NCBI RefSeq assembly: GCF_025949695.1
Contig: NZ_JAPDFL010000001.1
Location: 3,165,501 to 3,229,500 of the forward strand
Direction of reading: 5' to 3'
DNA length: 64,000 nt
Source of the DNA: Pararhodobacter zhoushanensis
Lineage (GTDB): Bacteria; Pseudomonadota; Alphaproteobacteria; Rhodobacterales; Rhodobacteraceae
Positions 1-64,000 of the stretch are shown here, one piece after another. Position numbers and translations under genes: made by a program. Below the pieces are notes generated by a model. The model did no database searches, had not been told where the DNA came from, and saw nothing but the letters and a program-made list of their open reading frames with translations. Position 1 is the first letter of the stretch; the number at the start of each line of letters is the position of its first letter.

Positions 1-428
1 ACGCGCGGGTAGCCGGCGAAAGGGCCTGAGGCCAGTTTAGGAAGCTGGCGGTAGTAGCCGGCGGGCAGATCCTGGGTGATCTGGCGCAGTTGCAGTTCGA
101 CCAGATGGTAATTGTCCAGCAGCCATTCCGCTGCCGGGGCGACCGTCTCGCCGCGCCGCAGGGCATCGGCGCTGAACTGATAGGCCGAGAGCAGCTCGGC
201 CGCGTTGTCGCGCAGCCGCCGGGCAAGGTTGGGCACAGCCACGGGGCGGTGTGCGATGGGCTGTTCGGCGGCCAGACTGATGGCGTGGTGTTCAAGCCGC
301 TCGACGCCGAACAGATCGCTGCGGATCGGCGCGGTATCATCCCACAGTGCAGGGCCGCGCGCGCTGGGCAGTACGGCGTGCAAAACGCCCTGCCATGCGG
401 CAGGGCGTTTCCGGGGCGACCCCCTCAT
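1..428 (-). CDS. Cyclic beta-1,2-glucan synthase, N-terminal part (partial)
   Basis: This is the first 142 residues of a protein that runs off the left edge of the window. The stretch near residues 110-142 (LLDNYHLVELQLRQI, then LPAGYYRQLPKL and GPFAGYPR) matches the N-terminal region of the very large cyclic beta-1,2-glucan synthases of the NdvB/ChvB type. These are inner-membrane enzymes that make periplasmic cyclic glucan from UDP-glucose. None of the catalytic domains lies in the window, so the activity is inferred from the family. The ATG overlaps the stop codon of the small gene upstream (ATGA), which suggests translational coupling. Confidence 0.72.
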   Translation of the reverse strand, partial: MRGSPRKRPAAWQGVLHAVLPSARGPALWDDTAPIRSDLFGVERLEHHAISLAAEQPIAHRPVAVPNLARRLRDNAAELLSAYQFSADALRRGETVAPAAEWLLDNYHLVELQLRQITQDLPAGYYRQLPKLASGPFAGYPR

Positions 429-595
429 TTGTCAGCAGCTACGGCGTGCAGTGTTGCTGCCTCCGGCCGTGGCATCGCCGTTTGCTGCCTGCGGCTGGTG
501 ATGCTTGTGGAATCCCGGATCACCGTGATGGATCCCGGCGGGGATGCGCGAAGCGTCATCTCGGCCCATCGCTTTTCGATTTCCAACCAGTTCAT
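425..595 (-). CDS. Small hypothetical protein (56 aa)
   Basis: This reading frame of 56 codons starts MNWLEIEKRWAEM and ends in ATGA, overlapping the start of the glucan synthase gene by four bases. A purine-rich AGGGGGT lies about 5 bases before the ATG. The N-terminal half looks like a short amphipathic helix and the C-terminal half is rich in Thr, Arg and Ala. There is no signal peptide or membrane segment. I do not recognise a family. The tight overlap with the next gene is the main argument that it is translated, perhaps as a coupled leader for the synthase. Confidence 0.5.
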   Translation of the reverse strand: MNWLEIEKRWAEMTLRASPPGSITVIRDSTSITSRRQQTAMPRPEAATLHAVAADK

Positions 596-924
596 GGCAG
601 AACCCCCTGTGTCGGCATGTGTGACTGTGGTGCTTGGCAGTGCATGTACCGGTTGAACAATGCTGCTGCCCGGAAGTTCCCGCCGCGCAGAGCCTAAACG
701 CCTGTGCACGCGACGGGTCCAGCCGGGCAGGCGGAAGTCCGCCCGATCTGTCCCGCACCCCACCAAATCGCGCTGGATTCGCCCCATCTACGGCGACACC
801 ACACCAACCATCAGGATTGTGGGTGATCGCACGGAACAATCGCGCAGATGCGGGGTTGCCTTGATACCGCGCGCGGTATCCCGCGTCCGCCGAACCGACC
901 TGACCGCCGAAAGTTGGTGCGCCT
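596..924. other. Intergenic region, divergent promoter space
   Basis: This 329-bp gap lies between the leftward small gene and the rightward CtaG-like gene. Overlapping reading frames here have no family resemblance. The only clear structure is the perfect palindrome at 863-880. Promoters for both directions probably lie here but no convincing -35/-10 pair was seen. Confidence 0.4.
863..880. promoter_or_regulatory. Perfect 18-bp palindrome upstream of oxidase cluster
   Basis: GATACCGCGCGCGGTATC is a perfect inverted repeat ending 44 bases before the ATG of the CtaG-like gene. Its position and symmetry fit an operator for a dimeric regulator of the oxidase cluster. The regulator is unknown. 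Confidence 0.4.
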
Positions 925-1680
925 ATGGAACAGCTGAGTTTTCCTGACACGCCTGGGCGGTTCTCTCAGCCTGTTCCGTATTGCGGCCCGGCCCCTTCGC
1001 CCGGCGCGCTTTGGCTCGACTGGAACCTGTCGCCGGTGCTGGTGGCCCTCCTGACCGCGTTGCTGGCTGCCGGTCTGTGGCGCGCCACCCACCGCGGAGC
1101 CTTTGCTTTGGGCTGGGCGGGACTGGTCATCGCCTTCGTCTCGCCGCTCTGCGCGCTGACGACGGCGCTGTTTCTGGCACGCACCGGTCATCACCTTGTC
1201 CTTCTTGCCCTCGCCACGCCTGCGCTGGCCATCGGCTGGCCGCTGCGCTGGCCCGGCCGCGTGCCCGGCTTTTTGATGACAGTGGCGGCGCTGGTGCTCT
1301 GGCACCTGCCTGCGGCCTATACGCTCGCCTGGGACAGTCACGCGGCCTATTGGGCGCTGCAAGGCGCGCTGCTGGTCGGCGGCTGGAGCTTCTGGTCCGC
1401 CGTGCTGGCCCCCGATCAGGCGCGCGGCGACTCGGTGCTGGCGGATACGGCGTTCGTGCTGGGTCTGGGCAGCGTGATGAGCCTGCTGGGCGCACTGCTG
1501 ACCTTTGCCCCACGCCCGCTGTACGGCGAGCATCTTGCCACGACCGACCTCTGGGGACTGTCGGCGCTGGCCGATCAACAGGCCGCGGGTCTGGTGATGT
1601 GGGTGCCGGGCATGGTGCTGATGTCGGCGGGTGTCGCCCTCACGCTGGTGCGCGCCTGGCGGCGGAGCGCGGCCGCATGA
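925..1680 (+). CDS. CtaG-like (caa3_CtaG family) oxidase assembly membrane protein
   Basis: This is a 251-residue polytopic membrane protein with about six to seven hydrophobic segments. It has the family-typical stretches LFLARTGHHLVLLALATPAL and LVLWHLPAAYTLAWDSHAAY, and a WVPG motif near the C terminus. It matches the caa3_CtaG family, found beside heme-copper oxidases and linked to their assembly, probably copper delivery to subunit I. It is distinct from the Cox11-type CtaG. The conserved His residues in RTGHH and WHLP could bind metal. Its stop overlaps the ATG of the next gene (ATGA). The link to the oxidase genes 1 kb downstream rests on this family and on context. Confidence 0.82.
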   Translation: MEQLSFPDTPGRFSQPVPYCGPAPSPGALWLDWNLSPVLVALLTALLAAGLWRATHRGAFALGWAGLVIAFVSPLCALTTALFLARTGHHLVLLALATPALAIGWPLRWPGRVPGFLMTVAALVLWHLPAAYTLAWDSHAAYWALQGALLVGGWSFWSAVLAPDQARGDSVLADTAFVLGLGSVMSLLGALLTFAPRPLYGEHLATTDLWGLSALADQQAAGLVMWVPGMVLMSAGVALTLVRAWRRSAAA

Positions 1681-2153
1681 TCGCTGCCCTGAAATTCGTG
1701 CATCTGGCCGGGATCAGCTGCTGGGCGGCCGGGTTGATCGCGCTGGCGCTGTTGATGCTGGTGTTCGGCACCACCAATGATGAGGACGATTACGTCGAAT
1801 ATCGCCTGTTCACCCATGTCACCTATATCTCGTTCGTCACGCCCGCCGCGCTGATCGCCATCGCGTCGGGCACAGCGCTTTGTTTCGCGGCGGGGATCTT
1901 CGAGCCCTGGCTCTTGCTGAAACTCGCCTTCGTCGCCGGGATGGTGCTGGTTCATACGTGGCTGGGCCATCTGATCCAGCGGTCGGGCGAAGAGCGGCGC
2001 AGCAAATGGTTCACCGCGCCCTTCGCAGGTCTGGCGCTGGTGCCGCTGATCTGCGCGGTGATCGGCCTTGCGCTGATCAAACCGCAGGCCGCCACGCTGA
2101 GCGATCTTCTCCCGGCTCAGCTTTTGTCGGTACGCGAGGGGGCCGCGCCATGA
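1677..2153 (+). CDS. CopD-like / DUF2269-like integral membrane protein
   Basis: This 158-residue membrane protein has about four transmembrane segments. It begins MIAALKFVHLAGISCWAAGL, typical of CopD/HemJ-like small membrane proteins, with His residues in KFVHLAG, LFTHVTYIS and VHTWLGHLI that may bind heme or copper. The ATG overlaps the stop of the CtaG-like gene, so the two are co-translated. Family members often accompany oxidase assembly genes. A role in copper or heme handling for the neighbouring oxidase is inferred, not shown. Its 3' end overlaps the converging DUF2231 gene by 37 bases. Confidence 0.65.
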   Translation: MIAALKFVHLAGISCWAAGLIALALLMLVFGTTNDEDDYVEYRLFTHVTYISFVTPAALIAIASGTALCFAAGIFEPWLLLKLAFVAGMVLVHTWLGHLIQRSGEERRSKWFTAPFAGLALVPLICAVIGLALIKPQAATLSDLLPAQLLSVREGAAP

Positions 2154-2638
2154 GCCTCGTGCCCGCCCAGACCGTAGTCGAACACCAGCTTGCCACCGTG
2201 CCAGCCTGTCATGCCGATGAGCGCGGCGGACAGCGCCGACAGCAAGGCACCCCAGGGCAGGATATCACCGCCCTGCAGTCGCAGGCCCCAGTTCACCCCC
2301 AAAAGCCCCAGCAGCATCACCGCCAGAATGGAATGCGTCCAGCTGGCGGCCCGGATGCGGATACCGGCCACCAGCAGCAATTCGGCAAGGCCGGTCAGAC
2401 CAGCCAGAATGCCCATGACGAAACTGCCACCCGCCGCCCACAGCCCGGCCCGCAGCCAGAAATCATCCCCGCTCCACCAGTAGAGCGCATCTGCTGCCAG
2501 CGTGGAAAAACCCAGCGCAATGGGGAATGCCACCAGCATCGCGTGAACCGGGTGGCCGGCGATGGCGACGCGCGACTCGGTCAGATGAAAGACGCGGTGG
2601 TGATGGATCGGATCGCGGAAGCGGCGGCGTGGGGGCAT
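2117..2638 (-). CDS. DUF2231-like predicted membrane protein
   Basis: This 173-residue protein has four hydrophobic segments. After a basic N terminus (MPPRRRFRD) it reads ESRVAIAGHPVHAMLVAFPIALG, the hallmark GHPVHxMLVxFPI motif of the DUF2231 family. The His pairs suggest metal or heme binding, but the function is unknown. I chose the ATG at 2638 because the alternative start at 2692 would run into the start of subunit II on the other strand. The gene sits between the assembly genes and the oxidase genes in opposite orientation and converges on the CopD-like gene, whose 3' end it overlaps. Confidence 0.75.
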   Translation of the reverse strand: MPPRRRFRDPIHHHRVFHLTESRVAIAGHPVHAMLVAFPIALGFSTLAADALYWWSGDDFWLRAGLWAAGGSFVMGILAGLTGLAELLLVAGIRIRAASWTHSILAVMLLGLLGVNWGLRLQGGDILPWGALLSALSAALIGMTGWHGGKLVFDYGLGGHEAHGAAPSRTDKS

Positions 2639-2680
2639 GGGGAACCTTTGTTGGCGCGGGCCAGCGCCCGGTCGGCGCGT

Positions 2681-3391
2681 GTGTACAGTCAACGGGGTGC
2701 GGCGCTGTTGGTTCCCTTCATGCTGGCCGGATGCGAGGGCGCCCTGTCAACCCTTGCCCCGCGCGGGCCCGAGGCCGAGGCGATTGCCACCCTGTGGTGG
2801 ATCATGCTGGCGGGCAGTGTGGCCATTTCGCTCATGGTGTTTGCCCTGCTGGGTCTGGCGTTCCGCAAGAACCGGCGCCCGCTGTCCGACCGTTTCTGGA
2901 CGCATGGCATGGGGCTGGGTTTCAGCTTTTCCATCCTGAGCGTTCTGCTTGCCGCTGCGATCATCACCGGCGACCGGCTGATCGCCCGCCACCAGAGCGC
3001 CACGGTGCGGGTCGAGGCCATCGCCAGCCAATGGCAGTGGCGCTTCGTGCAACCCGGCCCCGATGGCGCGCCGGTCGAAACGCAGGGGCGGCTGTACATC
3101 CCCGCAGGCGTGCCCGTCGAGGTGATGATCCGCACCGAGGACGTGATCCACAGTTTCTGGGTGCCGCAGCTTGCCGGAAAGCTGGACGCGATCCCCGGGC
3201 ATGAGAACCGCCTGCGCTTTGAGGCGCCCGAGCCGGGTGTCTATCAGGGGCGCTCGGCCGAATTCTCGGGCGTGGGCTACGCAGACATGCTGTTCGAGGT
3301 GCTGGCCTATCCGCCCGATGACGTGCCCGCGCAGTTCACCAACCGGGGCGAGACCGCCCCCGCAGCACAGGCCGGGGAACCCGACGAATGA
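2681..3391 (+). CDS. coxB: Heme-copper oxidase subunit II lacking CuA ligands (lipoprotein)
   Basis: A 236-residue oxidase subunit II. From the GTG at 2681 it starts with a lipoprotein signal (lipobox LAGC, Cys18), then two membrane helices (about 35-62 and 78-98) and a periplasmic cupredoxin domain with the signatures SQWQW and IHSFWVPQLAGKLDAIPG. In cytochrome c oxidases the CuA loop reads C-S-E-L-C...H..M. Here it reads S192-A-E-F-S196...Y200..M203, so both Cys and one His ligand are gone. This resembles CyoA-type quinol oxidases. There is no C-terminal cytochrome c domain. The gene overlaps the subunit I gene (ATGA). The symbol is that of the family; electron donation by quinol is inferred. 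Confidence 0.85.
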   Translation: MYSQRGAALLVPFMLAGCEGALSTLAPRGPEAEAIATLWWIMLAGSVAISLMVFALLGLAFRKNRRPLSDRFWTHGMGLGFSFSILSVLLAAAIITGDRLIARHQSATVRVEAIASQWQWRFVQPGPDGAPVETQGRLYIPAGVPVEVMIRTEDVIHSFWVPQLAGKLDAIPGHENRLRFEAPEPGVYQGRSAEFSGVGYADMLFEVLAYPPDDVPAQFTNRGETAPAAQAGEPDE

Positions 3392-5826
3392 CGCTGATCC
3401 CCCACCCACCGCAACGCGCCCTGCCCCTGCACCGCGAGATGGAACGCGTCTGGAGCCGCCCGCCGGGGCTCAAGGGTTTTCTGACCTCGGTCAACCATTC
3501 CGAGATCGGAATGCGCTTCATGGCGCTGGCCGGGATCTATTTCGGCATCGGCGGCATCCTTGCCATGCTGATCCGCACCCAGCTGGCCACGCCGCAGGGC
3601 GCGTTTCTGGATACCGCGCTGTATAACCAGATCTTCACGATGCACGGCAGCATCATGATGTTCCTGTTCGCCATTCCCATGCTCGAGGGGCTGTCGATGT
3701 ATCTGCTGCCCAAGATGCTGGGCACGCGCGACATGGCCTTTCCCCGCCTCTCGGCCTTTGGCTGGTGGTGCTATCTGTTCGGTGGCCTGATCCTGCTGGT
3801 CGCGCTGGCCGCCGGCATGGCCCCCGATGGCGGCTGGTTCATGTACACGCCGCTGTCGTCGCGCACCTACACGCCGGGTGTGAATGCCGATGTCTGGCTG
3901 CTGGGCGTCACCTTTGTCGAAATCTCGGCCATCGCCGCCGCTGTCGAGATCACCGTCACCATCCTGCGCCTGCGCGCGCCGGGGATGCGGCTGACGCAGA
4001 TGCCGCTCTTTGCGTGGTACATGCTGGGCACCTCGGCGATGATGCTGGCCGGGTTTCCGCCGCTGATTCTGGGATCGGTGCTGCTGGAGCTCGAGCGCGC
4101 CTTTGACTGGCCGTTCTTCGACGTGGCGCGGGGCGGCGACAGTCTGCTGTGGCAGCACCTGTTCTGGCTTTTCGGCCACCCTGAGGTCTATATCATCTTC
4201 CTGCCCGCTGCCGGTGCGATCTCGACCATCCTGCCGGTGATGTGCCGAACCAAGATCCTGGGGTACGAGGCCATTGTTGCCGCCATCGTCGGGCTGGTTT
4301 TTCTCAGCTTCGGGCTTTGGGTCCACCACATGTTCACCGTGGGCATTCCGCAGATGGCGCTGGCGTTCTTCTCGGCTGCGTCAACGCTGGTGGCGGTGCC
4401 GACGGCGGTGCAGATCTTTGCCTGGACCGGCACGATGTGGAAGGGCACGCCCCGGCTGACCCTGCCGATGCTGCACCTGCTGGCTTTCTTTGGCACCTTT
4501 GTCCTTGGCGGGCTGACCGGCGTGATGCTGGCGGTCGTGCCCTTCAACTGGCAAGCACATGACACCGCTTTTGTCACGGCACACCTGCATTACGTGCTGA
4601 TCGGCGGGTTCGTTTTTCCGATGATGGCCGCCGCCGTCTACTGGCTGCCGCTGATGTCGGGCCGGGTCCGGGTGCGCGGGGTGGGCGAAGTCGCCTTTGC
4701 GCTGATCTTCATCGGCTTTCACGGCACCTTTCTTGTCATGCACCTGACCGGCCTTCTGGGCATGCCCCGGCGCATCCCGGTCTATCCCGACAACCCCGAA
4801 TGGGCCTTGCCGAACCTCATCAGCACAGTTTTCAGCTTCATGATGTCGATCGGCTTTGTGCTTTTCGCGCTGGATCTGCTGCTGCACGCCCTCTTCGGTC
4901 GGCGCAGCACGCGCGATCCGTGGCAGGCGAACACGCTGGAATGGAAAATGGCTCTGCCGGTGCCCAGCTACAACATCGCCGCCCTGCCCGTTTCGACCGA
5001 CATCTCAGCCGTCGCGCTCGCGCGCGGTGAGGGGGCGCTGCCGGGCGCGCCGCGGGGTCGGCGCGAGGTTCTGGCGGTCTCTTCCCTTGAGGGCAAAGCC
5101 CAGCATGTCGCGGTCCTGCCGGGGAATACCCTGCTGCCGGTGGTGACGGCGGCAATGGTGGGCGTCTTTGTGCTGCTCATGCTGTTCGGGGCGTATATTC
5201 TCGCCTGTGCAGCGTTACTCGGCGTGCTGGTTTGCGGCTGGACGTGGCACCGGTTTGGCCGCGATCTGCGCCCGGCGCAGATCGAGGTGACACCGGGACA
5301 AACCCTGCCCGATCAGACAGGCGTCGAGGGGTCGCTGACCCGCAGCGGCATGATCGCGCTGATCATCGCTGACGCCTCGCTGTTCGGTTCATTCCTGTTT
5401 GCGCTGGGGTTTCTGAGCGTGATCGCCCCGGGATGGCCGCCCCCTGACAGCGGGCTCGGCCTTGGCGCGCTGGTGCTTGGCGGCGGGACGTTGAGCGCGC
5501 TGGCCGTGGCCTCGGGGCTTTCCCGCTGGAGCCGGGGACCGCTGCCCGCTGCGCTGGCGGGCGTTGTGGCGCTGGTCACGGTGCTGGGCGTGGCGTGGCT
5601 GCTGGACGACCCCACGCGCCACGCGCGCGATGCCTTGCGCGCGGCGGCCACGGGCTATGCGGCGCTGCATATCGGCATCGCTGTGCTGCTGGCGCTGATC
5701 GCCCGGACACGAGCCCCCGCGACGGCAGCGGCAAGCCGGTCCCTCTGGCGGCTGTGGCAGGATTTCACGCTGATTACTGTGGCGATCCTCGCCCTGCTCG
5801 TCGTCGCGCAAGAGGTCCTGTCGTGA
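3388..5826 (+). CDS. ctaD: Heme-copper oxidase subunit I+III fusion
   Basis: An 812-residue fused catalytic subunit. Residues 1 to about 540 are subunit I: low-spin heme ligands H86 (MHGSIMMFLF) and H401, CuB ligands H264 (GHPEVY), H313 and H314, cross-linked Tyr268, and heme a3 ligand H399 (TAHLHYVL). Glu266 of the D pathway is present, which fits an A1-type enzyme. The K-pathway lysine of the usual AVPTGIK motif is Gln342 here (AVPTAVQ). Residues from about 615 on (EGSLTRSGMIALIIADASLF) are a short subunit III-like domain. It overlaps both neighbours by four bases, so subunit II, this gene and the small membrane protein form one translation unit. It reduces O2 at the inner membrane and pumps protons. 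Confidence 0.92.
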   Translation: MTLIPHPPQRALPLHREMERVWSRPPGLKGFLTSVNHSEIGMRFMALAGIYFGIGGILAMLIRTQLATPQGAFLDTALYNQIFTMHGSIMMFLFAIPMLEGLSMYLLPKMLGTRDMAFPRLSAFGWWCYLFGGLILLVALAAGMAPDGGWFMYTPLSSRTYTPGVNADVWLLGVTFVEISAIAAAVEITVTILRLRAPGMRLTQMPLFAWYMLGTSAMMLAGFPPLILGSVLLELERAFDWPFFDVARGGDSLLWQHLFWLFGHPEVYIIFLPAAGAISTILPVMCRTKILGYEAIVAAIVGLVFLSFGLWVHHMFTVGIPQMALAFFSAASTLVAVPTAVQIFAWTGTMWKGTPRLTLPMLHLLAFFGTFVLGGLTGVMLAVVPFNWQAHDTAFVTAHLHYVLIGGFVFPMMAAAVYWLPLMSGRVRVRGVGEVAFALIFIGFHGTFLVMHLTGLLGMPRRIPVYPDNPEWALPNLISTVFSFMMSIGFVLFALDLLLHALFGRRSTRDPWQANTLEWKMALPVPSYNIAALPVSTDISAVALARGEGALPGAPRGRREVLAVSSLEGKAQHVAVLPGNTLLPVVTAAMVGVFVLLMLFGAYILACAALLGVLVCGWTWHRFGRDLRPAQIEVTPGQTLPDQTGVEGSLTRSGMIALIIADASLFGSFLFALGFLSVIAPGWPPPDSGLGLGALVLGGGTLSALAVASGLSRWSRGPLPAALAGVVALVTVLGVAWLLDDPTRHARDALRAAATGYAALHIGIAVLLALIARTRAPATAAASRSLWRLWQDFTLITVAILALLVVAQEVLS

Positions 5827-6143
5827 TCTGGCTTTTGCGCGTCATCGCCGGGCCGTTGGTCTGGGCGGCGGGCTTCTCGGCGGTCTATGCGCTGCACGGG
5901 ATCGGTTGCGCACGGGGCTGGCCGGGCGTGGCAACCCCTTTGGGACCGCTGCATGACGCGGCGCTGATCGGCGCACTGGTCGTCGCCCTTGTCGCCGCCG
6001 CCCTGATCTTTGTGCGCCGTCCCCGCCCGCCGATGGCACCCGAGGACCGGCTGATCACCTATGGCGCGTGGATCGGTCTGATCTCGGTCGGCTTCACGCT
6101 TTTCCCGGTGGTCGCGGTCAGCACCTGCGCCGTCGCTGGCTGA
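5823..6143 (+). CDS. Small integral membrane protein of oxidase cluster
   Basis: This 106-residue protein has three hydrophobic helices (about 5-22, 39-58 and 80-102) and starts at a GTG that overlaps the stop of the subunit I+III gene (GTGA). It has one His (ALHGIGC) and two Cys residues. Similar small membrane proteins often end this kind of oxidase operon. It may be an accessory subunit or assembly factor, but I do not recognise a named family. It ends 11 bases before the converging GT61 gene. Confidence 0.65.
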   Translation: MIWLLRVIAGPLVWAAGFSAVYALHGIGCARGWPGVATPLGPLHDAALIGALVVALVAAALIFVRRPRPPMAPEDRLITYGAWIGLISVGFTLFPVVAVSTCAVAG

Positions 6144-6154
6144 GGTTAGGGCGC

Positions 6155-7378
6155 TCAGTCGATACGCGTCACGCCGGCAACAATCTGTCTTACGTCAGCC
6201 TCAAGATGGCCAAGACCCGCGTCCTTCAGTTGGTCGATCACGTCGTCTCCGGTGCCCGTTGCCGGATGGTTCTTGTTGCGCAGACCGTGGATTCCGCGGA
6301 CCCACGCCAGGATCGCGTCGTCCTGCGCTTTCGCGAAGGCGGTCTGATCCCACAGGCGTTTCAAGGGCAAACCGATGGCGTCGAAATACGTCAGGACGGC
6401 GTCGACATCATAAAGGGCGAGCGCGCGAAACAGATCGCCGTCACCGGTATCGGTCTTGAATGTCAGATTCCGCGCCGTGGCAGAAACATAGGTCAACGCA
6501 TCACATCGTGGGGCGAGCTGATTGACGGCGAATTTCTTCTTTTTCTTGCGCCGCTCCAGAATGTCTATGTGCTGCGGGAAACGGCCGAGAAGCTGGCGCC
6601 CGTGAAGCGCAGACCCTTCGGCAAAGATCAACCGCTTGGCACCGGCGTACAGCGCGAGTTGCAGGCGCAACGGACTGCGTTCCGGATAGAGAATTCTGAC
6701 GCCAGCGGCCTCAAGCAACGTGCAAAGATAGCTTTCACCGGCGTGGATCCCGTAACCGGGCCGCAGTTGCGCGCGCGAAACGTAAACGTAGTCGCTATCG
6801 ATACTTTCCAGACCATTCCGAACGTAGAGAGCATCGAGCAGGTCAAGATACGCGTCATACGGTCGCGCGCCGTTCAGGTGTTCGGCCTGTGCCGCTACAT
6901 GCAGCCGGTCAAAAACCGTCGGCGCAGTGATGATCTTGACGCGCTGTTGATCGATCCCGAACCAGCCAAGAAGCGCAGACATCACCGGCGTCGGCGTCGT
7001 TTCCTCTGCATGGCCCAGCCTTCCCGTCAAAATGAACGGCAGGTCGGGGTGGTCTGTTTTGCTTTGCAGGAAGCGCGGCACGATTTCCGCACAGCTGTGG
7101 CCGAAATGAGAACCGTTTGCCCCCAGGAAAACCGCCTCACCGCGGAACCGAACGGGCGGCTCTTCAGGCGGCTCTGGCCGTTCGCAAATCGGAGCGCCGT
7201 TGCGAAAGTGCCGTTGAAGGCCGTCAGCCTGAAAATTCGGCCAGAACACGCCGGGAGAAAACGCGCGCGCGTACCCTTGGACGAGCACGTTGTCGAAGGA
7301 CACCATCGCCGGCAAATGGTGCAAACGGGCATCGGCTGCATCCGGCTCTTCCCGTCTGGGCTGGCTCATATCGGGCAT
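6155..7378 (-). CDS. Glycosyltransferase family 61 protein (DUF563)
   Basis: This 407-residue protein carries the DUF563/GT61 signature in order: FLGANGSHFGHSCAEIVPRF near residue 90, a middle VYVSRAQLRPG segment, and a late ILYPERSPLRLQLALYAGAKRLIFAEGSALHG block. Bacterial members are implicated in capsule or exopolysaccharide synthesis, and plant members transfer xylose or arabinose. There is no signal peptide or membrane helix, so it is probably cytoplasmic. A lysine run (KKKKK) sits near residue 280. AAGGA lies about 9 bases before the ATG. It stands alone, so its acceptor cannot be inferred. It converges on the oxidase cluster. Confidence 0.78.
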   Translation of the reverse strand: MPDMSQPRREEPDAADARLHHLPAMVSFDNVLVQGYARAFSPGVFWPNFQADGLQRHFRNGAPICERPEPPEEPPVRFRGEAVFLGANGSHFGHSCAEIVPRFLQSKTDHPDLPFILTGRLGHAEETTPTPVMSALLGWFGIDQQRVKIITAPTVFDRLHVAAQAEHLNGARPYDAYLDLLDALYVRNGLESIDSDYVYVSRAQLRPGYGIHAGESYLCTLLEAAGVRILYPERSPLRLQLALYAGAKRLIFAEGSALHGRQLLGRFPQHIDILERRKKKKKFAVNQLAPRCDALTYVSATARNLTFKTDTGDGDLFRALALYDVDAVLTYFDAIGLPLKRLWDQTAFAKAQDDAILAWVRGIHGLRNKNHPATGTGDDVIDQLKDAGLGHLEADVRQIVAGVTRID

Positions 7379-7494
7379 GCGATGTGTTCCTTACTAGAAC
7401 CGCGTGACGGGCGCGGATTCCCGGTCGATCCAGCGTTGTGGCAAGTGCGCGCCCGAACCCCTGACACGATATCGCCGAGTGCCAGAAGTTTCTA

Positions 7495-7750
7495 GGCTCA
7501 GGACCTGCTGATTTTGACCGCCCTGCGTGATTCAGGTTCCGCGATGAGACCTGCCGGTAAGCACTCTAGTTTTTGGCTGACCGACGCGCAGACAGCGCAG
7601 CGTCACCCCTTCTTTGCCAAAAGCCATGGCACCCCGCCGGTCGATGATCGACGCGTGGTAAGCGGCCTGGCTTCACCCAACGCTTTGAGAGGCGATGGCG
7701 CGCCATGGGCGTGTTGGCCCGGTTTCTGGACGGGCTGGTCGCAGATCCAC
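7495..7750 (+). pseudogene. Degenerate IS5-type left end and transposase remnant
   Basis: From GGCTCAGGAC at 7495 the DNA resembles the left end of the IS5-type element at 24181 (GGGTCAGGAC). It goes on into a decayed transposase N terminus (FWLTDAQTAQ, then KSHGTPPVDDRRVVSG). About 100 bases that should follow are missing, and the similarity resumes with GVLARFLDGL. The reading frame is broken and the element has no right end. It lies just outside the island's left attachment site. Confidence 0.7.
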
Positions 7751-7813
7751 GGATCACAAGACATGCGTTATCCCTGCAGGCGATCGCCCAACATCTTGGA
7801 ATTGCAAGGGGAA

Positions 7814-7859
7814 TGGTGCACCCAAGAGGATTCGAACCTCTGACCTCTGCCTTCGGAGG
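7814..7859 (-). pseudogene. tRNA-Arg(CCG), 3' half of split host gene (attL)
   Basis: On the minus strand this reads from the anticodon loop (CTCCGAA) through the 3' anticodon strand GGCAG, the variable loop, a T arm with perfect AGAGG/CCTCT stem around TTCGAAT, the 3' acceptor strand TGGGTGC, and ACCA. The matching 5' half lies 28 kb away at 36093-36134. Joined, they give a 77-base tRNA-Arg(CCG) with perfect acceptor (GCACCCA/TGGGTGC) and anticodon (CTGCC/GGCAG) stems. Nothing tRNA-like precedes the break here, so this copy cannot work. Confidence 0.88.
7849..7859. other. Island attachment core, attL
   Basis: GCCTTCGGAGG is the 11-bp anticodon-loop sequence of the host tRNA-Arg. The identical sequence in the same orientation is at 36093-36103. 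Host tRNA sequence lies on its left and island sequence on its right. Confidence 0.82.
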
Positions 7860-7987
7860 CGCTATTGACACCTTTCCTAATTGCGCGATAGAGCGCGACG
7901 GAGCACGATAAGATACTGAATATATTTGTATTTCCGTTTCGCTGTTCCGAAGCTTCTATCCAGAAACAGGTCGCAGCTTTCGCCCGT

Positions 7988-8009
7988 GTGCTTACGTAGT
8001 GCTTACGTG
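7988..8009 (+). repeat. Tandem 11-bp repeat, probable integrase arm sites (left)
   Basis: GTGCTTACGTA (7988-7998) is followed at once by GTGCTTACGTG (7999-8009). A matching pair lies at the island's other end (35972-35993). Paired short direct repeats inside both ends of a tyrosine-integrase element fit arm-type binding sites for the integrase N-terminal domain. Confidence 0.65.
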
Positions 8010-8046
8010 AGAAGGCTGTCGGCCGATCGGAAAGGTCTGAATTCGG

Positions 8047-9363
8047 ATGGCAAAACTTACGAAACGTTTCGTCGATGCGGTCGAGATCCGCGACAAGGAC
8101 TATGTCGTATGGGATGATGAGTTGCCTGGCTTCGGGCTGCGCGTGTTCGCTTCAGGAAAACGCAGCTACGTGATACAGTATCGTGCAGCCGGTCGTTCGC
8201 GGCGCTACGCGATCGGCCTTCATGGAGTCTGGACGCCCGAGACCGCCCGAAGGGAAGCGATGGCACAGCTCGGCCAGGTCGCCCGCGGTGAGAACCCTGC
8301 CGAGAACCGGCAGCTCGATCGCAAAGCGATGACCGTAAAGGAACTGGCCGAGCAATACGTCAAGGCCATGGAAGCCGGGCTAATCATGGGCAAAGGCGGA
8401 CGCCCAAAGCGACCGTCCACGATTTATACGAACATCGGTGCTTTGAACGGACACATCATCCCCCTGATCGGCCAACGCCGCGTGCGTGACCTCACCAAGG
8501 CAGACGTGACGAAAATGATGAACGACGTGATTGCCGGGAAAACGCGCGCTGTCAAAAAGACTGGCAAGAAGCGAAGTGTTTCTATTCTGCGCGGCGGTCG
8601 TGGAACGGCGAGCAAATGCGTCGGCCTGACAGGCTCGATGCTTACTTATGCAATTAACATCGGGATCATCGAACACAACGTCGCCCATGGTATTCGAAAG
8701 CCGAAAGATCAGGTGCGAGATCGGCGCTTGAGCGATGACGAATACCGTGTGCTTGGCAGGATGCTTCGCGAGGCTGGCGAGGACCATGAACTCGCTCCTA
8801 CAATCGCTATCACACGGCTTCTCGCGCTCACCGGCTGTCGACGCGGCGAGATACTTGGCCTGAAATGGAGCGAAGTCGATTTTGAGAACAGCTGCCTGCG
8901 TCTTGCGGACTCAAAGGAAGGTGCATCGACAAGACCGATCGGACTACCTGTCATCGAATTGCTCGAAGAACGCCGAAAGACGGTTTCTGGCGACTACGTG
9001 TTTCCTGGAACACGAGGGTCACAAACCTTCGGGAGCTTTCCGAACCAATGGAACAGGATCTTCCGCGGCTCCGAGCTTCCCAATTTCACCGCTCACATCC
9101 TTCGACACAGCTTCGCCAGCACTGCAAATGATCTTGGCTTCACAGAAAGCACAATTGCTGCCCTCGTCGGCCATTCGACGGGATCGATTACAAGCAAGTA
9201 CATCCACTCGGTTGACAGCGTCCTCATAATGGCTGCGGATACAATTGCAGGCTATATCCAAGGCCTCCTTGACGGCGTCGAGTTCAGACACACTGCCTAC
9301 GCTCTGGATCGAGCTGCGCGACGCGAGGCCCTGTCGCGGTTCATAGCGCAATCAAGCGCTTAG
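8047..9363 (+). CDS. Tyrosine-type site-specific integrase
   Basis: A 438-residue integrase of the P4-like island type. The N terminus (VWDDELPGFGLRVFASGKRSYVIQYR, described here in parts around residues 24-50) is the arm-DNA-binding DUF4102 fold. A core-binding domain follows (about 95-215), then the catalytic domain with Arg in LTGCRRGEILGLKW, the HxxR box in HILRHSFAS, His in LVGHS and the nucleophile Tyr in KYIHS. It cuts and rejoins DNA at the att cores. It lies 190 bases inside attL and reads into the island, the usual place for such genes. The tandem repeats just upstream could also let it repress its own promoter. Confidence 0.95.
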   Translation: MAKLTKRFVDAVEIRDKDYVVWDDELPGFGLRVFASGKRSYVIQYRAAGRSRRYAIGLHGVWTPETARREAMAQLGQVARGENPAENRQLDRKAMTVKELAEQYVKAMEAGLIMGKGGRPKRPSTIYTNIGALNGHIIPLIGQRRVRDLTKADVTKMMNDVIAGKTRAVKKTGKKRSVSILRGGRGTASKCVGLTGSMLTYAINIGIIEHNVAHGIRKPKDQVRDRRLSDDEYRVLGRMLREAGEDHELAPTIAITRLLALTGCRRGEILGLKWSEVDFENSCLRLADSKEGASTRPIGLPVIELLEERRKTVSGDYVFPGTRGSQTFGSFPNQWNRIFRGSELPNFTAHILRHSFASTANDLGFTESTIAALVGHSTGSITSKYIHSVDSVLIMAADTIAGYIQGLLDGVEFRHTAYALDRAARREALSRFIAQSSA

Positions 9364-9510
9364 AACGGCTGCGACGCTCAACCAGACGAAGATAGCTTCC
9401 AGACTGGCCGGGCTGCCTGTGGAGGAAAAGTCAGAGCGAGAATTTCGACGCGTGAGCTATCCGTCGCGTTGAGGTCTCTGGATTCTCAACGATTGCGTAA
9501 AAAAGAGCAA

Positions 9511-9590
9511 GAGTTCGGCGGCTTTCGCCGTGACGGGTTTGGAGGTCGAGAGAGAGGCTTTCGGCCGCCCGTCGCGGGAGAAAACCCATG
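9511..9590 (+). promoter_or_regulatory. Structured leader RNA candidate, copy 1 (before DUF932 gene)
   Basis: This leader ends at the ATG of the DUF932 gene. CCGTGACGGG (9528-9537) pairs with CCCGTCGCGG (9568-9577) in a 10-bp stem with one G-U pair. Inside it CGAGAG (9547-9552) pairs with CTTTCG (9558-9563) around the loop AGAGG. The ribosome-binding purines start at the base of the outer stem. A second copy at 12484-12564 has the same fold, with the inner stem changed to CGGGAG/CTCCCG, so pairing is kept while bases change. It is likely a cis-regulatory RNA or protein-binding leader. Confidence 0.65.
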
Positions 9591-10781
9591 AATACCGAAA
9601 TTATCGATGCCGGGCGTGACATCAGCGGCGGCTACAAGGTGGATGTGTCGCGCGGCACGAATGTGGACCGCGTGTCGTCCGAATGGTTCTCCCGGCCGGA
9701 TGACGAGCGGTATCTGTCGCTCGACGATCTGTTCGCCTCGGTCAAGGGCCGGGCGGAGCGGAGCCGGACGCGGACAGTGGAAAGCGCCGCGATCCGGGTC
9801 GAGGCGCATCGGGACAACCCGGAAAAGCTGGGGCTGGTCCTGCCCGGTGCGGATGAAACCATCGCGCCGACGCATTGGTCCTTTGGCCAGCTCTCGAGCC
9901 TCGTCGGTGCGCCCGCGGCCTATCTGCGGCAACTGCCCGCGCCGCTGGCGGGGATCAACCTGCAATACGGCCTGACCAACCACCGCGCGGAGCAGATCAA
10001 GACCATGGAAGTCGCGAATGGCCGCACGGAACTGCGCGCCGTGACCGGCCCCGATTATGGCCGCATCTACGACCATGAACTGGTCTCCGCCGTGCAGCGC
10101 ATCGCGGGCAACGGGACAGGCGACACGCGTTGGAAGGTCCCCGGCGTCCTCGACTGGTCCACCGGCATCTACAACCCGCGCGTGGACGTCACGAAGGAGA
10201 CGACGACGCTCTACGCCTCGGACCGCGACGTTTATCTGTTCCTCGTCGACGATCTGAACCCCATCGAAGCGGGCCTGCTGCCCGATGGCTCGCCCGACCT
10301 CTACTTCCGGGGGTTCTACTGCTGGAATTCCGAGGTCGGCGCCAAGACGCTCGGCATCGCCAGCTTCTATCTGCGTGCGGTGTGTCAGAACCGCAACCTC
10401 TGGGGCGTCGAGGATTTCCAAGAGATCACGATCCGGCACTCCAAATACGCCGCCTCCCGGTTCGCACATCAGGCTGCTCCGGCGCTGAGCCGCTTCGCCG
10501 AGTCCTCGCCCGCGCCTTTCATCGACGGCATCCGCGCGGCGCGCGAGAAGATCGTCGCGCGGTCCGACGAGGACCGTCAGGATTTCCTGCGCAAGCGCGG
10601 GTTTTCGAAGGCTGAAACCGGGCGGATCATCGAGACTGTGCTGGCCGAGGAAGGCCGCCCGCCCGAAAGTGTCTTCGACTTCCTGCAGGGGATCACCGCG
10701 GTGGCTCGGTCGAAGCCGCAGCAGGATGCGCGGCTGGTGATGGAGGGGAAGGCGAAGGCTTTGTTGGACAGGGTGGTGTAG
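9588..10781 (+). CDS. DUF932 domain-containing protein
   Basis: A 397-residue protein of the DUF932 (phage/plasmid-like) family, recognised by the central block (APTHWSFGQLSSLVGAP, LPAPLAGINLQYGL, VTGPDYGRIYDHELV) and the later FRGFYCWNSEVGAKTLGIAS and RHSKYAASRF. Members are widespread on phages, plasmids and integrative elements. Their biochemical role is unknown. It is soluble, with no membrane segment. It is the first gene of the maintenance module and has its own structured leader, which it shares with the ParB-like gene. A GGGAG ribosome-binding site sits between the stem and the ATG. Confidence 0.85.
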   Translation: MNTEIIDAGRDISGGYKVDVSRGTNVDRVSSEWFSRPDDERYLSLDDLFASVKGRAERSRTRTVESAAIRVEAHRDNPEKLGLVLPGADETIAPTHWSFGQLSSLVGAPAAYLRQLPAPLAGINLQYGLTNHRAEQIKTMEVANGRTELRAVTGPDYGRIYDHELVSAVQRIAGNGTGDTRWKVPGVLDWSTGIYNPRVDVTKETTTLYASDRDVYLFLVDDLNPIEAGLLPDGSPDLYFRGFYCWNSEVGAKTLGIASFYLRAVCQNRNLWGVEDFQEITIRHSKYAASRFAHQAAPALSRFAESSPAPFIDGIRAAREKIVARSDEDRQDFLRKRGFSKAETGRIIETVLAEEGRPPESVFDFLQGITAVARSKPQQDARLVMEGKAKALLDRVV

Positions 10782-11325
10782 GCGCCTAGTTCGACGGCAG
10801 TAAAGGCATTTCACTACCGCCAAACCTGTGTGTTCGCTGGTAGCGAGGAGCCTTGACCACGAATTCGTCCAGATGAAGCGAACGGTCGCTCCCGCGACCC
10901 GCCTCAAGCGTGCTACCGCCACTATTGCTTGGCCCATGGTTTCTCTCCGGGCTAACCTGCTAACGTGGCGGCATGACGATAGGAGGTTCAGAAACGGCTG
11001 TTTCTGTCGATACGACCATCATGTTCATTGCTCTTGTCCGATCAAAAAACTGTTGCATCGATACACAGTGCCAGAAAAATGGATAAGCGGATTAAGATCT
11101 CTAGAGCACTCAGAGCACTTTGTGAAGTTGGGGCATCATCATACGTGATTCTTGAATATATTCTCGCTCAGAAGACCAAACCGCTTAGCGAGATACCAGG
11201 ATTAGTCATGACCACGACATCTTCAAATCACTAATACTATTAGTTATCCTCATCGAATAAGTGGAATGGCTAATGTTCCGGGAACACCCAAATTGAGTTT
11301 GACGCATGGAGAGAATTAGGGAAGA
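10782..11325. other. Gap without recognised genes
   Basis: This 544-bp stretch falls from high GC to AT-rich sequence at about 11030. A possible 51-codon frame at 11079-11234 (starting MDKRIKISRALRAL) has no clear ribosome-binding site or family. A GGGAAG ribosome-binding site for the next gene lies at the right end. Confidence 0.4.
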
Positions 11326-12345
11326 ATGGACGGTGAAAAATTGGGTTCGTTAAGGCCAACAATATTCTCTTACATTGCTCTTGCGGCAATGGGGCTGCCG
11401 TTTCTTGCATCAGTCATATCTTCTAATGGACCGTCCGGAACTCCTGCGCCATTTTCACCCATTTCGGTGTTTCTCTTCGGCTACAATCCAAGTCTGTATT
11501 TTTTTCATTCATCTTTCACAATCATGCTAACGTGGCTTGATTACTTTCTTTTTGTTGGTGTAATTACAATTCCGTTCGAAATCGCCATACAGACCCGGAG
11601 ATCTAGGATCGCCGATCAGAACGCCAAAAGGTTAGATGTAAGAAACTTTCAGGTCGATGCGGCAGGTGACCAGTTTCTTCTTTGGCTTCGCCCATTTTCT
11701 TTGGATAATAGGTTAAGCATATTTTCACTTCCTGAATTTCCACATGCGGTATATGTTTCTTTTTCAGATCGAACCCGATCGATTCCAATATTTCCGACAG
11801 AGGTAAGCCTCTATGATATGTTTAGATCATTTACTACCGCCAGTGTAATTCACATTTCTGAGGGTGGTAACAACCTTCCTGGTGGGGGCGGCCTGACCTA
11901 CGGCGAGGATGAGTGGAGGGCGAAGGTTGAGCTGGCAATAAGGAGCGCCAAAACGGTTGTTTTTCAGCCACTTGACACTCAATCGATGCACTTCGAGCTT
12001 GACCTTCTCAAGCGTCTTCGCGGACTAGACGATATCGTATTTTTCTTCCCAGTGATTGAAACTCAGTACTCGTATAGAAGACTCTTTCGCACGCGAGTGA
12101 AGACTGTTGAGCACCTTAGATACGGTTTTTCCTCAAAAGACCCCGATAAAGAGATTGATGAAATCAATAGATCAATTATGAGGTTCTGCGAAAAGTCAGA
12201 AATTGATTACCCCAAGGGATTACCTTTTCCGGCACTAATTCGATACCATAAGGGCGGGGAGATTGATGCGATCTGCTCACTGTATCTTGATCGCAAGTCG
12301 ATTTCAAACTTTGTTGATGGCGTATACGAATTAGAGGTATCGTAA
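11326..12345 (+). CDS. Membrane protein with TIR/SLOG-like C-terminal domain, possible defence effector
   Basis: This 339-residue protein has two hydrophobic N-terminal segments (about 14-33 and 65-87). A soluble domain follows, reading FLLWLRPFSLDN, then HISEGGNNLPGGGG, then DEWRAKVELAIRSAKTVVFQ and SMHFELDLLKRL. Alternating strands, a glycine-rich turn and a late Phe-Glu-Leu helix resemble membrane-anchored TIR- or SLOG-like domains predicted in bacterial conflict systems. This is inference from pattern only. The gene is far more AT-rich than its neighbours, which suggests separate transfer into the module. It splits the DUF932 and ParB genes, which are often close together in such elements. 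No partner gene is adjacent, so it would be an orphan effector. Confidence 0.5.
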   Translation: MDGEKLGSLRPTIFSYIALAAMGLPFLASVISSNGPSGTPAPFSPISVFLFGYNPSLYFFHSSFTIMLTWLDYFLFVGVITIPFEIAIQTRRSRIADQNAKRLDVRNFQVDAAGDQFLLWLRPFSLDNRLSIFSLPEFPHAVYVSFSDRTRSIPIFPTEVSLYDMFRSFTTASVIHISEGGNNLPGGGGLTYGEDEWRAKVELAIRSAKTVVFQPLDTQSMHFELDLLKRLRGLDDIVFFFPVIETQYSYRRLFRTRVKTVEHLRYGFSSKDPDKEIDEINRSIMRFCEKSEIDYPKGLPFPALIRYHKGGEIDAICSLYLDRKSISNFVDGVYELEVS

Positions 12346-12483
12346 AGAAGCTTTTTTTCGGAGAGCATCGGTATTCGTAGGCCCAAAAGCCGCCCTCCGG
12401 GGTAGGTCCGCTTAGTCCGTATGAAGTCAATGCATCCGCGTGGCAGCTTCCGCCTATCCTCAACCGTCCCGCCCTCGAGAGTG

Positions 12484-12564
12484 AAAGTTGGCCGGGTTTT
12501 CCGTGACGGGTTTGGAGGTCGGGAGAGAGGCTCCCGGCTGGCCCGTCGCGGAGATATCCCGATG
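12484..12564 (+). promoter_or_regulatory. Structured leader RNA candidate, copy 2 (before ParB-like gene)
   Basis: This leader ends at the ATG of the ParB-like gene. Outer stem CCGTGACGGG (12501-12510) pairs with CCCGTCGCGG (12542-12551). Inner stem CGGGAG (12520-12525) pairs with CTCCCG (12531-12536) around the loop AGAGG. Compared with copy 1, two inner pairs change in a way that keeps pairing (G-C for A-U, G-C for G-U). The GGAG ribosome-binding site touches the outer stem, so folding could control initiation. Confidence 0.65.
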
Positions 12565-14691
12565 ACCAAGCAACAGAAAATCACCCTCAGCGCCTCACGC
12601 GACATCCCCTTCAACAAGCTCATGCTCAGCCAGTCGAACGTGCGCCATGTCAAGGCGGGCGTGTCGATCGAGGAACTGGCGGAGGACATCGCGCGGCGGA
12701 CATTGCTCAGCTCCATCACCGTGCGGCCCGTGCTGGACGACAGCGGCGCCGAGACCGGCATGTACACGATCCCCGCCGGTGGGCGGCGGTTCCGGGCGCT
12801 TGAGCTGCTCGTCAAGCAGAAGCGCATGAACAAGACCGCGCTGGTGCCCTGCATCGTGCGCACCGACGGCCTCGCCGAGGAGGACAGTCTCGCCGAGAAC
12901 GTCCAGCGTGCGCCGCTGCATCCGCTCGACCAGTTCCGCGCCTTCCAGGCGATGCGGGAGAAGGGCCGGACCGAGGCGGAGATCGCCGCAGCCTTCTTCG
13001 TCTCGGCCAGCGTGGTCAAGCAGCGGCTGAAGCTGGCTGCCGTCGCGCCGTCGCTGCTCGACGCCTATGCCGAGGAGGAGATGACCCTCGACCAGCTCAT
13101 GGCCTTCACGGTCAACCCCGATCACGCGCGGCAGGAGCAGGTCTGGGAGGCACTGCAGCGGCATTATTCCCGGCAGCCCTATGAAATCCGCCGAATGCTG
13201 ACCGAGGGCGCGGTGCGGGCCTCGGATAAGCGGGCGCAGTTCGTCGGACTCGACGACTACGTCGAGGCCGGAGGCGAGATCCTGCGCGACCTGTTCCAGC
13301 AGGACGACGGCGGCTGGCTGCAGGACGCCAGCCTGCTCGACGTCATGGTGCGCGAGAAACTGGCCGAGGAGGCTGAGGCGGTCCGCACCGAGGGCTGGAA
13401 ATGGGTCGAGGTCGATAACGAATACCCCTACGGCCATACCTTCGGGATGCGCCGGGTTCATGGCGAAGCGGTGCCGATGACTGACGAGGAAGCCGCCAGC
13501 TACCAGGCGCTGAAGGCCGAATACGACGCGCTCGAGGCCGAGCATGCGGAGGCCGACGAGTTGCCCGACGACGTCGATACCCGGCTGGGCGAGATCGAGG
13601 AGGCGATGGAAGCACTTGAGGCACGTCCGATCCGGTTCGAAGCCGACGACCTCGCGCTGGCCGGGGCCTTCGTCAGCATCGACAGTTCCGGGCGGCTGCG
13701 GGTCGAGCGCGGCTACGTGCGGCCCGAGGATGAGCCAGTCGAGGAGGTGGAGGATATCGGCGAAGCCGCACCGGAAACGGCTCCGGCCGAGGACACCGAC
13801 AACATCGTTACGTCGGCCTCGGACGAGGAGGAAGAGGATGACGGCCTCAAGCCGCTTTCTGACCGCCTCGTGATGGAACTGACGGCCCATCGCACCCTGG
13901 CGCTGCGCAATGCGCTGGCCCAGGATCCGCAGGTCGCTTTTCTCGCGGCCCTGCACGCGTTGGTCTTGCGGCTTTTCTATCGCTACGCCGTCGACAGCTG
14001 CGTCGAGATCGAACCGCGCAATACCGCCTTCGGATCGCAGGTGCCGGGTCTCGGCGACACGGCCTATGCGCAGGCCATCGACCAGCGCCACGAGACCTGG
14101 GCGCGCAACCTGCCGAAGGCATCCGAGGAGCTCTGGGAGGCGCTGACCGAGTTCGACAGCTGCAGCCGCGAGGCGCTCTTCGCTCATTGCGTGGCGATGA
14201 GCGTGAATGCCGTCCACGATCCCTACCAGCGCCGTCCCCGCGCCATCGCGCATGCGGATGTGCTGGCCGGGACCGTCGGCCTCGACATGGCCAAGGCGGG
14301 CTGGACAACGACAGGCGACAGCTACCTCGGCCGCGTGACCAAGGCCCGCATCCTCGAGGCCGTGTCCGAGGCGAAGGGCGAAGACGCCGCTGATCGGATC
14401 GCGGGGCTGAAGAAGGCCGAGATGGTGACGGCAGCAGAGGACCTGCGCTTCGGAACCGGCTGGCTACCGGACCCGCTGCGAGCACCGCCGCTGCCGGAAG
14501 AGGACGCACCGGAGATCGAACTGGTCGACCATGCGGACACCGCGGATGAAGAGCCTTCGAACGACGATCCTGACAGCGGCGAAGCGCAATCGGCGGAAGA
14601 CGGCGACGAACCGGCTATCGGAGATTCCGACCCCTCGGGGGAAGATGATCCCGTCGCCGGTGACGCTTTCGTCCGAACTGCCGCTGAGTGA
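12562..14691 (+). CDS. ParB-like nuclease/partition domain protein
   Basis: A 709-residue protein. Residues 14-120 are a ParB N-terminal domain (LMLSQSNVRHV, SITVRPVLDD, IPAGGRRFRALELL, EDSLAENVQR). An HTH region follows (about 125-165: TEAEIAAAFFVSASVVKQRL). The rest is long and family-specific, with acidic low-complexity stretches near residues 390-430 and at the C terminus. Such long ParB-like proteins are typical of alphaproteobacterial plasmids and integrative elements, where no ParA need be adjacent. A role in DNA binding and element maintenance is likely; true partition is unproven. I chose the ATG at 12562 because it directly follows the conserved leader and a GGAG site. A terminator lies downstream. 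Confidence 0.88.
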   Translation: MTKQQKITLSASRDIPFNKLMLSQSNVRHVKAGVSIEELAEDIARRTLLSSITVRPVLDDSGAETGMYTIPAGGRRFRALELLVKQKRMNKTALVPCIVRTDGLAEEDSLAENVQRAPLHPLDQFRAFQAMREKGRTEAEIAAAFFVSASVVKQRLKLAAVAPSLLDAYAEEEMTLDQLMAFTVNPDHARQEQVWEALQRHYSRQPYEIRRMLTEGAVRASDKRAQFVGLDDYVEAGGEILRDLFQQDDGGWLQDASLLDVMVREKLAEEAEAVRTEGWKWVEVDNEYPYGHTFGMRRVHGEAVPMTDEEAASYQALKAEYDALEAEHAEADELPDDVDTRLGEIEEAMEALEARPIRFEADDLALAGAFVSIDSSGRLRVERGYVRPEDEPVEEVEDIGEAAPETAPAEDTDNIVTSASDEEEEDDGLKPLSDRLVMELTAHRTLALRNALAQDPQVAFLAALHALVLRLFYRYAVDSCVEIEPRNTAFGSQVPGLGDTAYAQAIDQRHETWARNLPKASEELWEALTEFDSCSREALFAHCVAMSVNAVHDPYQRRPRAIAHADVLAGTVGLDMAKAGWTTTGDSYLGRVTKARILEAVSEAKGEDAADRIAGLKKAEMVTAAEDLRFGTGWLPDPLRAPPLPEEDAPEIELVDHADTADEEPSNDDPDSGEAQSAEDGDEPAIGDSDPSGEDDPVAGDAFVRTAAE

Positions 14692-14714
14692 CCTTCGAGC
14701 AGGTCGGAGCGTTC

Positions 14715-14756
14715 GTGCCCTGGCAAAGGTTCCCCGGACCTTTGCCGGCCGGGCAC
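14715..14756 (+). promoter_or_regulatory. Two-part hairpin upstream of the terminator
   Basis: GGCAAAGGT (14722-14730) pairs perfectly with ACCTTTGCC (14738-14746) around TCCCCGG, and GTGCCC (14715-14720) with GGGCAC (14751-14756) outside it. The hairpin begins 23 bases after the ParB stop and precedes a strong terminator. Together they could form an attenuation-type leader for the toprim gene. Confidence 0.5.
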
Positions 14757-14779
14757 TCACCCCCCGAGTTCCGGCAGCC

Positions 14780-14811
14780 GGGGTCCGCCAGAAATGGCGG
14801 GCCCCTTTTTC
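14780..14811 (+). terminator. Rho-independent terminator between ParB-like and toprim genes
   Basis: GGGGTCCGCCA (14780-14790) and TGGCGGGCCCC (14795-14805) form an 11-bp stem with a GAAA tetraloop, followed by TTTTTCT. It ends 25 bases before the toprim start codon. Confidence 0.85.
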
Positions 14812-14835
14812 TATCCACGACAGGAGGCCCAAAGC

Positions 14836-15879
14836 ATGCACAGCCCCGCCGCCGACATTGCCCGCCGCCTGGCCGAGGATGCCGAGGCCGTCTGCCGTCA
14901 CTACCTCATGAACGGGCGCAAACAGGGCCGCTACTGGATCGTTGGCGATGTGCAGAATACGCCGGGCCGCAGCCTCTACGTTCGGCTGACCGGTCCGATC
15001 TCTGGTCCCGGTGCGGCTGGCAAGTGGACTGATTCCGCAACCGGGCAGCACGGGGACCTTCTGGACCTGATCGCCCTGAACATGGGGATCACGACCCTGA
15101 GGGACACGCTGGACGAAGCGCGCCGGTTTCTCAGCCTGCCGCAGACGGACAGGTACCGCGTGACCGGCCGGCCAGCCTCTCGCGGCTCACCTGAGGCGGC
15201 GCGGCGGCTCTGGGCCATGGGCCACCCGATGTCGGGCACCTTGGCCGAATGCTATCTCGCCGGACGCGGCCTCACCGGGCTGGGCCATCTCGACAGACTC
15301 CGGTTTCACCCAAGTTGCTTTTACTGGCGCGAGGATCACGCACTGACAGACCCGCCGGAGACCTGGCCTGCCCTGCTCGCCAAGGTGACGGACCTCGATG
15401 GACGGCTTACCGGCCTGCACCGCACCTGGCTTGACCCCACCACTACGGACAAGGCCCCGGTCAGTACACCGCGCAAGGCGATGGGCAATCTCCTCGGCCA
15501 TGGTGTTCGCATCGGTAAACCGGTCAGCGTGCTGGCCGCAGGCGAAGGGCTGGAGACCATGCTCTCCCTGCATCTGGCCCTGCCGGAGTTGCCTGCGGTG
15601 GCGGCTCTGTCCGCCAACCATCTCGCAGCCCTGCAACTGCCCGCCGATCTTCGCCGCCTCTACATCGCCGTCGATGCCGATCCGGCAGGCCTGTCCGCCG
15701 CAGACCAACTGGCGTATCGGGCTAGAGAGGTCGGGATCGACGCGATCCACCTCTCCCCTCGTCTCGGCGATTTCAATGACGATCTGCGAGCCTCTGGCCG
15801 CGACGAATTGCGCGCGCATCTGCGTCCGCAACTGGTGCTCCAGGATTCTGTGGACTTCCTCGACCACGCCAACGATTGA
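14836..15879 (+). CDS. Toprim domain-containing primase-like protein
   Basis: A 347-residue protein like the DUF7146/Toprim proteins of alphaproteobacterial plasmids and integrative elements. The N-terminal part (GRYWIVGDV, GKWTDSATGQHGDLLDLI, residues about 30-85) resembles the zinc-free primase-associated region. The C-terminal part has a Toprim core: Glu in LAAGEGLETMLS and the Asp pair in LYIAVDADPAG. These residues bind metal and act in nucleotidyl transfer or cleavage. No helicase domain follows. I chose the ATG at 14836 because AGGAGG lies 9 bases upstream. It may prime replication or repair of the element. Confidence 0.82.
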   Translation: MHSPAADIARRLAEDAEAVCRHYLMNGRKQGRYWIVGDVQNTPGRSLYVRLTGPISGPGAAGKWTDSATGQHGDLLDLIALNMGITTLRDTLDEARRFLSLPQTDRYRVTGRPASRGSPEAARRLWAMGHPMSGTLAECYLAGRGLTGLGHLDRLRFHPSCFYWREDHALTDPPETWPALLAKVTDLDGRLTGLHRTWLDPTTTDKAPVSTPRKAMGNLLGHGVRIGKPVSVLAAGEGLETMLSLHLALPELPAVAALSANHLAALQLPADLRRLYIAVDADPAGLSAADQLAYRAREVGIDAIHLSPRLGDFNDDLRASGRDELRAHLRPQLVLQDSVDFLDHAND

Positions 15880-16065
15880 TCGGAATCGGCGCAGCCGGCC
15901 AGCGCCTCCGCGATCAGAGCCACGCCTTCCGGCCTTCCGAGAGCGGGCAAAACGGAGCAGAGCCCGGACGGGCCCGCAACGGCCATGGCCGTCCTCCGCT
16001 TTGCTTCGGCCGCCGCCGGAGCGGCGGTGCAGACCCGTCCTGCCCCCGCTTTTCCGTTGCCCGGG

Positions 16066-16111
16066 AAGGCCGCGAGAGGCGCGGGCTTCGACAAACGGAG
16101 ACGACATCATG
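16066..16111 (+). promoter_or_regulatory. Shared leader segment, copy 1 (before DUF2493 gene)
   Basis: AAGGCCGCGAGAGGCGCGGG and the following CTTCGACAA closely match the segment before the DUF736 gene (18206-18234). The matching block lies at the same distance from a GGAG site and ATG in both. It may be a shared regulatory leader. Confidence 0.45.
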
Positions 16112-17035
16112 ACCGAGACACATCTTCAAACCCGATCCTCCACCGCCGTCGTACTAGAGGAACTGCAGCTCTACGGCTGGCGCGCCTTCACCGACGAACC
16201 CGATCCCCGCCCCTTGCCGGAGCCCGACGCCATTCGCACCGCCGTCGCCGACATTTTCGACGCGCTCGTCTCGACGCTGTCCGACACGCGGTTGGAACCC
16301 GACCTCGAAGACCTCCTCTGGTCCACCACGAACCTGTTTCACCGCATGGCGACGCGGACAGGCCGGGATCTCGACAGCAACGAACAAGCGCAGAAGCGGT
16401 CGCAACGCGAGCAGGACGGCTCCGAGGTTCGCTCGGTCGAACTGGAAACCCTGATCGCGGAAGGCATCACGCTCATCGAGCGGCGCAATGCCTTTGAGGC
16501 CATGCGCGATCTCGCTGCCGAGTTGTTCGAGACCCATCTCGGCCGGACCTGGCACCCGCGCACGGGCAGCCACGTGAACCGGCGTACCTTAACTGCGTCC
16601 CTGATTGACAGCCGCGATCATCTCACTGCGAAGCGCCGGGCCGATCTGGAACCGCTGCTGCCGCAAGGCGCGAAGATCGCCTTCAGCGGCGGGCTTGACT
16701 GCAACGATCACACGGCCATCTGGGCGGCCCTTGACCGCGTCCACACGAAACATGCCGACATGGTCTTGTTGCACGGCGGCGCGCCGTGCGGGGCCGAACG
16801 GATCGCCACCGCCTGGGCCGACAACCGCGGCGTGACGCAGATCGTCTTCAAACCCGACTGGACGCGGCACGGCAAGTCGGCTCCCTTCAAGCGCAACGAC
16901 CAGTTGCTCGACACCCTGCCCATCGGGCTCATCGTCTTCCCGGGCTCGGGCATCACCGAAAATCTCGCCGACAAGGCCCGCACGATGGGCATTCCCCTCT
17001 TCGACTTCCGGCCGAAAGCCGCCCCACCGGCATGA
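16109..17035 (+). CDS. DUF2493 domain-containing protein (SLOG-like)
   Basis: A 308-residue protein. The last third (about residues 190-300) is the DUF2493/YspA-like fold of the SLOG superfamily: AKIAFSGGLDCNDHTAIWAALDRV, then DMVLLHGGAPCGAERIATAW and IGLIVFPGSGITENLADKA (all quoted in part). SLOG folds bind nucleotides or related ligands. The N-terminal two thirds look helical and are common to the plasmid-borne family. The ATG at 16109 follows CGGAG by 7 bases. The gene sits between the toprim and DUF736 genes, a familiar neighbourhood in alphaproteobacterial mobile elements. The exact role is unknown. Confidence 0.82.
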   Translation: MTETHLQTRSSTAVVLEELQLYGWRAFTDEPDPRPLPEPDAIRTAVADIFDALVSTLSDTRLEPDLEDLLWSTTNLFHRMATRTGRDLDSNEQAQKRSQREQDGSEVRSVELETLIAEGITLIERRNAFEAMRDLAAELFETHLGRTWHPRTGSHVNRRTLTASLIDSRDHLTAKRRADLEPLLPQGAKIAFSGGLDCNDHTAIWAALDRVHTKHADMVLLHGGAPCGAERIATAWADNRGVTQIVFKPDWTRHGKSAPFKRNDQLLDTLPIGLIVFPGSGITENLADKARTMGIPLFDFRPKAAPPA

Positions 17036-17053
17036 CCGGATTTCCGCCGACGC

Positions 17054-17085
17054 CCGCCCCGGACTCTCCCGGGGCGGCTCGTTTT
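17054..17085 (+). terminator. Rho-independent terminator after DUF2493 gene
   Basis: CCGCCCCGG (17054-17062) pairs with CCGGGGCGG (17069-17077) around ACTCTC, followed by CTCGTTTTCT. It ends about 70 bases before the next ATG. Confidence 0.75.
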
Positions 17086-17153
17086 CTGCTATGATCTGCT
17101 TGTGCCAATGGAGGAGGTGGCGGCGCGATCCTTGTTCTCGAAAGGAGTGCCTC

Positions 17154-17606
17154 ATGTTTTTCTCCACCCTCTTCACGCTGTTCGGCCTCGGTGCCCTCTG
17201 CTGGATCCTGTTCAACCTGGCCGTCTACGCCCTGCCCTTCGCAATTGGGCTGACGTCCGGCATGTATCTGTATGAAACGGGCCAAGGCGTTTTCCTGTCG
17301 ATCATTGCGGGCCTCTTCATCGGCGGCTTCATCGCGGCTCTCGGAGAATTCGCCTTTGACCGTATCCGGTCCGTCCCTCTCAAACTCGCCATCGGCCAGA
17401 TCTACGCGGTACCCGCCGGGATCGCCGGGTTTCATGCCGCCAAGGGCCTAGCTGAATTTGGCGGCTCCAGCGGCCCGACCATCACCCTTCTGTCTTGGAT
17501 AGGCGCGCTCGTCGTCGGCGGGACGGCTTGGGCGCGGGTCTCCGGCTGGTCTGAGGCCAACGCCATATCAGGCGGACCTCCAAACAACACTTTGGAAAAT
17601 CGCTGA
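17154..17606 (+). CDS. Hypothetical polytopic membrane protein
   Basis: A 150-residue protein with about four hydrophobic segments (near residues 5-28, 42-64, 78-98 and 112-128). It starts MFFSTLFTLFGLGALCWILF after an AAGGAG site 7 bases upstream. It has no Cys pair or other catalytic motif. Similar small membrane proteins occur in plasmid and integrative-element maintenance modules of alphaproteobacteria. I do not know a function. It lies between terminators, so it is probably transcribed on its own. Confidence 0.65.
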   Translation: MFFSTLFTLFGLGALCWILFNLAVYALPFAIGLTSGMYLYETGQGVFLSIIAGLFIGGFIAALGEFAFDRIRSVPLKLAIGQIYAVPAGIAGFHAAKGLAEFGGSSGPTITLLSWIGALVVGGTAWARVSGWSEANAISGGPPNNTLENR

Positions 17607-18252
17607 AACGCACATCAAGGCCCTGAGCGGGCGATCTGCCTCTATCGCCTTCGCGTGCGTGCACGGGAGCCAAACGAGGCAGAAAGTCTCTGTGTTCGAC
17701 TTCATCAGATCGTACCGGTTAGGCAAGAGCGGCGCGGTTGGACGGGTCGCCAAAACTCAAATCGCGGCACATGGCCCCCGGCGCGCATGCACTTGAAGTA
17801 CCGGCATATCAATCACCACGGCAGCCAAATAGAGACGCGATGGGACGGGGCAATCCCGGCATCTTGGATTATGCCCGGACATGCACTGTTTCCGACTGCA
17901 CGCCAAAGCCTGTCTTTGCGCGACGCGCGCTGCCAGTGTCTTGCGCGGCCCAATGGAACCCTGTGATCTCTCTCCCATAGCTTGCGCCACACGTCACTCG
18001 CGGGCCTCTCAGCGGCTGATCTGACCGGGATCGGCTAACGCCTCGACCGCCTTGGACGCAACGGTGCGTCCGGACTTTCTTCCCTTGGCGGACAAGCCGC
18101 CATTCCTCGCGGGACAAGAAAGACCGGCCTTGCCGTCCTCCGCTGGCGCTGCGGGCCACTGAAGGGCTGCGTCGGCGGATCGCCCCGGTCCTGACGATCG
18201 CCATCGAGGCCGCGATGGGCGCGGGCTCGGACAAGCCAAAAGGAGACATCAC
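17607..18252. other. Gap without recognised genes
   Basis: This 646-bp region separates the membrane protein gene from the DUF736 gene. Open frames in it have no family resemblance or good ribosome-binding sites. Its right end holds the leader of the DUF736 gene. Confidence 0.45.
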
Positions 18253-18255
18253 ATG
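18206..18255 (+). promoter_or_regulatory. Shared leader segment, copy 2 (before DUF736 gene)
   Basis: GAGGCCGCGATGGGCGCGGG plus CTCGGACAA repeats the segment found before the DUF2493 gene with few changes, followed by AAGGAG and the ATG. Confidence 0.45.
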
Positions 18256-18591
18256 GCCACAATCGGAACCTTCAAGAAGACCGGCAGCGAATACGTCGGA
18301 GAAATCGTCACCCTCAGCGTGCAGGCGAAGAACGTCCGCGTCGTGCCCGAAGACACCACGGGGAACGGCAATGCCCCCTCCCACCGCGTCTTTGTCGGCC
18401 GTGCCGAGATCGGCGCCGCCTGGTCCAAGCGCTCTACCGAGGGCCGCGACTACCTGAGCCTCAAGCTCGACGACCCGAGCTTCACTGCGCCGATCTACGC
18501 CAATCTTTTCGATGACACGGTAGTCGAAGGCGGCGAAGAGACCTTCAACCTCATCTGGTCGCGCCCCAACACCCGCCGCAACGGCGACTGA
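18253..18591 (+). CDS. DUF736 domain-containing protein
   Basis: A 112-residue protein that matches the DUF736 family over its whole length: MATIGTFKKTGSEYVGEIVTL start, VRVVPEDTTGN, HRVFVGRAEIGAAWSK, and a C-terminal NLIWSRPN. It is small, soluble and rich in beta strands. It is very common on plasmids and integrative elements of Rhizobiales and Rhodobacterales, near ParB, toprim and DUF2493 genes. Function unknown; a nucleic-acid-binding or accessory role is only a guess. AAGGAG precedes the ATG by 7 bases. It closes the maintenance module; beyond it the base composition drops and the defence genes begin. Confidence 0.9.
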   Translation: MATIGTFKKTGSEYVGEIVTLSVQAKNVRVVPEDTTGNGNAPSHRVFVGRAEIGAAWSKRSTEGRDYLSLKLDDPSFTAPIYANLFDDTVVEGGEETFNLIWSRPNTRRNGD

Positions 18592-18600
18592 CAGCAGACC

Positions 18601-18627
18601 GCCCCGCCCGGGATCACCGGGCGGGGC
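18601..18627 (+). terminator. Strong inverted repeat after DUF736 gene, terminator-like
   Basis: GCCCCGCCCGG (18601-18611) pairs perfectly with CCGGGCGGGGC (18617-18627) around GATCA. There is no T tract, so it may be a rho-dependent pause or an RNA-stabilising 3' hairpin. Confidence 0.5.
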
Positions 18628-18846
18628 AGTCCAAGCCCAACCCTTGTCAGAGTGCCAATGGGCCGCGCGCCAGCGCATCGACGCGGCCGGCCCTTCGGTC
18701 ACCAGCACCATCGCCGAGAAGGCTTTACGACGACCGAAGATAACTTGCGGTTAAAGCGGCCAAAGTTGACCTTCGTACACGCTTGCGCTTTAGTCTGATA
18801 CTGTTAATCTACTGCAGGATGTTAACACTTTAGTGGAGGTAGTTTA

Positions 18847-19218
18847 GTGGCAGACAAAAAAGTCATATTCATCGCATTTGCAATCGATGACGAGCGTCAG
18901 CGAGATTTCCTTAAGGGCCAGTCACTGTCTCCACGAGCACCGTACGAGTTCATCGATATGTCGGTAAAGCAACCATACGACAAGGAATGGAAGGACCGGG
19001 TGCGGACACGAATTAAACGGTCTCATGGCGTAATTGCGTTGGTCAGTAAGAATTCGTTGAACTCAAGCGGCCAAAAGTGGGAAATTGAGTGCGCTATGGA
19101 AGAAGGCAAACCTATCCGAGGCATTTATGCCTATACAGACGACCGTACCAACGTTGCCGGTGTCGCCACCTACACCTGGACCGACAAAAACATCTCTGAC
19201 TTCATCGATTCCCTTTAG
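18847..19218 (+). CDS. TIR-like (DUF1863) protein, Thoeris ThsB-like
   Basis: A 123-residue single-domain protein from a GTG start (GGAGG upstream). It follows the DUF1863 TIR-like fold: strand KKVIFIAFAIDDE, then PYEFIDMSVKQPYDKEWKDRVR, RIKRSHGVIALVSKNSLNSS, and KWEIECAMEEGKPIRGIYAY (all in part), with the likely catalytic Glu79 in the WEI motif. Such ThsB-type TIRs sense phage and make an NAD-derived nucleotide signal. The caspase-like gene starts 12 bases downstream, so the pair is likely one operon. This matches the TIR plus caspase-like arrangement known as type IV Thoeris, where the TIR product switches on the protease. The exact signal here is unknown. Confidence 0.82.
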   Translation: MADKKVIFIAFAIDDERQRDFLKGQSLSPRAPYEFIDMSVKQPYDKEWKDRVRTRIKRSHGVIALVSKNSLNSSGQKWEIECAMEEGKPIRGIYAYTDDRTNVAGVATYTWTDKNISDFIDSL

Positions 19219-19230
19219 TCAGGTTAATCA

Positions 19231-20231
19231 ATGTCAACGCGCAAGGCAGTGGTCATCGGGATTAATCACTACGATCACCTTCCAATTCTCAGTGGGTGCG
19301 TGAATGATGCACAATCTGTCGCTAGCATTCTAGAGGAGCATTATGATGGGACGTCGAACTTTCTAAAGCCCCACTTGATGGTTGCGGATGGCGCAGCGAC
19401 GGCCATATCGAAGGCCGATATCAAGGATGCGGCACGTGAGTTGTTTGAGGATCAAAGTGAGGTTGCGCTCTTCTACTTCGCTGGCCACGGAGACTTGGAT
19501 GACGAGTCAAGCGGCTATCTGTGCGGTAGTGAATGCAAAGCTGGAGACGACGGTGTTCTTTTGGCTGACATCATGAGGATGGCGACTAAATCTCCCGCAA
19601 TAAACAAGGTCGTAATCTTGGACAGTTGCCACAGTGGGCTTGCCGGTAACCGGGACGGAGTGGACGACGTCGCTGAGATAAAAGAAGGCATGACCGTTCT
19701 TACCGCATCTACCGCGAAGCAGTCTTCTTTCGAGGTAAGGGGGGTGCGGGCGTGTTCACTTCGTTATTTCTTGACGCACTGAATGGCGCAGCAGCCAATC
19801 TCACCGGAGATGTGACGCCAGGAAGCGTTTACGCCCACATTGACCAATCGCTCGGCAATTTTGGTCAGCGCCCGCTTTTCAAGACGAATGTGAGGAGATT
19901 TATCTCCCTTCGCAGGGCGAAGCCGCCGATCGCTCGAGATGAACTGAAGCAACTCGCCACGCATTTCGCGACTCCTGACTATCGTTTCCAACTCGATCCT
20001 TCGTTCGAACCTAAACGTTCCAGCGAAGAGCTTGCTAATCGGAGTATCCCACCTCCTAACCCGACCAATACCGCAATTTTTGGCGTGCTTCAGAATTACG
20101 TTAAAGTGAACTTGGTTAGGCCTGTAGGTACGACACATATGTATGATGCCGCAATGGAATCGAGGTCATGCGAGCTGACCGTTCTCGGACGGCACTACCG
20201 TGACCTAGTGGCTGAGAAACTACTTAGATGA
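19231..20231 (+). pseudogene. Caspase-like protease (peptidase C14 family), one frameshift
   Basis: Two frames join into one 333-residue caspase-like protein. Frame one has the start MSTRKAVVIGINHYDHLPIL, catalytic His86 in FYFAGHG and catalytic Cys133 in VILDSCHSG. It breaks at the G6 tract 19739-19744. One more G there restores EVRGGAGVFTSLFLDALNG and the typical tail (DVTPGSVYAHIDQSLG, RPLFKTNV). The catalytic domain is complete before the break. The break may be a sequencing error, a -1 slip during translation, or a real mutation. With the TIR gene just upstream it looks like the protease effector of a TIR-activated immune system. Its stop overlaps the next gene's ATG (ATGA). Confidence 0.8.
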
Positions 20232-20500
20232 AGAAGGAAGACATAGAGCAACAACTTGTTGAAAGCATTGATATGCTCGCGGCGGTCGAACATCAACGAT
20301 GGGCCCACTGGCAAAACTATCTGCATAGCGAGGGCACAAAGCTTGCGGACGGGTCGCTTATGCTACCACCCGATCTCGTCGCGAGGTGGGAGAAGCAGAT
20401 ACAAACTCCCTTTGAAAAGCTAAGTGATGATGAAAAGGAAAGCGATCGCGAGCAAGTACAGCAGTACATTCCCGCCGTCGCACAAATCTTATCAAACTGA
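20228..20500 (+). CDS. Small RyR-like domain protein
   Basis: A 90-residue acidic protein. EHQRWAHWQNYLHSEG near residue 21 and FEKLSDDEKESDREQVQQYI near residue 62 resemble the RyR domain, a small helical module predicted to bind nucleotides in bacterial conflict systems; similar stand-alone proteins occur in phage and element annotations. Its ATG overlaps the stop of the caspase-like gene, so it is translationally coupled to it. It could help sense or modulate the TIR-made signal, but this is inference. No membrane segment or signal peptide. Confidence 0.6.
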   Translation: MKKEDIEQQLVESIDMLAAVEHQRWAHWQNYLHSEGTKLADGSLMLPPDLVARWEKQIQTPFEKLSDDEKESDREQVQQYIPAVAQILSN

Positions 20501-20576
20501 TGGTTTTCAAGGAAACCAATATAAGGTATGAGAAAGCAGAAATCTTTATGTCGCGGCCAGACACCTCGGAGAGCGG

Positions 20577-21125
20577 ATGAAAGTACCTGTATTTTTAAGT
20601 CGACCAACGCCGCATCTCGAAGCGCAGATTCAGTTCGTGGATGAATTGAAAAGGGAGTTGAGCAATCGTGGGTTCGACCCCCATACGTTAGGCCCTGGTA
20701 GTAGCTATGACTACGACGCCCCCTTAATAGGTATTCGCCGAATTCTTACTCATTGCTGCGGGTTGGTCTCCATAGCATTCCGCCGCACCCACGTGACATC
20801 AGCAACAAAGCATCTTGGTGCGGATACCGCAGGCCGAACTGAGGAACCTTCGAGCGACATTTGGTTCACCAGCCCTTACTGCCAGATCGAGCCCGCAATG
20901 GCCTTCCAACTCGGCCTACCCATCCTGATCCTGCGTGAAGAGGGCGTCCTCGCGGAGGGGGTGCTCGAAAAGGGTGTGACCGGTCTATATTTGCCAGAGT
21001 TCAGTCTCGAAGCTTCCTCTTCCTTCATCACCAGTGACGAATGTCGTCGATTGCTTGATCAGTGGAGCGGGTATGTGCGTACAGTCCATAAACGGCGTGG
21101 TGATCCACCTATGCTATTTACTTAA
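20577..21125 (+). CDS. TIR/SLOG-like protein of the TIR-caspase cassette
   Basis: A 182-residue soluble protein. The start VPVFLSRPTPHLEAQIQFVDELKREL and RGFDPHTLGPG (in part) give a first strand-helix-strand unit. Later PLIGIRRILTHCCGLVSIAFRR and a conserved-looking CQIEPAMAFQLGLPILIL follow, with a Glu placed like the TIR catalytic Glu or a SLOG ligand residue. The fold is therefore predicted TIR- or SLOG-like, with possible nucleotide binding or cleavage. It starts 76 bases after the RyR-like gene in the same direction and probably completes a four-gene cassette. The family name is unsure. It converges on the hydrolase gene 49 bases away. Confidence 0.55.
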   Translation: MKVPVFLSRPTPHLEAQIQFVDELKRELSNRGFDPHTLGPGSSYDYDAPLIGIRRILTHCCGLVSIAFRRTHVTSATKHLGADTAGRTEEPSSDIWFTSPYCQIEPAMAFQLGLPILILREEGVLAEGVLEKGVTGLYLPEFSLEASSSFITSDECRRLLDQWSGYVRTVHKRRGDPPMLFT

Positions 21126-21174
21126 CGAAGTTTAGCATAGGGTAATGCAACAGGCACCGAGTGACCTCGCTCAG

Positions 21175-22050
21175 CTACAGGATAGCTTCAATGATTGCCT
21201 TTGCAATACGCTCGTCGCTCAAATAGCCTGCAATGCTATGTGGATTTTCCGGCCCATTCTCAACGTCAGAGAAGTTTTCTATATCAGGACCAAAGTCTGC
21301 TACAGCGAGGACAGGACGCAAGGCTACAAAATCCTCAGGATCAGCTGCGTTTACCCATCTCGAGATATCGGCGGGGCGGACTCGTGGCTTAGCAAAACTT
21401 TTTCGAACCACGTCGATTCCGAGTGGTGATCCCAGCGTAAGCCAAAGTGGCGATTGCCGCGGTCTACCGTTCCGAGCAAACTCTCTCAACAGCGCGTATG
21501 AGACAATTGTTCCTAGCGAATGCGAAACAATAATTGCAGGCTCATCATCTTCAAATATTGGGCGAACCTTTTCGTTGACCAAATCGTGTACATGTTGATT
21601 TCGAATGTATGCGTGGGCCTGCCCAAGCACCCGCAAGGCAATTGTTCCCTTGAGAGGTGAGACTTTCTCGATGGTTCTAACAATTGCCTTAAGCCATTTT
21701 TTGTGTGGCCCACTACCCATTGGCACGGTGGTTTCCGCTGCCTCGGCCTCGATCTCCCTTCTAGTGACTCCAATTGTGGTTGCCATTTCCTCCAGTGCAT
21801 CAACGGCAAATTCATCAAAATCATCGCTCGCCGCTTCAGCACCCATCGCGAGGGTCTCCGATTTTAGCCAAGGCGAACTGTTTGAAGCAAGCAAGTCTCC
21901 ATAAAATACCGCCTCGATTCGGCTTAGACGGCCAAGCGGATCGTTACTTTGCTTGGCCAAAGTCGCGCGCAATGGTGCCAGCCATTCATCTAGAATACCC
22001 TTCTCGCTTTTGCCCTCCTGCGAAATTCCGTGAACGAATATCATCCGCAT
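21175..22050 (-). CDS. Alpha/beta-hydrolase (serine esterase/lipase-like), caspase partner
   Basis: A 291-residue protein. It starts MRMIFVHGISQEGKS (strand plus HG oxyanion region) and has the nucleophile elbow SHSLGT with Ser178, followed by WLTLGSPLG, a typical alpha/beta-hydrolase layout. A likely late catalytic His is in NPHSIAGYL. I chose the ATG at 22050 because GGAGG lies 8 bases before it; the upstream TTG would fall in that site. It lies 24 bases after the stop of the second caspase-like gene and is probably co-transcribed with it. A target such as membrane lipid is possible for such hydrolases in defence systems, but unproven. Confidence 0.7.
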   Translation of the reverse strand: MRMIFVHGISQEGKSEKGILDEWLAPLRATLAKQSNDPLGRLSRIEAVFYGDLLASNSSPWLKSETLAMGAEAASDDFDEFAVDALEEMATTIGVTRREIEAEAAETTVPMGSGPHKKWLKAIVRTIEKVSPLKGTIALRVLGQAHAYIRNQHVHDLVNEKVRPIFEDDEPAIIVSHSLGTIVSYALLREFARNGRPRQSPLWLTLGSPLGIDVVRKSFAKPRVRPADISRWVNAADPEDFVALRPVLAVADFGPDIENFSDVENGPENPHSIAGYLSDERIAKAIIEAIL

Positions 22051-22074
22051 AGTGTAGTCCTCCAAGTGGATCGA

Positions 22075-23964
22075 TCATTCGGTGGCTTCGAATGAAAGAA
22101 TGTTTTTTCTGCTGCTGGCTATGCCGGCAAGCGCGAGTAGTGCGTCTCGCCCTTCCCGCTTCACCAAGCTAAATGGTCCCGCGCCAAGGTAAGGCAGTGC
22201 AGACAACGCTAGCGCGCGCCATTCTTCTGCGCTTTCGTGGCAATCAGCGGTTTCAATGGCTCCCCATGCCTGACGCATCCAAGGGACCCGTCCCGCAACT
22301 GGGTGATTAACGACTTCTTTGGTAGCTCTGAAAGTATAGTTTCGCTCGCGCTCAACTTCCGAACGAGCTTCCCTCTCGGGCGTGGCAGGAACGTCGGCGT
22401 ATAGAACACCATCCCTGAAAAACAGACGCCCTCCGCCGAACAAAACGATGTCGAGCGGGATAGGTTGACTGTTTTGCGCATAGAATGCCGCAATGGAGCG
22501 TAAACTCTCGGTATCGCGTATTGAATCGTAGAACTGTGAGGCGACCGCGCCCACTGTTATTACCTCATGTTTTCCCCATCGCAGAAACGCAGCGGCATCA
22601 ACGATCTCGCCTTCGGTGAGCAACCCAGCCTGCATCCTGCCGAGCAGTGCAATAATGTCTCGACCCTCATCTACGGGTGCAAAAAGTTTTCGATGCAGTA
22701 CATTCGTGCTGCCGTTCTCGAAAACATGCATAGCAGTGATAAAGTTCTGAACGATGCAAGCAGAAGAAAAATTTCCGTCGGCGAGCTCAACAACAGTGTC
22801 CGCCCACAATAATGGATCGAGGTCGTTGCTGAGTTTAAGACGATACCAGTTCGGAGGTAAAAAGTCTCGCGTGAGCGATCCCCGTGAAACGCGGACTTCG
22901 CTGATTGCGGCGCCAGTAAAACAAATACCGCAACCAGTCTCGAAATGATCGCGAACGTCGGCATCGGCCGCCGCCGCATAGTCGCGCTCATTTTCAAGAC
23001 GCTTGTCCTCAAGCGCTTCGGCAAGACTGCCTACAAGGGTTTGCTCGGACCGGGCAGTTAGCATTACTCTAGGCACAGTTCTGCCGACTGGTGAACGACC
23101 CTCGTCAAGATCGGTGGATTGAATGAGACGGTCCCTAGCTAATCCGCGCGCTCTTGGTGGCTTTGAGCTAGCTGCCATGCTGGGTTCCGGTAATGAGTAG
23201 TAAATTCGATCGGTGTAGAATCCTGGGCGCGGGCGTGGGTCCATACGCACGCCGTACTTGCCTGCTTCAATTGCCAGATTGTCTTTCAGATACATTGCCA
23301 GCGTCTGACTTGTCACGTGGCGACTGCCATCGATCGTCTCGAAGTATTTCTCGGGGGCATCGCCTTCCAATGCGTCAAGCATTACCTCGGTGAAAAGACA
23401 AAAAGCGTCTTCCTGGCCACTCGCTTTTATCATGAAGGCTTGGCTGCCTGCGTCGACTGGAAAAAAGCGATCGAGTTCGTAATCCCGACGCTCTTCGTCG
23501 GGCTTGTCGAGAACGGGACTACCGACGACCTCGATAAACTTGGCCGAGAATTCTTGGCACGCATCGCCAATAATTGTCACTTGTTCTGGGCCATAGTATT
23601 CAAGCATGCGCTGCAATGAAGAAACCTTCACGGCTTCGGTTGGACGCTTATCCCAGTTGCTAAGCATCCAACTCTGGTCGTCGATGCCAAGGGCAGCACC
23701 ATGACCCGCGAAAAAGATGACTAACCGACGCAGTACTGCTCGACTGGTAACTTCCTCAATTACCTTCGAAATTTCATTGCGCAGCAATTCTGTTGTGACT
23801 TCTGGGAAAACCTTATCGTTAATCAGCAAGGGGATGTACTCGTTGGCTTCGGCCCAAGCTGCCATCCGCTCAGATGCCTTGATCACCCCCGGCAGCGCAC
23901 TGAGGCCGCCGTCGGGCTTAGAGACTGCGATGGACACAAATATACGTTTCGGACTATCAGACAT
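22075..23964 (-). CDS. Caspase-like protease with unknown C-terminal region
   Basis: A 629-residue protein. Residues 1 to about 240 are caspase-like: RIFVSIAVSKPDGGLSALPG start, catalytic His88 in LVIFFAGHGA and catalytic Cys136 in IIGDACQEF, then YLKDNL and a YTDRIYYSLPEP exit. Residues about 290-629 do not resemble any family I know; they include GICFTGAAISEVRVS and end in ILSFEATE. There are no membrane helices. A TCHC or TPR sensor domain, common in other bacterial caspases, is not seen. It is unlike the caspase in the TIR cassette, so the island has two different proteases. It leads a two-gene unit with the alpha/beta-hydrolase downstream. Confidence 0.75.
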   Translation of the reverse strand: MSDSPKRIFVSIAVSKPDGGLSALPGVIKASERMAAWAEANEYIPLLINDKVFPEVTTELLRNEISKVIEEVTSRAVLRRLVIFFAGHGAALGIDDQSWMLSNWDKRPTEAVKVSSLQRMLEYYGPEQVTIIGDACQEFSAKFIEVVGSPVLDKPDEERRDYELDRFFPVDAGSQAFMIKASGQEDAFCLFTEVMLDALEGDAPEKYFETIDGSRHVTSQTLAMYLKDNLAIEAGKYGVRMDPRPRPGFYTDRIYYSLPEPSMAASSKPPRARGLARDRLIQSTDLDEGRSPVGRTVPRVMLTARSEQTLVGSLAEALEDKRLENERDYAAAADADVRDHFETGCGICFTGAAISEVRVSRGSLTRDFLPPNWYRLKLSNDLDPLLWADTVVELADGNFSSACIVQNFITAMHVFENGSTNVLHRKLFAPVDEGRDIIALLGRMQAGLLTEGEIVDAAAFLRWGKHEVITVGAVASQFYDSIRDTESLRSIAAFYAQNSQPIPLDIVLFGGGRLFFRDGVLYADVPATPEREARSEVERERNYTFRATKEVVNHPVAGRVPWMRQAWGAIETADCHESAEEWRALALSALPYLGAGPFSLVKREGRDALLALAGIASSRKNILSFEATE

Positions 23965-24180
23965 TACATCGCCCTATTTGGTGCCAAATTAACAAGGACG
24001 CTACGAATAGTAGAAGCACACTTGCGTATAGCGTGCGCCACTCTAATCCACTTCGGCGCACTAACCCCAGTAACTGTAGTTATTGAATGCTCAGAAAGCT
24101 ATTCCCTATGTGTCTGCTTTGACCATGCAGGTCTGATCGGTTCGCATTCGCTGCGAACGACCGCTTCCCGCCGTTCGCTA
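23965..24180. other. Short gap between caspase gene and IS5-type element
   Basis: This 216-bp stretch holds the probable promoter of the leftward caspase/hydrolase pair. No gene was recognised. Confidence 0.4.
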
Positions 24181-24808
24181 GGGTCAGGACCCATTGATTT
24201 TCCGCTTACGGCGTGATTCAGGCTCCGCAAGGAGATGATCAATGAGCAACCTTTTCTGGCTGACAGACGCTCAGATGGCGCGCCTGCAACCCTTCTTTCC
24301 CAAGAGCCATGGCAAGCCGCGCGTCGATGACCGGCGTGTTCTCAGCGGAATAATCTTCATCAATCGTAATGGCTTGCGGTGGTGTGATGCGCCTAAGGAA
24401 TATGGCCCGCCGAAGACCCTCTACAACCGTTGGAAGCGATGGGGCGACAAGGGCGTCTTCGCGCGCATGATGGAAGGCCTGGCCTCCGAGGCGGCCACTC
24501 CGAAGACAGTGATGATCGACGCCACCTATCTGAAGGCGCACCGCACGGCCTCCAGCCTGCGGGTGAAAAAAGGGGTCTGGCGACCAGCGGGGCCGCTTGA
24601 TCGGCCGCACGAAGGGCGGGTTGAACACCAAGCTGCACGCAGTGACGGACGCCAAAGGTCGTCCGATCCGGTTCTTCATGAGTGCAGGTCAGGTCAGCGA
24701 CTACACCGGTGCGGCAGCTCTGTTGGGCAGCCTGCCAGCGGCAGAATGGCTGCTGGGTGACCGGGGTTACGATGCCGACTGGTTCAGAGATGCATTGAAA
24801 GACAAGGG
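24181..24808 (+). mobile_element. IS5-type element, left part only
   Basis: The element begins near GGGTCAGGACCCATTGA and contains the start of a two-frame transposase. It is cut at 24809 by an IS21-type element. The right part of the element is not found on the other side, so it was lost by deletion. Confidence 0.75.
24242..24808 (+). pseudogene. IS5-family transposase, truncated
   Basis: The first frame (MSNLFWLTDAQMARLQPFF, WCDAPKEYGP, then the first DDE Asp in VMIDATYLKAHRTA) shifts frame after the run GTGAAAAAAGGGG near 24570. The second frame continues GRLIGRTKGGLNTKLHAVTDA, GQVSDYTGAAALL and the second Asp in WLLGDRGYDADWFRDAL (quoted in part). This two-frame design with a slippery A6G4 run is normal for this IS group. 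The protein stops at KDKG because an IS21-type element begins there, and the final catalytic Glu region is missing. It is therefore inactive. Confidence 0.85.
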
Positions 24809-24838
24809 TGTTGATTTGCACTCAGAACTGAGCCGGTT
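24809..24838 (+). repeat. IS21 terminal inverted repeat (istB end)
   Basis: TGTTGATTTGCACTCAGAAC then TGAGCCGGTT; it is the exact inverse of 27327-27356. Confidence 0.9.
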
Positions 24839-24880
24839 TTTTCACCGAGAATTGAGCCACCTCTGATTATGGTTTTTGGT

Positions 24881-25722
24881 TCATGCTGGGGTCAAGATCT
24901 GTGTTGTCTCCTTCTTTCTCTTTGCTGCGGATGCCGCAGCTGAACTTGCCTTGAATCGGAAGCTGTCGTTTCCGGTCTCCAGGATGTGACAGCGGTGGGT
25001 AAGACGGTCGAGCAAAGCCGTGGTCATCTTGGCATCACCAAAGACCGTAGCCCATTCGCTGAAGCTGAGGTTGGTGGTGATCACCACGCTGGTGCGTTCG
25101 TAAAGCTTGCTAAGCAGATGGAACAGCAAGGCCCCACCAGACGCGCTGAACGGGAGGTAGCCCAATTCGTCAAGGATCACGAGATCGAGCTTAGTCAAGG
25201 CTTCCGCGATCTGGCCTGCTTTGCCTTTGGCCTTTTCCTGTTCGAGGGCGTTGACCAGTTCTATCGTGGAGAAGAAGCGGACCTTGCGGCGGTGGTGTTC
25301 GATCGCCTGTATGCCGAGGGCGGTGGCAACATGGGTCTTGCCGGTGCCCGGCCCGCCAATCAGGACGACATTCTGGGCGCCATCCATGAACTCGCAGCGG
25401 TGCAGCGTTCTGACGGTCGCCTCGTTGATCTCGCTGGCGGCGAAGTCAAAGCCCGAGAGGTCCTTGTAGGCCGGGGTGAGGAGGATCAGCAAACAGTCCG
25501 GGGGACTGTTTGCCCGACGAACGCTGACTTCATGTGATAGGCGATGGTGCGCACCTCGCGCTCGGCCAATTCGGCCTTCAGCAGTTGCGACAGCATCGGG
25601 ATTGCAGCTTCAAAGGCCGGTGCGCCCTGCTCGATCAGGTCCGTGACGGCTTGGGCAATGCCATACATTTTGAGGCTGCGCAGCATGATGACGATGGCGC
25701 CGGCAGCTGGATCATGACGCAT
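24881..25722 (-). pseudogene. istB: IS21 helper ATPase IstB, disrupted
   Basis: The N-terminal part (MRHDPAAGAIVIMLRSLKMYG to TIAYHMKSA) and the ATPase part ([14 protein letters not shown], Walker [10 protein letters not shown], Walker [11 protein letters not shown], sensor VITTNLSF) are both clear. About 47 extra bases interrupt them at about 25475-25520, including a perfect 25-bp hairpin, and shift the frame. An intact IstB needs both halves to assist IstA in target choice and strand transfer. A TTG could restart the ATPase part alone, but function is doubtful. Its ATG overlaps the end of istA, the normal arrangement. Confidence 0.85.
25489..25513. repeat. Perfect palindrome inserted into istB
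   Basis: GCAAACAGTCC and GGACTGTTTGC form an 11-bp stem around GGG. It lies inside the extra sequence that breaks istB. It resembles a small REP-like or miniature element; other copies were not seen in the window. Confidence 0.6.
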
Positions 25723-27244
25723 GGTGGCCTCCGGCGTTCTGGCTGCGCAGGCCGTCGTAACGTGCGACATTGGCCTTGGGTTCGCGGTGCAGAGCCAGCG
25801 CTTGCGGCGTGTCCAGCGGTGGCCCACCGATCACCTTGCCGTCGACCAGCCGGTGCAGCAGGTTCAGGACATGGGTCTTGGTCGGCACGCCCTCGGTCAG
25901 TGCCAGCTCCACCGCGGTCAGCACAGCCTGTTCGTCATGCTGCAGAACGAGGGCGAGGATATCGACCATTTCCCGATCGCCACCGGGTTTGCGCAGCATG
26001 TGATCCTGCAACTGTCTGAAGGCGTGAGGCAATTCGAGGAACGGCGCACCATTCCGAAGGGCTCCGGGCTTGCGTTGAACGACCGCAAGATAATGCCGCC
26101 AGTCATAAATCGTCCGCGGCGGCAGGTGGTGACTGCGCTGGATCACACGGGCATGTTGGCACAAGACATTACCCTCGGCCGCCACCACCAACCGGTCCGG
26201 ATAGATCCGCAAGCTGACAGGACGGTTCGCAAATGACGCCGGAACGCTATAGCGATTGCGCTCGAAGCTGATCAGGCACGTGGGCGAGACACGCTTGCTC
26301 AGCTCAATGAAGCCGTCAAAGGCAACCGGCAGCGGCATCAGCGCGGCCTGCTCTTCAGCCCAGACATCGGCGATCGTGCCAGGCTGTTTGCCATGCGGGG
26401 TCTGCTGCCACAGCTCGAGGCAACGCTGTTCCAGCCAGGCATTCAGCGCGGTGAGGTCAGGGAAGTCCGGCATCGCTTGCAGCATCTGATGTCGGGAATC
26501 CCGAACGTTCTTCTCGACCTGGCCCTTCTCCCAGCCCGCTGCCGGATTGCAGAACTCCGGCTCATAGACATAGTGGTTCGTCATGGCAAGGAAGCGCATG
26601 TTGATCTGCCGCTCCTTGCCGCGACCGACACGATCCACCGCCGTCTTCATGTTATCGTAGATGCCTCGGCCAGGGATGCCCCCAAAAACGCGGAAGCCGT
26701 GCCAATGGGCATCGAACAGCATCTCGTGGGTTTGCAACTGATAGGCGCGCAGCAAAAAGGCACGGCTGTGCGCCAGCTTGATATGCGCCATCTGCAGCTT
26801 TGTGCGCTCGCCGCCCAGGACAGCGAAGTCCTCGCTCCAGTCGAACTGGAAGGCATCGCCGGGGTCAAAATGCAGCGGCACAAAGGTCCCGCGCCCCGTC
26901 GTCTGCTGTTCGCGCTGCCTATCTGCCCGCCACCGTCGCGCAAACGCTGCGACCCGGGCATAAGAGCCGGTGAAGCCAAGCGCCACGAGATCGGCATGCA
27001 GTTGCTTCACTGTGCGCCGCTGCTTGCGTGACTTCCCGGCCTCGGTCTTCAGCCAACCCGCCAGCTTCTCGGCGAAGGGGTCAAGCTTACTTTGCCGCTC
27101 CGGTGTCGCAAATTTTGGCTCAATGGTGTTCGCCGCCAGATGCTTGGTCACGGTATTCCGCGACGCGCCTGTCAGGCGCGCGATCTCGCGGATCGACAAC
27201 TTCTGCCGCAAATGCATCCGTCGGATGATGTTCAATAGTCCCAT
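25712..27244 (-). CDS. istA: IS21 transposase IstA
   Basis: A 510-residue transposase from the ATG at 27244 (GGAG 12 bases upstream). The N terminus MGLLNIIRRMHLRQKLSIRE and IARLTGASRNTVTKHL form the helix-turn-helix. The DDE core follows: Asp in FQFDWSEDFAVLGGE, Asp in GIYDNMKTAVDR and Glu in EKGQVEKNVRDSR, then the C-terminal beta-barrel (NRYSVPASFANRPVSLRIYP in part). Length is normal for IstA. It catalyses cut-and-join of IS ends with IstB. Since istB is broken, transposition would need IstB from another copy. Confidence 0.93.
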   Translation of the reverse strand: MGLLNIIRRMHLRQKLSIREIARLTGASRNTVTKHLAANTIEPKFATPERQSKLDPFAEKLAGWLKTEAGKSRKQRRTVKQLHADLVALGFTGSYARVAAFARRWRADRQREQQTTGRGTFVPLHFDPGDAFQFDWSEDFAVLGGERTKLQMAHIKLAHSRAFLLRAYQLQTHEMLFDAHWHGFRVFGGIPGRGIYDNMKTAVDRVGRGKERQINMRFLAMTNHYVYEPEFCNPAAGWEKGQVEKNVRDSRHQMLQAMPDFPDLTALNAWLEQRCLELWQQTPHGKQPGTIADVWAEEQAALMPLPVAFDGFIELSKRVSPTCLISFERNRYSVPASFANRPVSLRIYPDRLVVAAEGNVLCQHARVIQRSHHLPPRTIYDWRHYLAVVQRKPGALRNGAPFLELPHAFRQLQDHMLRKPGGDREMVDILALVLQHDEQAVLTAVELALTEGVPTKTHVLNLLHRLVDGKVIGGPPLDTPQALALHREPKANVARYDGLRSQNAGGHHAS

Positions 27245-27326
27245 GTGGATCACTCCGTTGCCCCCGCCGCTCAACGCTTTGGGGAAAGGTTCACATGGCT
27301 CAGTTCTCAGTGAAAATTATCCGCCT

Positions 27327-27356
27327 AACCGGCTCAGTTCTGAGTGCAAATCAACA
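27327..27356 (-). repeat. IS21 terminal inverted repeat (istA end)
   Basis: Read on the minus strand it repeats TGTTGATTTGCACTCAGAAC and the following TGAGCCGGTT exactly. Confidence 0.9.
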
Positions 27357-27406
27357 TTTCTAGGTTTCAGTGCGCCCCTGAAACATGGATCTTAACTGCA
27401 AAAATC

Positions 27407-28495
27407 CTATGGATCCGAGGTATGATCGCCAAGCAACCCAAGCTGCCTGTCGATTTCCTTGAGTCGCAGCCGAACTGACGCTCGGTCAGATATCGGACTA
27501 CGCGGCGCACTTCGATCGGGAGCACCAGACAACAATGCAATTAGCTCGTCGCGCTCGTCCTCCAATCCCGCCAACTGCTCAACGCGATTTCGTTCAGATT
27601 CACTCTTGGAGAGGCGTTCCTTGGCTTCACTGTCTTGCCTCAGACTTTGTTCCACCGCGTCGAGATCTTTCTGTATCTCCGTATGATGTTCGGCGGCGAT
27701 CCGTATGAAATTCCCAAATTCGTAGATGTGAAAATCCTGATCGCTTTCCCGTTTGAACTCTTCGACCAGTTCCGGCCGCGGTCCAAGCTTTTTGCCCTTA
27801 TGGATCCACCACCAATCCTCCTTGACGTCATCGGATATGAAAATGATCGGTCTTTTCTCGGCTTTCGCCTTCTCGATCATGTCTTTCCATATGATCAGGT
27901 CTCCGTACTTGCGGTACTCGTCACCATCCTTCTTCGCGTCGAGGTATCCAGGGGGAACTTTGGCCGCGTATCGGGTCTCTCCCTCTTTCTTGATCTTCCC
28001 GAGTTCCGTGTCCGGCCAGCGCTCTCCGACACGATCCTCCAAGAGCTCCGTCAGGCGGTCAACCACCGTCCCGATCTCCGCCTCGGGGTGTGCGTTCCGC
28101 GCGGCATCGATCCTATCTTTGAAATCCGCCAGCTGGACGTCGAGCGCCGAGACCTCGCGCTCGATGTCTATCGTGGGGTGCGCCCTGAACTGTCTCAGTT
28201 GGTCGCGAGCCTGCCGGATCGTCTTCTCGTAGTCCCGGAGGATTTGATCATAGGCGTCCACCCCGGAACGCTCGACGTCGAGCCGGTTTCGATGAAACTC
28301 CAACGCCACCTGATAGGGCACCCAAAGGGACGGTTGCAGGACTCCGAAGAGCCGAAGCAACTCCTCGCGCACCGCTTTCGGGTGCCGCACGCAGTGCAGC
28401 AAGATATTCGCGTCGGGTACGAAGAGCGCGTGCTCCCAGATGTTGGCGAGCTCCTCGGCCGTTTTCGGATACCATCCCTCAAGCGCCTTCCGCAT
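27407..28495 (-). CDS. PIN-like nuclease domain protein
   Basis: A 362-residue protein. The N terminus holds a PIN-like core with the first acidic residue Asp28 in ALFVPDANILLH, a Glu in YQVALEFHRNRL, and later acidic residues in YGDLIIWKDMIEKA and IFISDDVKEDWWW, the order typical of the PIN_8 family. Residues about 85-140 and 275-355 are long charged helices, probably coiled coils. PIN domains cut RNA or DNA with metal ions. It is the last gene of a co-directional run that begins with the C5 methylase, 3 bases after the preceding gene, so it likely acts in that system as an extra nuclease. Confidence 0.75.
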   Translation of the reverse strand: MRKALEGWYPKTAEELANIWEHALFVPDANILLHCVRHPKAVREELLRLFGVLQPSLWVPYQVALEFHRNRLDVERSGVDAYDQILRDYEKTIRQARDQLRQFRAHPTIDIEREVSALDVQLADFKDRIDAARNAHPEAEIGTVVDRLTELLEDRVGERWPDTELGKIKKEGETRYAAKVPPGYLDAKKDGDEYRKYGDLIIWKDMIEKAKAEKRPIIFISDDVKEDWWWIHKGKKLGPRPELVEEFKRESDQDFHIYEFGNFIRIAAEHHTEIQKDLDAVEQSLRQDSEAKERLSKSESERNRVEQLAGLEDERDELIALLSGAPDRSAPRSPISDRASVRLRLKEIDRQLGLLGDHTSDP

Positions 28496-28498
28496 CCC

Positions 28499-29026
28499 TC
28501 ACTCCCACCAAACGATCGGATCGACACCGAGGCGCGCGGCGGCGTCTCGAACCAGTTCTCGCGTATCGAGATCGACCGTTTTGCCATTCTCAATCACGAC
28601 CACCGAGCACGCTTTCGCGCGAGACGACGCTCGCTGCCGCTCGAAAGCCGCCATCAGAAGGTGCTTCCAATCCCGGCTGTTTCCCCAGCAGACCACCCGT
28701 CCATCGCTCAAGAGCAGGCCGTGAGGTTTAATGTATTTTCGGACGATCGTGAGTTCTGGTGGAATGTCGAGGGCGCGAAGAACTTGATCGGCGCTTTCAA
28801 GCAACCGTTCGCGGGCGTAGTCCTTGACCAAAGTATCCTTGATATAAACCCGGACGGCGCGCGGATCCATGAAATGCCCGAGCTTGCCGCCGATCTCCGG
28901 CGCGCGGGTCCATTGCTCATAAAAGTTCGAGTGGTCGGCGTCCGACATGGTCAGCCAGCTCAAATCATCCAGCTTCGCCCAAAGCGCCTCCTTGATCGCG
29001 CGCCTGATCTCCTCGGGCATATTCAT
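28499..29026 (-). CDS. Hypothetical protein of the R-M-linked operon
   Basis: A 175-residue soluble protein starting MNMPEEIRRAIKEALWAKLD. It has a predicted helical N-terminal half and a beta-rich middle (KPHGLLLSDGRVVCWGNSRDW). No known family or catalytic motif was recognised. Its ATG overlaps the stop of the helicase gene by four bases and its own stop lies 3 bases from the PIN-like gene. That tight packing says it belongs to the same functional unit. It could be a specificity or bridging factor between helicase and PIN-like nuclease, but nothing in the sequence proves it. Confidence 0.6.
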   Translation of the reverse strand: MNMPEEIRRAIKEALWAKLDDLSWLTMSDADHSNFYEQWTRAPEIGGKLGHFMDPRAVRVYIKDTLVKDYARERLLESADQVLRALDIPPELTIVRKYIKPHGLLLSDGRVVCWGNSRDWKHLLMAAFERQRASSRAKACSVVVIENGKTVDLDTRELVRDAAARLGVDPIVWWE

Positions 29027-30696
29027 TGTACGGTCCCCCCGCCATGAGGCTCCGGGAAGTCGAAGCGAGGCAGTTCCAGCATCGCGTCACCCTCGCGAGA
29101 GAAAAGATCAGCCTGATCCTTCATCCATTCCAACATGAAGCTCCCGGCGCTGGCGTCGCGGAACTCCACCACCCCGGGCAGGCGAAGGCGCTCGATGTCG
29201 CCCTTCGCGCCTCGCTCCAGTTCGATCACCTCCGAAATCCTGCGGATATCACTCACGAAGTCCAGGACCACCACTTTGTCTTTGGTCGGACTTGTACGCA
29301 GGCCTCGCCCCAACTGTTGCACGAAGATTCTGCGGCTATGGGTCACTCGCATGAACGCGATGAGATCGACGTCAGGCACGTCCACGCCCTCGTTGAAGAG
29401 ATCGCGGGTCGTGACCAGGTCGAGGGCGCCGCTCCTGAAACGGGCCATCACCTCGTCACGTTCGCGAGGGGACATCTCACCGGTGATGGCCTCGCAGCGT
29501 AGACCGAAGAGTCCCAGCATCGCCGCGAAGCTTTTTGCGTGCAAAACGGTGGAGCAAAACACGATACCGGACCGGCGGGCTTCGGCGTCGAACACCTCCC
29601 TGATCCTGCGGGCGGCCTCCTCGTCGCGAGTCGGCAGCAGCAAACGCTTGTTCAACTGCGTGATCGAATACGCGTTGCGGGATTGATCACGCACGAGTTG
29701 CCAATCGATGTCGTCGGCGAACATGCGGTAGTCGGCCTCGCACAGAAAGCCGCGCTTCAGCCCTTCCGCGATTCCTACTCGAATAACGGGAGGCCCTAGA
29801 AGTGTGTCGATGTCATAGCCGTCCCCTCGCCAGGGTGTCGCGGTGACGCCGCCAATCATGGAATCCACCATGCGATCGGTTACTTGGCGGAAGGTGTCGG
29901 AGCCCACATGATGCGCCTCGTCGATCAAGACGAGCCCGAAGTCCGGAAGCTCGTCGAGCCGAGCGACCGCGCTCTGAACGGTCGCGAAGGTTATCCCCTC
30001 CCAGAACGCCGGCGTCTCGCCTCCGATCAGGCGATGGGTCGGGATTGATTTCGGTAGCTGATCCCAGAACGCGCGTTGCAACTGGTCCACGAGTTCGCGT
30101 GTTCCGGCCAACACAAGGGCTCTGCCATCCGGGATACGCGCGTCCGCGAAGAGACGCGCGGTCGCCTCCGACATCACCACGGTCTTGCCGAGACCTGTGG
30201 CGAGCACGACCTGCCCCCTACCCGTCTCCCGAAGCGCGCCCACGAAAAGTTCCACGGCGCTTTCCTGATAGTCCCTCAGATCTCTGCGCGCTGGTGGGAA
30301 TTCCGGGGTCTTTTGGGCCATTGCGAGGAGTGTCGCAGGTTCAAGAACCCCGATCTTCAGACCAAGTTTGCCCCAGCGTTCAATGGCGGAGCGTGTCGCG
30401 GGGCCCGGAGGGCGAGAGGTGGCCACATACATGCGCGATGCGCGGTAGAAGCGCCCCGCCTCGGCGACCTCGTCCACTGCGGCGGCCGCCGCGTAACCAT
30501 TAGTGGTGAACTTGCATTGGATGACCCAGAGTTCGCCATTCTTCCGACCCAAAACATCCGCGCCGCGATCGCCGGACCCACCCACAACCCGAACATCCTG
30601 GAAGCCATTGCAGATCAACAGCCGAGCGACATCACGCTCGAAGGCCTGCCAAGGCCCTTTCAGTAGTCGTCTGGCATCCAGAAAGGCGTCCGTCAT
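29023..30696 (-). CDS. Mrr-like endonuclease fused to SF2 helicase
   Basis: A 557-residue fusion. Residues about 12-95 form an Mrr/PD-(D/E)xK nuclease: FERDVARLL, GDRGADVL with Asp47, and VIQCK with Gln60 and Lys62. Residues about 135-500 are a superfamily 2 helicase: Walker A TGLGKT (167-172), DEAH box (259-262), the FCSTVLHA segment and motif VI QLGRGLR. It should move on or remodel DNA and cleave it. It overlaps both neighbours by four bases (GHKL ATPase upstream, unknown gene downstream). Such helicase-nuclease fusions power restriction or anti-phage systems. Confidence 0.88.
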   Translation of the reverse strand: MTDAFLDARRLLKGPWQAFERDVARLLICNGFQDVRVVGGSGDRGADVLGRKNGELWVIQCKFTTNGYAAAAAVDEVAEAGRFYRASRMYVATSRPPGPATRSAIERWGKLGLKIGVLEPATLLAMAQKTPEFPPARRDLRDYQESAVELFVGALRETGRGQVVLATGLGKTVVMSEATARLFADARIPDGRALVLAGTRELVDQLQRAFWDQLPKSIPTHRLIGGETPAFWEGITFATVQSAVARLDELPDFGLVLIDEAHHVGSDTFRQVTDRMVDSMIGGVTATPWRGDGYDIDTLLGPPVIRVGIAEGLKRGFLCEADYRMFADDIDWQLVRDQSRNAYSITQLNKRLLLPTRDEEAARRIREVFDAEARRSGIVFCSTVLHAKSFAAMLGLFGLRCEAITGEMSPRERDEVMARFRSGALDLVTTRDLFNEGVDVPDVDLIAFMRVTHSRRIFVQQLGRGLRTSPTKDKVVVLDFVSDIRRISEVIELERGAKGDIERLRLPGVVEFRDASAGSFMLEWMKDQADLFSREGDAMLELPRFDFPEPHGGGTVQ

Positions 30697-33023
30697 TCCA
30701 AATCCACATCCGGCTTCATGAGACGGAGGGAGCAGCTCGCTCGAATGATCTCATCGCGGTTCGCCGTCTCAAGGTCGCGAGAGGACTGGTTCGCCAACCA
30801 GAGCGTATCGCCCAGATAGGCCTCATAGCGTAAGACGAGACGACGCCGAGCCTCCTCATCGATATGGTCGGCGCCAAAACTCAAGGTCTCATAGGGGTCC
30901 GACCAATACTTGCCATCGAAGAACAGTTCTGGATGCCGAGTGAAGGTCGCGACGACCGCCTGAGGATCCATATATTCCCAGAAACGGCCTTCGGAAATCA
31001 CCTTGGGCACATCCACGACCCCGCGCGCCGCCATTCTTCGCGCCACATGCTCCCGATCGGGCTTCGAGAGCTCGGCGTAATATGTTTGGCCTTGACCCTC
31101 CGGGATCAGGTTCGCCACCGCCTTCGCGAACTCCTCGAGGCCCGTGTTCGCCATCGATATGACTTCGGACGGCTCCAACCGTGTCGCGCTGGCGTAGCTC
31201 GAGCGGTAATCGGCGAGAATATTCGCCAGCGTCACGTCATGCACCTGACCTTTCAGGAAATCCAGGGTCTGCACAGAGAGCTCAGTCAATAGCGCGTCCA
31301 TGGCGGTCATCGTAGTCGACCGAAACACGTCATGGGTTGGGTTCATCACGAACGCGTAGGTTCGGGTCGCCACGTCGTCGAGTTCAAACGACCAGGGAAG
31401 ACTACCCGTGAGCGCCTTGTCAGTTGGCTCCGAGGCGAAGGCTTCCACTTGGAACTCAACTCGGTAAGTCGGGTGCACGTATTTGCGCGATAGCTCATGG
31501 ATTTGATTGCGCTCGGCTGGCGGCTCCGCCGGTTCCGGCTCCGGCGAGACGTCCGCGCCATCGGTATCACCCTGCGAGCCGCCGCTGGTCGACCCGTCCT
31601 CCCCATCGTCGAGGAAGCCATCAGGAAGGTCGGTGTCGCCACTCTCCCCCAAAATTTCCTTGTCCTGCTCCTCGACCAGTTTCCACCACCGCTCGTCGTC
31701 AAGATAGTCGGCGTCGTTCTCATAGAACGATTGGGCCATCTGCTCGGATCGATCGTTGTCTTTGACCACGAGTACCCTCGACCACAGGCCGTTTTTGCCT
31801 TGCGGGCTGGAGCGTCGGAACGCCTGGAATAACTTGTAGAGAGGGCTGGTGTTTCCGTCGAAGCCACTTTGCTTCGCCGCTTGCGGCCGCAAGGGGCCCT
31901 CTCCCCTGACGACACGGACCATCTCCTCCCAAGACGGGTCGTCCCGCTCGAAGCGATCTTTAGTGTAGCTGACACGGCAATGGTCAAGATGAACCTCTCC
32001 CACAAAACGACCGCGGTTCCGCGGATCGTCAATCGGATACTCGATCTCCGCATTGTCCCCGTTGTTCCAAGCGAAAAGGTCTTTCGAGCCGATCTCGATC
32101 TTGCGGCCGTTTCGGATGAAGTCGATACCGAAGTCTGATTTGTGCAGATAGCGTTGGAGCCCAACCCATCCCCTCACCCGGCGTTCCGTCGTCACGATCT
32201 CGCAATTCGGACCACCGTTGGGGCATTGCTCCTCATCGCCGCTCAATGCCCGCATGCAATGCGTGCAATACCTCCGCGGCGCGAGCGCGACGTCGAACCG
32301 CTCGACCGCGTGGACAACCGTCCCGTCGCTCAGCTCCACCGAACGGTCGGGATCCCAGTGACAATGGCGCCTGGGTTCCAGCTTCGTTCCGTTCACCTTC
32401 AGTCTGATCCGGCCCGCCTCGGATTCGCGCAAGATCGCGGAATAGGCGCGCGCGAGATGCTTGCGGATCGCTCCGAGATTGGCCGATCGCGCGAGATAGG
32501 CGCGCTGATCGGGCTTCAGCTTCGTGATGATGATTTCGGTTCCGTGCTGGGTGTGGTCCGGCTTCACCCGTGTTTGTCGCGGCGTTTTGTAGCTCTGGCT
32601 CGCCCGAAGCCCCTCGAGGTCGATGCGCACACCGACCCATTCCGGCTCGCCTGCGCGCGTGGTCCAAACCTCGGTTACCGTGCCGAGCCGCGCCGTGGCG
32701 ATGTTGAAACCCATGCCGAACAGCCCGAGATTGGTCAGAGGGTTGTTCCCCGACCAACCAGCTCGCACCGCGCGCTCCAGCACATCGATCGCCATGCCTG
32801 GACCGTTGTCCCGGATGGAGAGACGCGCGTCGCTCTTGTTCGGCGTCGGGATCGTGATCGTGATTTCAGGATGGTCTATCGGCGTGCCCGCTCGAGCCGC
32901 CCCGACGAAACCGTCAATGCTGTTGTCGATCAGTTCCGCGACGCAACGCCATTGATGAAGATTGATCTCACCGAGCATCTGCAAGACGCGGGCGTCGGGA
33001 GTGAGATCAAATTCTTGAGTCAT
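30693..33023 (-). CDS. GHKL (MORC/MutL-like) ATPase with zinc ribbon
   Basis: A 776-residue protein. Residues 1-115 form the GHKL ATP-binding fold: N box AELIDNSIDGF (Asn34), G1 box DNGPGM (Asp72) and G2 box GLFGMGFNIATARLG. A transducer-like region follows, with a four-Cys zinc ribbon at C253, C256, C267 and C274. Residues about 465-510 are acidic and low in complexity. The C-terminal third is helical and unknown. MORC-like ATPases of this kind are known in bacterial restriction-modification operons, where ATP binding is thought to clamp DNA. It overlaps the helicase gene by four bases and lies 139 bases after the endonuclease gene. Confidence 0.85.
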   Translation of the reverse strand: MTQEFDLTPDARVLQMLGEINLHQWRCVAELIDNSIDGFVGAARAGTPIDHPEITITIPTPNKSDARLSIRDNGPGMAIDVLERAVRAGWSGNNPLTNLGLFGMGFNIATARLGTVTEVWTTRAGEPEWVGVRIDLEGLRASQSYKTPRQTRVKPDHTQHGTEIIITKLKPDQRAYLARSANLGAIRKHLARAYSAILRESEAGRIRLKVNGTKLEPRRHCHWDPDRSVELSDGTVVHAVERFDVALAPRRYCTHCMRALSGDEEQCPNGGPNCEIVTTERRVRGWVGLQRYLHKSDFGIDFIRNGRKIEIGSKDLFAWNNGDNAEIEYPIDDPRNRGRFVGEVHLDHCRVSYTKDRFERDDPSWEEMVRVVRGEGPLRPQAAKQSGFDGNTSPLYKLFQAFRRSSPQGKNGLWSRVLVVKDNDRSEQMAQSFYENDADYLDDERWWKLVEEQDKEILGESGDTDLPDGFLDDGEDGSTSGGSQGDTDGADVSPEPEPAEPPAERNQIHELSRKYVHPTYRVEFQVEAFASEPTDKALTGSLPWSFELDDVATRTYAFVMNPTHDVFRSTTMTAMDALLTELSVQTLDFLKGQVHDVTLANILADYRSSYASATRLEPSEVISMANTGLEEFAKAVANLIPEGQGQTYYAELSKPDREHVARRMAARGVVDVPKVISEGRFWEYMDPQAVVATFTRHPELFFDGKYWSDPYETLSFGADHIDEEARRRLVLRYEAYLGDTLWLANQSSRDLETANRDEIIRASCSLRLMKPDVDLE

Positions 33024-33162
33024 TTTTTTCCACCAAGCAGTACACGTCGTTCATGAAATAATTGAATTGATAATGTTAAAAAAGCGCGACATCACAAGCG
33101 CCTTGAAAAATCACCGATCAGCCTTTCAGAGGAGGAGCGATTTTCAAGAATTTGAGGTCTTG

Positions 33163-33936
33163 CTAAGATCGGGTGATCAACGTGCCGCTCGGGAAACGCC
33201 GATCGTCATTTTTGTAGCAGATGACATGGCTCGGAAGCGCCGTCGCATGCCATCCCGAGGGAAGTGCGGCGATGCAACGTTCAAGTACCTCGCGTGTCGT
33301 GATGTCAGGTCGCGGGATATCAACTTCGCCAGCTTCAAAGTCTGGCTCGAAGGAATTTCGGGACGTCGCGTTCGGGCGCTGGAAGCGCAGCAGGAAGGGA
33401 AGGCCATCCTTGAGGTGTTGCATGACGTCCGCGACCGACTGTTTTCCAACTTTGAACTCAACGAAACAGTGATCCAAACGGATAGGGTGCTGGGTGTCGA
33501 AATGGTCTGGTTTGTATGTCGTAGTATCTCGTTGTTGCCCGGGATCGTTCGAGCCAAAGCCGGAATGGTTCCAAGGGAGCTTCCCTTCCCCGCCATAGTG
33601 CGAGATCAAGGCTGCTTCGAGATCCATGGCAGCAAAGACGAATATTCGTATTGCCTTGAAGTGAATATCGCCCGGGCTGATGTACTGCCTACCATCCAAC
33701 TTGCGCATGTGGCGGGTCAGCCGGTTCAGCAGGCCTTTCGAGCTTTCTGCTTTGCCAATATAGAGTAATTCTCCCGTCACGCTGGAGCTGAGAGCATAAA
33801 CGCCCGGCGCGTCCGAGACGCGCGTCAGGTTCAGGGCGGTAAGTTCAGCAGAATTCATCCCGTCAAGGAGGGCAACAATGTCCCTCAATAGGGCTCTTGG
33901 CAGATCAAATTCGAGCTCTGCATAGCCGTCGCTCAT
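33163..33936 (-). CDS. Eco29kI-like GIY-YIG restriction endonuclease
   Basis: A 257-residue protein with a GIY-YIG core at residues about 45-130: GVYALSSSVTGELLYIGKAES gives the GVY and YIG strands (quoted in part), followed by Arg in LNRLTRHMRKL, Glu in MDLEAALISHY and Asn in PWNHSGFGSNDPGQQRD. This order, and DHFDTQHPIRLD after it, match the Eco29kI family of type II enzymes. Eco29kI itself cuts CCGCGG; the site used here is not known. The gene overlaps the methylase gene by four bases, as expected for a cognate pair. The C-terminal part (140-257) is variable. Confidence 0.83.
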   Translation of the reverse strand: MSDGYAELEFDLPRALLRDIVALLDGMNSAELTALNLTRVSDAPGVYALSSSVTGELLYIGKAESSKGLLNRLTRHMRKLDGRQYISPGDIHFKAIRIFVFAAMDLEAALISHYGGEGKLPWNHSGFGSNDPGQQRDTTTYKPDHFDTQHPIRLDHCFVEFKVGKQSVADVMQHLKDGLPFLLRFQRPNATSRNSFEPDFEAGEVDIPRPDITTREVLERCIAALPSGWHATALPSHVICYKNDDRRFPSGTLITRS

Positions 33937-35146
33937 ACAGTCTCCGCCATGTCCAATTTCTTAGCGACGCTGTCTCCAACCACGCGCGCCAATTCGGCGG
34001 GCACGGCGTTCCCGAGTTGACGCATGCTTTCGCTCCACGACCCGTGGAATCGATAGTCATCGGGGAACGTCTGCAGTCGGGCGGACTCCCGAACGGTGAA
34101 GTAGCGAACGAAACCATCCGCACGACGAAGCATGTTTTCTCCACCAGGCACTCCGTGCACGCCTGCCTTCAGAGTCTTCGAGGGTTCGTCCAAATGGCTA
34201 CCAGTGTGCCCCTTGTAGCTGCGGGCGCCAGGCTGGAAGCGGTGATCGTGGAAGGCGGTGGCACGCTGCGTGTGTCGCGGATCGGGCAAATCCCCGATCG
34301 CGTCGCGCGTTGTCCGCCAGGGCTTTCCTTCGGGCTTCTCGTCTCGGGACATTCTCGCCGCTATCTGCGCAGCGCGTCCCTCCAGCTCACGATGGGGTTT
34401 GGGCACCTCATGGCGATCCCAATAGTCGCCGCAAATTTGGTCCCAAATCAGCGCGCGCTGATTGAACTCACCCTCTCCAAAGCTCCAGCACGCGTCCACA
34501 TCATCGCGAAATCCAACGAACAATACCCGCTCACGACGTTGCGGCACACCGTAGTTGGCGGCGTTTAGTAGCTTCGTGACCACGTTGTAGTGAAGGCCGG
34601 GCCGGCGGGTTGAGGTGTGATGTTGCTGCAGACGGGCCAAGTGTCCCTGCCAAGCCTCTTCGTCGCGGGCCAATAGCTCCGGATGCTCAAGCTGTAGCTG
34701 CACATAAGAGAAATAGTCCGCGAAGGCGGCACGGGTGAGGCCTTTCACGTTTTCGAAGATGAATGCCTTCGGCCGTGCCTCTCTTACCGCGCGAACAGCT
34801 TGCGGAAACATGTCTCTCGCGTCGTCATATGCACGATGCCGCCCCCCAAGCTGAAGGGTTGGCATGGCGGTCCACCGGAAATCAGATCAAGAGCGCCTTC
34901 GTGGGCCGTGAAGTCTACGGAGCGTACATCGCCCTCAATCACATTCCAGGCGCACATGTCCGCAGGATCGGCGCCATCCAGAACGCCATGGTTTTCGCGT
35001 AACGTGTCACAACACCACCGATCATACTCGACGACCGCTTTAGGGATGAATCCAGCCTGCGCCAGTCCGATGCCCAAACCGCCCGCTCCGGCGAAGAGTT
35101 CGATCGAAGCACGTTGCCTCGTGATATTCGCCAGTTCGATAGACAT
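33933..35146 (-). pseudogene. DNA cytosine-C5 methyltransferase, one frameshift
   Basis: Two frames together give a normal 404-residue C5 methylase. The first has motif I (ELFAGAGGLGIGLAQAGF) and motif IV (GGPPCQPFSLGG) with the catalytic Cys. The second continues GGRHRAYDDARDMF, motif VI FENVKGL, motif VIII NYGVPQRRERVLFVG, and motifs IX-X (YFTVRESARLQTFPDDY, QLGNAVP). The break falls in a run of six C on the plus strand (34842-34847); a seventh restores the frame. It should protect the sites cut by the adjacent Eco29kI-like enzyme. A cell with an active endonuclease and a dead methylase would not survive, which favours a sequencing error. Confidence 0.85.
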
Positions 35147-35871
35147 GTTGACACCTGACTCCGTTTTCTCGAGTTAGACCAGATGGCACGCTGTGGATCA
35201 AGGCTGCCAAGTCTAGATATTGGGCAGAACCCTAAGATTTCCTCAACAACTAGCAACCCACACTACGTTACCGCCACATACCTTCTGATCGCTCACCAAC
35301 GGGATAGACGGAACGGCCCCCAACTCCCACCTGCTCCTCGACGACGCATGTCGAAAGACTCCCTTGTCGGAACAGGTCGAACAGTCACGTGTCGGCAGTC
35401 GCCTCCGTCCGGGGACCGCCCCCTAAGCATGATAGCAGAGAGCGCCAATCGAAAGCACACGAAACCGTTGAACGTTAAGCGCTCGCGCCGCCTTTTCGTC
35501 TAACTTTCGCGAACGCCTTCCAGAGGTTTCTGAAGGGAAATCGCATTCGTTCACTGCCGCAGGCACTGTGTCGGTGATCCCGCCATAGAAACGTGCGCAG
35601 GTAACACGAAACACCTTGGCTAACTAGGTGAGCACAACGCACTCCAGCGGCGCCTTCCCCCGCCAAACCAACCCACCACTCTTGACACCCCAACCTTACT
35701 CTCGCTCTTAAGCAGGAACCTACAAGCGAGACAGCGACCCTCGAGGCCATCTTCCGGATACCCCCAGCCGATAGGAAATAGGAGAAGCAGAAAGCCTCCC
35801 CATCCAGTCGCGGTACACGACCTTAAGTTTGAGTCCACAATCAGACCAACATCTTAGAATTTCTAGGTTAA
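35147..35871. other. Gap without recognised genes
   Basis: This 725-bp stretch lies between the methylase start and the island's intact tRNA-Arg. Frames on both strands are short, out of keeping with coding composition, and match nothing I know. The promoter of the R-M operon must lie at its left end. Confidence 0.45.
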
Positions 35872-35948
35872 TGGCGCACCCATCAGGATTCGAACCTGAG
35901 GCCTTCGCCTTCGGAGGGCGACGCTCTATCCAGCTGAGCTATGGGTGC
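35872..35948 (-). tRNA. tRNA-Arg(CCG), island-borne intact copy
   Basis: A complete 77-base tRNA on the minus strand with encoded CCA. Acceptor GCACCCA/TGGGTGC, D stem GCTC/GAGC, anticodon stem TCGCC/GGCGA with loop CTCCGAA (anticodon CCG), T stem TCAGG/CCTGA with loop TTCGAAT, and discriminator G. It differs from the split host gene in the anticodon stem, T stem and discriminator base. It therefore is a separate allele brought in by the island, apparently to replace the host gene that integration destroyed. Confidence 0.96.
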
Positions 35949-35971
35949 GCAGTAGAACCGTCAGGCCCTGA

Positions 35972-35993
35972 CTGCTTACGCAGTGCTTACGCG
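35972..35993 (+). repeat. Tandem 11-bp repeat, probable integrase arm sites (right)
   Basis: CTGCTTACGCA (35972-35982) then GTGCTTACGCG (35983-35993). The pair matches the repeats at 7988-8009 in sequence, spacing and orientation. It lies 100 bases inside attR. Confidence 0.65.
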
Positions 35994-36092
35994 ACTTCTC
36001 TCACCTTTAAATCGAAAAACGATCTGCTCGGCAAGAGCTTGGTTTCACGTATCTTTCTTAGTCCTCTTAATCACGGCATCCCCTTGACATCA

Positions 36093-36134
36093 GCCTTCGG
36101 AGGGCAGCGCTCTATCCAGCTGAGCTATGGGTGC
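36093..36134 (-). pseudogene. tRNA-Arg(CCG), 5' half of split host gene (attR)
   Basis: On the minus strand this starts GCACCCATAGCTCAGCTGG and runs through the D arm and CTGCC of the anticodon stem into the loop CTCCGAA, where homology to a tRNA stops. The following island DNA cannot form a 3' half. It is the partner of 7814-7859. GCCTTCGGAGG (36093-36103) is the attR core, identical to attL. Confidence 0.88.
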
Positions 36135-36203
36135 AGCTTGCGCCGATATAGGCGAAAGGCGGGGGGCTGCAATGGTGGAAATTGCGAAAGACCGGGCTGC
36201 AGA

Positions 36204-37424
36204 TCAGCCGAAAAGCTCGTGGCAGAACTCCAGCGCGTCGATCAGGGCGTCCACCTCGGCGGTGGTGTTATAGAGGCCAAACGAGGCGCGGCACGAGGCG
36301 TTGATGCCCAGATGCTCCATCAGCGGCCCGGTGCAATGCTGGCCCGCGCGCACCGCAACGCCCTTTTTATCCAGCACGGTCGAGATGTCATGCGCATGCG
36401 CGCCGTTGTTCATCGTGAACGAGAAGATCCCGCCCTTGCCCGGCGCCTCGCCTTGAATATTGAGCCAGTTCAACCCTTTGAGGCGCGTTGTTGCGTAAGC
36501 TGCCAGCGCCTTTTCATGCGCAGCGATGTTCGCCATGCCCAATGATTGCATGTATTCGATCGCCACGCCCATGCCGATCTGCTGCACGATACCGGGCGTA
36601 CCGGCCTCGAATTTATGCGGCGGGTCGTTATAGGTCACGGCGTCGCGGGTGACCTCGCGGATCATGTCTCCGCCGCCGATGAACGGCCGCATCTCGGCCT
36701 GCCGTTCGCGGGTGACGTAGATCGCGCCCGAGCCGGACGGCCCATAAAGCTTGTGCCCGGTGACCGGGTAGAAATCGACGCCCAGATCCTGCACATCGAC
36801 CGGCATGTGGACCGCGGCCTGACTGCCATCCGCAAGGATCGGCACGCCCTTGGCGTGGCACCCGGCAGCGATGGTCTTGATGTCAACGACGGTGCCCAGC
36901 ACGTTGGACATATGCGTGACAGCCACCAGCTTGGTGCGCGGCGTGATCGCGGCGAGCACGCGGGCGGGGTCGAGGGAGCCATCGGCCTCGGTCTCGACCC
37001 AGACCAGCTTGACGCCCTGACGTTCGCGCAGGAAGTGCCACGGCACGATATTGGCGTGGTGTTCCATCACCGACAGGACGATCTCATCCCCGGCCTGCAG
37101 GCGCGGCATCGCCCAGCCATAGGCGATCAGGTTGATGCCTTCGGTGGTGCCCGAGTTGAAGAGGATCTCATCCTCATGCTTGGCGTTCAGGAAATGCCTG
37201 ACAATTCCGCGCACCGCTTCATACTTGTCCGTCGCCAGATTGGACAGGAAATGCAGGCCCCGGTGGACGTTGGCGTATTCCATCGAATAGGCTTGGGTGA
37301 TCGCGTCGATCACCACCTGCGGTTTCTGCGCCGACGCACCATTGTCGAGATAAACCAACGGCTTGTTGTTCACTGTTCGCGACAGGATCGGAAAGTCGCG
37401 GCGCACCGCCTCAATGTCATACAT
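36204..37424 (-). CDS. sufS: Cysteine desulfurase SufS
   Basis: A 406-residue class V aminotransferase-fold enzyme from the ATG at 37424 (GAGGT upstream). Signatures are [36 protein letters not shown], the PLP lysine in [11 protein letters not shown], and the persulfide Cys in [12 protein letters not shown], with a short loop as in group II SufS enzymes. It takes sulfur from cysteine and hands it to the SufBCD scaffold, normally through SufE, which is not in the window. It is the last gene of the suf operon and overlaps the YIP1-like gene by 8 bases. The island lies 70 bases beyond its stop. Confidence 0.95.
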
Positions 37425-37992
37425 TGGAAACCTCGGCGGGCGAGAAGCCAAAGAAGAGCAGCACCATGGCAATCACAAAGCTGCTCAGAAGAAACACCAT
37501 CAGCCCGGCAACCATCACGGTGATCCGCGACTTGAACCCGTGAAGGGCGCAGATGAAGCCGACCAGCAGCCAGATCGACACGGCAATCGACGCGATCGCC
37601 ACGATGACATTGGCCATCGGCAGCACCAGCATGACGACGATCTGCGCAATCAGCAGCCCGGCGGTGATCAACTGCATCCAGCCGACCAGCCAGACGGCAT
37701 CGGCAAAATTGCCCGTACCGCCAAAGGCGCGGCCGACATGGGTGATCAGCGCGATGACCAGCAGGTTCATCGCCGCCTGCGTACCGGCGAAAGCGAAGGG
37801 CGACGGCAGCATCGACACTTCGCCCGTCAGGACCGGCAGCAGATACAGCAGCACCACCGACCCCAGCACACTGGCCGCCAGCAGCATCCAGCGCGTCGCC
37901 ATCGCCGGGTTCAGCGCCATCAGGTGCTGCGCCCCCGTCTCGGGGTCGGCAAGCGATTGGCGGATCAGCGCGAAAAACTCGGTGCGTGTCAT
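37417..37992 (-). CDS. YIP1-family membrane protein
   Basis: A 191-residue protein with five hydrophobic segments after a short N-terminal helix (MTRTEFFALIRQSLADPETG). The start and the later NFADAVWLVGWMQLI segment are typical of bacterial YIP1-domain proteins. Function unknown; in Rhodobacterales such genes sit regularly between sufD and sufS. It lies 9 bases after the other YIP1-like gene and overlaps sufS, so it is co-expressed with the Fe-S assembly machine. Whether it helps cluster assembly is unknown. Confidence 0.75.
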   Translation of the reverse strand: MTRTEFFALIRQSLADPETGAQHLMALNPAMATRWMLLAASVLGSVVLLYLLPVLTGEVSMLPSPFAFAGTQAAMNLLVIALITHVGRAFGGTGNFADAVWLVGWMQLITAGLLIAQIVVMLVLPMANVIVAIASIAVSIWLLVGFICALHGFKSRITVMVAGLMVFLLSSFVIAMVLLFFGFSPAEVSNV

Positions 37993-38001
37993 GCCCTGTC
38001 C

Positions 38002-38493
38002 CTATGCCGCCCGGTGGGGCGCTTCAAGCGCCACCCGCAGGCCGGCGATCAACACGGCGAAAAACGCCACCGCAGCGGGCAGCCCGGCGAGGTTGGCTTG
38101 CAGGCCCGGACCGATCAGCCCGGCAACAAGCCCTTGAAACAGCATCAGCGGAGCCGCCACCAGCAGCGCCCAGAACAGCCCCAGCCGCACCGCGAAGGCA
38201 TCCACCGGCCCGGCGATACGCAGGACCAGCGACAACATGCCCCCCAGCGCGTAGAACGCCAGTGGCGCGATGAAGATCCACGCGAACAGCGCGCCCGAGA
38301 GCAACGCGTCGAGCGGAATCGTCTCATCCATATGCGCGTCACGCGCCAGACGCGGCCATTGCGCCACGAAGATCAGCGCGCAGGCGAGCATCAGGTACAC
38401 AAGGATGCGCGCCTCACGCCGGTCGCCCTGCAGGCTGCGCAGCACCGCGCGCGGGCGGCGGTAGCTGGCAACGATGTCTGTGGTCAGGGCCAT
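38002..38493 (-). CDS. YIP1-family-like membrane protein
   Basis: A 163-residue protein with four to five hydrophobic segments. It begins MALTTDIVASYRRPRAVLRS, and its interior GMLSLVLRIAGPVDAFAVRLGLFW resembles the YIP1 fold of the next gene. It follows sufD by 3 bases. The pair of tandem YIP1-like genes probably arose from a duplication or forms a heteromeric membrane complex; no catalytic motif is visible. Confidence 0.68.
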   Translation of the reverse strand: MALTTDIVASYRRPRAVLRSLQGDRREARILVYLMLACALIFVAQWPRLARDAHMDETIPLDALLSGALFAWIFIAPLAFYALGGMLSLVLRIAGPVDAFAVRLGLFWALLVAAPLMLFQGLVAGLIGPGLQANLAGLPAAVAFFAVLIAGLRVALEAPHRAA

Positions 38494-38496
38494 GGC

Positions 38497-39807
38497 TCAG
38501 CTATGCCGTTCCAGCCAGCGCCGCAGACGCAGGCGCATGTCCTGCGCGATGTCCTCACGCTCGATCTCGTCCAGCGTTTCGGCCAGAAAAGCGAGCACCA
38601 GCAACATCTTGGCCTCTTGCTCGGGGACGCCGCGGGCGCGCAGGTAGAACAGCTGATCCTCGTTGATCTCACCCGAGGTCGAGCCGTGCGAACACTTCAC
38701 ATCGTCGGCGTAGATCTCAAGTTCGGGCTTGGCAAGGAACTGGCAGCGTTCGTCCAGCAGCAAGGACTGGCTTTTCTGGTAGCCATCGGTGAGCTGGGCG
38801 GCCTGTTCGACAAGGATCTTGCCCTGAAACACCCCGATCGCCCCGTCGCGCAGCACCTTCTTGAACACCTGACGGCTTTCGCAGCCCGGTGCCTCATGGG
38901 TGATGAACACGGTGTCGTCGTGATGAAACATGCCGTCGCCCATCGCCGCACCGGCCAGATGCGCGGTGCCGCCGGCGCCGCCAAGCCAGATCATCGCCTC
39001 GTTGCGCACAAGGCGGCCGTTCATCGACAGGGTGAAGCTTTTCAGCTTGGACGCTTTGCCGAGGCGGGCGAAGAGATGAGTCGACGCCTTGCGCTCGTGA
39101 TCGCGGCCCATGGTGCGGACGTGGTGGAAGGTTCCGTGATCGCCAACCTCGACCTCGATCACCATCGAACTGCGGGCAGCCACGGCGCCGTTTTCCAACA
39201 GCGTCAGCTCACCGCCCTCTTCGATCTTGATCACATGGTGCATCGTCACCGACGCATCCGTGCCCGCGCGGCGGTAGATCAGCGAGACGGGGCGCGAGAC
39301 CTTGCCGGTCACCCGGATCAGCACACCATCGGTTGCCAGCGCGCTGTTGAGCGCGGCCAGCGGGCGGGCGACGGGCTTCTGCCCGCGCGCTTCGAGCGTG
39401 CCGTAGAGATCAGCGGCCCAATGGATATCGGCGCTGTCGGCGAGGCGGGTGATTTCCAGCCCCTCGCCTGCCAGCGGGTCCGAGTCTTCAGCGCTGAACA
39501 CGCCATCGACCCAGATCAGCTTGAGCCGGTCGATGCCTTGGTACATCGGCGGCTCGTCGGTGATCTTGAACACCTCTGCCGGGCGCACATCGGTCGAAAT
39601 CAGGCGCTCGGGATCGGTGTAGCGCCAATATTCGTCGCGCTTCTCCGGGTAGCCAAGCGTGGCCAGCCGGTCCAGCGCCGCCTTGCGCAGCGGGGCCAGC
39701 CATGCGGGCGCGGACGGCAGGGTCAGCCCCGAGATCCGCTCGGCTGTGGCCTGCAAGCGCGCCGCGCGACGGGCCGCGCGCGGGCTGGTCGCGGGCGCGG
39801 CGCTCAT
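38497..39807 (-). CDS. sufD: Fe-S cluster assembly protein SufD
   Basis: A 436-residue SufD. The middle and end carry the beta-helix signatures shared by SufB and SufD: HHVIKIEEGGELTLLENGAV, TFHHVRTMGRDHE, FKKVLRDGAIGVFQGKILV and the C-terminal YADDVKCSHGSTSGEINEDQLFYLRARGVPEQEA (all quoted in part), with the conserved Cys and His in KCSHG. SufD pairs with SufB and the ATPase SufC to form the scaffold on which Fe-S clusters are built in the cytoplasm. Its ATG overlaps the sufC stop by four bases. Confidence 0.94.
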   Translation of the reverse strand: MSAAPATSPRAARRAARLQATAERISGLTLPSAPAWLAPLRKAALDRLATLGYPEKRDEYWRYTDPERLISTDVRPAEVFKITDEPPMYQGIDRLKLIWVDGVFSAEDSDPLAGEGLEITRLADSADIHWAADLYGTLEARGQKPVARPLAALNSALATDGVLIRVTGKVSRPVSLIYRRAGTDASVTMHHVIKIEEGGELTLLENGAVAARSSMVIEVEVGDHGTFHHVRTMGRDHERKASTHLFARLGKASKLKSFTLSMNGRLVRNEAMIWLGGAGGTAHLAGAAMGDGMFHHDDTVFITHEAPGCESRQVFKKVLRDGAIGVFQGKILVEQAAQLTDGYQKSQSLLLDERCQFLAKPELEIYADDVKCSHGSTSGEINEDQLFYLRARGVPEQEAKMLLVLAFLAETLDEIEREDIAQDMRLRLRRWLERHS

Positions 39808-40562
39808 GCCTGCACCTCGGCCAGAATGTCGGCATAGCCGTTCTGCTCGACCTCAAGCGCCAGCTCGGGCCCGCCGGTCTTGATGATCCGGCCCCCCGCC
39901 ATGATATGCACGAAGTCCGGTTTGATGTGGTCCAGCAGGCGCTGATAGTGGGTGATCACAAGGAACGAGCGCCCGGTCGAACGCAGCGCGTTCACGCCGT
40001 CGGCCACCAGCTTCATCGCATCCACATCAAGGCCCGAATCCGTCTCATCCAAGATGCACATGCGCGGCTCGAGCATGGCCATCTGCAGGATTTCGTTGCG
40101 CTTTTTCTCACCGCCCGAGAAGCCCACATTGACCGGACGCTTGAGCATATCGGCGTCGATCTTGAGATCCTTGGCTTTGGCGCGCACCAGTTTCAGGAAG
40201 TCGCCCGAGCTGAGTTCAGCCTCACCACGCGCCTTGCGCTGCGCGTTCACGGCGGTGCGCAGGAAGGTCATGTTGCCGACGCCGGGGATTTCGACCGGGT
40301 ACTGGAACGCCAGAAACAACCCGTGGGCGGCGCGTTCTTCGGGCTCCATGTCGAGCAGGCTTTCGCCTTCCAGCGTGGCGGTGCCGTCGGTCACCTCATA
40401 GCCGTCGCGGCCCGACAGCACATAGCTGAGCGTCGATTTGCCCGAGCCATTCGGCCCCATGATCGCATGCACGGAACCGGCTTCGACACTCAGGCTCAGA
40501 CCTTTCAGGATCTGTTTGTCTTCGGTCGCCAGTTTGACGTGCAGGTTGTTGATTTCCAGCAT
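39804..40562 (-). CDS. sufC: Fe-S cluster assembly ATPase SufC
   Basis: A 252-residue ABC-type ATPase from the ATG at 40562 (GAGG 7 bases upstream). It has Walker A GPNGSGKST, the Q loop FLAFQYPVEIPGV, signature GFSGGEKKRNEI, Walker B CILDETDSGLD and the switch His in VITHYQRLL. It drives conformational changes of SufBD during cluster assembly. It lies between a small membrane gene and sufD. The order sufB, three small genes, sufC, sufD differs from the compact E. coli operon and is usual for this group of bacteria. Confidence 0.96.
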   Translation of the reverse strand: MLEINNLHVKLATEDKQILKGLSLSVEAGSVHAIMGPNGSGKSTLSYVLSGRDGYEVTDGTATLEGESLLDMEPEERAAHGLFLAFQYPVEIPGVGNMTFLRTAVNAQRKARGEAELSSGDFLKLVRAKAKDLKIDADMLKRPVNVGFSGGEKKRNEILQMAMLEPRMCILDETDSGLDVDAMKLVADGVNALRSTGRSFLVITHYQRLLDHIKPDFVHIMAGGRIIKTGGPELALEVEQNGYADILAEVQA

Positions 40563-40661
40563 CTTATCCTCGTCTCTCATTCGGGGCCACGGCCTGTGGT
40601 CAGGGCGTGGTATGTGTTCTTGGGCCGGCTGGGCGCGGACGCGTGGCGGGCGGTTTTCGGA

Positions 40662-40856
40662 TCAGCTGCGCATCACGAATTTGGCCGACAGGTGTGACAG
40701 GATCACGGCGCAGATCGCCACGAACGCTGCCATGCCCCGGCCGCCCGGATACCAGATGGGATAGGTCAGCGACATCATCAGCACCACGCCGATGGCCACC
40801 AGAAGCACGTAGCGCGGGCGCGGTTCACCCGCCGAGAGCAGCCATTTCCAGTTCAT
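40662..40856 (-). CDS. Small membrane protein in suf operon
   Basis: A 64-residue protein with two hydrophobic helices (about 16-33 and 41-58) and the start MNWKWLLSAGEPRPRYVLL. It is 10 bases after the YbjQ-family gene and 99 bases before sufC. No family was recognised. The cationic-proline turn after the first residues and the short length suggest a two-helix inner-membrane protein. Its place in the operon suggests co-expression under iron or Fe-S control. Confidence 0.55.
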   Translation of the reverse strand: MNWKWLLSAGEPRPRYVLLVAIGVVLMMSLTYPIWYPGGRGMAAFVAICAVILSHLSAKFVMRS

Positions 40857-40866
40857 GCACCGTTCC

Positions 40867-41181
40867 TCAGGACAGGCTGACCGCGGTGCCCGAGGCGGAC
40901 ACCATCAGCATGGAATTTCCCACGACCTCGTAATCGAGATCGACACCCACAACCGCATTCGCGCCCATCCGCGCGGCGCGGTCCTGCATTTCCTTGAGCG
41001 CAACCTCGCGCGCATCCTGCAGCTTGCTTTCATACGCGCCCGAGCGCCCGCCGATGACATCCGTCACCGAGGCGAAGAAATCGCGCACGACATTGGCGCC
41101 CATGATCGCCTCACCGACGACGATGCCGTGATAGGTGCGCACCGGGCGCCCCTCGACCGTGGGGGTGGTGGTGACGATCAT
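40867..41181 (-). CDS. YbjQ/UPF0145 family protein
   Basis: A 104-residue protein of the YbjQ (DUF74) family: [20 protein letters not shown], then [16 protein letters not shown] and a [16 protein letters not shown] motif. Members form pentameric rings and were proposed to bind heavy metals; the function is not settled. I chose the ATG at 41181, one base beyond the stop of the preceding gene, since the upstream start would overlap that gene. Being inside the suf operon, it may be linked to metal or oxidative stress. Confidence 0.85.
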
Positions 41182-41182
41182 C

Positions 41183-41391
41183 TCAGCGCATCCCAAACCA
41201 GGTGATGACCATCATGGTCACCCATGCCGCCGCCCCGACCGCCAGCGCGGTCAGCACGACCGAGCCTGCGAGCAACCCGTCGGTCTTGCCCGACGACCGG
41301 CGGCGATAGCCGAGGCCCAGCAGCACACCGACGAACACGCCGATGCCGACACCCGCCGACTTGATCAGCAGGAAACGCAACAGATCCAGCG

Positions 41392-41395
<4 letters not shown>
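41183..41395 (-). CDS. Small two-helix membrane protein in suf operon
   Basis: A 70-residue protein with two hydrophobic helices (about 11-29 and 42-66) joined by a basic turn ([11 protein letters not shown]). Its ATG overlaps the sufB stop by four bases, and its own stop abuts the YbjQ-family gene. It was not recognised as a named family. Overlap with sufB on one side indicates real translation. Confidence 0.6.
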
Positions 41396-42915
<1,520 letters not shown>

Positions 42916-42932
42916 TGCGTCGTCTTCCCGTC

Positions 42933-44003
42933 TTATTTCGGCAGGTCTGCGCCTGCCTGTTTCATGCGTTCGCCCGCCCGTTTCCAGGCCTTGGCATAGG
43001 CTGCGGCAAAGCGCAGCGCGTCGTCTCTGTCGATACCGGGGCCCATCGAGACCCGCAGCGCGTTGCCGGCCGCTGTGGCATCAAAGCCCATCGCCCGCAA
43101 CACCCCACTGGACGAGACCTTGCCCGACGAGCAGGCCGAGCCAGCCGATACCGCGAAGCCCTGCAGGTCCATCGCCATCACCTGCGTCTCGCCCTTCCAG
43201 CCCGGTGCTATCAGGCTGATCGTGTTGGGCAGGCGTGGGCGATCCTTGGCTACCAAGATAATCCCTGGACACTCAGCTTCCAGAGCCTGCTCACAGGTAT
43301 TTCGGATTTCCGCCACCTCATCCCAGACTCCATTCGCCAGATCGCGCATCGCGGCTTCAGCGGCAGCCGCAAACCCGGCGATGCCGATGACATTTTCGGT
43401 GCCCGCGCGACGGCCCATTTCCTGCCCGCCGCCCCTGATCTGGGCGGTAACGTCCAGGCCCCGTTTCAGCGCCAGCACGCCGATCCCCTTTGGGCCGCCC
43501 AGCTTGTGTGCCGACACCAGCCCAATGTCGCAGCCCAGCCAGTTGAAGGCGAAGGGCATCTTGCCAAAGGCCTGCGTCAGGTCGCTGACCGCCAGCCCGG
43601 CGGGCAGATCCTGCACGATGCCGGTCTCGGAATTGGCCAGCTGCGCGGTGCTGTGCGCCGGGTCCGTCACGTCGATGCGCCCGGTCTCATCGGTCACCAG
43701 CACCGGACGGCACCAGCTTTTCACCGCGTCATGCTCGACCCCCGCACAGGCCAGATCACGCCCGGCCAGCGCCAGGGCGGCAGACTCGGTTGCGCTGGAG
43801 GTGAAGACGATATCCGCCCCGTCCGCCCCCAGTGCCGAGGCAATCTGCCCGCGCGCCTTTTCCACCAGCCCGCGCACCGCGCGACCCTCGGCGTGGATCG
43901 AACTGGCGTTGCCGACCAGATCCATCGCCGCGATCATCGCGTCGCGCGCTTCAACCCGCAGCGGGGCCGAGGCATTCCAGTCAAGGTAGAGCCGAGACCT
44001 CAT
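42933..44003 (-). CDS. Cysteine desulfurase family protein (IscS/NifS-like)
   Basis: A 356-residue PLP enzyme of the group I type: [13 protein letters not shown] start, [12 protein letters not shown], the PLP lysine in [13 protein letters not shown] and the loop Cys in [13 protein letters not shown]. It is the second desulfurase of the operon, besides SufS at the end. I chose the start at 44003 because it overlaps the iscR stop by four bases and matches the family N terminus. It probably supplies sulfur for clusters; division of labour with SufS is unknown. Confidence 0.9.
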
Positions 44004-44464
44004 GCGCTGACCCGGAACAGGCCGGGCACCGCCGGACAGGGTTTGAGGCCATTGGCAGCCACATCGGCCAGCGTCGTCTGGTGCAGGAACACGTAAACCT
44101 GCGCCGACAGGCTTTCCCACAGGCGGTTGGTCATCGACTGGGCCTGACTGCCCGACATCCCGCCGGACGCGCCTGCGCCTTTTTCCATCGCCGAGACCGT
44201 CTCTTCGACCGCCTCAAGCACCTCGCTTACGCGGATATCCGCCGGTTCGCGCGCCAGACGATAGCCGCCACCGGGCCCGCGGACCGATTCGACCAGCCCC
44301 GCGCGGCGCAATTTGACGAAAAGCTGCTCCAGATAGGCCTGACTGACGTCCTGACGGCGCGCGATTTCGGCCAGCGAGACGTGCCTTGCGCCCGTTCCGC
44401 GCAACAACAGAGCCAGATCGACCATCGCAACCATCGCGTAACGCCCCTTGGTCGACAGCTTCAT
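44000..44464 (-). CDS. iscR: Rrf2-family regulator, IscR-like, without Fe-S cysteines
   Basis: A 154-residue Rrf2 regulator. MKLSTKGRYAMVAMVDLAL and the winged helix (VSLAEIARRQDVSQAYLEQL, GLVESVRGPGGGYRLAR) are classical. E. coli IscR holds [2Fe-2S] with three Cys in the stretch after VLEAVEE. Here that stretch (EKGAGASGGMSGSQ) has none, and the only Cys is near the C terminus (KPCPAVPG). So cluster sensing, if any, must differ from E. coli. It leads the suf operon and likely represses it. The ATG at 44464 starts the conserved MKLSTKG. Confidence 0.88.
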   Translation of the reverse strand: MKLSTKGRYAMVAMVDLALLLRGTGARHVSLAEIARRQDVSQAYLEQLFVKLRRAGLVESVRGPGGGYRLAREPADIRVSEVLEAVEETVSAMEKGAGASGGMSGSQAQSMTNRLWESLSAQVYVFLHQTTLADVAANGLKPCPAVPGLFRVSA

Positions 44465-44576
44465 GGCGCAAATCCTCATGAAACGCCTTAAAAGGCGTAA
44501 AAACATTGACGGATGAGGCGGCCTTGCTTAACTGCTAACCCGCTCACCCCGACTCCCCAAGAGACGGGGGCAGAGA

Positions 44577-44613
44577 TTAGAACCGTTCTAGATAAGGTGA
44601 CTTCTTTTGTCAA
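44577..44613 (-). promoter_or_regulatory. Promoter of iscR-suf operon with overlapping Irr-box-like palindrome
   Basis: On the minus strand TTGACA (44608-44613) and TAGAAC (44585-44590) are spaced by 17 bases, a good sigma-70-type promoter for iscR. The -10 overlaps the palindrome TAGAACCGTTCTA (44578-44590, plus strand), which resembles the iron-control element bound by Irr in alphaproteobacteria. Binding would block the promoter, linking the operon to iron or heme status. Confidence 0.6.
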
Positions 44614-44662
44614 CAAAGGACACCGCAATCAGAACGCCTGGAAGGCAGTAGAAGGTCCCCGG

Positions 44663-45322
44663 ATGCCCGAAGTAATTTTTGCCGGCCCCGATGGCCGTCT
44701 CGAAGGCCGCTATCACCCGCAACCCAATCGCGACGCGCCGATTGCCATTGTGCTCCATCCGCACCCGCAGTTTGGCGGCACGATGAACAACAAGGTTGTG
44801 TACAACCTGCACTATGCGTTTCATTCGCTGGGCTTCTCGGTCCTGCGCTTCAACTTTCGCGGCGTGGGTCGTAGTCAGGGCGAGTACGATCAAGGCATCG
44901 GCGAGCTGAGCGATGCTGCGGCGGCGCTCGACTACCTGCAGTCGATGAACCAGAACGCGCGCCATTGCTGGGTTGCAGGCTTCAGCTTTGGGGCCTGGAT
45001 CGGCATGCAACTGCTGATGCGCCGCCCGGATATCACCGGCTTTGTGTCGGTCGCGCCGCCAGCCAACCTGTATGATTTCAGCTTCCTTGCGCCCTGCCCG
45101 GCTTCGGGTCTGATCATTAACGGCACCGCCGACCGCATCGCGCCGCCGAAGGATGTGACCGGTCTGGTCAACAAGCTGCACGAGCAGAAGGGCATCACCA
45201 TCACCCACGAGCAGATCGAAGGGTCGGACCACTTCTTCCGCGATGATGAACTCTACATGAACCCGATGCTCGACACGGTCAAAACCTACGTCAAGCGCCG
45301 GCTTTCCGAAGTCACGCGCTGA
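44663..45322 (+). CDS. Alpha/beta hydrolase
   Basis: A 219-residue protein. It begins MPEVIFAGPDGRLEGRYHP and continues IAIVLHPHPQFGGTMNNKVV, FNFRGVGRSQGEYD, the nucleophile elbow AGFSFGAW, the Asp region NGTADRIAP and the late His in EGSDHFF. This is the compact YsgA/CocE-like hydrolase type found in most alphaproteobacteria. The substrate is unknown. It is divergent from iscR, sharing the promoter gap of about 200 bases. I chose the internal ATG at 44663 because GAAGG precedes it and the family starts there; the longer frame lacks family support. Confidence 0.83.
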   Translation: MPEVIFAGPDGRLEGRYHPQPNRDAPIAIVLHPHPQFGGTMNNKVVYNLHYAFHSLGFSVLRFNFRGVGRSQGEYDQGIGELSDAAAALDYLQSMNQNARHCWVAGFSFGAWIGMQLLMRRPDITGFVSVAPPANLYDFSFLAPCPASGLIINGTADRIAPPKDVTGLVNKLHEQKGITITHEQIEGSDHFFRDDELYMNPMLDTVKTYVKRRLSEVTR

Positions 45323-45335
45323 CCCAGCGCGTTCG

Positions 45336-45378
45336 TTTGCAGCCGCAGCGCTTCAATTGTGCATGCTGCGGCTGCAAA
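45336..45378 (+). terminator. Long inverted repeat after hydrolase gene
   Basis: TTTGCAGCCGCAGC (45336-45349) pairs perfectly with GCTGCGGCTGCAAA (45365-45378) around a 15-base loop. It begins 13 bases after the hydrolase stop. There is no T tract, so termination strength is unsure. Confidence 0.55.
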
Positions 45379-45506
45379 TGACCCCTATTATGTCCATAAA
45401 GCAGACCAACCGTGCCCGCTTTTGGCCCTGTTTAACCGTCATCACCGATACTGATCTGGCCCCGAGCGCGGGGGCACACTAACGGTGAGCAGGACAGGAA
45501 CAGGTT

Positions 45507-47973
45507 ATGAAAACCACCCGATCGATGACGTTCGACAAGGGCACCAGCAGCCTGAGCGGTTGGAATCCCAGTGCGATAAGCAAGGACACTAAACCGATGA
45601 GAGCCACCGAACTGCGTGAGTCCATTCTCAAGCATCTGGAATTCTCGCAGGGTAAAGATCTGGCCCATGCCAGCCTCTATGACATGCGCATGGCCCTGAC
45701 GCTGGCGATCCGTGACCGCGTGATCGAGCCGTGGTTCCGTGCCACCCGCGCCACCTATGCCGCGCAGTCCAAGCGCGTCTATTACCTGTCGATGGAGTTC
45801 CTGATCGGGCGTCTGCTGGAAGATGCCGTGATGAACATCGGCCTGACCGAAGCCGCGCATGAGGCAATCTCGGGGCTAGGCCATGATTTCCGCGCCGTCT
45901 TGGATGACGAGCCGGACGCAGCGCTTGGCAACGGCGGCCTTGGCCGTCTGGCCGCCTGCTTCCTCGATCTCGCTCTCGACGCTGGGCTGCCCCGCCTACG
46001 GCTATGGCATCCGCTATGAGCATGGCCTCTTTCGCCAAAGCTTTGGTCCCGATGGCCGTCAGGTCGAAACCGCCGAGGACTGGCTGCGCCAGAGCCACGG
46101 GTGGGAATTCGAGCGTCCCGAGGCCGCGTTCAACATCGGCTTCGGCGGCACCGTCGCTGAAAGCGGCCGCAGCGCCGTCTGGACCCCCGACAATGCCGTG
46201 GTGGCCAAAGCCTACGACACGCCGGTCATTGGCTGGCAGGGCAAATGGGCCAACACCCTGCGCCTGTGGGGGGCGGAGCCGCTCAGCGCCTTCGATCTGG
46301 CTGCGTTCAACAAGGGCGATTTCGTCGGGGCTGCCCAGCCCGAGGCCTTTGCCCGTACCATCAGCCGCGTGCTGTACCCCGATGACACCACCGAACAAGG
46401 CAAAGAGCTGCGCCTGAAGCAGGAATTCTTCTTCACCGCCGCCTCGCTGCGCGACATCCTGCGCCGCTTCTCGGCCGAGCATGGCGATCTGAGCGCCCTG
46501 CCCTCACGCGTGGCGATCCAGATGAACGACACCCACCCCGCCATCGCCGGGCCGGAACTTGTCCGCCTGCTGCATGACGAGCGCGGCATGGAATTCGAGC
46601 AGGCCGTCGACACCGCGCGCGCCTGCCTGTCCTACACCAACCACACGCTGCTGCCCGAGGCGCTGGAACGCTGGCCGGAAACCCTGATGAGCGCCGTTTT
46701 GCCGCGCCACATGCAGCTGATCGAACGGATCGACGCGCTGCATGCCACGCAATTCCCGGCCCGCAGCACGCCGATCGTGGAAAAGGGCGAGGTCAAGATG
46801 GGCGAATTGTCGTTCATCATGGCCAACCGGGTGAACGGCGTCTCGGCGCTGCACACCGAACTGGTGAAATCCACCGTTTTCGCCGATCTGCACGCCCTGC
46901 ACCCCGAGCGGATCATCAACCAGACCAACGGCGTCACCCCGCGCCGCTGGCTGAAGGGCGCGAACCACGGCCTGTCCACGCTGATCACCGAGACCATCGG
47001 CGACGGCTGGGAAGACAATCTGGAACGTCTGGTCGAGCTGGAACCCGCGATTGACGACAAGGGCTTCCGCGACCGCTATGCCGCCGTCAAGAAGACCAAC
47101 AAGGTGCATCTGGCCAACTGGATCGGCGAACAGATGGGCATTTCGGTCAATCCCGACGCCATGTTCGACGTGCAGGTCAAACGCTTCCACGAATACAAGC
47201 GCCAGCATCTGAACATTCTGGAAACCATCGCCCTGTGGCAGGAAATCCGCGCCAATCCGGGTGCCGGCTGGGCGCCGCGCGTCAAGATCTTTGGCGGCAA
47301 GGCGGCGCCGGGCTATGTGATGGCCAAGGAGATCATCCATCTGATCAACAACGTCGCCCGCGTGATCAATGCCGATGCCACAAGCCGCGACCTGCTGACC
47401 GTGGTCTATCCGCCCAACTATAACGTGACCATGGCCGAGCGTCTGATCCCGGCGGCGGACCTCAGCGAACAGATCTCGACGGCGGGCAAGGAAGCCTCGG
47501 GCACCGGCAACATGAAGTTCAGCCTGAATGGCGCGCTGACCATCGGCACGCTGGACGGCGCCAACGTGGAGATCCGCGATCTGGTCGGGCCTGAGAACTT
47601 CTTCCTGTTCGCCATGACCGCCGATGAGGTGGTCGAGCGTCGCCGCCACCCCGATCACGCGTCCAGCGCGATTGCGGCCAGCCCAAGGTTGAGCCGTGCG
47701 ATTGACCTGATCGAAGGCGGCACGTTCTCGAACGGGGATCGCAGCACGTATCGCGGCCTGACCCAGAACCTGCGCGCGCATGACTACTTCACCGTCTGCG
47801 CCGATTTCGACAGCTACTGGGACGCGCAACGCAGCGTCGACACCGCCTGGGGCGATGCCGATCACTGGATGCGCATGGCCGCGCTGAACACCGCCCGCTC
47901 GGGCTGGTTCAGCTCGGACCGCACCATCAAAGGCTATATGAAGGACGTCTGGAACATTCAGCCGATGATCTGA
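45507..47973 (+). pseudogene. glgP: Glycogen phosphorylase, one frameshift
   Basis: Two frames join to an 821-residue glycogen phosphorylase, the normal length. The first ends at the break after LGNGGLGRLAACFLD. An extra C at 45969, between GAT and TCG, shifts the frame. Removing it gives ACFLDSLSTLGCPAYGYGIR and the rest of the family sequence, including HEYKRQHLNILE, and the PLP-site EASGTGNMKFSLNGALTIGT. The enzyme releases glucose-1-phosphate from glycogen. It starts 184 bases after the hydrolase gene with an AGGAACAGG site and heads the glycogen operon. The same kind of extra C occurs in glgX, so a sequencing artefact is likely. Confidence 0.88.
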
Positions 47974-48061
47974 CGCGCAGCCGCGGTATTGTGGCCCCAT
48001 CGCTGACGATACCGGGAAACGAGTCATTGCCTTTCACCCGGACCTGCGCGACTAATTGCGT

Positions 48062-50251
48062 ATGGTTCGGGCAAAAACACCTGCGAAAAGTGTGATAACA
48101 CAAGACGATGTGGCCGAGATCAAGTCCGGCCGCGTCCTCGATCCCTTTGCGGTTTTCGGACCGCGTCACCGGGGACAAGCCGGGTTTCTGGTCGCCTTCG
48201 ATCCGGCAGCCGAAACAATGGAAGCACTCACGCCCAAGGGCAGTCTGCCGATGCAGGCGCTGGGTGACGGGCTGTTCACCGGCCAGCTGGGCACTGAAAC
48301 CAGCTATCGGCTGCGGGCCACGAAGGGACCGCACCTGTGGGATTTCGATGACCCCTACCGCTTTGGCCCTGTGCTGGGTCCGCTGGATCTGCACCTGATC
48401 AGTGAAGGCACGCACCGGCGTCTGTGGCAGGCTCTGGGCGCGCATGCGATCACCCATGAGGGCTGCGCGGGCGTGCATTTCGCCGTCTGGGCCCCGAATG
48501 CGCGGCAGGTTTCCGTCGTCGGTGACTTCAACGGCTGGGACCGCAGACGCGCTGTGATGCGGCGGCGGGGTGCCGGGGTCTGGGAGATTTTCCTCCCCGG
48601 TCTGCAACCCGGCGAGACCTATAAATACGACATCGCCCCCATGCACGGCGGCAGCGCGCTCAAGGCCGATCCGCTAGCCCGCGCGACCCAGCTGCCGCCC
48701 GATACCGCCTCGCGCATTGCCACGTCGCAGCCTTATGACTGGGCCGATGACGCCTGGATGGAAAGCCGCCACCTGCGCAACAACCGCGAGGCGCCGATCA
48801 CCATCTATGAGGCCCATCTGGGCAGCTGGCGGCACCGCGACGGGCGGTCGCTGACGTACCGCGAGGCCGGGATCGAGCTGGTCGATTACGCGCATGACAT
48901 GGGGTTCACCCATATCGAGCTGATGCCGCTGGCCGAATACCCGTTCGGCGGCTCGTGGGGCTATCAGCCGACCGCGATGTACGCACCCACCAGCCGTTTC
49001 GGCACACCTGACGATTTCCGCGCCCTGATCGACGCCGCGCATGCCAAGGGCATGGGGGTGCTGATGGACTGGGTTCCCGCCCATTTCCCGACCGATGCGC
49101 ACGCGCTGGCGCAGTTCGACGGCACCGCGCTGTACGAACATGGCGATCCGCGCGAAGGCTATCACCCGGACTGGAACACGCTGATCTACAATGTCGGCCG
49201 CACCGAGGTGAAGAATTTCCTCACCGCCAACGCGATCTTCTGGCTGCGCGAGTTCCATCTGGACGGGCTGCGCGTCGATGCCGTGGCGTCGATGCTGTAC
49301 CGTGACTATTCGCGCAAGCAGGGCGAATGGGTGCCCAACCATCTGGGCGGGCGCGAGAATTTCGAATCCATCACCTTCCTGCGTGAGATGAACGCGCTGG
49401 CATATGGCGAAGGCCCCGACGGGCTGATGACCGTGGCCGAGGAGAGCACGGCATGGCCCGGGGTGACAACGCCGGTGCATGAGGGCGGCCTCGGCTTTGG
49501 CTTCAAGTGGAACATGGGGTGGATGAACGACACCCTGCGCTATATCGAACACGACCCGATCCACCGCCGCCACCACCACGACCTGATGACCTTTGGTCTG
49601 GTCTATGGATTCAGCGAAAACTTCGTCCTGCCGATCAGCCATGACGAGGTGGTGCATGGCAAAGGCAGCATGCTGCAAAAGATGCCGGGCGATCATGCCA
49701 CCAAACTGTCAAACCTGCGGGCCTATTATGGCTTCATGTGGGGGCATCCGGGCAAAAAGCTGTTGTTCATGGGCTGCGAGTTCGCGCAGGATCATGAGTG
49801 GAACCATGATTTCGGGCTGGACTGGGGCGCGCTGAACCATCCGGGCCATGCGGGCATGCAGCGGCTGGTGCGTGATCTCAACACGCTTTACCGCGCCGAG
49901 CCCGCGCTGCACGCGCGCGATGCGGATTCCAACGGTTTCGCCTGGGTTGACCGCGAGGCGCGGGCGGAATCGGTGTTCAGCTGGCTGCGCTATGGCCATG
50001 CCGAGCATCGCCCGGTGGCCGTGCTGACCAACTTCACCCCGGTCGAGCGTCAGTGGCGCATCGGCCTGCCCCGCCCCGGCCGCTGGCGCGAGGCGCTCAA
50101 CACCGACGCGGGCCTTTATGGTGGCGGGAACCGGGGCAATTTCGGCTCTGTCCACGCCAATGGCCCGCCCCACGCGGCGCAACCGCATAGCGCGGTGGTG
50201 ACCTTGCCGCCGCTTTCCACCCTGTTTCTGATACCGGAGGACGACCGATGA
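48062..50251 (+). CDS. glgB: 1,4-alpha-glucan branching enzyme GlgB
   Basis: A 729-residue branching enzyme. The N terminus has a CBM48 domain ([24 protein letters not shown], in part) and the centre a GH13 barrel: [30 protein letters not shown], the nucleophile Asp in [12 protein letters not shown], the acid Glu in VAEESTAW and the third Asp in [13 protein letters not shown]. It makes alpha-1,6 branches in glycogen. I chose the ATG at 48062 over the TTG two codons upstream. Its stop overlaps the glgC ATG (ATGA). Confidence 0.96.
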
Positions 50252-51513
50252 CCCCCTCGACCACGCGCCTCTCCAAGCGAAGCATGGCCTTCATTCTGGC
50301 CGGCGGACGCGGCAGCCGGTTGCACGAACTGACCGACCACCGCGCCAAACCGGCGGTCTATTTCGGCGGCAAGACCCGGATCATCGACTTTGCGCTGTCG
50401 AATGCCTTCAACTCGGGCATCAGCAAGATGGCCATCGCGACGCAGTACAAGGCCCATTCGCTGATCCGCCATTGCCAGCGCGGCTGGAACTTCTTCCGCT
50501 CGGAACGTAACGAATATCTCGACATCCTGCCCGCCAGCCAGCGCGTTGACGAGCATCACTGGTACGAGGGCACCGCCGATGCCGTCTACCAGAACACCGA
50601 TATCGTCGACAGTTATGATATTGATTATGTTATCATTCTGGCCGGAGACCACATCTACAAGATGGATTACGAGGTCATGCTGTCCGAGCATGCCGAAAGC
50701 GGGGCCGATGTGACCGTCGGCTGTCTGACCGTTCCGCGCAGCGACGCCAGCGCCTTTGGCGTCATGGCCATCGACCACGCCGGGCGCATCACCGATTTCA
50801 TCGAGAAACCCTCCAACCCGCCCGGTCTGCCCGATGATCCCGACAGCGCGCTGGTGTCGATGGGGATCTATGTGTTTCGCTGGAAATTCCTGCGGCAGCT
50901 GTTGATGGATGACGCCGCCGATCCCAGTTCCTCGCGCGATTTCGGCAGTGACATCATCCCGAATGTGGTGCGCAACGGCAAGGCGATGGCCCATCGGTTC
51001 GAGAGCAGCTGCGTGCGCCACCGTGACGATGCCCCCTCCTACTGGCGCGACGTCGGCACGCTCGATGCGTTCTGGAAAGCCAATATCGACCTGACCGGCT
51101 TCGACCCCGATCTGGATCTGTGGGACCGCAACTGGCCGATCTGGACCTATTCCGAAAGCGTCCCGCCCGCCAAATTCATCCACAACGAAGAAAGCCGCCG
51201 GGGTGTTGCGCTGTCCTCGCTGGTGTCGGGCGGCTGCATCATCTCGGGCACCGAGGTGCGCAATTCGCTGCTGTTCACCGGCGTGCATTCCAACAGCTGG
51301 TCCTCGCTGACCCATGCGGTCGTGCTGCCCTATGCCACGATCAACCGCCACGCGCGGCTGACCAAGGTGGTGATTGATCGCGGGGTGGTGATCCCCGACG
51401 GGCTGGTCGTGGGCGAAGATCCCGAAGAAGACGCCAAGTGGTTCCGCGTCAGCCCGGGCGGTGTGACGTTGATCACCCAGTCCATGCTCGACCGTCGAGA
51501 GAGCAAGTTATGA
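50248..51513 (+). CDS. glgC: Glucose-1-phosphate adenylyltransferase GlgC
   Basis: A 421-residue ADP-glucose pyrophosphorylase: [63 protein letters not shown] and a C-terminal left-handed beta-helix ([17 protein letters not shown]). It makes ADP-glucose, the committed and usually allosterically controlled step of glycogen synthesis. It overlaps glgB before and glgA after by four bases each, so the three synthesis genes are translated together. Confidence 0.97.
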
Positions 51514-52970
51514 GCCAGACGCCCGCGCTGCGAGCGGTCCTTGCGGTCGCTTCGGAATGCGCCCCGCTGATCAAGACGGGCGGCCTGGCCGATGTGGTCG
51601 GCGCCCTGCCCGGTGCGCTGGCTTCGCAGGGCTGGGCGATCCGCACGCTGCTGCCGGGCTATCGGCGGGTGCTGGCGGCGCTGGGCAAGCCGCGTGTGGT
51701 GCGCGAGCTGCCGTCGCTTCTGGGCAGCAAAGCGCGCGTGCTGGCGGCAAATGTTGACGGGCTGGACATGCTGGTGCTGGATGCGCCGGATCTGTTTGAC
51801 CGCGACGGCACGCCCTATCTGGACGCCAACGGCAATGACTGGCGCGACAACGACCTGCGCTTTGCCGCCCTGTCCCAGGCAGCGGCGCTGATCGCCAAGG
51901 ACGGGATCGGCGACTGGACGCCCGAAATCGTGCATCTGCACGACTGGCAGGCCGGGCTCACGCCCGTTTACATGAGCGAACTGGGCGCGACCCAACCGAC
52001 GCTGCTGACCATCCACAACATCGCCTTTCACGGCCTGACCGGGTACAACCGGATGCGCGCGCTGGCGCTGCCGCCGTCGGGTTTTCATCCCGACGGGTTC
52101 GAGTATTACGGCCATATCTCGGCGCTGAAAGCCGGGTTGACCGGGGCCTGGGCAATCACCACCGTCAGCCCGACCTATGCACAGGAACTGACGACCGAGG
52201 AATTCGGTCTGGGGCTTGAAGGGGTGATCCGCGCGCGGGCGGCGCAGATGACCGGTATCCTGAACGGGATCGACACCGATCAATGGACCCCGACCAGCGA
52301 TCCCGCGATCGTGCCGTTTTCGACGCCGCGCGGGAAGGTTGCCAACACCGTCGCGCTGCGGGCCGAGTTCGGGCTTGCCCCCAGCGACGGGCCGCTGGCG
52401 GCGGTTGTGTCGCGGCTGTCCGACCAGAAAGGGCTGGATCTGCTGCTGGGCGCGCTGCCCGCGTTGCTTGACGGCGGTGGCCAGTTGGTCCTGCTCGGCT
52501 CGGGCGACCGGCGGATGGAAAACGACTGGCTCAACGCCGCAGCCGCGCATCCCGGTCAGGTGGCGGTCCGCATCGGCTATGACGAAACCCTGTCGCACCG
52601 GATCTATGCCGGGGCGGATGCCATTCTGGTCCCCTCGCGGTTCGAGCCCTGCGGGCTGACGCAGATGTACGGGCTGCGCTATGGCGCGGTGCCCGTGGTC
52701 GCGCGCACCGGCGGGCTGGCTGACACGGTGATCAACGCCAATGCCGCCGCCCTTGCCGCCGGCTGCGCCACCGGCATCGTGCATGCGCCCAAATCCATAG
52801 CGGCGCTGGCCCATGCCCTGACGCATCTGTGCCGGTTGTGGCACGACAGGCCCGCCTTCCAACGTCTTCAGCGTAATGCCATGAAACACCCCGTCGGCTG
52901 GGAGGCCAGCGCGCCACTCTATGCGGCGCTCTATGGCCAACTGGCGGCGGCGCACCCGGAGTCCTCATGA
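51510..52970 (+). CDS. glgA: Glycogen synthase GlgA
   Basis: A 486-residue GT5 enzyme from the ATG at 51510 overlapping the glgC stop. The ADP-glucose loop is [18 protein letters not shown] near residue 21, with [22 protein letters not shown] and, in the C-terminal Rossmann domain, [13 protein letters not shown] and [23 protein letters not shown] (in part) with the catalytic Glu. It extends alpha-1,4 chains using ADP-glucose. Its stop overlaps glgX. Confidence 0.96.
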
Positions 52971-55045
52971 ACCTGACCATCGAACGCGGTCGTCATGACC
53001 GCATCGGCGCGACCTTTGACGGCGACGGGGTCAATTTCGCGCTGTTTTCCGAGCATGCCACGGCGGTTGAACTGTGCCTGTTTTCACCCGACGGCATGCG
53101 TGAGACGCACAAGATGTTCCTGCCCGAACGCACCGGCTATGTCTGGCATGGCCGGGTGTCGGGGCTTTGTCCCGGTCAGCTCTATGGATACCGTGTCCAT
53201 GGACCGTATTCCCCCGAAGAGGGTCATCGCTTCAACCCCAACAAGCTGGTGCTGGACCCCTACGCCAAGCGCCTGACCGGCCACCCGCGCTGGTCGGATG
53301 CGCTGTTTGGCTACAACCCCGGTGCCAAGACGCTGGATCTGACCTATTCGACCCGCGACTCCGCGCGGTTCATGCCCAAATGCGTGGTCGAGGATCCCAG
53401 CTTCTTCTGGGGTAACGACCGCCCGCCCGCCACCTCGTCCAGCGAGACGGTGGTGTATGAGGCCCATGTGAAGGGCCTGACACAGCTGTCGGGTGTGAAC
53501 AATCCGGGGACGTTTCTGGGCGTTGCCTCGGACCGTATGATCGACCATCTGGTCGATCTTGGCGTCACCGCTCTGGAACTTCTGCCGGTGCAGAGCTTTC
53601 TCAACGACCGCTGGCTGATCGAGAAAAAACTCACCAATTACTGGGGGTATCAGACGCTTGGCTTCTTCGCCCCCGATCCGCGCTATCTGCAGAACGGCCA
53701 GATCAACGAATTTCAGCACATGGTCGCCCGCCTGCATGCCGCCGGGATCGAGGTCATTCTGGATGTGGTCTACAACCACACCTGCGAAGGCTCGGAGCTG
53801 GGCCCAACGCTCAGCTTCCGGGGTATCGACAACCGCAGCTACTACCGGCTGGCCCCCAACCCGCGCCACTATATCAACGATACCGGCTGCGGCAACACGG
53901 TGAACATGGAGCACCCGATGGTGCTGCGCATGGTCATGGATCTCGTTGCGCTATTGGGTCGAGGTGATGCATGTCGACGGCTTCCGCTTCGACCTTGCCT
54001 CGACGCTGGCGCGCGATGACGCCGGGTTCCAGTCCAACTCGGCCTTCTTCGCGGCGATCCGGCAGGACCCGGTCCTGAACCGCGTCAAACTGATCGCCGA
54101 ACCCTGGGACATCGGCCCCGGCGGCTATCAGCTGGGCGCGTTTCCGCACCCGTTCCACGAATGGAACGACAAGTTCCGCGACGGCGTGCGGCGCTTCTGG
54201 CGGCGTGACCCGCGCCCGGCCCCTGAGCTGGCGGCGCGCATCACCGGATCGGCCATGCAGTTCGACCATTCGGGCCGGGGCGCGACCAGTTCGGTCAACT
54301 TCATCGCCGCCCATGACGGATTCAACCTGCTGGACATGGTCAGCTATAACGACAAGAACAATATCGCCAACGGCGAGGATAACCGCGACGGCCATTCCGA
54401 GAATTTCTCGGACAACATGGGCCATGAGGGGCCGACCGACGACCCGCAGGTCACCCAGGCCCGCGCCCTGCGGCGGCGCAACCTGATGGCGACGCTGCTG
54501 CTCAGCCAAGGCATGCCGATGATCCTGGCAGGCGACGAGCTCGGCCATTCGCAACAGGGCAACAACAACGCCTATTGTCAGGACGGCCCGATCTCGTGGC
54601 TGAACTGGGACGCGATTGATGCGGATATGCTGGCCTTTACCAAGCGCCTGATCCAGTTCCGCAAGAACCATCCGATCCTGCGCCAGCGGCTTTTCCTGCA
54701 TTCGAAGGCCCGCACCACCGACGGCAAGGCCGATGTGCTGTGGTGGCACCCCGAAGGGCGGCGCATGACGCCCGAGGACTGGGAAGACCCCTCGCTCAGC
54801 TTCGTCTGCGTCGAGCTGCGCACGGCGTCGGGCACGCCCAGTTACGCTGATGTCGAGGACGCGCTGTTTCTGGTGTTCAACGCCGGGGGCGAGATTGACG
54901 TGATGCTGACGCCTGCACCCGAAGGCAAGGTCTGGTCACGCCGCATCAACACCTACGCGCCGCTGATCCCGCCGCAGCGCATCCCCTATGGCAAGCTGAA
55001 CGTGCCCGCGCATTCGGTCTCGGCTTTGGTTCTGGAAAACAACGG

Positions 55046-55049
<4 letters not shown>
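52967..55049 (+). pseudogene. glgX: Glycogen debranching enzyme GlgX, one frameshift
   Basis: Two frames join to a 693-residue debranching enzyme. The first has the CBM48 part (GATFDGDGVNFALFSEHA) and the first barrel motifs (VILDVVYNHTCEG). The second has the nucleophile Asp in VDGFRFDLASTLARD, Glu in LIAEPWDIGPGGYQLG and AAHDGFNLLDMVSYND. The break is an extra C at 53942 between GAT and TCG; without it the typical [20 protein letters not shown] appears. This is the same GATTCG to GATCTCG change as in glgP. The enzyme removes short alpha-1,6 branches left by the phosphorylase. It overlaps malQ. Confidence 0.88.
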
Positions 55050-58508
<3,459 letters not shown>

Positions 58509-58511
58509 GGC

Positions 58512-58528
58512 TGTCCCACGATGGGACA
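58512..58528 (+). terminator. Short hairpin after pgm
   Basis: TGTCCCA and TGGGACA form a perfect 7-bp stem around CGA, 3 bases after the pgm stop. It lacks a T tract, so it is a weak terminator candidate. Confidence 0.4.
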
Positions 58529-58707
58529 ATGAGGGGGCAATCAGTGATTTCAAGGGTTTGGCGAGCGGCGTTAAGAGTATCTTAGCGTTTGCCGGCAGTT
58601 TCGGGTTGAACGAAGTCGGGGTGAAACCCCGACCTACGAGGCCGGTTGCACGGGAAAAGGGCGTATTTTGAGCAAGATGAAGCGGCGGGCCCAAGCCTTG
58701 GTTGCGG

Positions 58708-59028
58708 TCATGAACTGAGGTTGCAGCGACCCCAGATGACGGGGTTTGCACCGGGTTCGGCGACGCGCAGCGATTCCTCGCCCAGAAGCATGACCACGAC
58801 GATTTCACCGGCACCCGCCTCACCCTCGGGCACAGTGTAGCCGCCGTCGTGGCGGCGGTAGACCCCGGTGACGCTGTGGCCGCCGGGGGTGATGAAGGAC
58901 GCGCCGTCAATCTGCAGCGAGCGCGGGCCGCCCGGTTCGCACCAGGTGCCGTCGATGGAATCGGCATGGGCTGCGACCGGGGCCAGAAGCATCATGGCGG
59001 CAATGAGGGGGCTGAGGATTCGTCGCAT
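58708..59028 (-). CDS. Small exported protein
   Basis: A 106-residue protein from the ATG at 59028. The first 22 residues are a clear signal peptide (MRRILSPLIAAMMLLAPVAA, cut likely at AHA). The mature part starts DSIDGTWCEP and has a short beta-rich fold with two Cys residues (WCEP and GRCNL) that could form a disulfide. It is probably periplasmic. Similar small exported proteins are common and uncharacterised in Rhodobacterales. It lies 96 bases after the ferredoxin gene and may be separate from that group. Confidence 0.65.
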   Translation of the reverse strand: MRRILSPLIAAMMLLAPVAAHADSIDGTWCEPGGPRSLQIDGASFITPGGHSVTGVYRRHDGGYTVPEGEAGAGEIVVVMLLGEESLRVAEPGANPVIWGRCNLSS

Positions 59029-59124
59029 TTGTCCGCTCCCGCTGAGTGCGCTCAGCGTGACACAGACGGCGCAAAGCGCCAAGCGTTTCGGGGCAAGCCT
59101 GTGCCTGCCCCGAAAAGCGATTGC

Positions 59125-59439
59125 TTAAACCTCGGGCACGCGCAGGATGATGCCGTCGAGCGCCGGGGACATTTCCAACTGGCACGACAGGCGCGACTGA
59201 TCGAGGCGCGGGGCGTCGGTGGCGTCGAGCATCGCGTCTTCAAAATCCGACGCGCTGCCCGCTGCTGTCAGCCATGCCTCGTCGACATAAACGTGGCAGG
59301 TGGCGCAGCTCATCGTGCCGCCGCATTCGCCGATGATGCCGGGGACATTGGCGTCGACGGCGGCCTCCATCAGAGGGCGGCCTTGGGCAACATCGGCGGT
59401 GATCTGGCGACCGTCGGGCAGAATCCACGTGGCTTTCAT
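59125..59439 (-). CDS. [2Fe-2S] ferredoxin
   Basis: A 104-residue adrenodoxin-type ferredoxin from the ATG at 59439. Cluster ligands are the CGGTMSCATC motif (three Cys) and the later Cys in LSCQLEMSP. The start KATWILPDGRQITADVAQG and the HVYVDEAW segment fit the P450-partner and Isd/Fdx subgroup. It is 11 bases after the glutamine-synthetase-like gene, and a cytochrome P450 begins the same operon, so it probably passes electrons to that P450. A ferredoxin reductase is not in the window. Confidence 0.88.
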   Translation of the reverse strand: MKATWILPDGRQITADVAQGRPLMEAAVDANVPGIIGECGGTMSCATCHVYVDEAWLTAAGSASDFEDAMLDATDAPRLDQSRLSCQLEMSPALDGIILRVPEV

Positions 59440-59450
59440 GCGGCCTCTCC

Positions 59451-60743
59451 TCACACAAACCAGATTGAGAAATCGCGCGCCTGTTCGGGCGTCATGTCCT
59501 TGGTCTTGTCGACCTCGACCCGCTTCATATGGACGTGGTGCGCGACATACTCGGGCCCCATCGCGGCGATCAGCGTTGCGTCAGCTTCCAGATCGTCAAG
59601 CGCGGCACTGAGCGTTTCCGCCACGCCATAGGCGGCGTTCTGGCCCATGAAGCAATCGCCCGTCTCGACCGGCGGCAGGTCATAGCGGCCCTCAAAGCCC
59701 AGCCGCGCCGATTGCAGCACGGCGGCGACGGCGGCGTAGGGGTTGGCGGCGGCGTCGGCCATGCGGTGCTCGAGCCGGGCCTTCTTGCCGCCCTCGCCCG
59801 AGACGCGGCAGGTGACGCCGCGGTGATCCTCGCCCCAGTTGCACCAGAAGCCCGACATCGAGGCGGGTTGCAGGCGGGCGTAGGAATTGACCGAGGGCGC
59901 GGTCAGCGCAGCCAGGGCCTTGTGGTGTTTCATCCAACCCGCGATACAGCCGCGGCCCAGATCGGTCATGCCCTTGATCCCGCCCTGCGGGCCGGTGCTG
60001 AGGGCGTTGTTCCCTGCGGAATCGGTGAAGGACAGGTTGATGTGCATGCCTGAGCCGCCGCGATCGAACAGCGGTTTTGGCAGGAAGGTCAGTATGATGC
60101 CCTTTTGGAACGCCACTTCGCGCGCCAGTTGGCGGAACATCACCGTCTCATCCACCGCCTGCAGCGCCTCATCAAAGCTGAGGGTGAATTCGTATTGCGG
60201 CGTGTCGTATTCGGTGGTGACCAGATCGAGTTTGAAGCCGGCGGCCTCGGCCGCGGCCCAGATCGCATCGGTGAACCCAAGCGGGTCGTTGAACGGCCCG
60301 CCGCCATAGACATGGCCGCCGGGGACGTCATAGGGCACCAGCGTGCCATCCTCGGCGCGGGTGAAGGCGAAGGCCTCGAGCTCGATGCCGATCTTGGGGG
60401 TGAGGCCGTGCTTGGCCCAGTCGGCAATCGCCGCTTTCAGCCGGTTGCGCCCCAGGATCGGCACCGGCGCGCCGTCGCGGTCGGTCATGTCGCCGGTCAC
60501 CATATGGACGCCCGGCTCCCAGCCCGGACGGATGTCGGCGGCGTCCCAGGTGAGGGTCATGTCGGGCAGGCCGTCAAGGCAGTTGGTGCCCGGCGCGTCG
60601 ACGATCAGGTCTTTGTCATAATGGACGGCAAGGCAAGGCTGGGCAAAGCGGGTCGAGCCGGAGCCGATCTTTTCCTGCGGCAGGTATTTCGAGCGCAGGA
60701 TGGAAAGGTGGTCGCACCAGACGGGGCGCAAACGGTCACGCAT
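59451..60743 (-). CDS. Glutamine synthetase family protein
   Basis: A 430-residue member of the glutamine synthetase fold: PKIGIELEAFAFTRAEDGTL (metal-binding Glu), QYEFTLSFDEALQAVDETVMFR (in part), GSGMHINLSF, GVTCRVSGEGGKKARLEHRMADAAANPY (in part). Proteins of this class outside true GlnA link glutamate to amines, for example in polyamine or alkylamine use. The P450 and ferredoxin beside it, and the amidotransferase across the divergent promoter, suggest a gamma-glutamyl route: ligate, oxidise, then release glutamate. The amine is unknown. It follows the P450 gene by 37 bases. Confidence 0.82.
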   Translation of the reverse strand: MRDRLRPVWCDHLSILRSKYLPQEKIGSGSTRFAQPCLAVHYDKDLIVDAPGTNCLDGLPDMTLTWDAADIRPGWEPGVHMVTGDMTDRDGAPVPILGRNRLKAAIADWAKHGLTPKIGIELEAFAFTRAEDGTLVPYDVPGGHVYGGGPFNDPLGFTDAIWAAAEAAGFKLDLVTTEYDTPQYEFTLSFDEALQAVDETVMFRQLAREVAFQKGIILTFLPKPLFDRGGSGMHINLSFTDSAGNNALSTGPQGGIKGMTDLGRGCIAGWMKHHKALAALTAPSVNSYARLQPASMSGFWCNWGEDHRGVTCRVSGEGGKKARLEHRMADAAANPYAAVAAVLQSARLGFEGRYDLPPVETGDCFMGQNAAYGVAETLSAALDDLEADATLIAAMGPEYVAHHVHMKRVEVDKTKDMTPEQARDFSIWFV

Positions 60744-60780
60744 GAGGTATCTCCCTGTTTTTTATGGTTTTTTATTGTGG

Positions 60781-62037
60781 TCAGGCGCGGGTGATCCGCA
60801 CCGGAAGTTCCTTGATACCGCCCACAAAGTTGGAACGGAGGAATTTTTGCGGCCCCGCCGGTTCAATCGACGTGATCCGCTTGGCGAGTTCCTGAAACAG
60901 CACGCGTACCTCCAGCCGGGCCAGATGCATGCCCAGACACAGGTGCGGGCCGCCCTGCCCGAAGCTGAGATGTGGGTTCGGAGTGCGCGCAAGGTTCACG
61001 CGGAACGGGTCGTCAAAGGCGGTGTCATCGCGGTTGCCGCTGACGAACCAGTAGAGCACCTTGTCGCCCGCCTTGATGGTCTTGCCGTGCATCTGGTGGT
61101 CGCGCGTGGCAGTGCGGCGGAAATAGACGGCGGGGGTGGCCCAGCGGATGATCTCGTCGGGCGCGGTGGCCCAGACCTCACCGGCCTTCATCTGGCCCAG
61201 CAGTTCGGGCTGGTGCGCCATGGCCTGAATACCGGCGGCGATGGAGTAGCGGGTGGTGTCATTGCCGGCGGCGACGAGCAGGCAGAAGAAGTTGCGAAAC
61301 TCGGTCTCGCTGATCACGCTGCCATCAGGGCCGGGTTGCAGGATCAGGTGGAGGATGCCGTTGGTATCCCCGCGCGCCGCCTTGTCGGCCATCAATTTAC
61401 GTGCGTATTCATAAAGTTCCGCCCCGGCGGGCGAGTTGAACGGCATCAGGCGGTAATCATCGGTCGTCATCTTGTCGAGCACATGCTCGGTGAAATCGGG
61501 GTCGGTGTTGGCGATCAGCGCGTCGCCCTTTTCCACCAGCCACGGCAGGTCTTCGTCGGGGGTGCCCAGAATGCGACCGAGCATGCGCATCGGCAATTCG
61601 CGGGCGATGCGTTTGGTGGCATCGAAGCTGTCGTGCTGCAGGGCGTCGTCGAGGATTTCGTCGCACAGGGCGCGGATCTGGTCCTCGAACCCGGCGACAA
61701 CGGGGCGCGAGAAGGCCTTGGCGACCTTGACGCGGGTCATCGTGTGTTCGGGCGCGTCGGTCTCCTGGAAGGTGCGGCGCGCGAGGTATTCCTCATACGT
61801 CTGGTCTTCCATGCGGATGCCGCGGGCCGAGGACATCAGATCCGGCTGCCGGTTCAGCGCCAGAATATCGGCGTGACGGGTGATGTTCCAGAACCCCTGC
61901 CCCGCGTCCCAGTCGCTCCAGGCGAGCGGCTCGTCGCGGCGCATCCGGGCGAAGGTATTATGCGGCACGCCTTGGGCAAAAATATCATGCGAGGTCAGGT
62001 CGGCGTGCCCGTCGCCGGTTGGTGTCCAGATGGTCAT
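60781..62037 (-). CDS. Cytochrome P450
   Basis: A 418-residue soluble P450 from the ATG at 62037 (GGGAG upstream). It has the I helix LLVAAGNDTTRYS, the ExxR of DEIIRWATP and the heme loop FGQGGPHLCLGMHLARLE with the ligand Cys. No membrane anchor, as usual for bacterial class I P450s, which take electrons from a ferredoxin such as the one downstream. It starts a minus-strand group with the glutamine-synthetase-like and ferredoxin genes. Its substrate cannot be told from sequence. Confidence 0.93.
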   Translation of the reverse strand: MTIWTPTGDGHADLTSHDIFAQGVPHNTFARMRRDEPLAWSDWDAGQGFWNITRHADILALNRQPDLMSSARGIRMEDQTYEEYLARRTFQETDAPEHTMTRVKVAKAFSRPVVAGFEDQIRALCDEILDDALQHDSFDATKRIARELPMRMLGRILGTPDEDLPWLVEKGDALIANTDPDFTEHVLDKMTTDDYRLMPFNSPAGAELYEYARKLMADKAARGDTNGILHLILQPGPDGSVISETEFRNFFCLLVAAGNDTTRYSIAAGIQAMAHQPELLGQMKAGEVWATAPDEIIRWATPAVYFRRTATRDHQMHGKTIKAGDKVLYWFVSGNRDDTAFDDPFRVNLARTPNPHLSFGQGGPHLCLGMHLARLEVRVLFQELAKRITSIEPAGPQKFLRSNFVGGIKELPVRITRA

Positions 62038-62109
62038 GCGACTCTCCCTTGCGGTCCGTTGCTTGCTATGTATATTATTGGCAATGCAACGTATGCAAAT
62101 GGAATTTTC

Positions 62110-62814
62110 ATGCATATCGCCTTTCTTGATGCCAACACCGACCGCTCTGCCTTTGCTGCCCGCCATGCAAGCGAAGTGGACAAATTCCGTGCCCTTCTGG
62201 CCCCTGTCGCGCCGGACTGGCGCTATAGCGATTTCAAGGTGACCGAGGGCGCGTTGCCCGCGTCGCTGAAGGGTTTCGACGGGGTCATCGTTTCGGGAAG
62301 CCCGGCTTCGGTCAATGATGCAGAGGACTGGGTTCCGGGGCTGCTGGCGACGATCCGCAAGGCTGTGGACGCCGGTGTGCCGGTGTTCGGCGCGTGCTTC
62401 GGGCATCAGGCGGTGGCCAAGGCGTTGGGGGGCGTTGTCGCCCACAACCCCGATGGCTGGGTGCTGGGCCGGGTTGAAACGGTGATCCATACGCCCGCAC
62501 CCTGGATGCGCGATGCCCCGGCGACCATGGCGCTGAACGCGGCGCATAATGAACAGGTGGTCACGCCGCCGCCGGGCGCAACCGTTCTGGGGGGCACAGC
62601 GCAGGTGCCAAATGCACAGCTGGCGATGGGAAATACGGTATTCACCACACAATACCACCCTGAAATCACACGGGATTTCATGGCCGACCTGATCACGCAT
62701 CTGCACGGCGACGTGCCGGCTCCGGTTCTGGCCAGCGCGCAGGCAGCACTACCGCTTTCGCTGGATGATGAACGGATGGCCCACTGGATTGCGGCGTTTT
62801 TCAACGGAAACTGA
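62110..62814 (+). CDS. Type 1 glutamine amidotransferase domain protein
   Basis: A 234-residue class I amidotransferase-like hydrolase. The nucleophile Cys is in FGACFGHQ, the catalytic His and Glu are in YHPEITRD, and SGSPASVNDAEDW is the early oxyanion region. It lacks any synthetase domain, so it is likely a free-standing gamma-glutamyl hydrolase or amidase. It is divergent from the P450 gene with a 72-base shared gap, suggesting common control. A role in removing glutamate from a gamma-glutamyl product is inferred from this context. Confidence 0.8.
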   Translation: MHIAFLDANTDRSAFAARHASEVDKFRALLAPVAPDWRYSDFKVTEGALPASLKGFDGVIVSGSPASVNDAEDWVPGLLATIRKAVDAGVPVFGACFGHQAVAKALGGVVAHNPDGWVLGRVETVIHTPAPWMRDAPATMALNAAHNEQVVTPPPGATVLGGTAQVPNAQLAMGNTVFTTQYHPEITRDFMADLITHLHGDVPAPVLASAQAALPLSLDDERMAHWIAAFFNGN

Positions 62815-62873
62815 CCGGCGTTAGCCGCCTGTTAACACCGTCCATGGCTATCATCGCTCAGGAGATGATGCAT

Positions 62874-63410
62874 ATGGACACAAATACCTTGGGTACGCTG
62901 GTTTGGCAGCTGTCGACCCGTTGGCGCAGCGCGGTTGACCGCGCCGTTGCTCCGCTGGGCTTGACCCAGGCGCAATACACCGCCCTGAGCACACTGGCGG
63001 CGATGCGGGCGCGGGGCGAAAGCCCCAGCCAGCGAGCGCTTGCCGAGCAAATGGGCGTATCGCCGATCTTCGCGTCAAAACTGGTGCGGGCGCTGGAAGC
63101 GCAAAAACTCATCCAGCGCGCGGATCATCCACAGGACGCCCGCGCTTATTGCCTGACGCTTTCGCGCAATGGCCAGACCCAACTGGCGCTTGCCCGCGCC
63201 GCGGTGCGCGCCCTGGAAGAAACACTGACCGCACCGGTCGGGGACCCGGGCGGGAACGCAGCCCAAGCGTTGCGGATCATGCTTAAGGCACTGCTGGCCA
63301 CCCCGGTATCGGAGACGGTGCCTCCTGAAATCACCGTTGCGCGGTCTGCGCAGCGCCCGACAAGCATGACCGCAAACGCGAACGCCCCAAGGCCGTTCAC
63401 CGCGCGTTAA
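62874..63410 (+). CDS. MarR-family transcriptional regulator
   Basis: A 178-residue MarR regulator. The winged helix spans about residues 25-105: LGLTQAQYTALSTLAAM, SQRALAEQMGVSPIFASKLVRALE and the wing IQRADHPQDARAYCLTLSRNG (parts). The start at 62874 is preferred because CAGGAG lies 9 bases before it; the earlier ATGs lie too close to this site. It has an extended, low-complexity C-terminal tail. It follows the amidotransferase gene by 59 bases and may control that gene and the P450 group. The ligand is unknown. Confidence 0.86.
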   Translation: MDTNTLGTLVWQLSTRWRSAVDRAVAPLGLTQAQYTALSTLAAMRARGESPSQRALAEQMGVSPIFASKLVRALEAQKLIQRADHPQDARAYCLTLSRNGQTQLALARAAVRALEETLTAPVGDPGGNAAQALRIMLKALLATPVSETVPPEITVARSAQRPTSMTANANAPRPFTAR

Positions 63411-63499
63411 CGAATCACGGCTACATATAGGGCAGCCACCATGACCCGCTGAGATAAAGGAAAATGCCCCCGCCCGTCCGCCGACTTTCGCCCACGCAG

Positions 63500-64000
63500 T
63501 CAGCCAAGGACGGCCAGCAGATCCATCGCTGTGACCTGATCGAACTGTACGTGTTGACGCATCGCAGCCTCGGCGGCCTCGCTGTCACGTGCCATAATCA
63601 GATCGGCAATAACCCGGTGATCCCGGGCCGAGGCCGCGATCGACCCGGCATAGCGATAGCGAACCCGGTAATAGGCCATCAGCTTGCGCGCGTTGGTCTT
63701 GATGAGATCCAGCAGGAACGGATTGCCTGCGGCTTCGGCCACCGTGCCGTGAAAGCGAAGGTTGAGCTGGTAATACCCATCGGGCTCGGCATCACCCAAC
63801 GTCGCAGAATGCGACTCGCAAGCCGTCGTGACGGCCTCAAGCGCTGCGGCACCACTGGGCGACAAGCGCCGCGCCGCCAGACCCGCCGCCTGCCCTTCGA
63901 GCTTGGCGTGCACTTCGAGAATCGCAAGGAACTCAGCCAGTGTCGGCTTGAACACCACGGCCCCCTTGCGCGGCAGACGTTTGACCAGTCCGGTTGCCTC
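63500..64000 (-). CDS. GntR-family regulator with FCD domain (partial)
   Basis: The gene enters from the right edge, so the start and most of the DNA-binding domain are missing. The first visible residues (EATGLVKRLPRKGAVVFKP) are the end of a GntR winged helix. The rest, 152 residues, is a helical FCD ligand domain with LNLRFHGTVAEAAGNPFLLDL (in part) and the metal-binding type DHRVIADLIMARDSEAAEAAMRQH (in part). Such regulators sense small organic acids. It converges on the MarR gene. Its target genes lie outside the window. Confidence 0.87.
   Translation of the reverse strand, partial: EATGLVKRLPRKGAVVFKPTLAEFLAILEVHAKLEGQAAGLAARRLSPSGAAALEAVTTACESHSATLGDAEPDGYYQLNLRFHGTVAEAAGNPFLLDLIKTNARKLMAYYRVRYRYAGSIAASARDHRVIADLIMARDSEAAEAAMRQHVQFDQVTAMDLLAVLG

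Follow-up and report, generated by a model that had tools for sequence, protein, structure and literature searches.

We identified a cluster of four genes in the 64,000-nucleotide stretch of DNA analysed here (the window), which we read, at a probability of roughly 0.58, as an antiphage cassette resembling type IV Thoeris, with two additional components: an RyR-domain-like protein that would bind or cleave the signal of the system, and a fourth gene whose product is predicted to adopt a TIR/nucleotide N-glycosidase-like fold. The grouping of TIR, caspase and RyR genes exceeds chance, as it recurs in unrelated bacteria.

The four genes lie on the plus strand between positions 18847 and 21125 of the window, in the order TIR, caspase, RyR-like gene and gene 4, as read from the sequence and its open reading frames. 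The TIR gene (18847..19218, 123 aa, GTG start) is followed after 12 bases by the caspase gene, which is split over two frames (19231..19782, 183 aa, and 19752..20231, 159 aa). At its start, the RyR-like gene (20228..20500, 90 aa) shares four bases, ATGA, with the 3' end of the second caspase frame, and gene 4 (20577..21125, 182 aa) begins after a gap of 76 bases. The shared direction of the four genes and the ATGA coupling of the RyR-like gene had both been described in an earlier sequence-only reading of this DNA and are confirmed here. We infer that the cassette would be expressed as a single transcript; the promoter scan, which was without power, returned one promoter-like site on the opposite strand (3.0 expected), and the terminator scan returned one terminator-like site (4.2 expected), a result that carries no information. 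The GC content of the four genes is 0.49–0.53 and that of the window 0.618, and the low value of the cassette is as expected of transferred DNA.

The cassette is flanked by a DUF736 gene on one side and by a convergent hydrolase/caspase pair on the other, the GC content of which is also low (0.50–0.53). The hydrolase-like gene of this pair (21175..22065, minus strand) has a weak match to Abhydrolase_6. Its neighbour encodes a second caspase-like protein (22075..23964, minus strand) that scores 27 bits with the NCBIfam profile caspase_w_EACC1, below the cut-off, and has relatives on 16 plasmid records, three of them at about 70% identity. The genome itself (G000) contains two more caspase-domain (PF00656) genes, at C1:4069236 and C1:990445.

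The first gene encodes a ThsB-type TIR protein, with matches to ThsB_TIR (PF08937; 35.3 bits, cut-off 21.2) and to the PADLOC ThsB profile PDLC00418 (2.1e-7), and its Glu79 is invariant across 13 aligned TIRs; it is the proposed maker of a cyclic ADP-ribose. The second is a caspase-like protease, which matches Peptidase_C14 (PF00656) at 61.8 bits (cut-off 21.4) and the PADLOC caspase profile at 7.4e-16. The His (GHG) and Cys (DSCHSG) motifs both sit in its N-terminal part, and its C-terminal part, in a different frame, matches the C-terminal half of related proteins (249 bits with the caspase profile). Sequence and alignment place the loss of frame at a run of G near 19739..19744 on the plus strand. 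The sequence-only reading had recognized the TIR-to-caspase design of type IV Thoeris in this pair, and the protein families, the adjacency of the genes and the His and Cys motifs agree with it; the break in the caspase frame had been missed in that reading. A programmed frameshift is not favoured, because internal stops are absent from all 22 aligned annotated caspase relatives (a favourable sample for open frames, being annotated genes) and the full-length caspases of L002, L003, L020 and L067 are single open frames. Owing to this frameshift, the copy of the cassette in the window may be inactive or misread.

The frame break also bears on the whole locus, which could be a dead remnant with a genuine caspase frameshift and decay of the other genes, a reading to which we give nearly even odds. 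Cassette-like loci elsewhere have comparable defects, with only partial caspases in L032 and L042, a caspase match in two pieces in L043 and possibly a similar state in L041, and these partial or split genes hint that loss of the effector recurs. Against decay of the window copy, the catalytic motifs, the TIR, the RyR-like protein and gene 4 are intact and near consensus. Moreover, runs of G are common spots of sequencing error, and a long-read error is possible in this assembly, which comprises only two contigs.

A Pfam search at E 1 returned no family for gene 4. Its predicted fold is TIR/nucleotide N-glycosidase-like, the fold matches being of TIR, N-glycosidase and deoxyribosyltransferase types, among others, and Glu105 is invariant among 57 aligned sequences. 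It differs from DNPH1, the MilB CMP N-glycosidase, nucleoside deoxyribosyltransferases and TIR domains in that structural alignments give 8–18% identity to these proteins and no solved chain was matched by sequence below E 0.9. The profile comparison with the TIR of the cassette was insignificant, and we rejected a sequence relationship between gene 4 and that protein. An earlier assignment as TIR/SLOG-like is retained in its first half, which agrees with the predicted fold, while the SLOG half is unsupported by Pfam and by the fold types seen. The product of gene 4 probably handles nucleotides of the same class as the signal, either as a second eraser or as a second TIR-like enzyme.

A substantial minority possibility is that gene 4 merely adjoins the cassette and is an independent, stand-alone nucleotide N-glycosidase or a single-gene TIR-like defence. 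The gene was found in 2 of 385 genomes of the class, the second at 32% identity, and its relatives at about 50% identity are numerous; the 76-base gap in front of it leaves room for a start of its own. No TIR or caspase profile match lies near gene 4 in 11 of 15 genome loci, four of which (L007, L010, L014 and L015) end at contig ends within about 2.3 kb upstream. Gene 4 does accompany the TIR in some alphaproteobacteria, and its association with the cassette is favoured by the other four genome loci (L002, L003, L013 and L016), where it stands directly beside a cassette-type TIR, and by its position between TIR and caspase in L003 and in the viral contig L020. In the window, L003 and L020, a span of about 3.4 kb holds all four genes, and two pairs of gene 4 and RyR database proteins whose longest contigs have the same length (9535; 7521) are no more than suggestive of the same link. 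The co-occurrence of gene 4 with the first genes of the cassette is thus borne out in four genome loci and one viral contig and fails in the remaining 11.

The third gene is RyR-like by sequence, a relative of the RyR domain that we do not file as RyDEP, the phage protein discussed below. The score of the window copy itself with PF02026 (20.4 bits) lies under the Pfam gathering cut-off of 27.4, and the name that the sequence-only reading had given to it is supported by its relatives. Of 28 relatives, 12 match PF02026 at E 0.001 (best 1.3e-5), and the relative P0128, which is 58% identical, carries a precomputed PF02026 label. Compared with solved chains, the window sequence alone matched no RyR chain; with a profile of the 28 relatives, the top 14 of 17 matches were ryanodine receptors or putative ones, with a best whole-sequence E of 5.2e-4. 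Animal RyR1–3 matched this profile through H..WA and PY..L..EK..DR motifs at whole-sequence E values of 5.2e-4 to 0.016, scores that sum repeats of which the individual stretches are weak. The Foldseek/VIA matches of the protein include no ryanodine receptor entry, which is uninformative for a helical protein of 90 aa, as is a Pfam RyR search for the own genome, which matched no control genome.

With the window RyR as query, we found 21 plasmid records with an RyR match. A caspase lies near the RyR gene in all 16 neighbourhoods examined, in one (L032) only as a remnant, and 13 of them (L023–L030 and L033–L037) contain a contiguous TIR-caspase-RyR array on one strand, among them L025 (Rhizobium etli p42a) and L027 (Bradyrhizobium sp. 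BTAi1). The order in L022 is TIR, caspase, S8 protease, CHAT protein, second TIR and RyR; in L031, two TIR genes run divergently from RyR and caspase; and in L032 a C-terminal caspase remnant adjoins RyR, with a transposase upstream. In the other five records, going by coordinates, a close TIR precedes RyR by about 1 kb in the same orientation. The spacing between caspase and RyR is −4 to 16 bases in 11 annotated cassettes. The recurrence of RyR with the first two genes, on which the proposal of an extended cassette depends, is therefore upheld.

Viewed from the TIR, the association is partial. TIR matches were found on 58 plasmid records, 32 of them at 60% identity or more, and of these 32 close-TIR plasmids 18 carry RyR about 1 kb downstream and 14 lack it. 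These counts are not independent, as the records comprise near-copies (four p42a-like Rhizobium, two S. paucimobilis and nine enterobacterial records at 70.7–71.5%), but their hosts nonetheless span Alphaproteobacteria, Gammaproteobacteria and Actinomycetota. A profile search in six of the 14 (L042–L046 and L050) found no RyR, and RyR is also absent from the more distant TIR loci L047, L048, L049 and L051. Protein-database relatives number 29 for RyR and at least 7989 for the TIR. RyR thus belongs to a subset of these cassettes and is not a required part. Among sampled genomes, each time including the own genome, RyR is present in 1 of 385 of the class and, with an alignment as query, in 2 of 398 of the phylum and 2 of 198 of the family; the cassette TIR was found at E 1e-10 in 3 of 385 class genomes. 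The two other genomes with RyR carry it beside a second TIR (TIR2), in one case also beside TIR and caspase and in the other at a contig end. For RyR, chance grouping was rejected, since RyR and the TIR are each seldom found and nevertheless adjoin.

A tree of 27 caspases, which carries long-branch warnings for L047–L049, places RyR in two separate branches, with rearrangement in one, and the RyR label takes four changes on it, at least two of which are forced by well-supported branches. In the branch formed by L003, L022, L031 and L067, RyR is kept at other positions or on the other strand, and a linkage that survives rearrangement argues for function.

Further genes accompany these loci. TIR2 (about 160 aa, PF13676) recurs with TIR-caspase cassettes whether RyR is present or absent (L022, L024, L027, L031, L035, L043–L045, L047, L049, L003, L020, L067 and L068), including three of the six searched loci without RyR. 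A metallophosphoesterase is annotated just 3' of the cassette in L024, L027, L031, L035 and L036, with PF00149 checked in L024, and the accessory genes of L049 include a sub-threshold YspA-SLOG match. In the divergent TIR-caspase cassettes of L022 and L003, a subtilisin-like S8 protease is encoded directly behind the caspase.

A possible role for RyR is suggested by RyDEP, a phage protein of the PF02026 family. According to the available sections of a 2026 preprint, RyDEP hydrolyses 2'/3'cADPR with a dyad of H75 and D117, and with W78 placed against the adenine (PMC13232231). The same sections describe 2'cADPR and 3'cADPR as exceptionally stable, with no protein known to break them before RyDEP, and report that of eight other phage homologs tested six bound signals and none cleaved them; N7-cADPR is not seen among the ligands in these sections (PMC13232231). 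We aligned 44 rows, comprising 19 from loci whose neighbourhood was examined and 25 database proteins. The columns of RyDEP H75, W78 and D117 are identical in all 44, the H column being the only unselected one among the viral rows, as viral RyR loci were collected by patterns containing the W and D motifs. The phosphate-binding H100 is not conserved: its column holds P in 41 of the 44 rows, and the alignment is gapped there, which is why we call the cassette protein RyR-like only. Scored directly against the cassette RyR profile, RyDEP reached −1.3 bits, which is not significant, and the profile comparison returned a probability of 0.2%. Conserved residues are no proof of catalysis, since the non-RyDEP homologs in the available preprint text did not hydrolyse their ligands. 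Binding of a signal by the cassette RyR is plausible from its residues, and we do not claim cleavage.

Asked whether phages took RyR from cassettes, the tree of RyR proteins places the viral rows in several positions, with mostly weak support. On the IMG/VR contigs L052 and L054–L061, no TIR or caspase match accompanies the RyR relatives in the available DNA, some of them near contig ends; these relatives are candidate phage anti-Thoeris genes.

We propose that upon infection the TIR would convert NAD+ into a cyclic ADP-ribose signal, which is N7-cADPR in the published type IV system, and that this signal would activate the caspase-like protease, leading to degradation of cell proteins and arrest of the phage. 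RyR, encoded directly behind the caspase, would bind or cleave the signal and thereby set the threshold of the system or reset it, as a host-encoded counterpart of the phage glycosidase/sponge RyDEP, and gene 4 would act on the same nucleotides. RyR would thus handle the type IV Thoeris signal, and its phage relatives suggest, by analogy, a brake rather than a helper. A signal-degrading or signal-binding regulator was among the options of the sequence-only reading, and linkage and the RyDEP-aligned residues make it the best-supported account of RyR. More tentatively, TIR-caspase immunity may carry its own RyR eraser or sponge as an off-switch, with phage RyDEPs as counter-weapons and gene 4 as a second handler of the N-glycosidase type. 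Ring nucleases of type III CRISPR are an analogous off-switch, and the N7 linkage of N7-cADPR is an N-glycosidic bond.

The same linkage would also fit a positive partner, in which RyR would serve as a signal-binding subunit that delivers the signal to the caspase, or as a further receptor or effector. Phage homologs bind signals tightly without cleaving them, and in the animal ryanodine receptor this domain serves as a regulatory element of an effector, as far as the available text goes (PMC13232231). We regard this role as unlikely, given that RyR is absent from 14 of the 32 close-TIR plasmids and that the stand-alone phage relatives tested in that text are antagonists. That RyR is a passenger, or counters phage defences rather than tuning the system (for example by lowering the cost of the cassette in plasmid transfer), is improbable: most of the loci seen lie on plasmids, with 11 of 21 RyR records typed as conjugative, and stand-alone RyR genes occur on IMG/VR contigs, but unrelated bacteria preserve both the gene order and the tight spacing, and the second caspase branch retains RyR despite rearrangement.

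That host TIR-caspase cassettes encode a member of the RyDEP domain family suggests bacterial control over such signals, and this control would account for the restraint of a cell-killing protease. One protein of 90 aa and one class of signals offer a simple handle on whether RyR domains generally recognize cADPR-type nucleotides. Were the built-in off-switch true, the nucleotide pocket of the animal ryanodine receptor would share ancestry with a prokaryotic immune domain that handles cADPR.

Type IV Thoeris, reportedly described by Rousset et al. in 2025, is said to consist of a TIR and a caspase-like protease that use N7-cADPR, and comparative-genomics work has reportedly placed RyR domains in prokaryotic conflict systems. 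The available text of PMC12847820 states that N7-cADPR switches on a caspase-like protease and that this enzyme breaks down cell proteins; the system is named type IV Thoeris in PMC13373217. We found no report of RyR genes in TIR-caspase operons among the hits listed in open-access literature; what would be new here is RyR, and gene 4, alongside TIR and caspase, and the two-gene design was already known. The window cassette resembles type IV Thoeris in that the gene for a ThsB-type TIR is immediately followed, on the same strand, by one for a caspase-like protease. It differs in the broken caspase frame of this copy and in the RyR-domain gene directly behind the caspase, followed by gene 4. 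RyDEP is phage-encoded and has 138 aa, whereas the shorter cassette RyR belongs to a bacterial immune cassette; although the two also differ at H100 and lack a significant direct profile match, the cassette protein is likewise of RyR type, and its residues aligned with the H75/D117 dyad and W78 are invariant.
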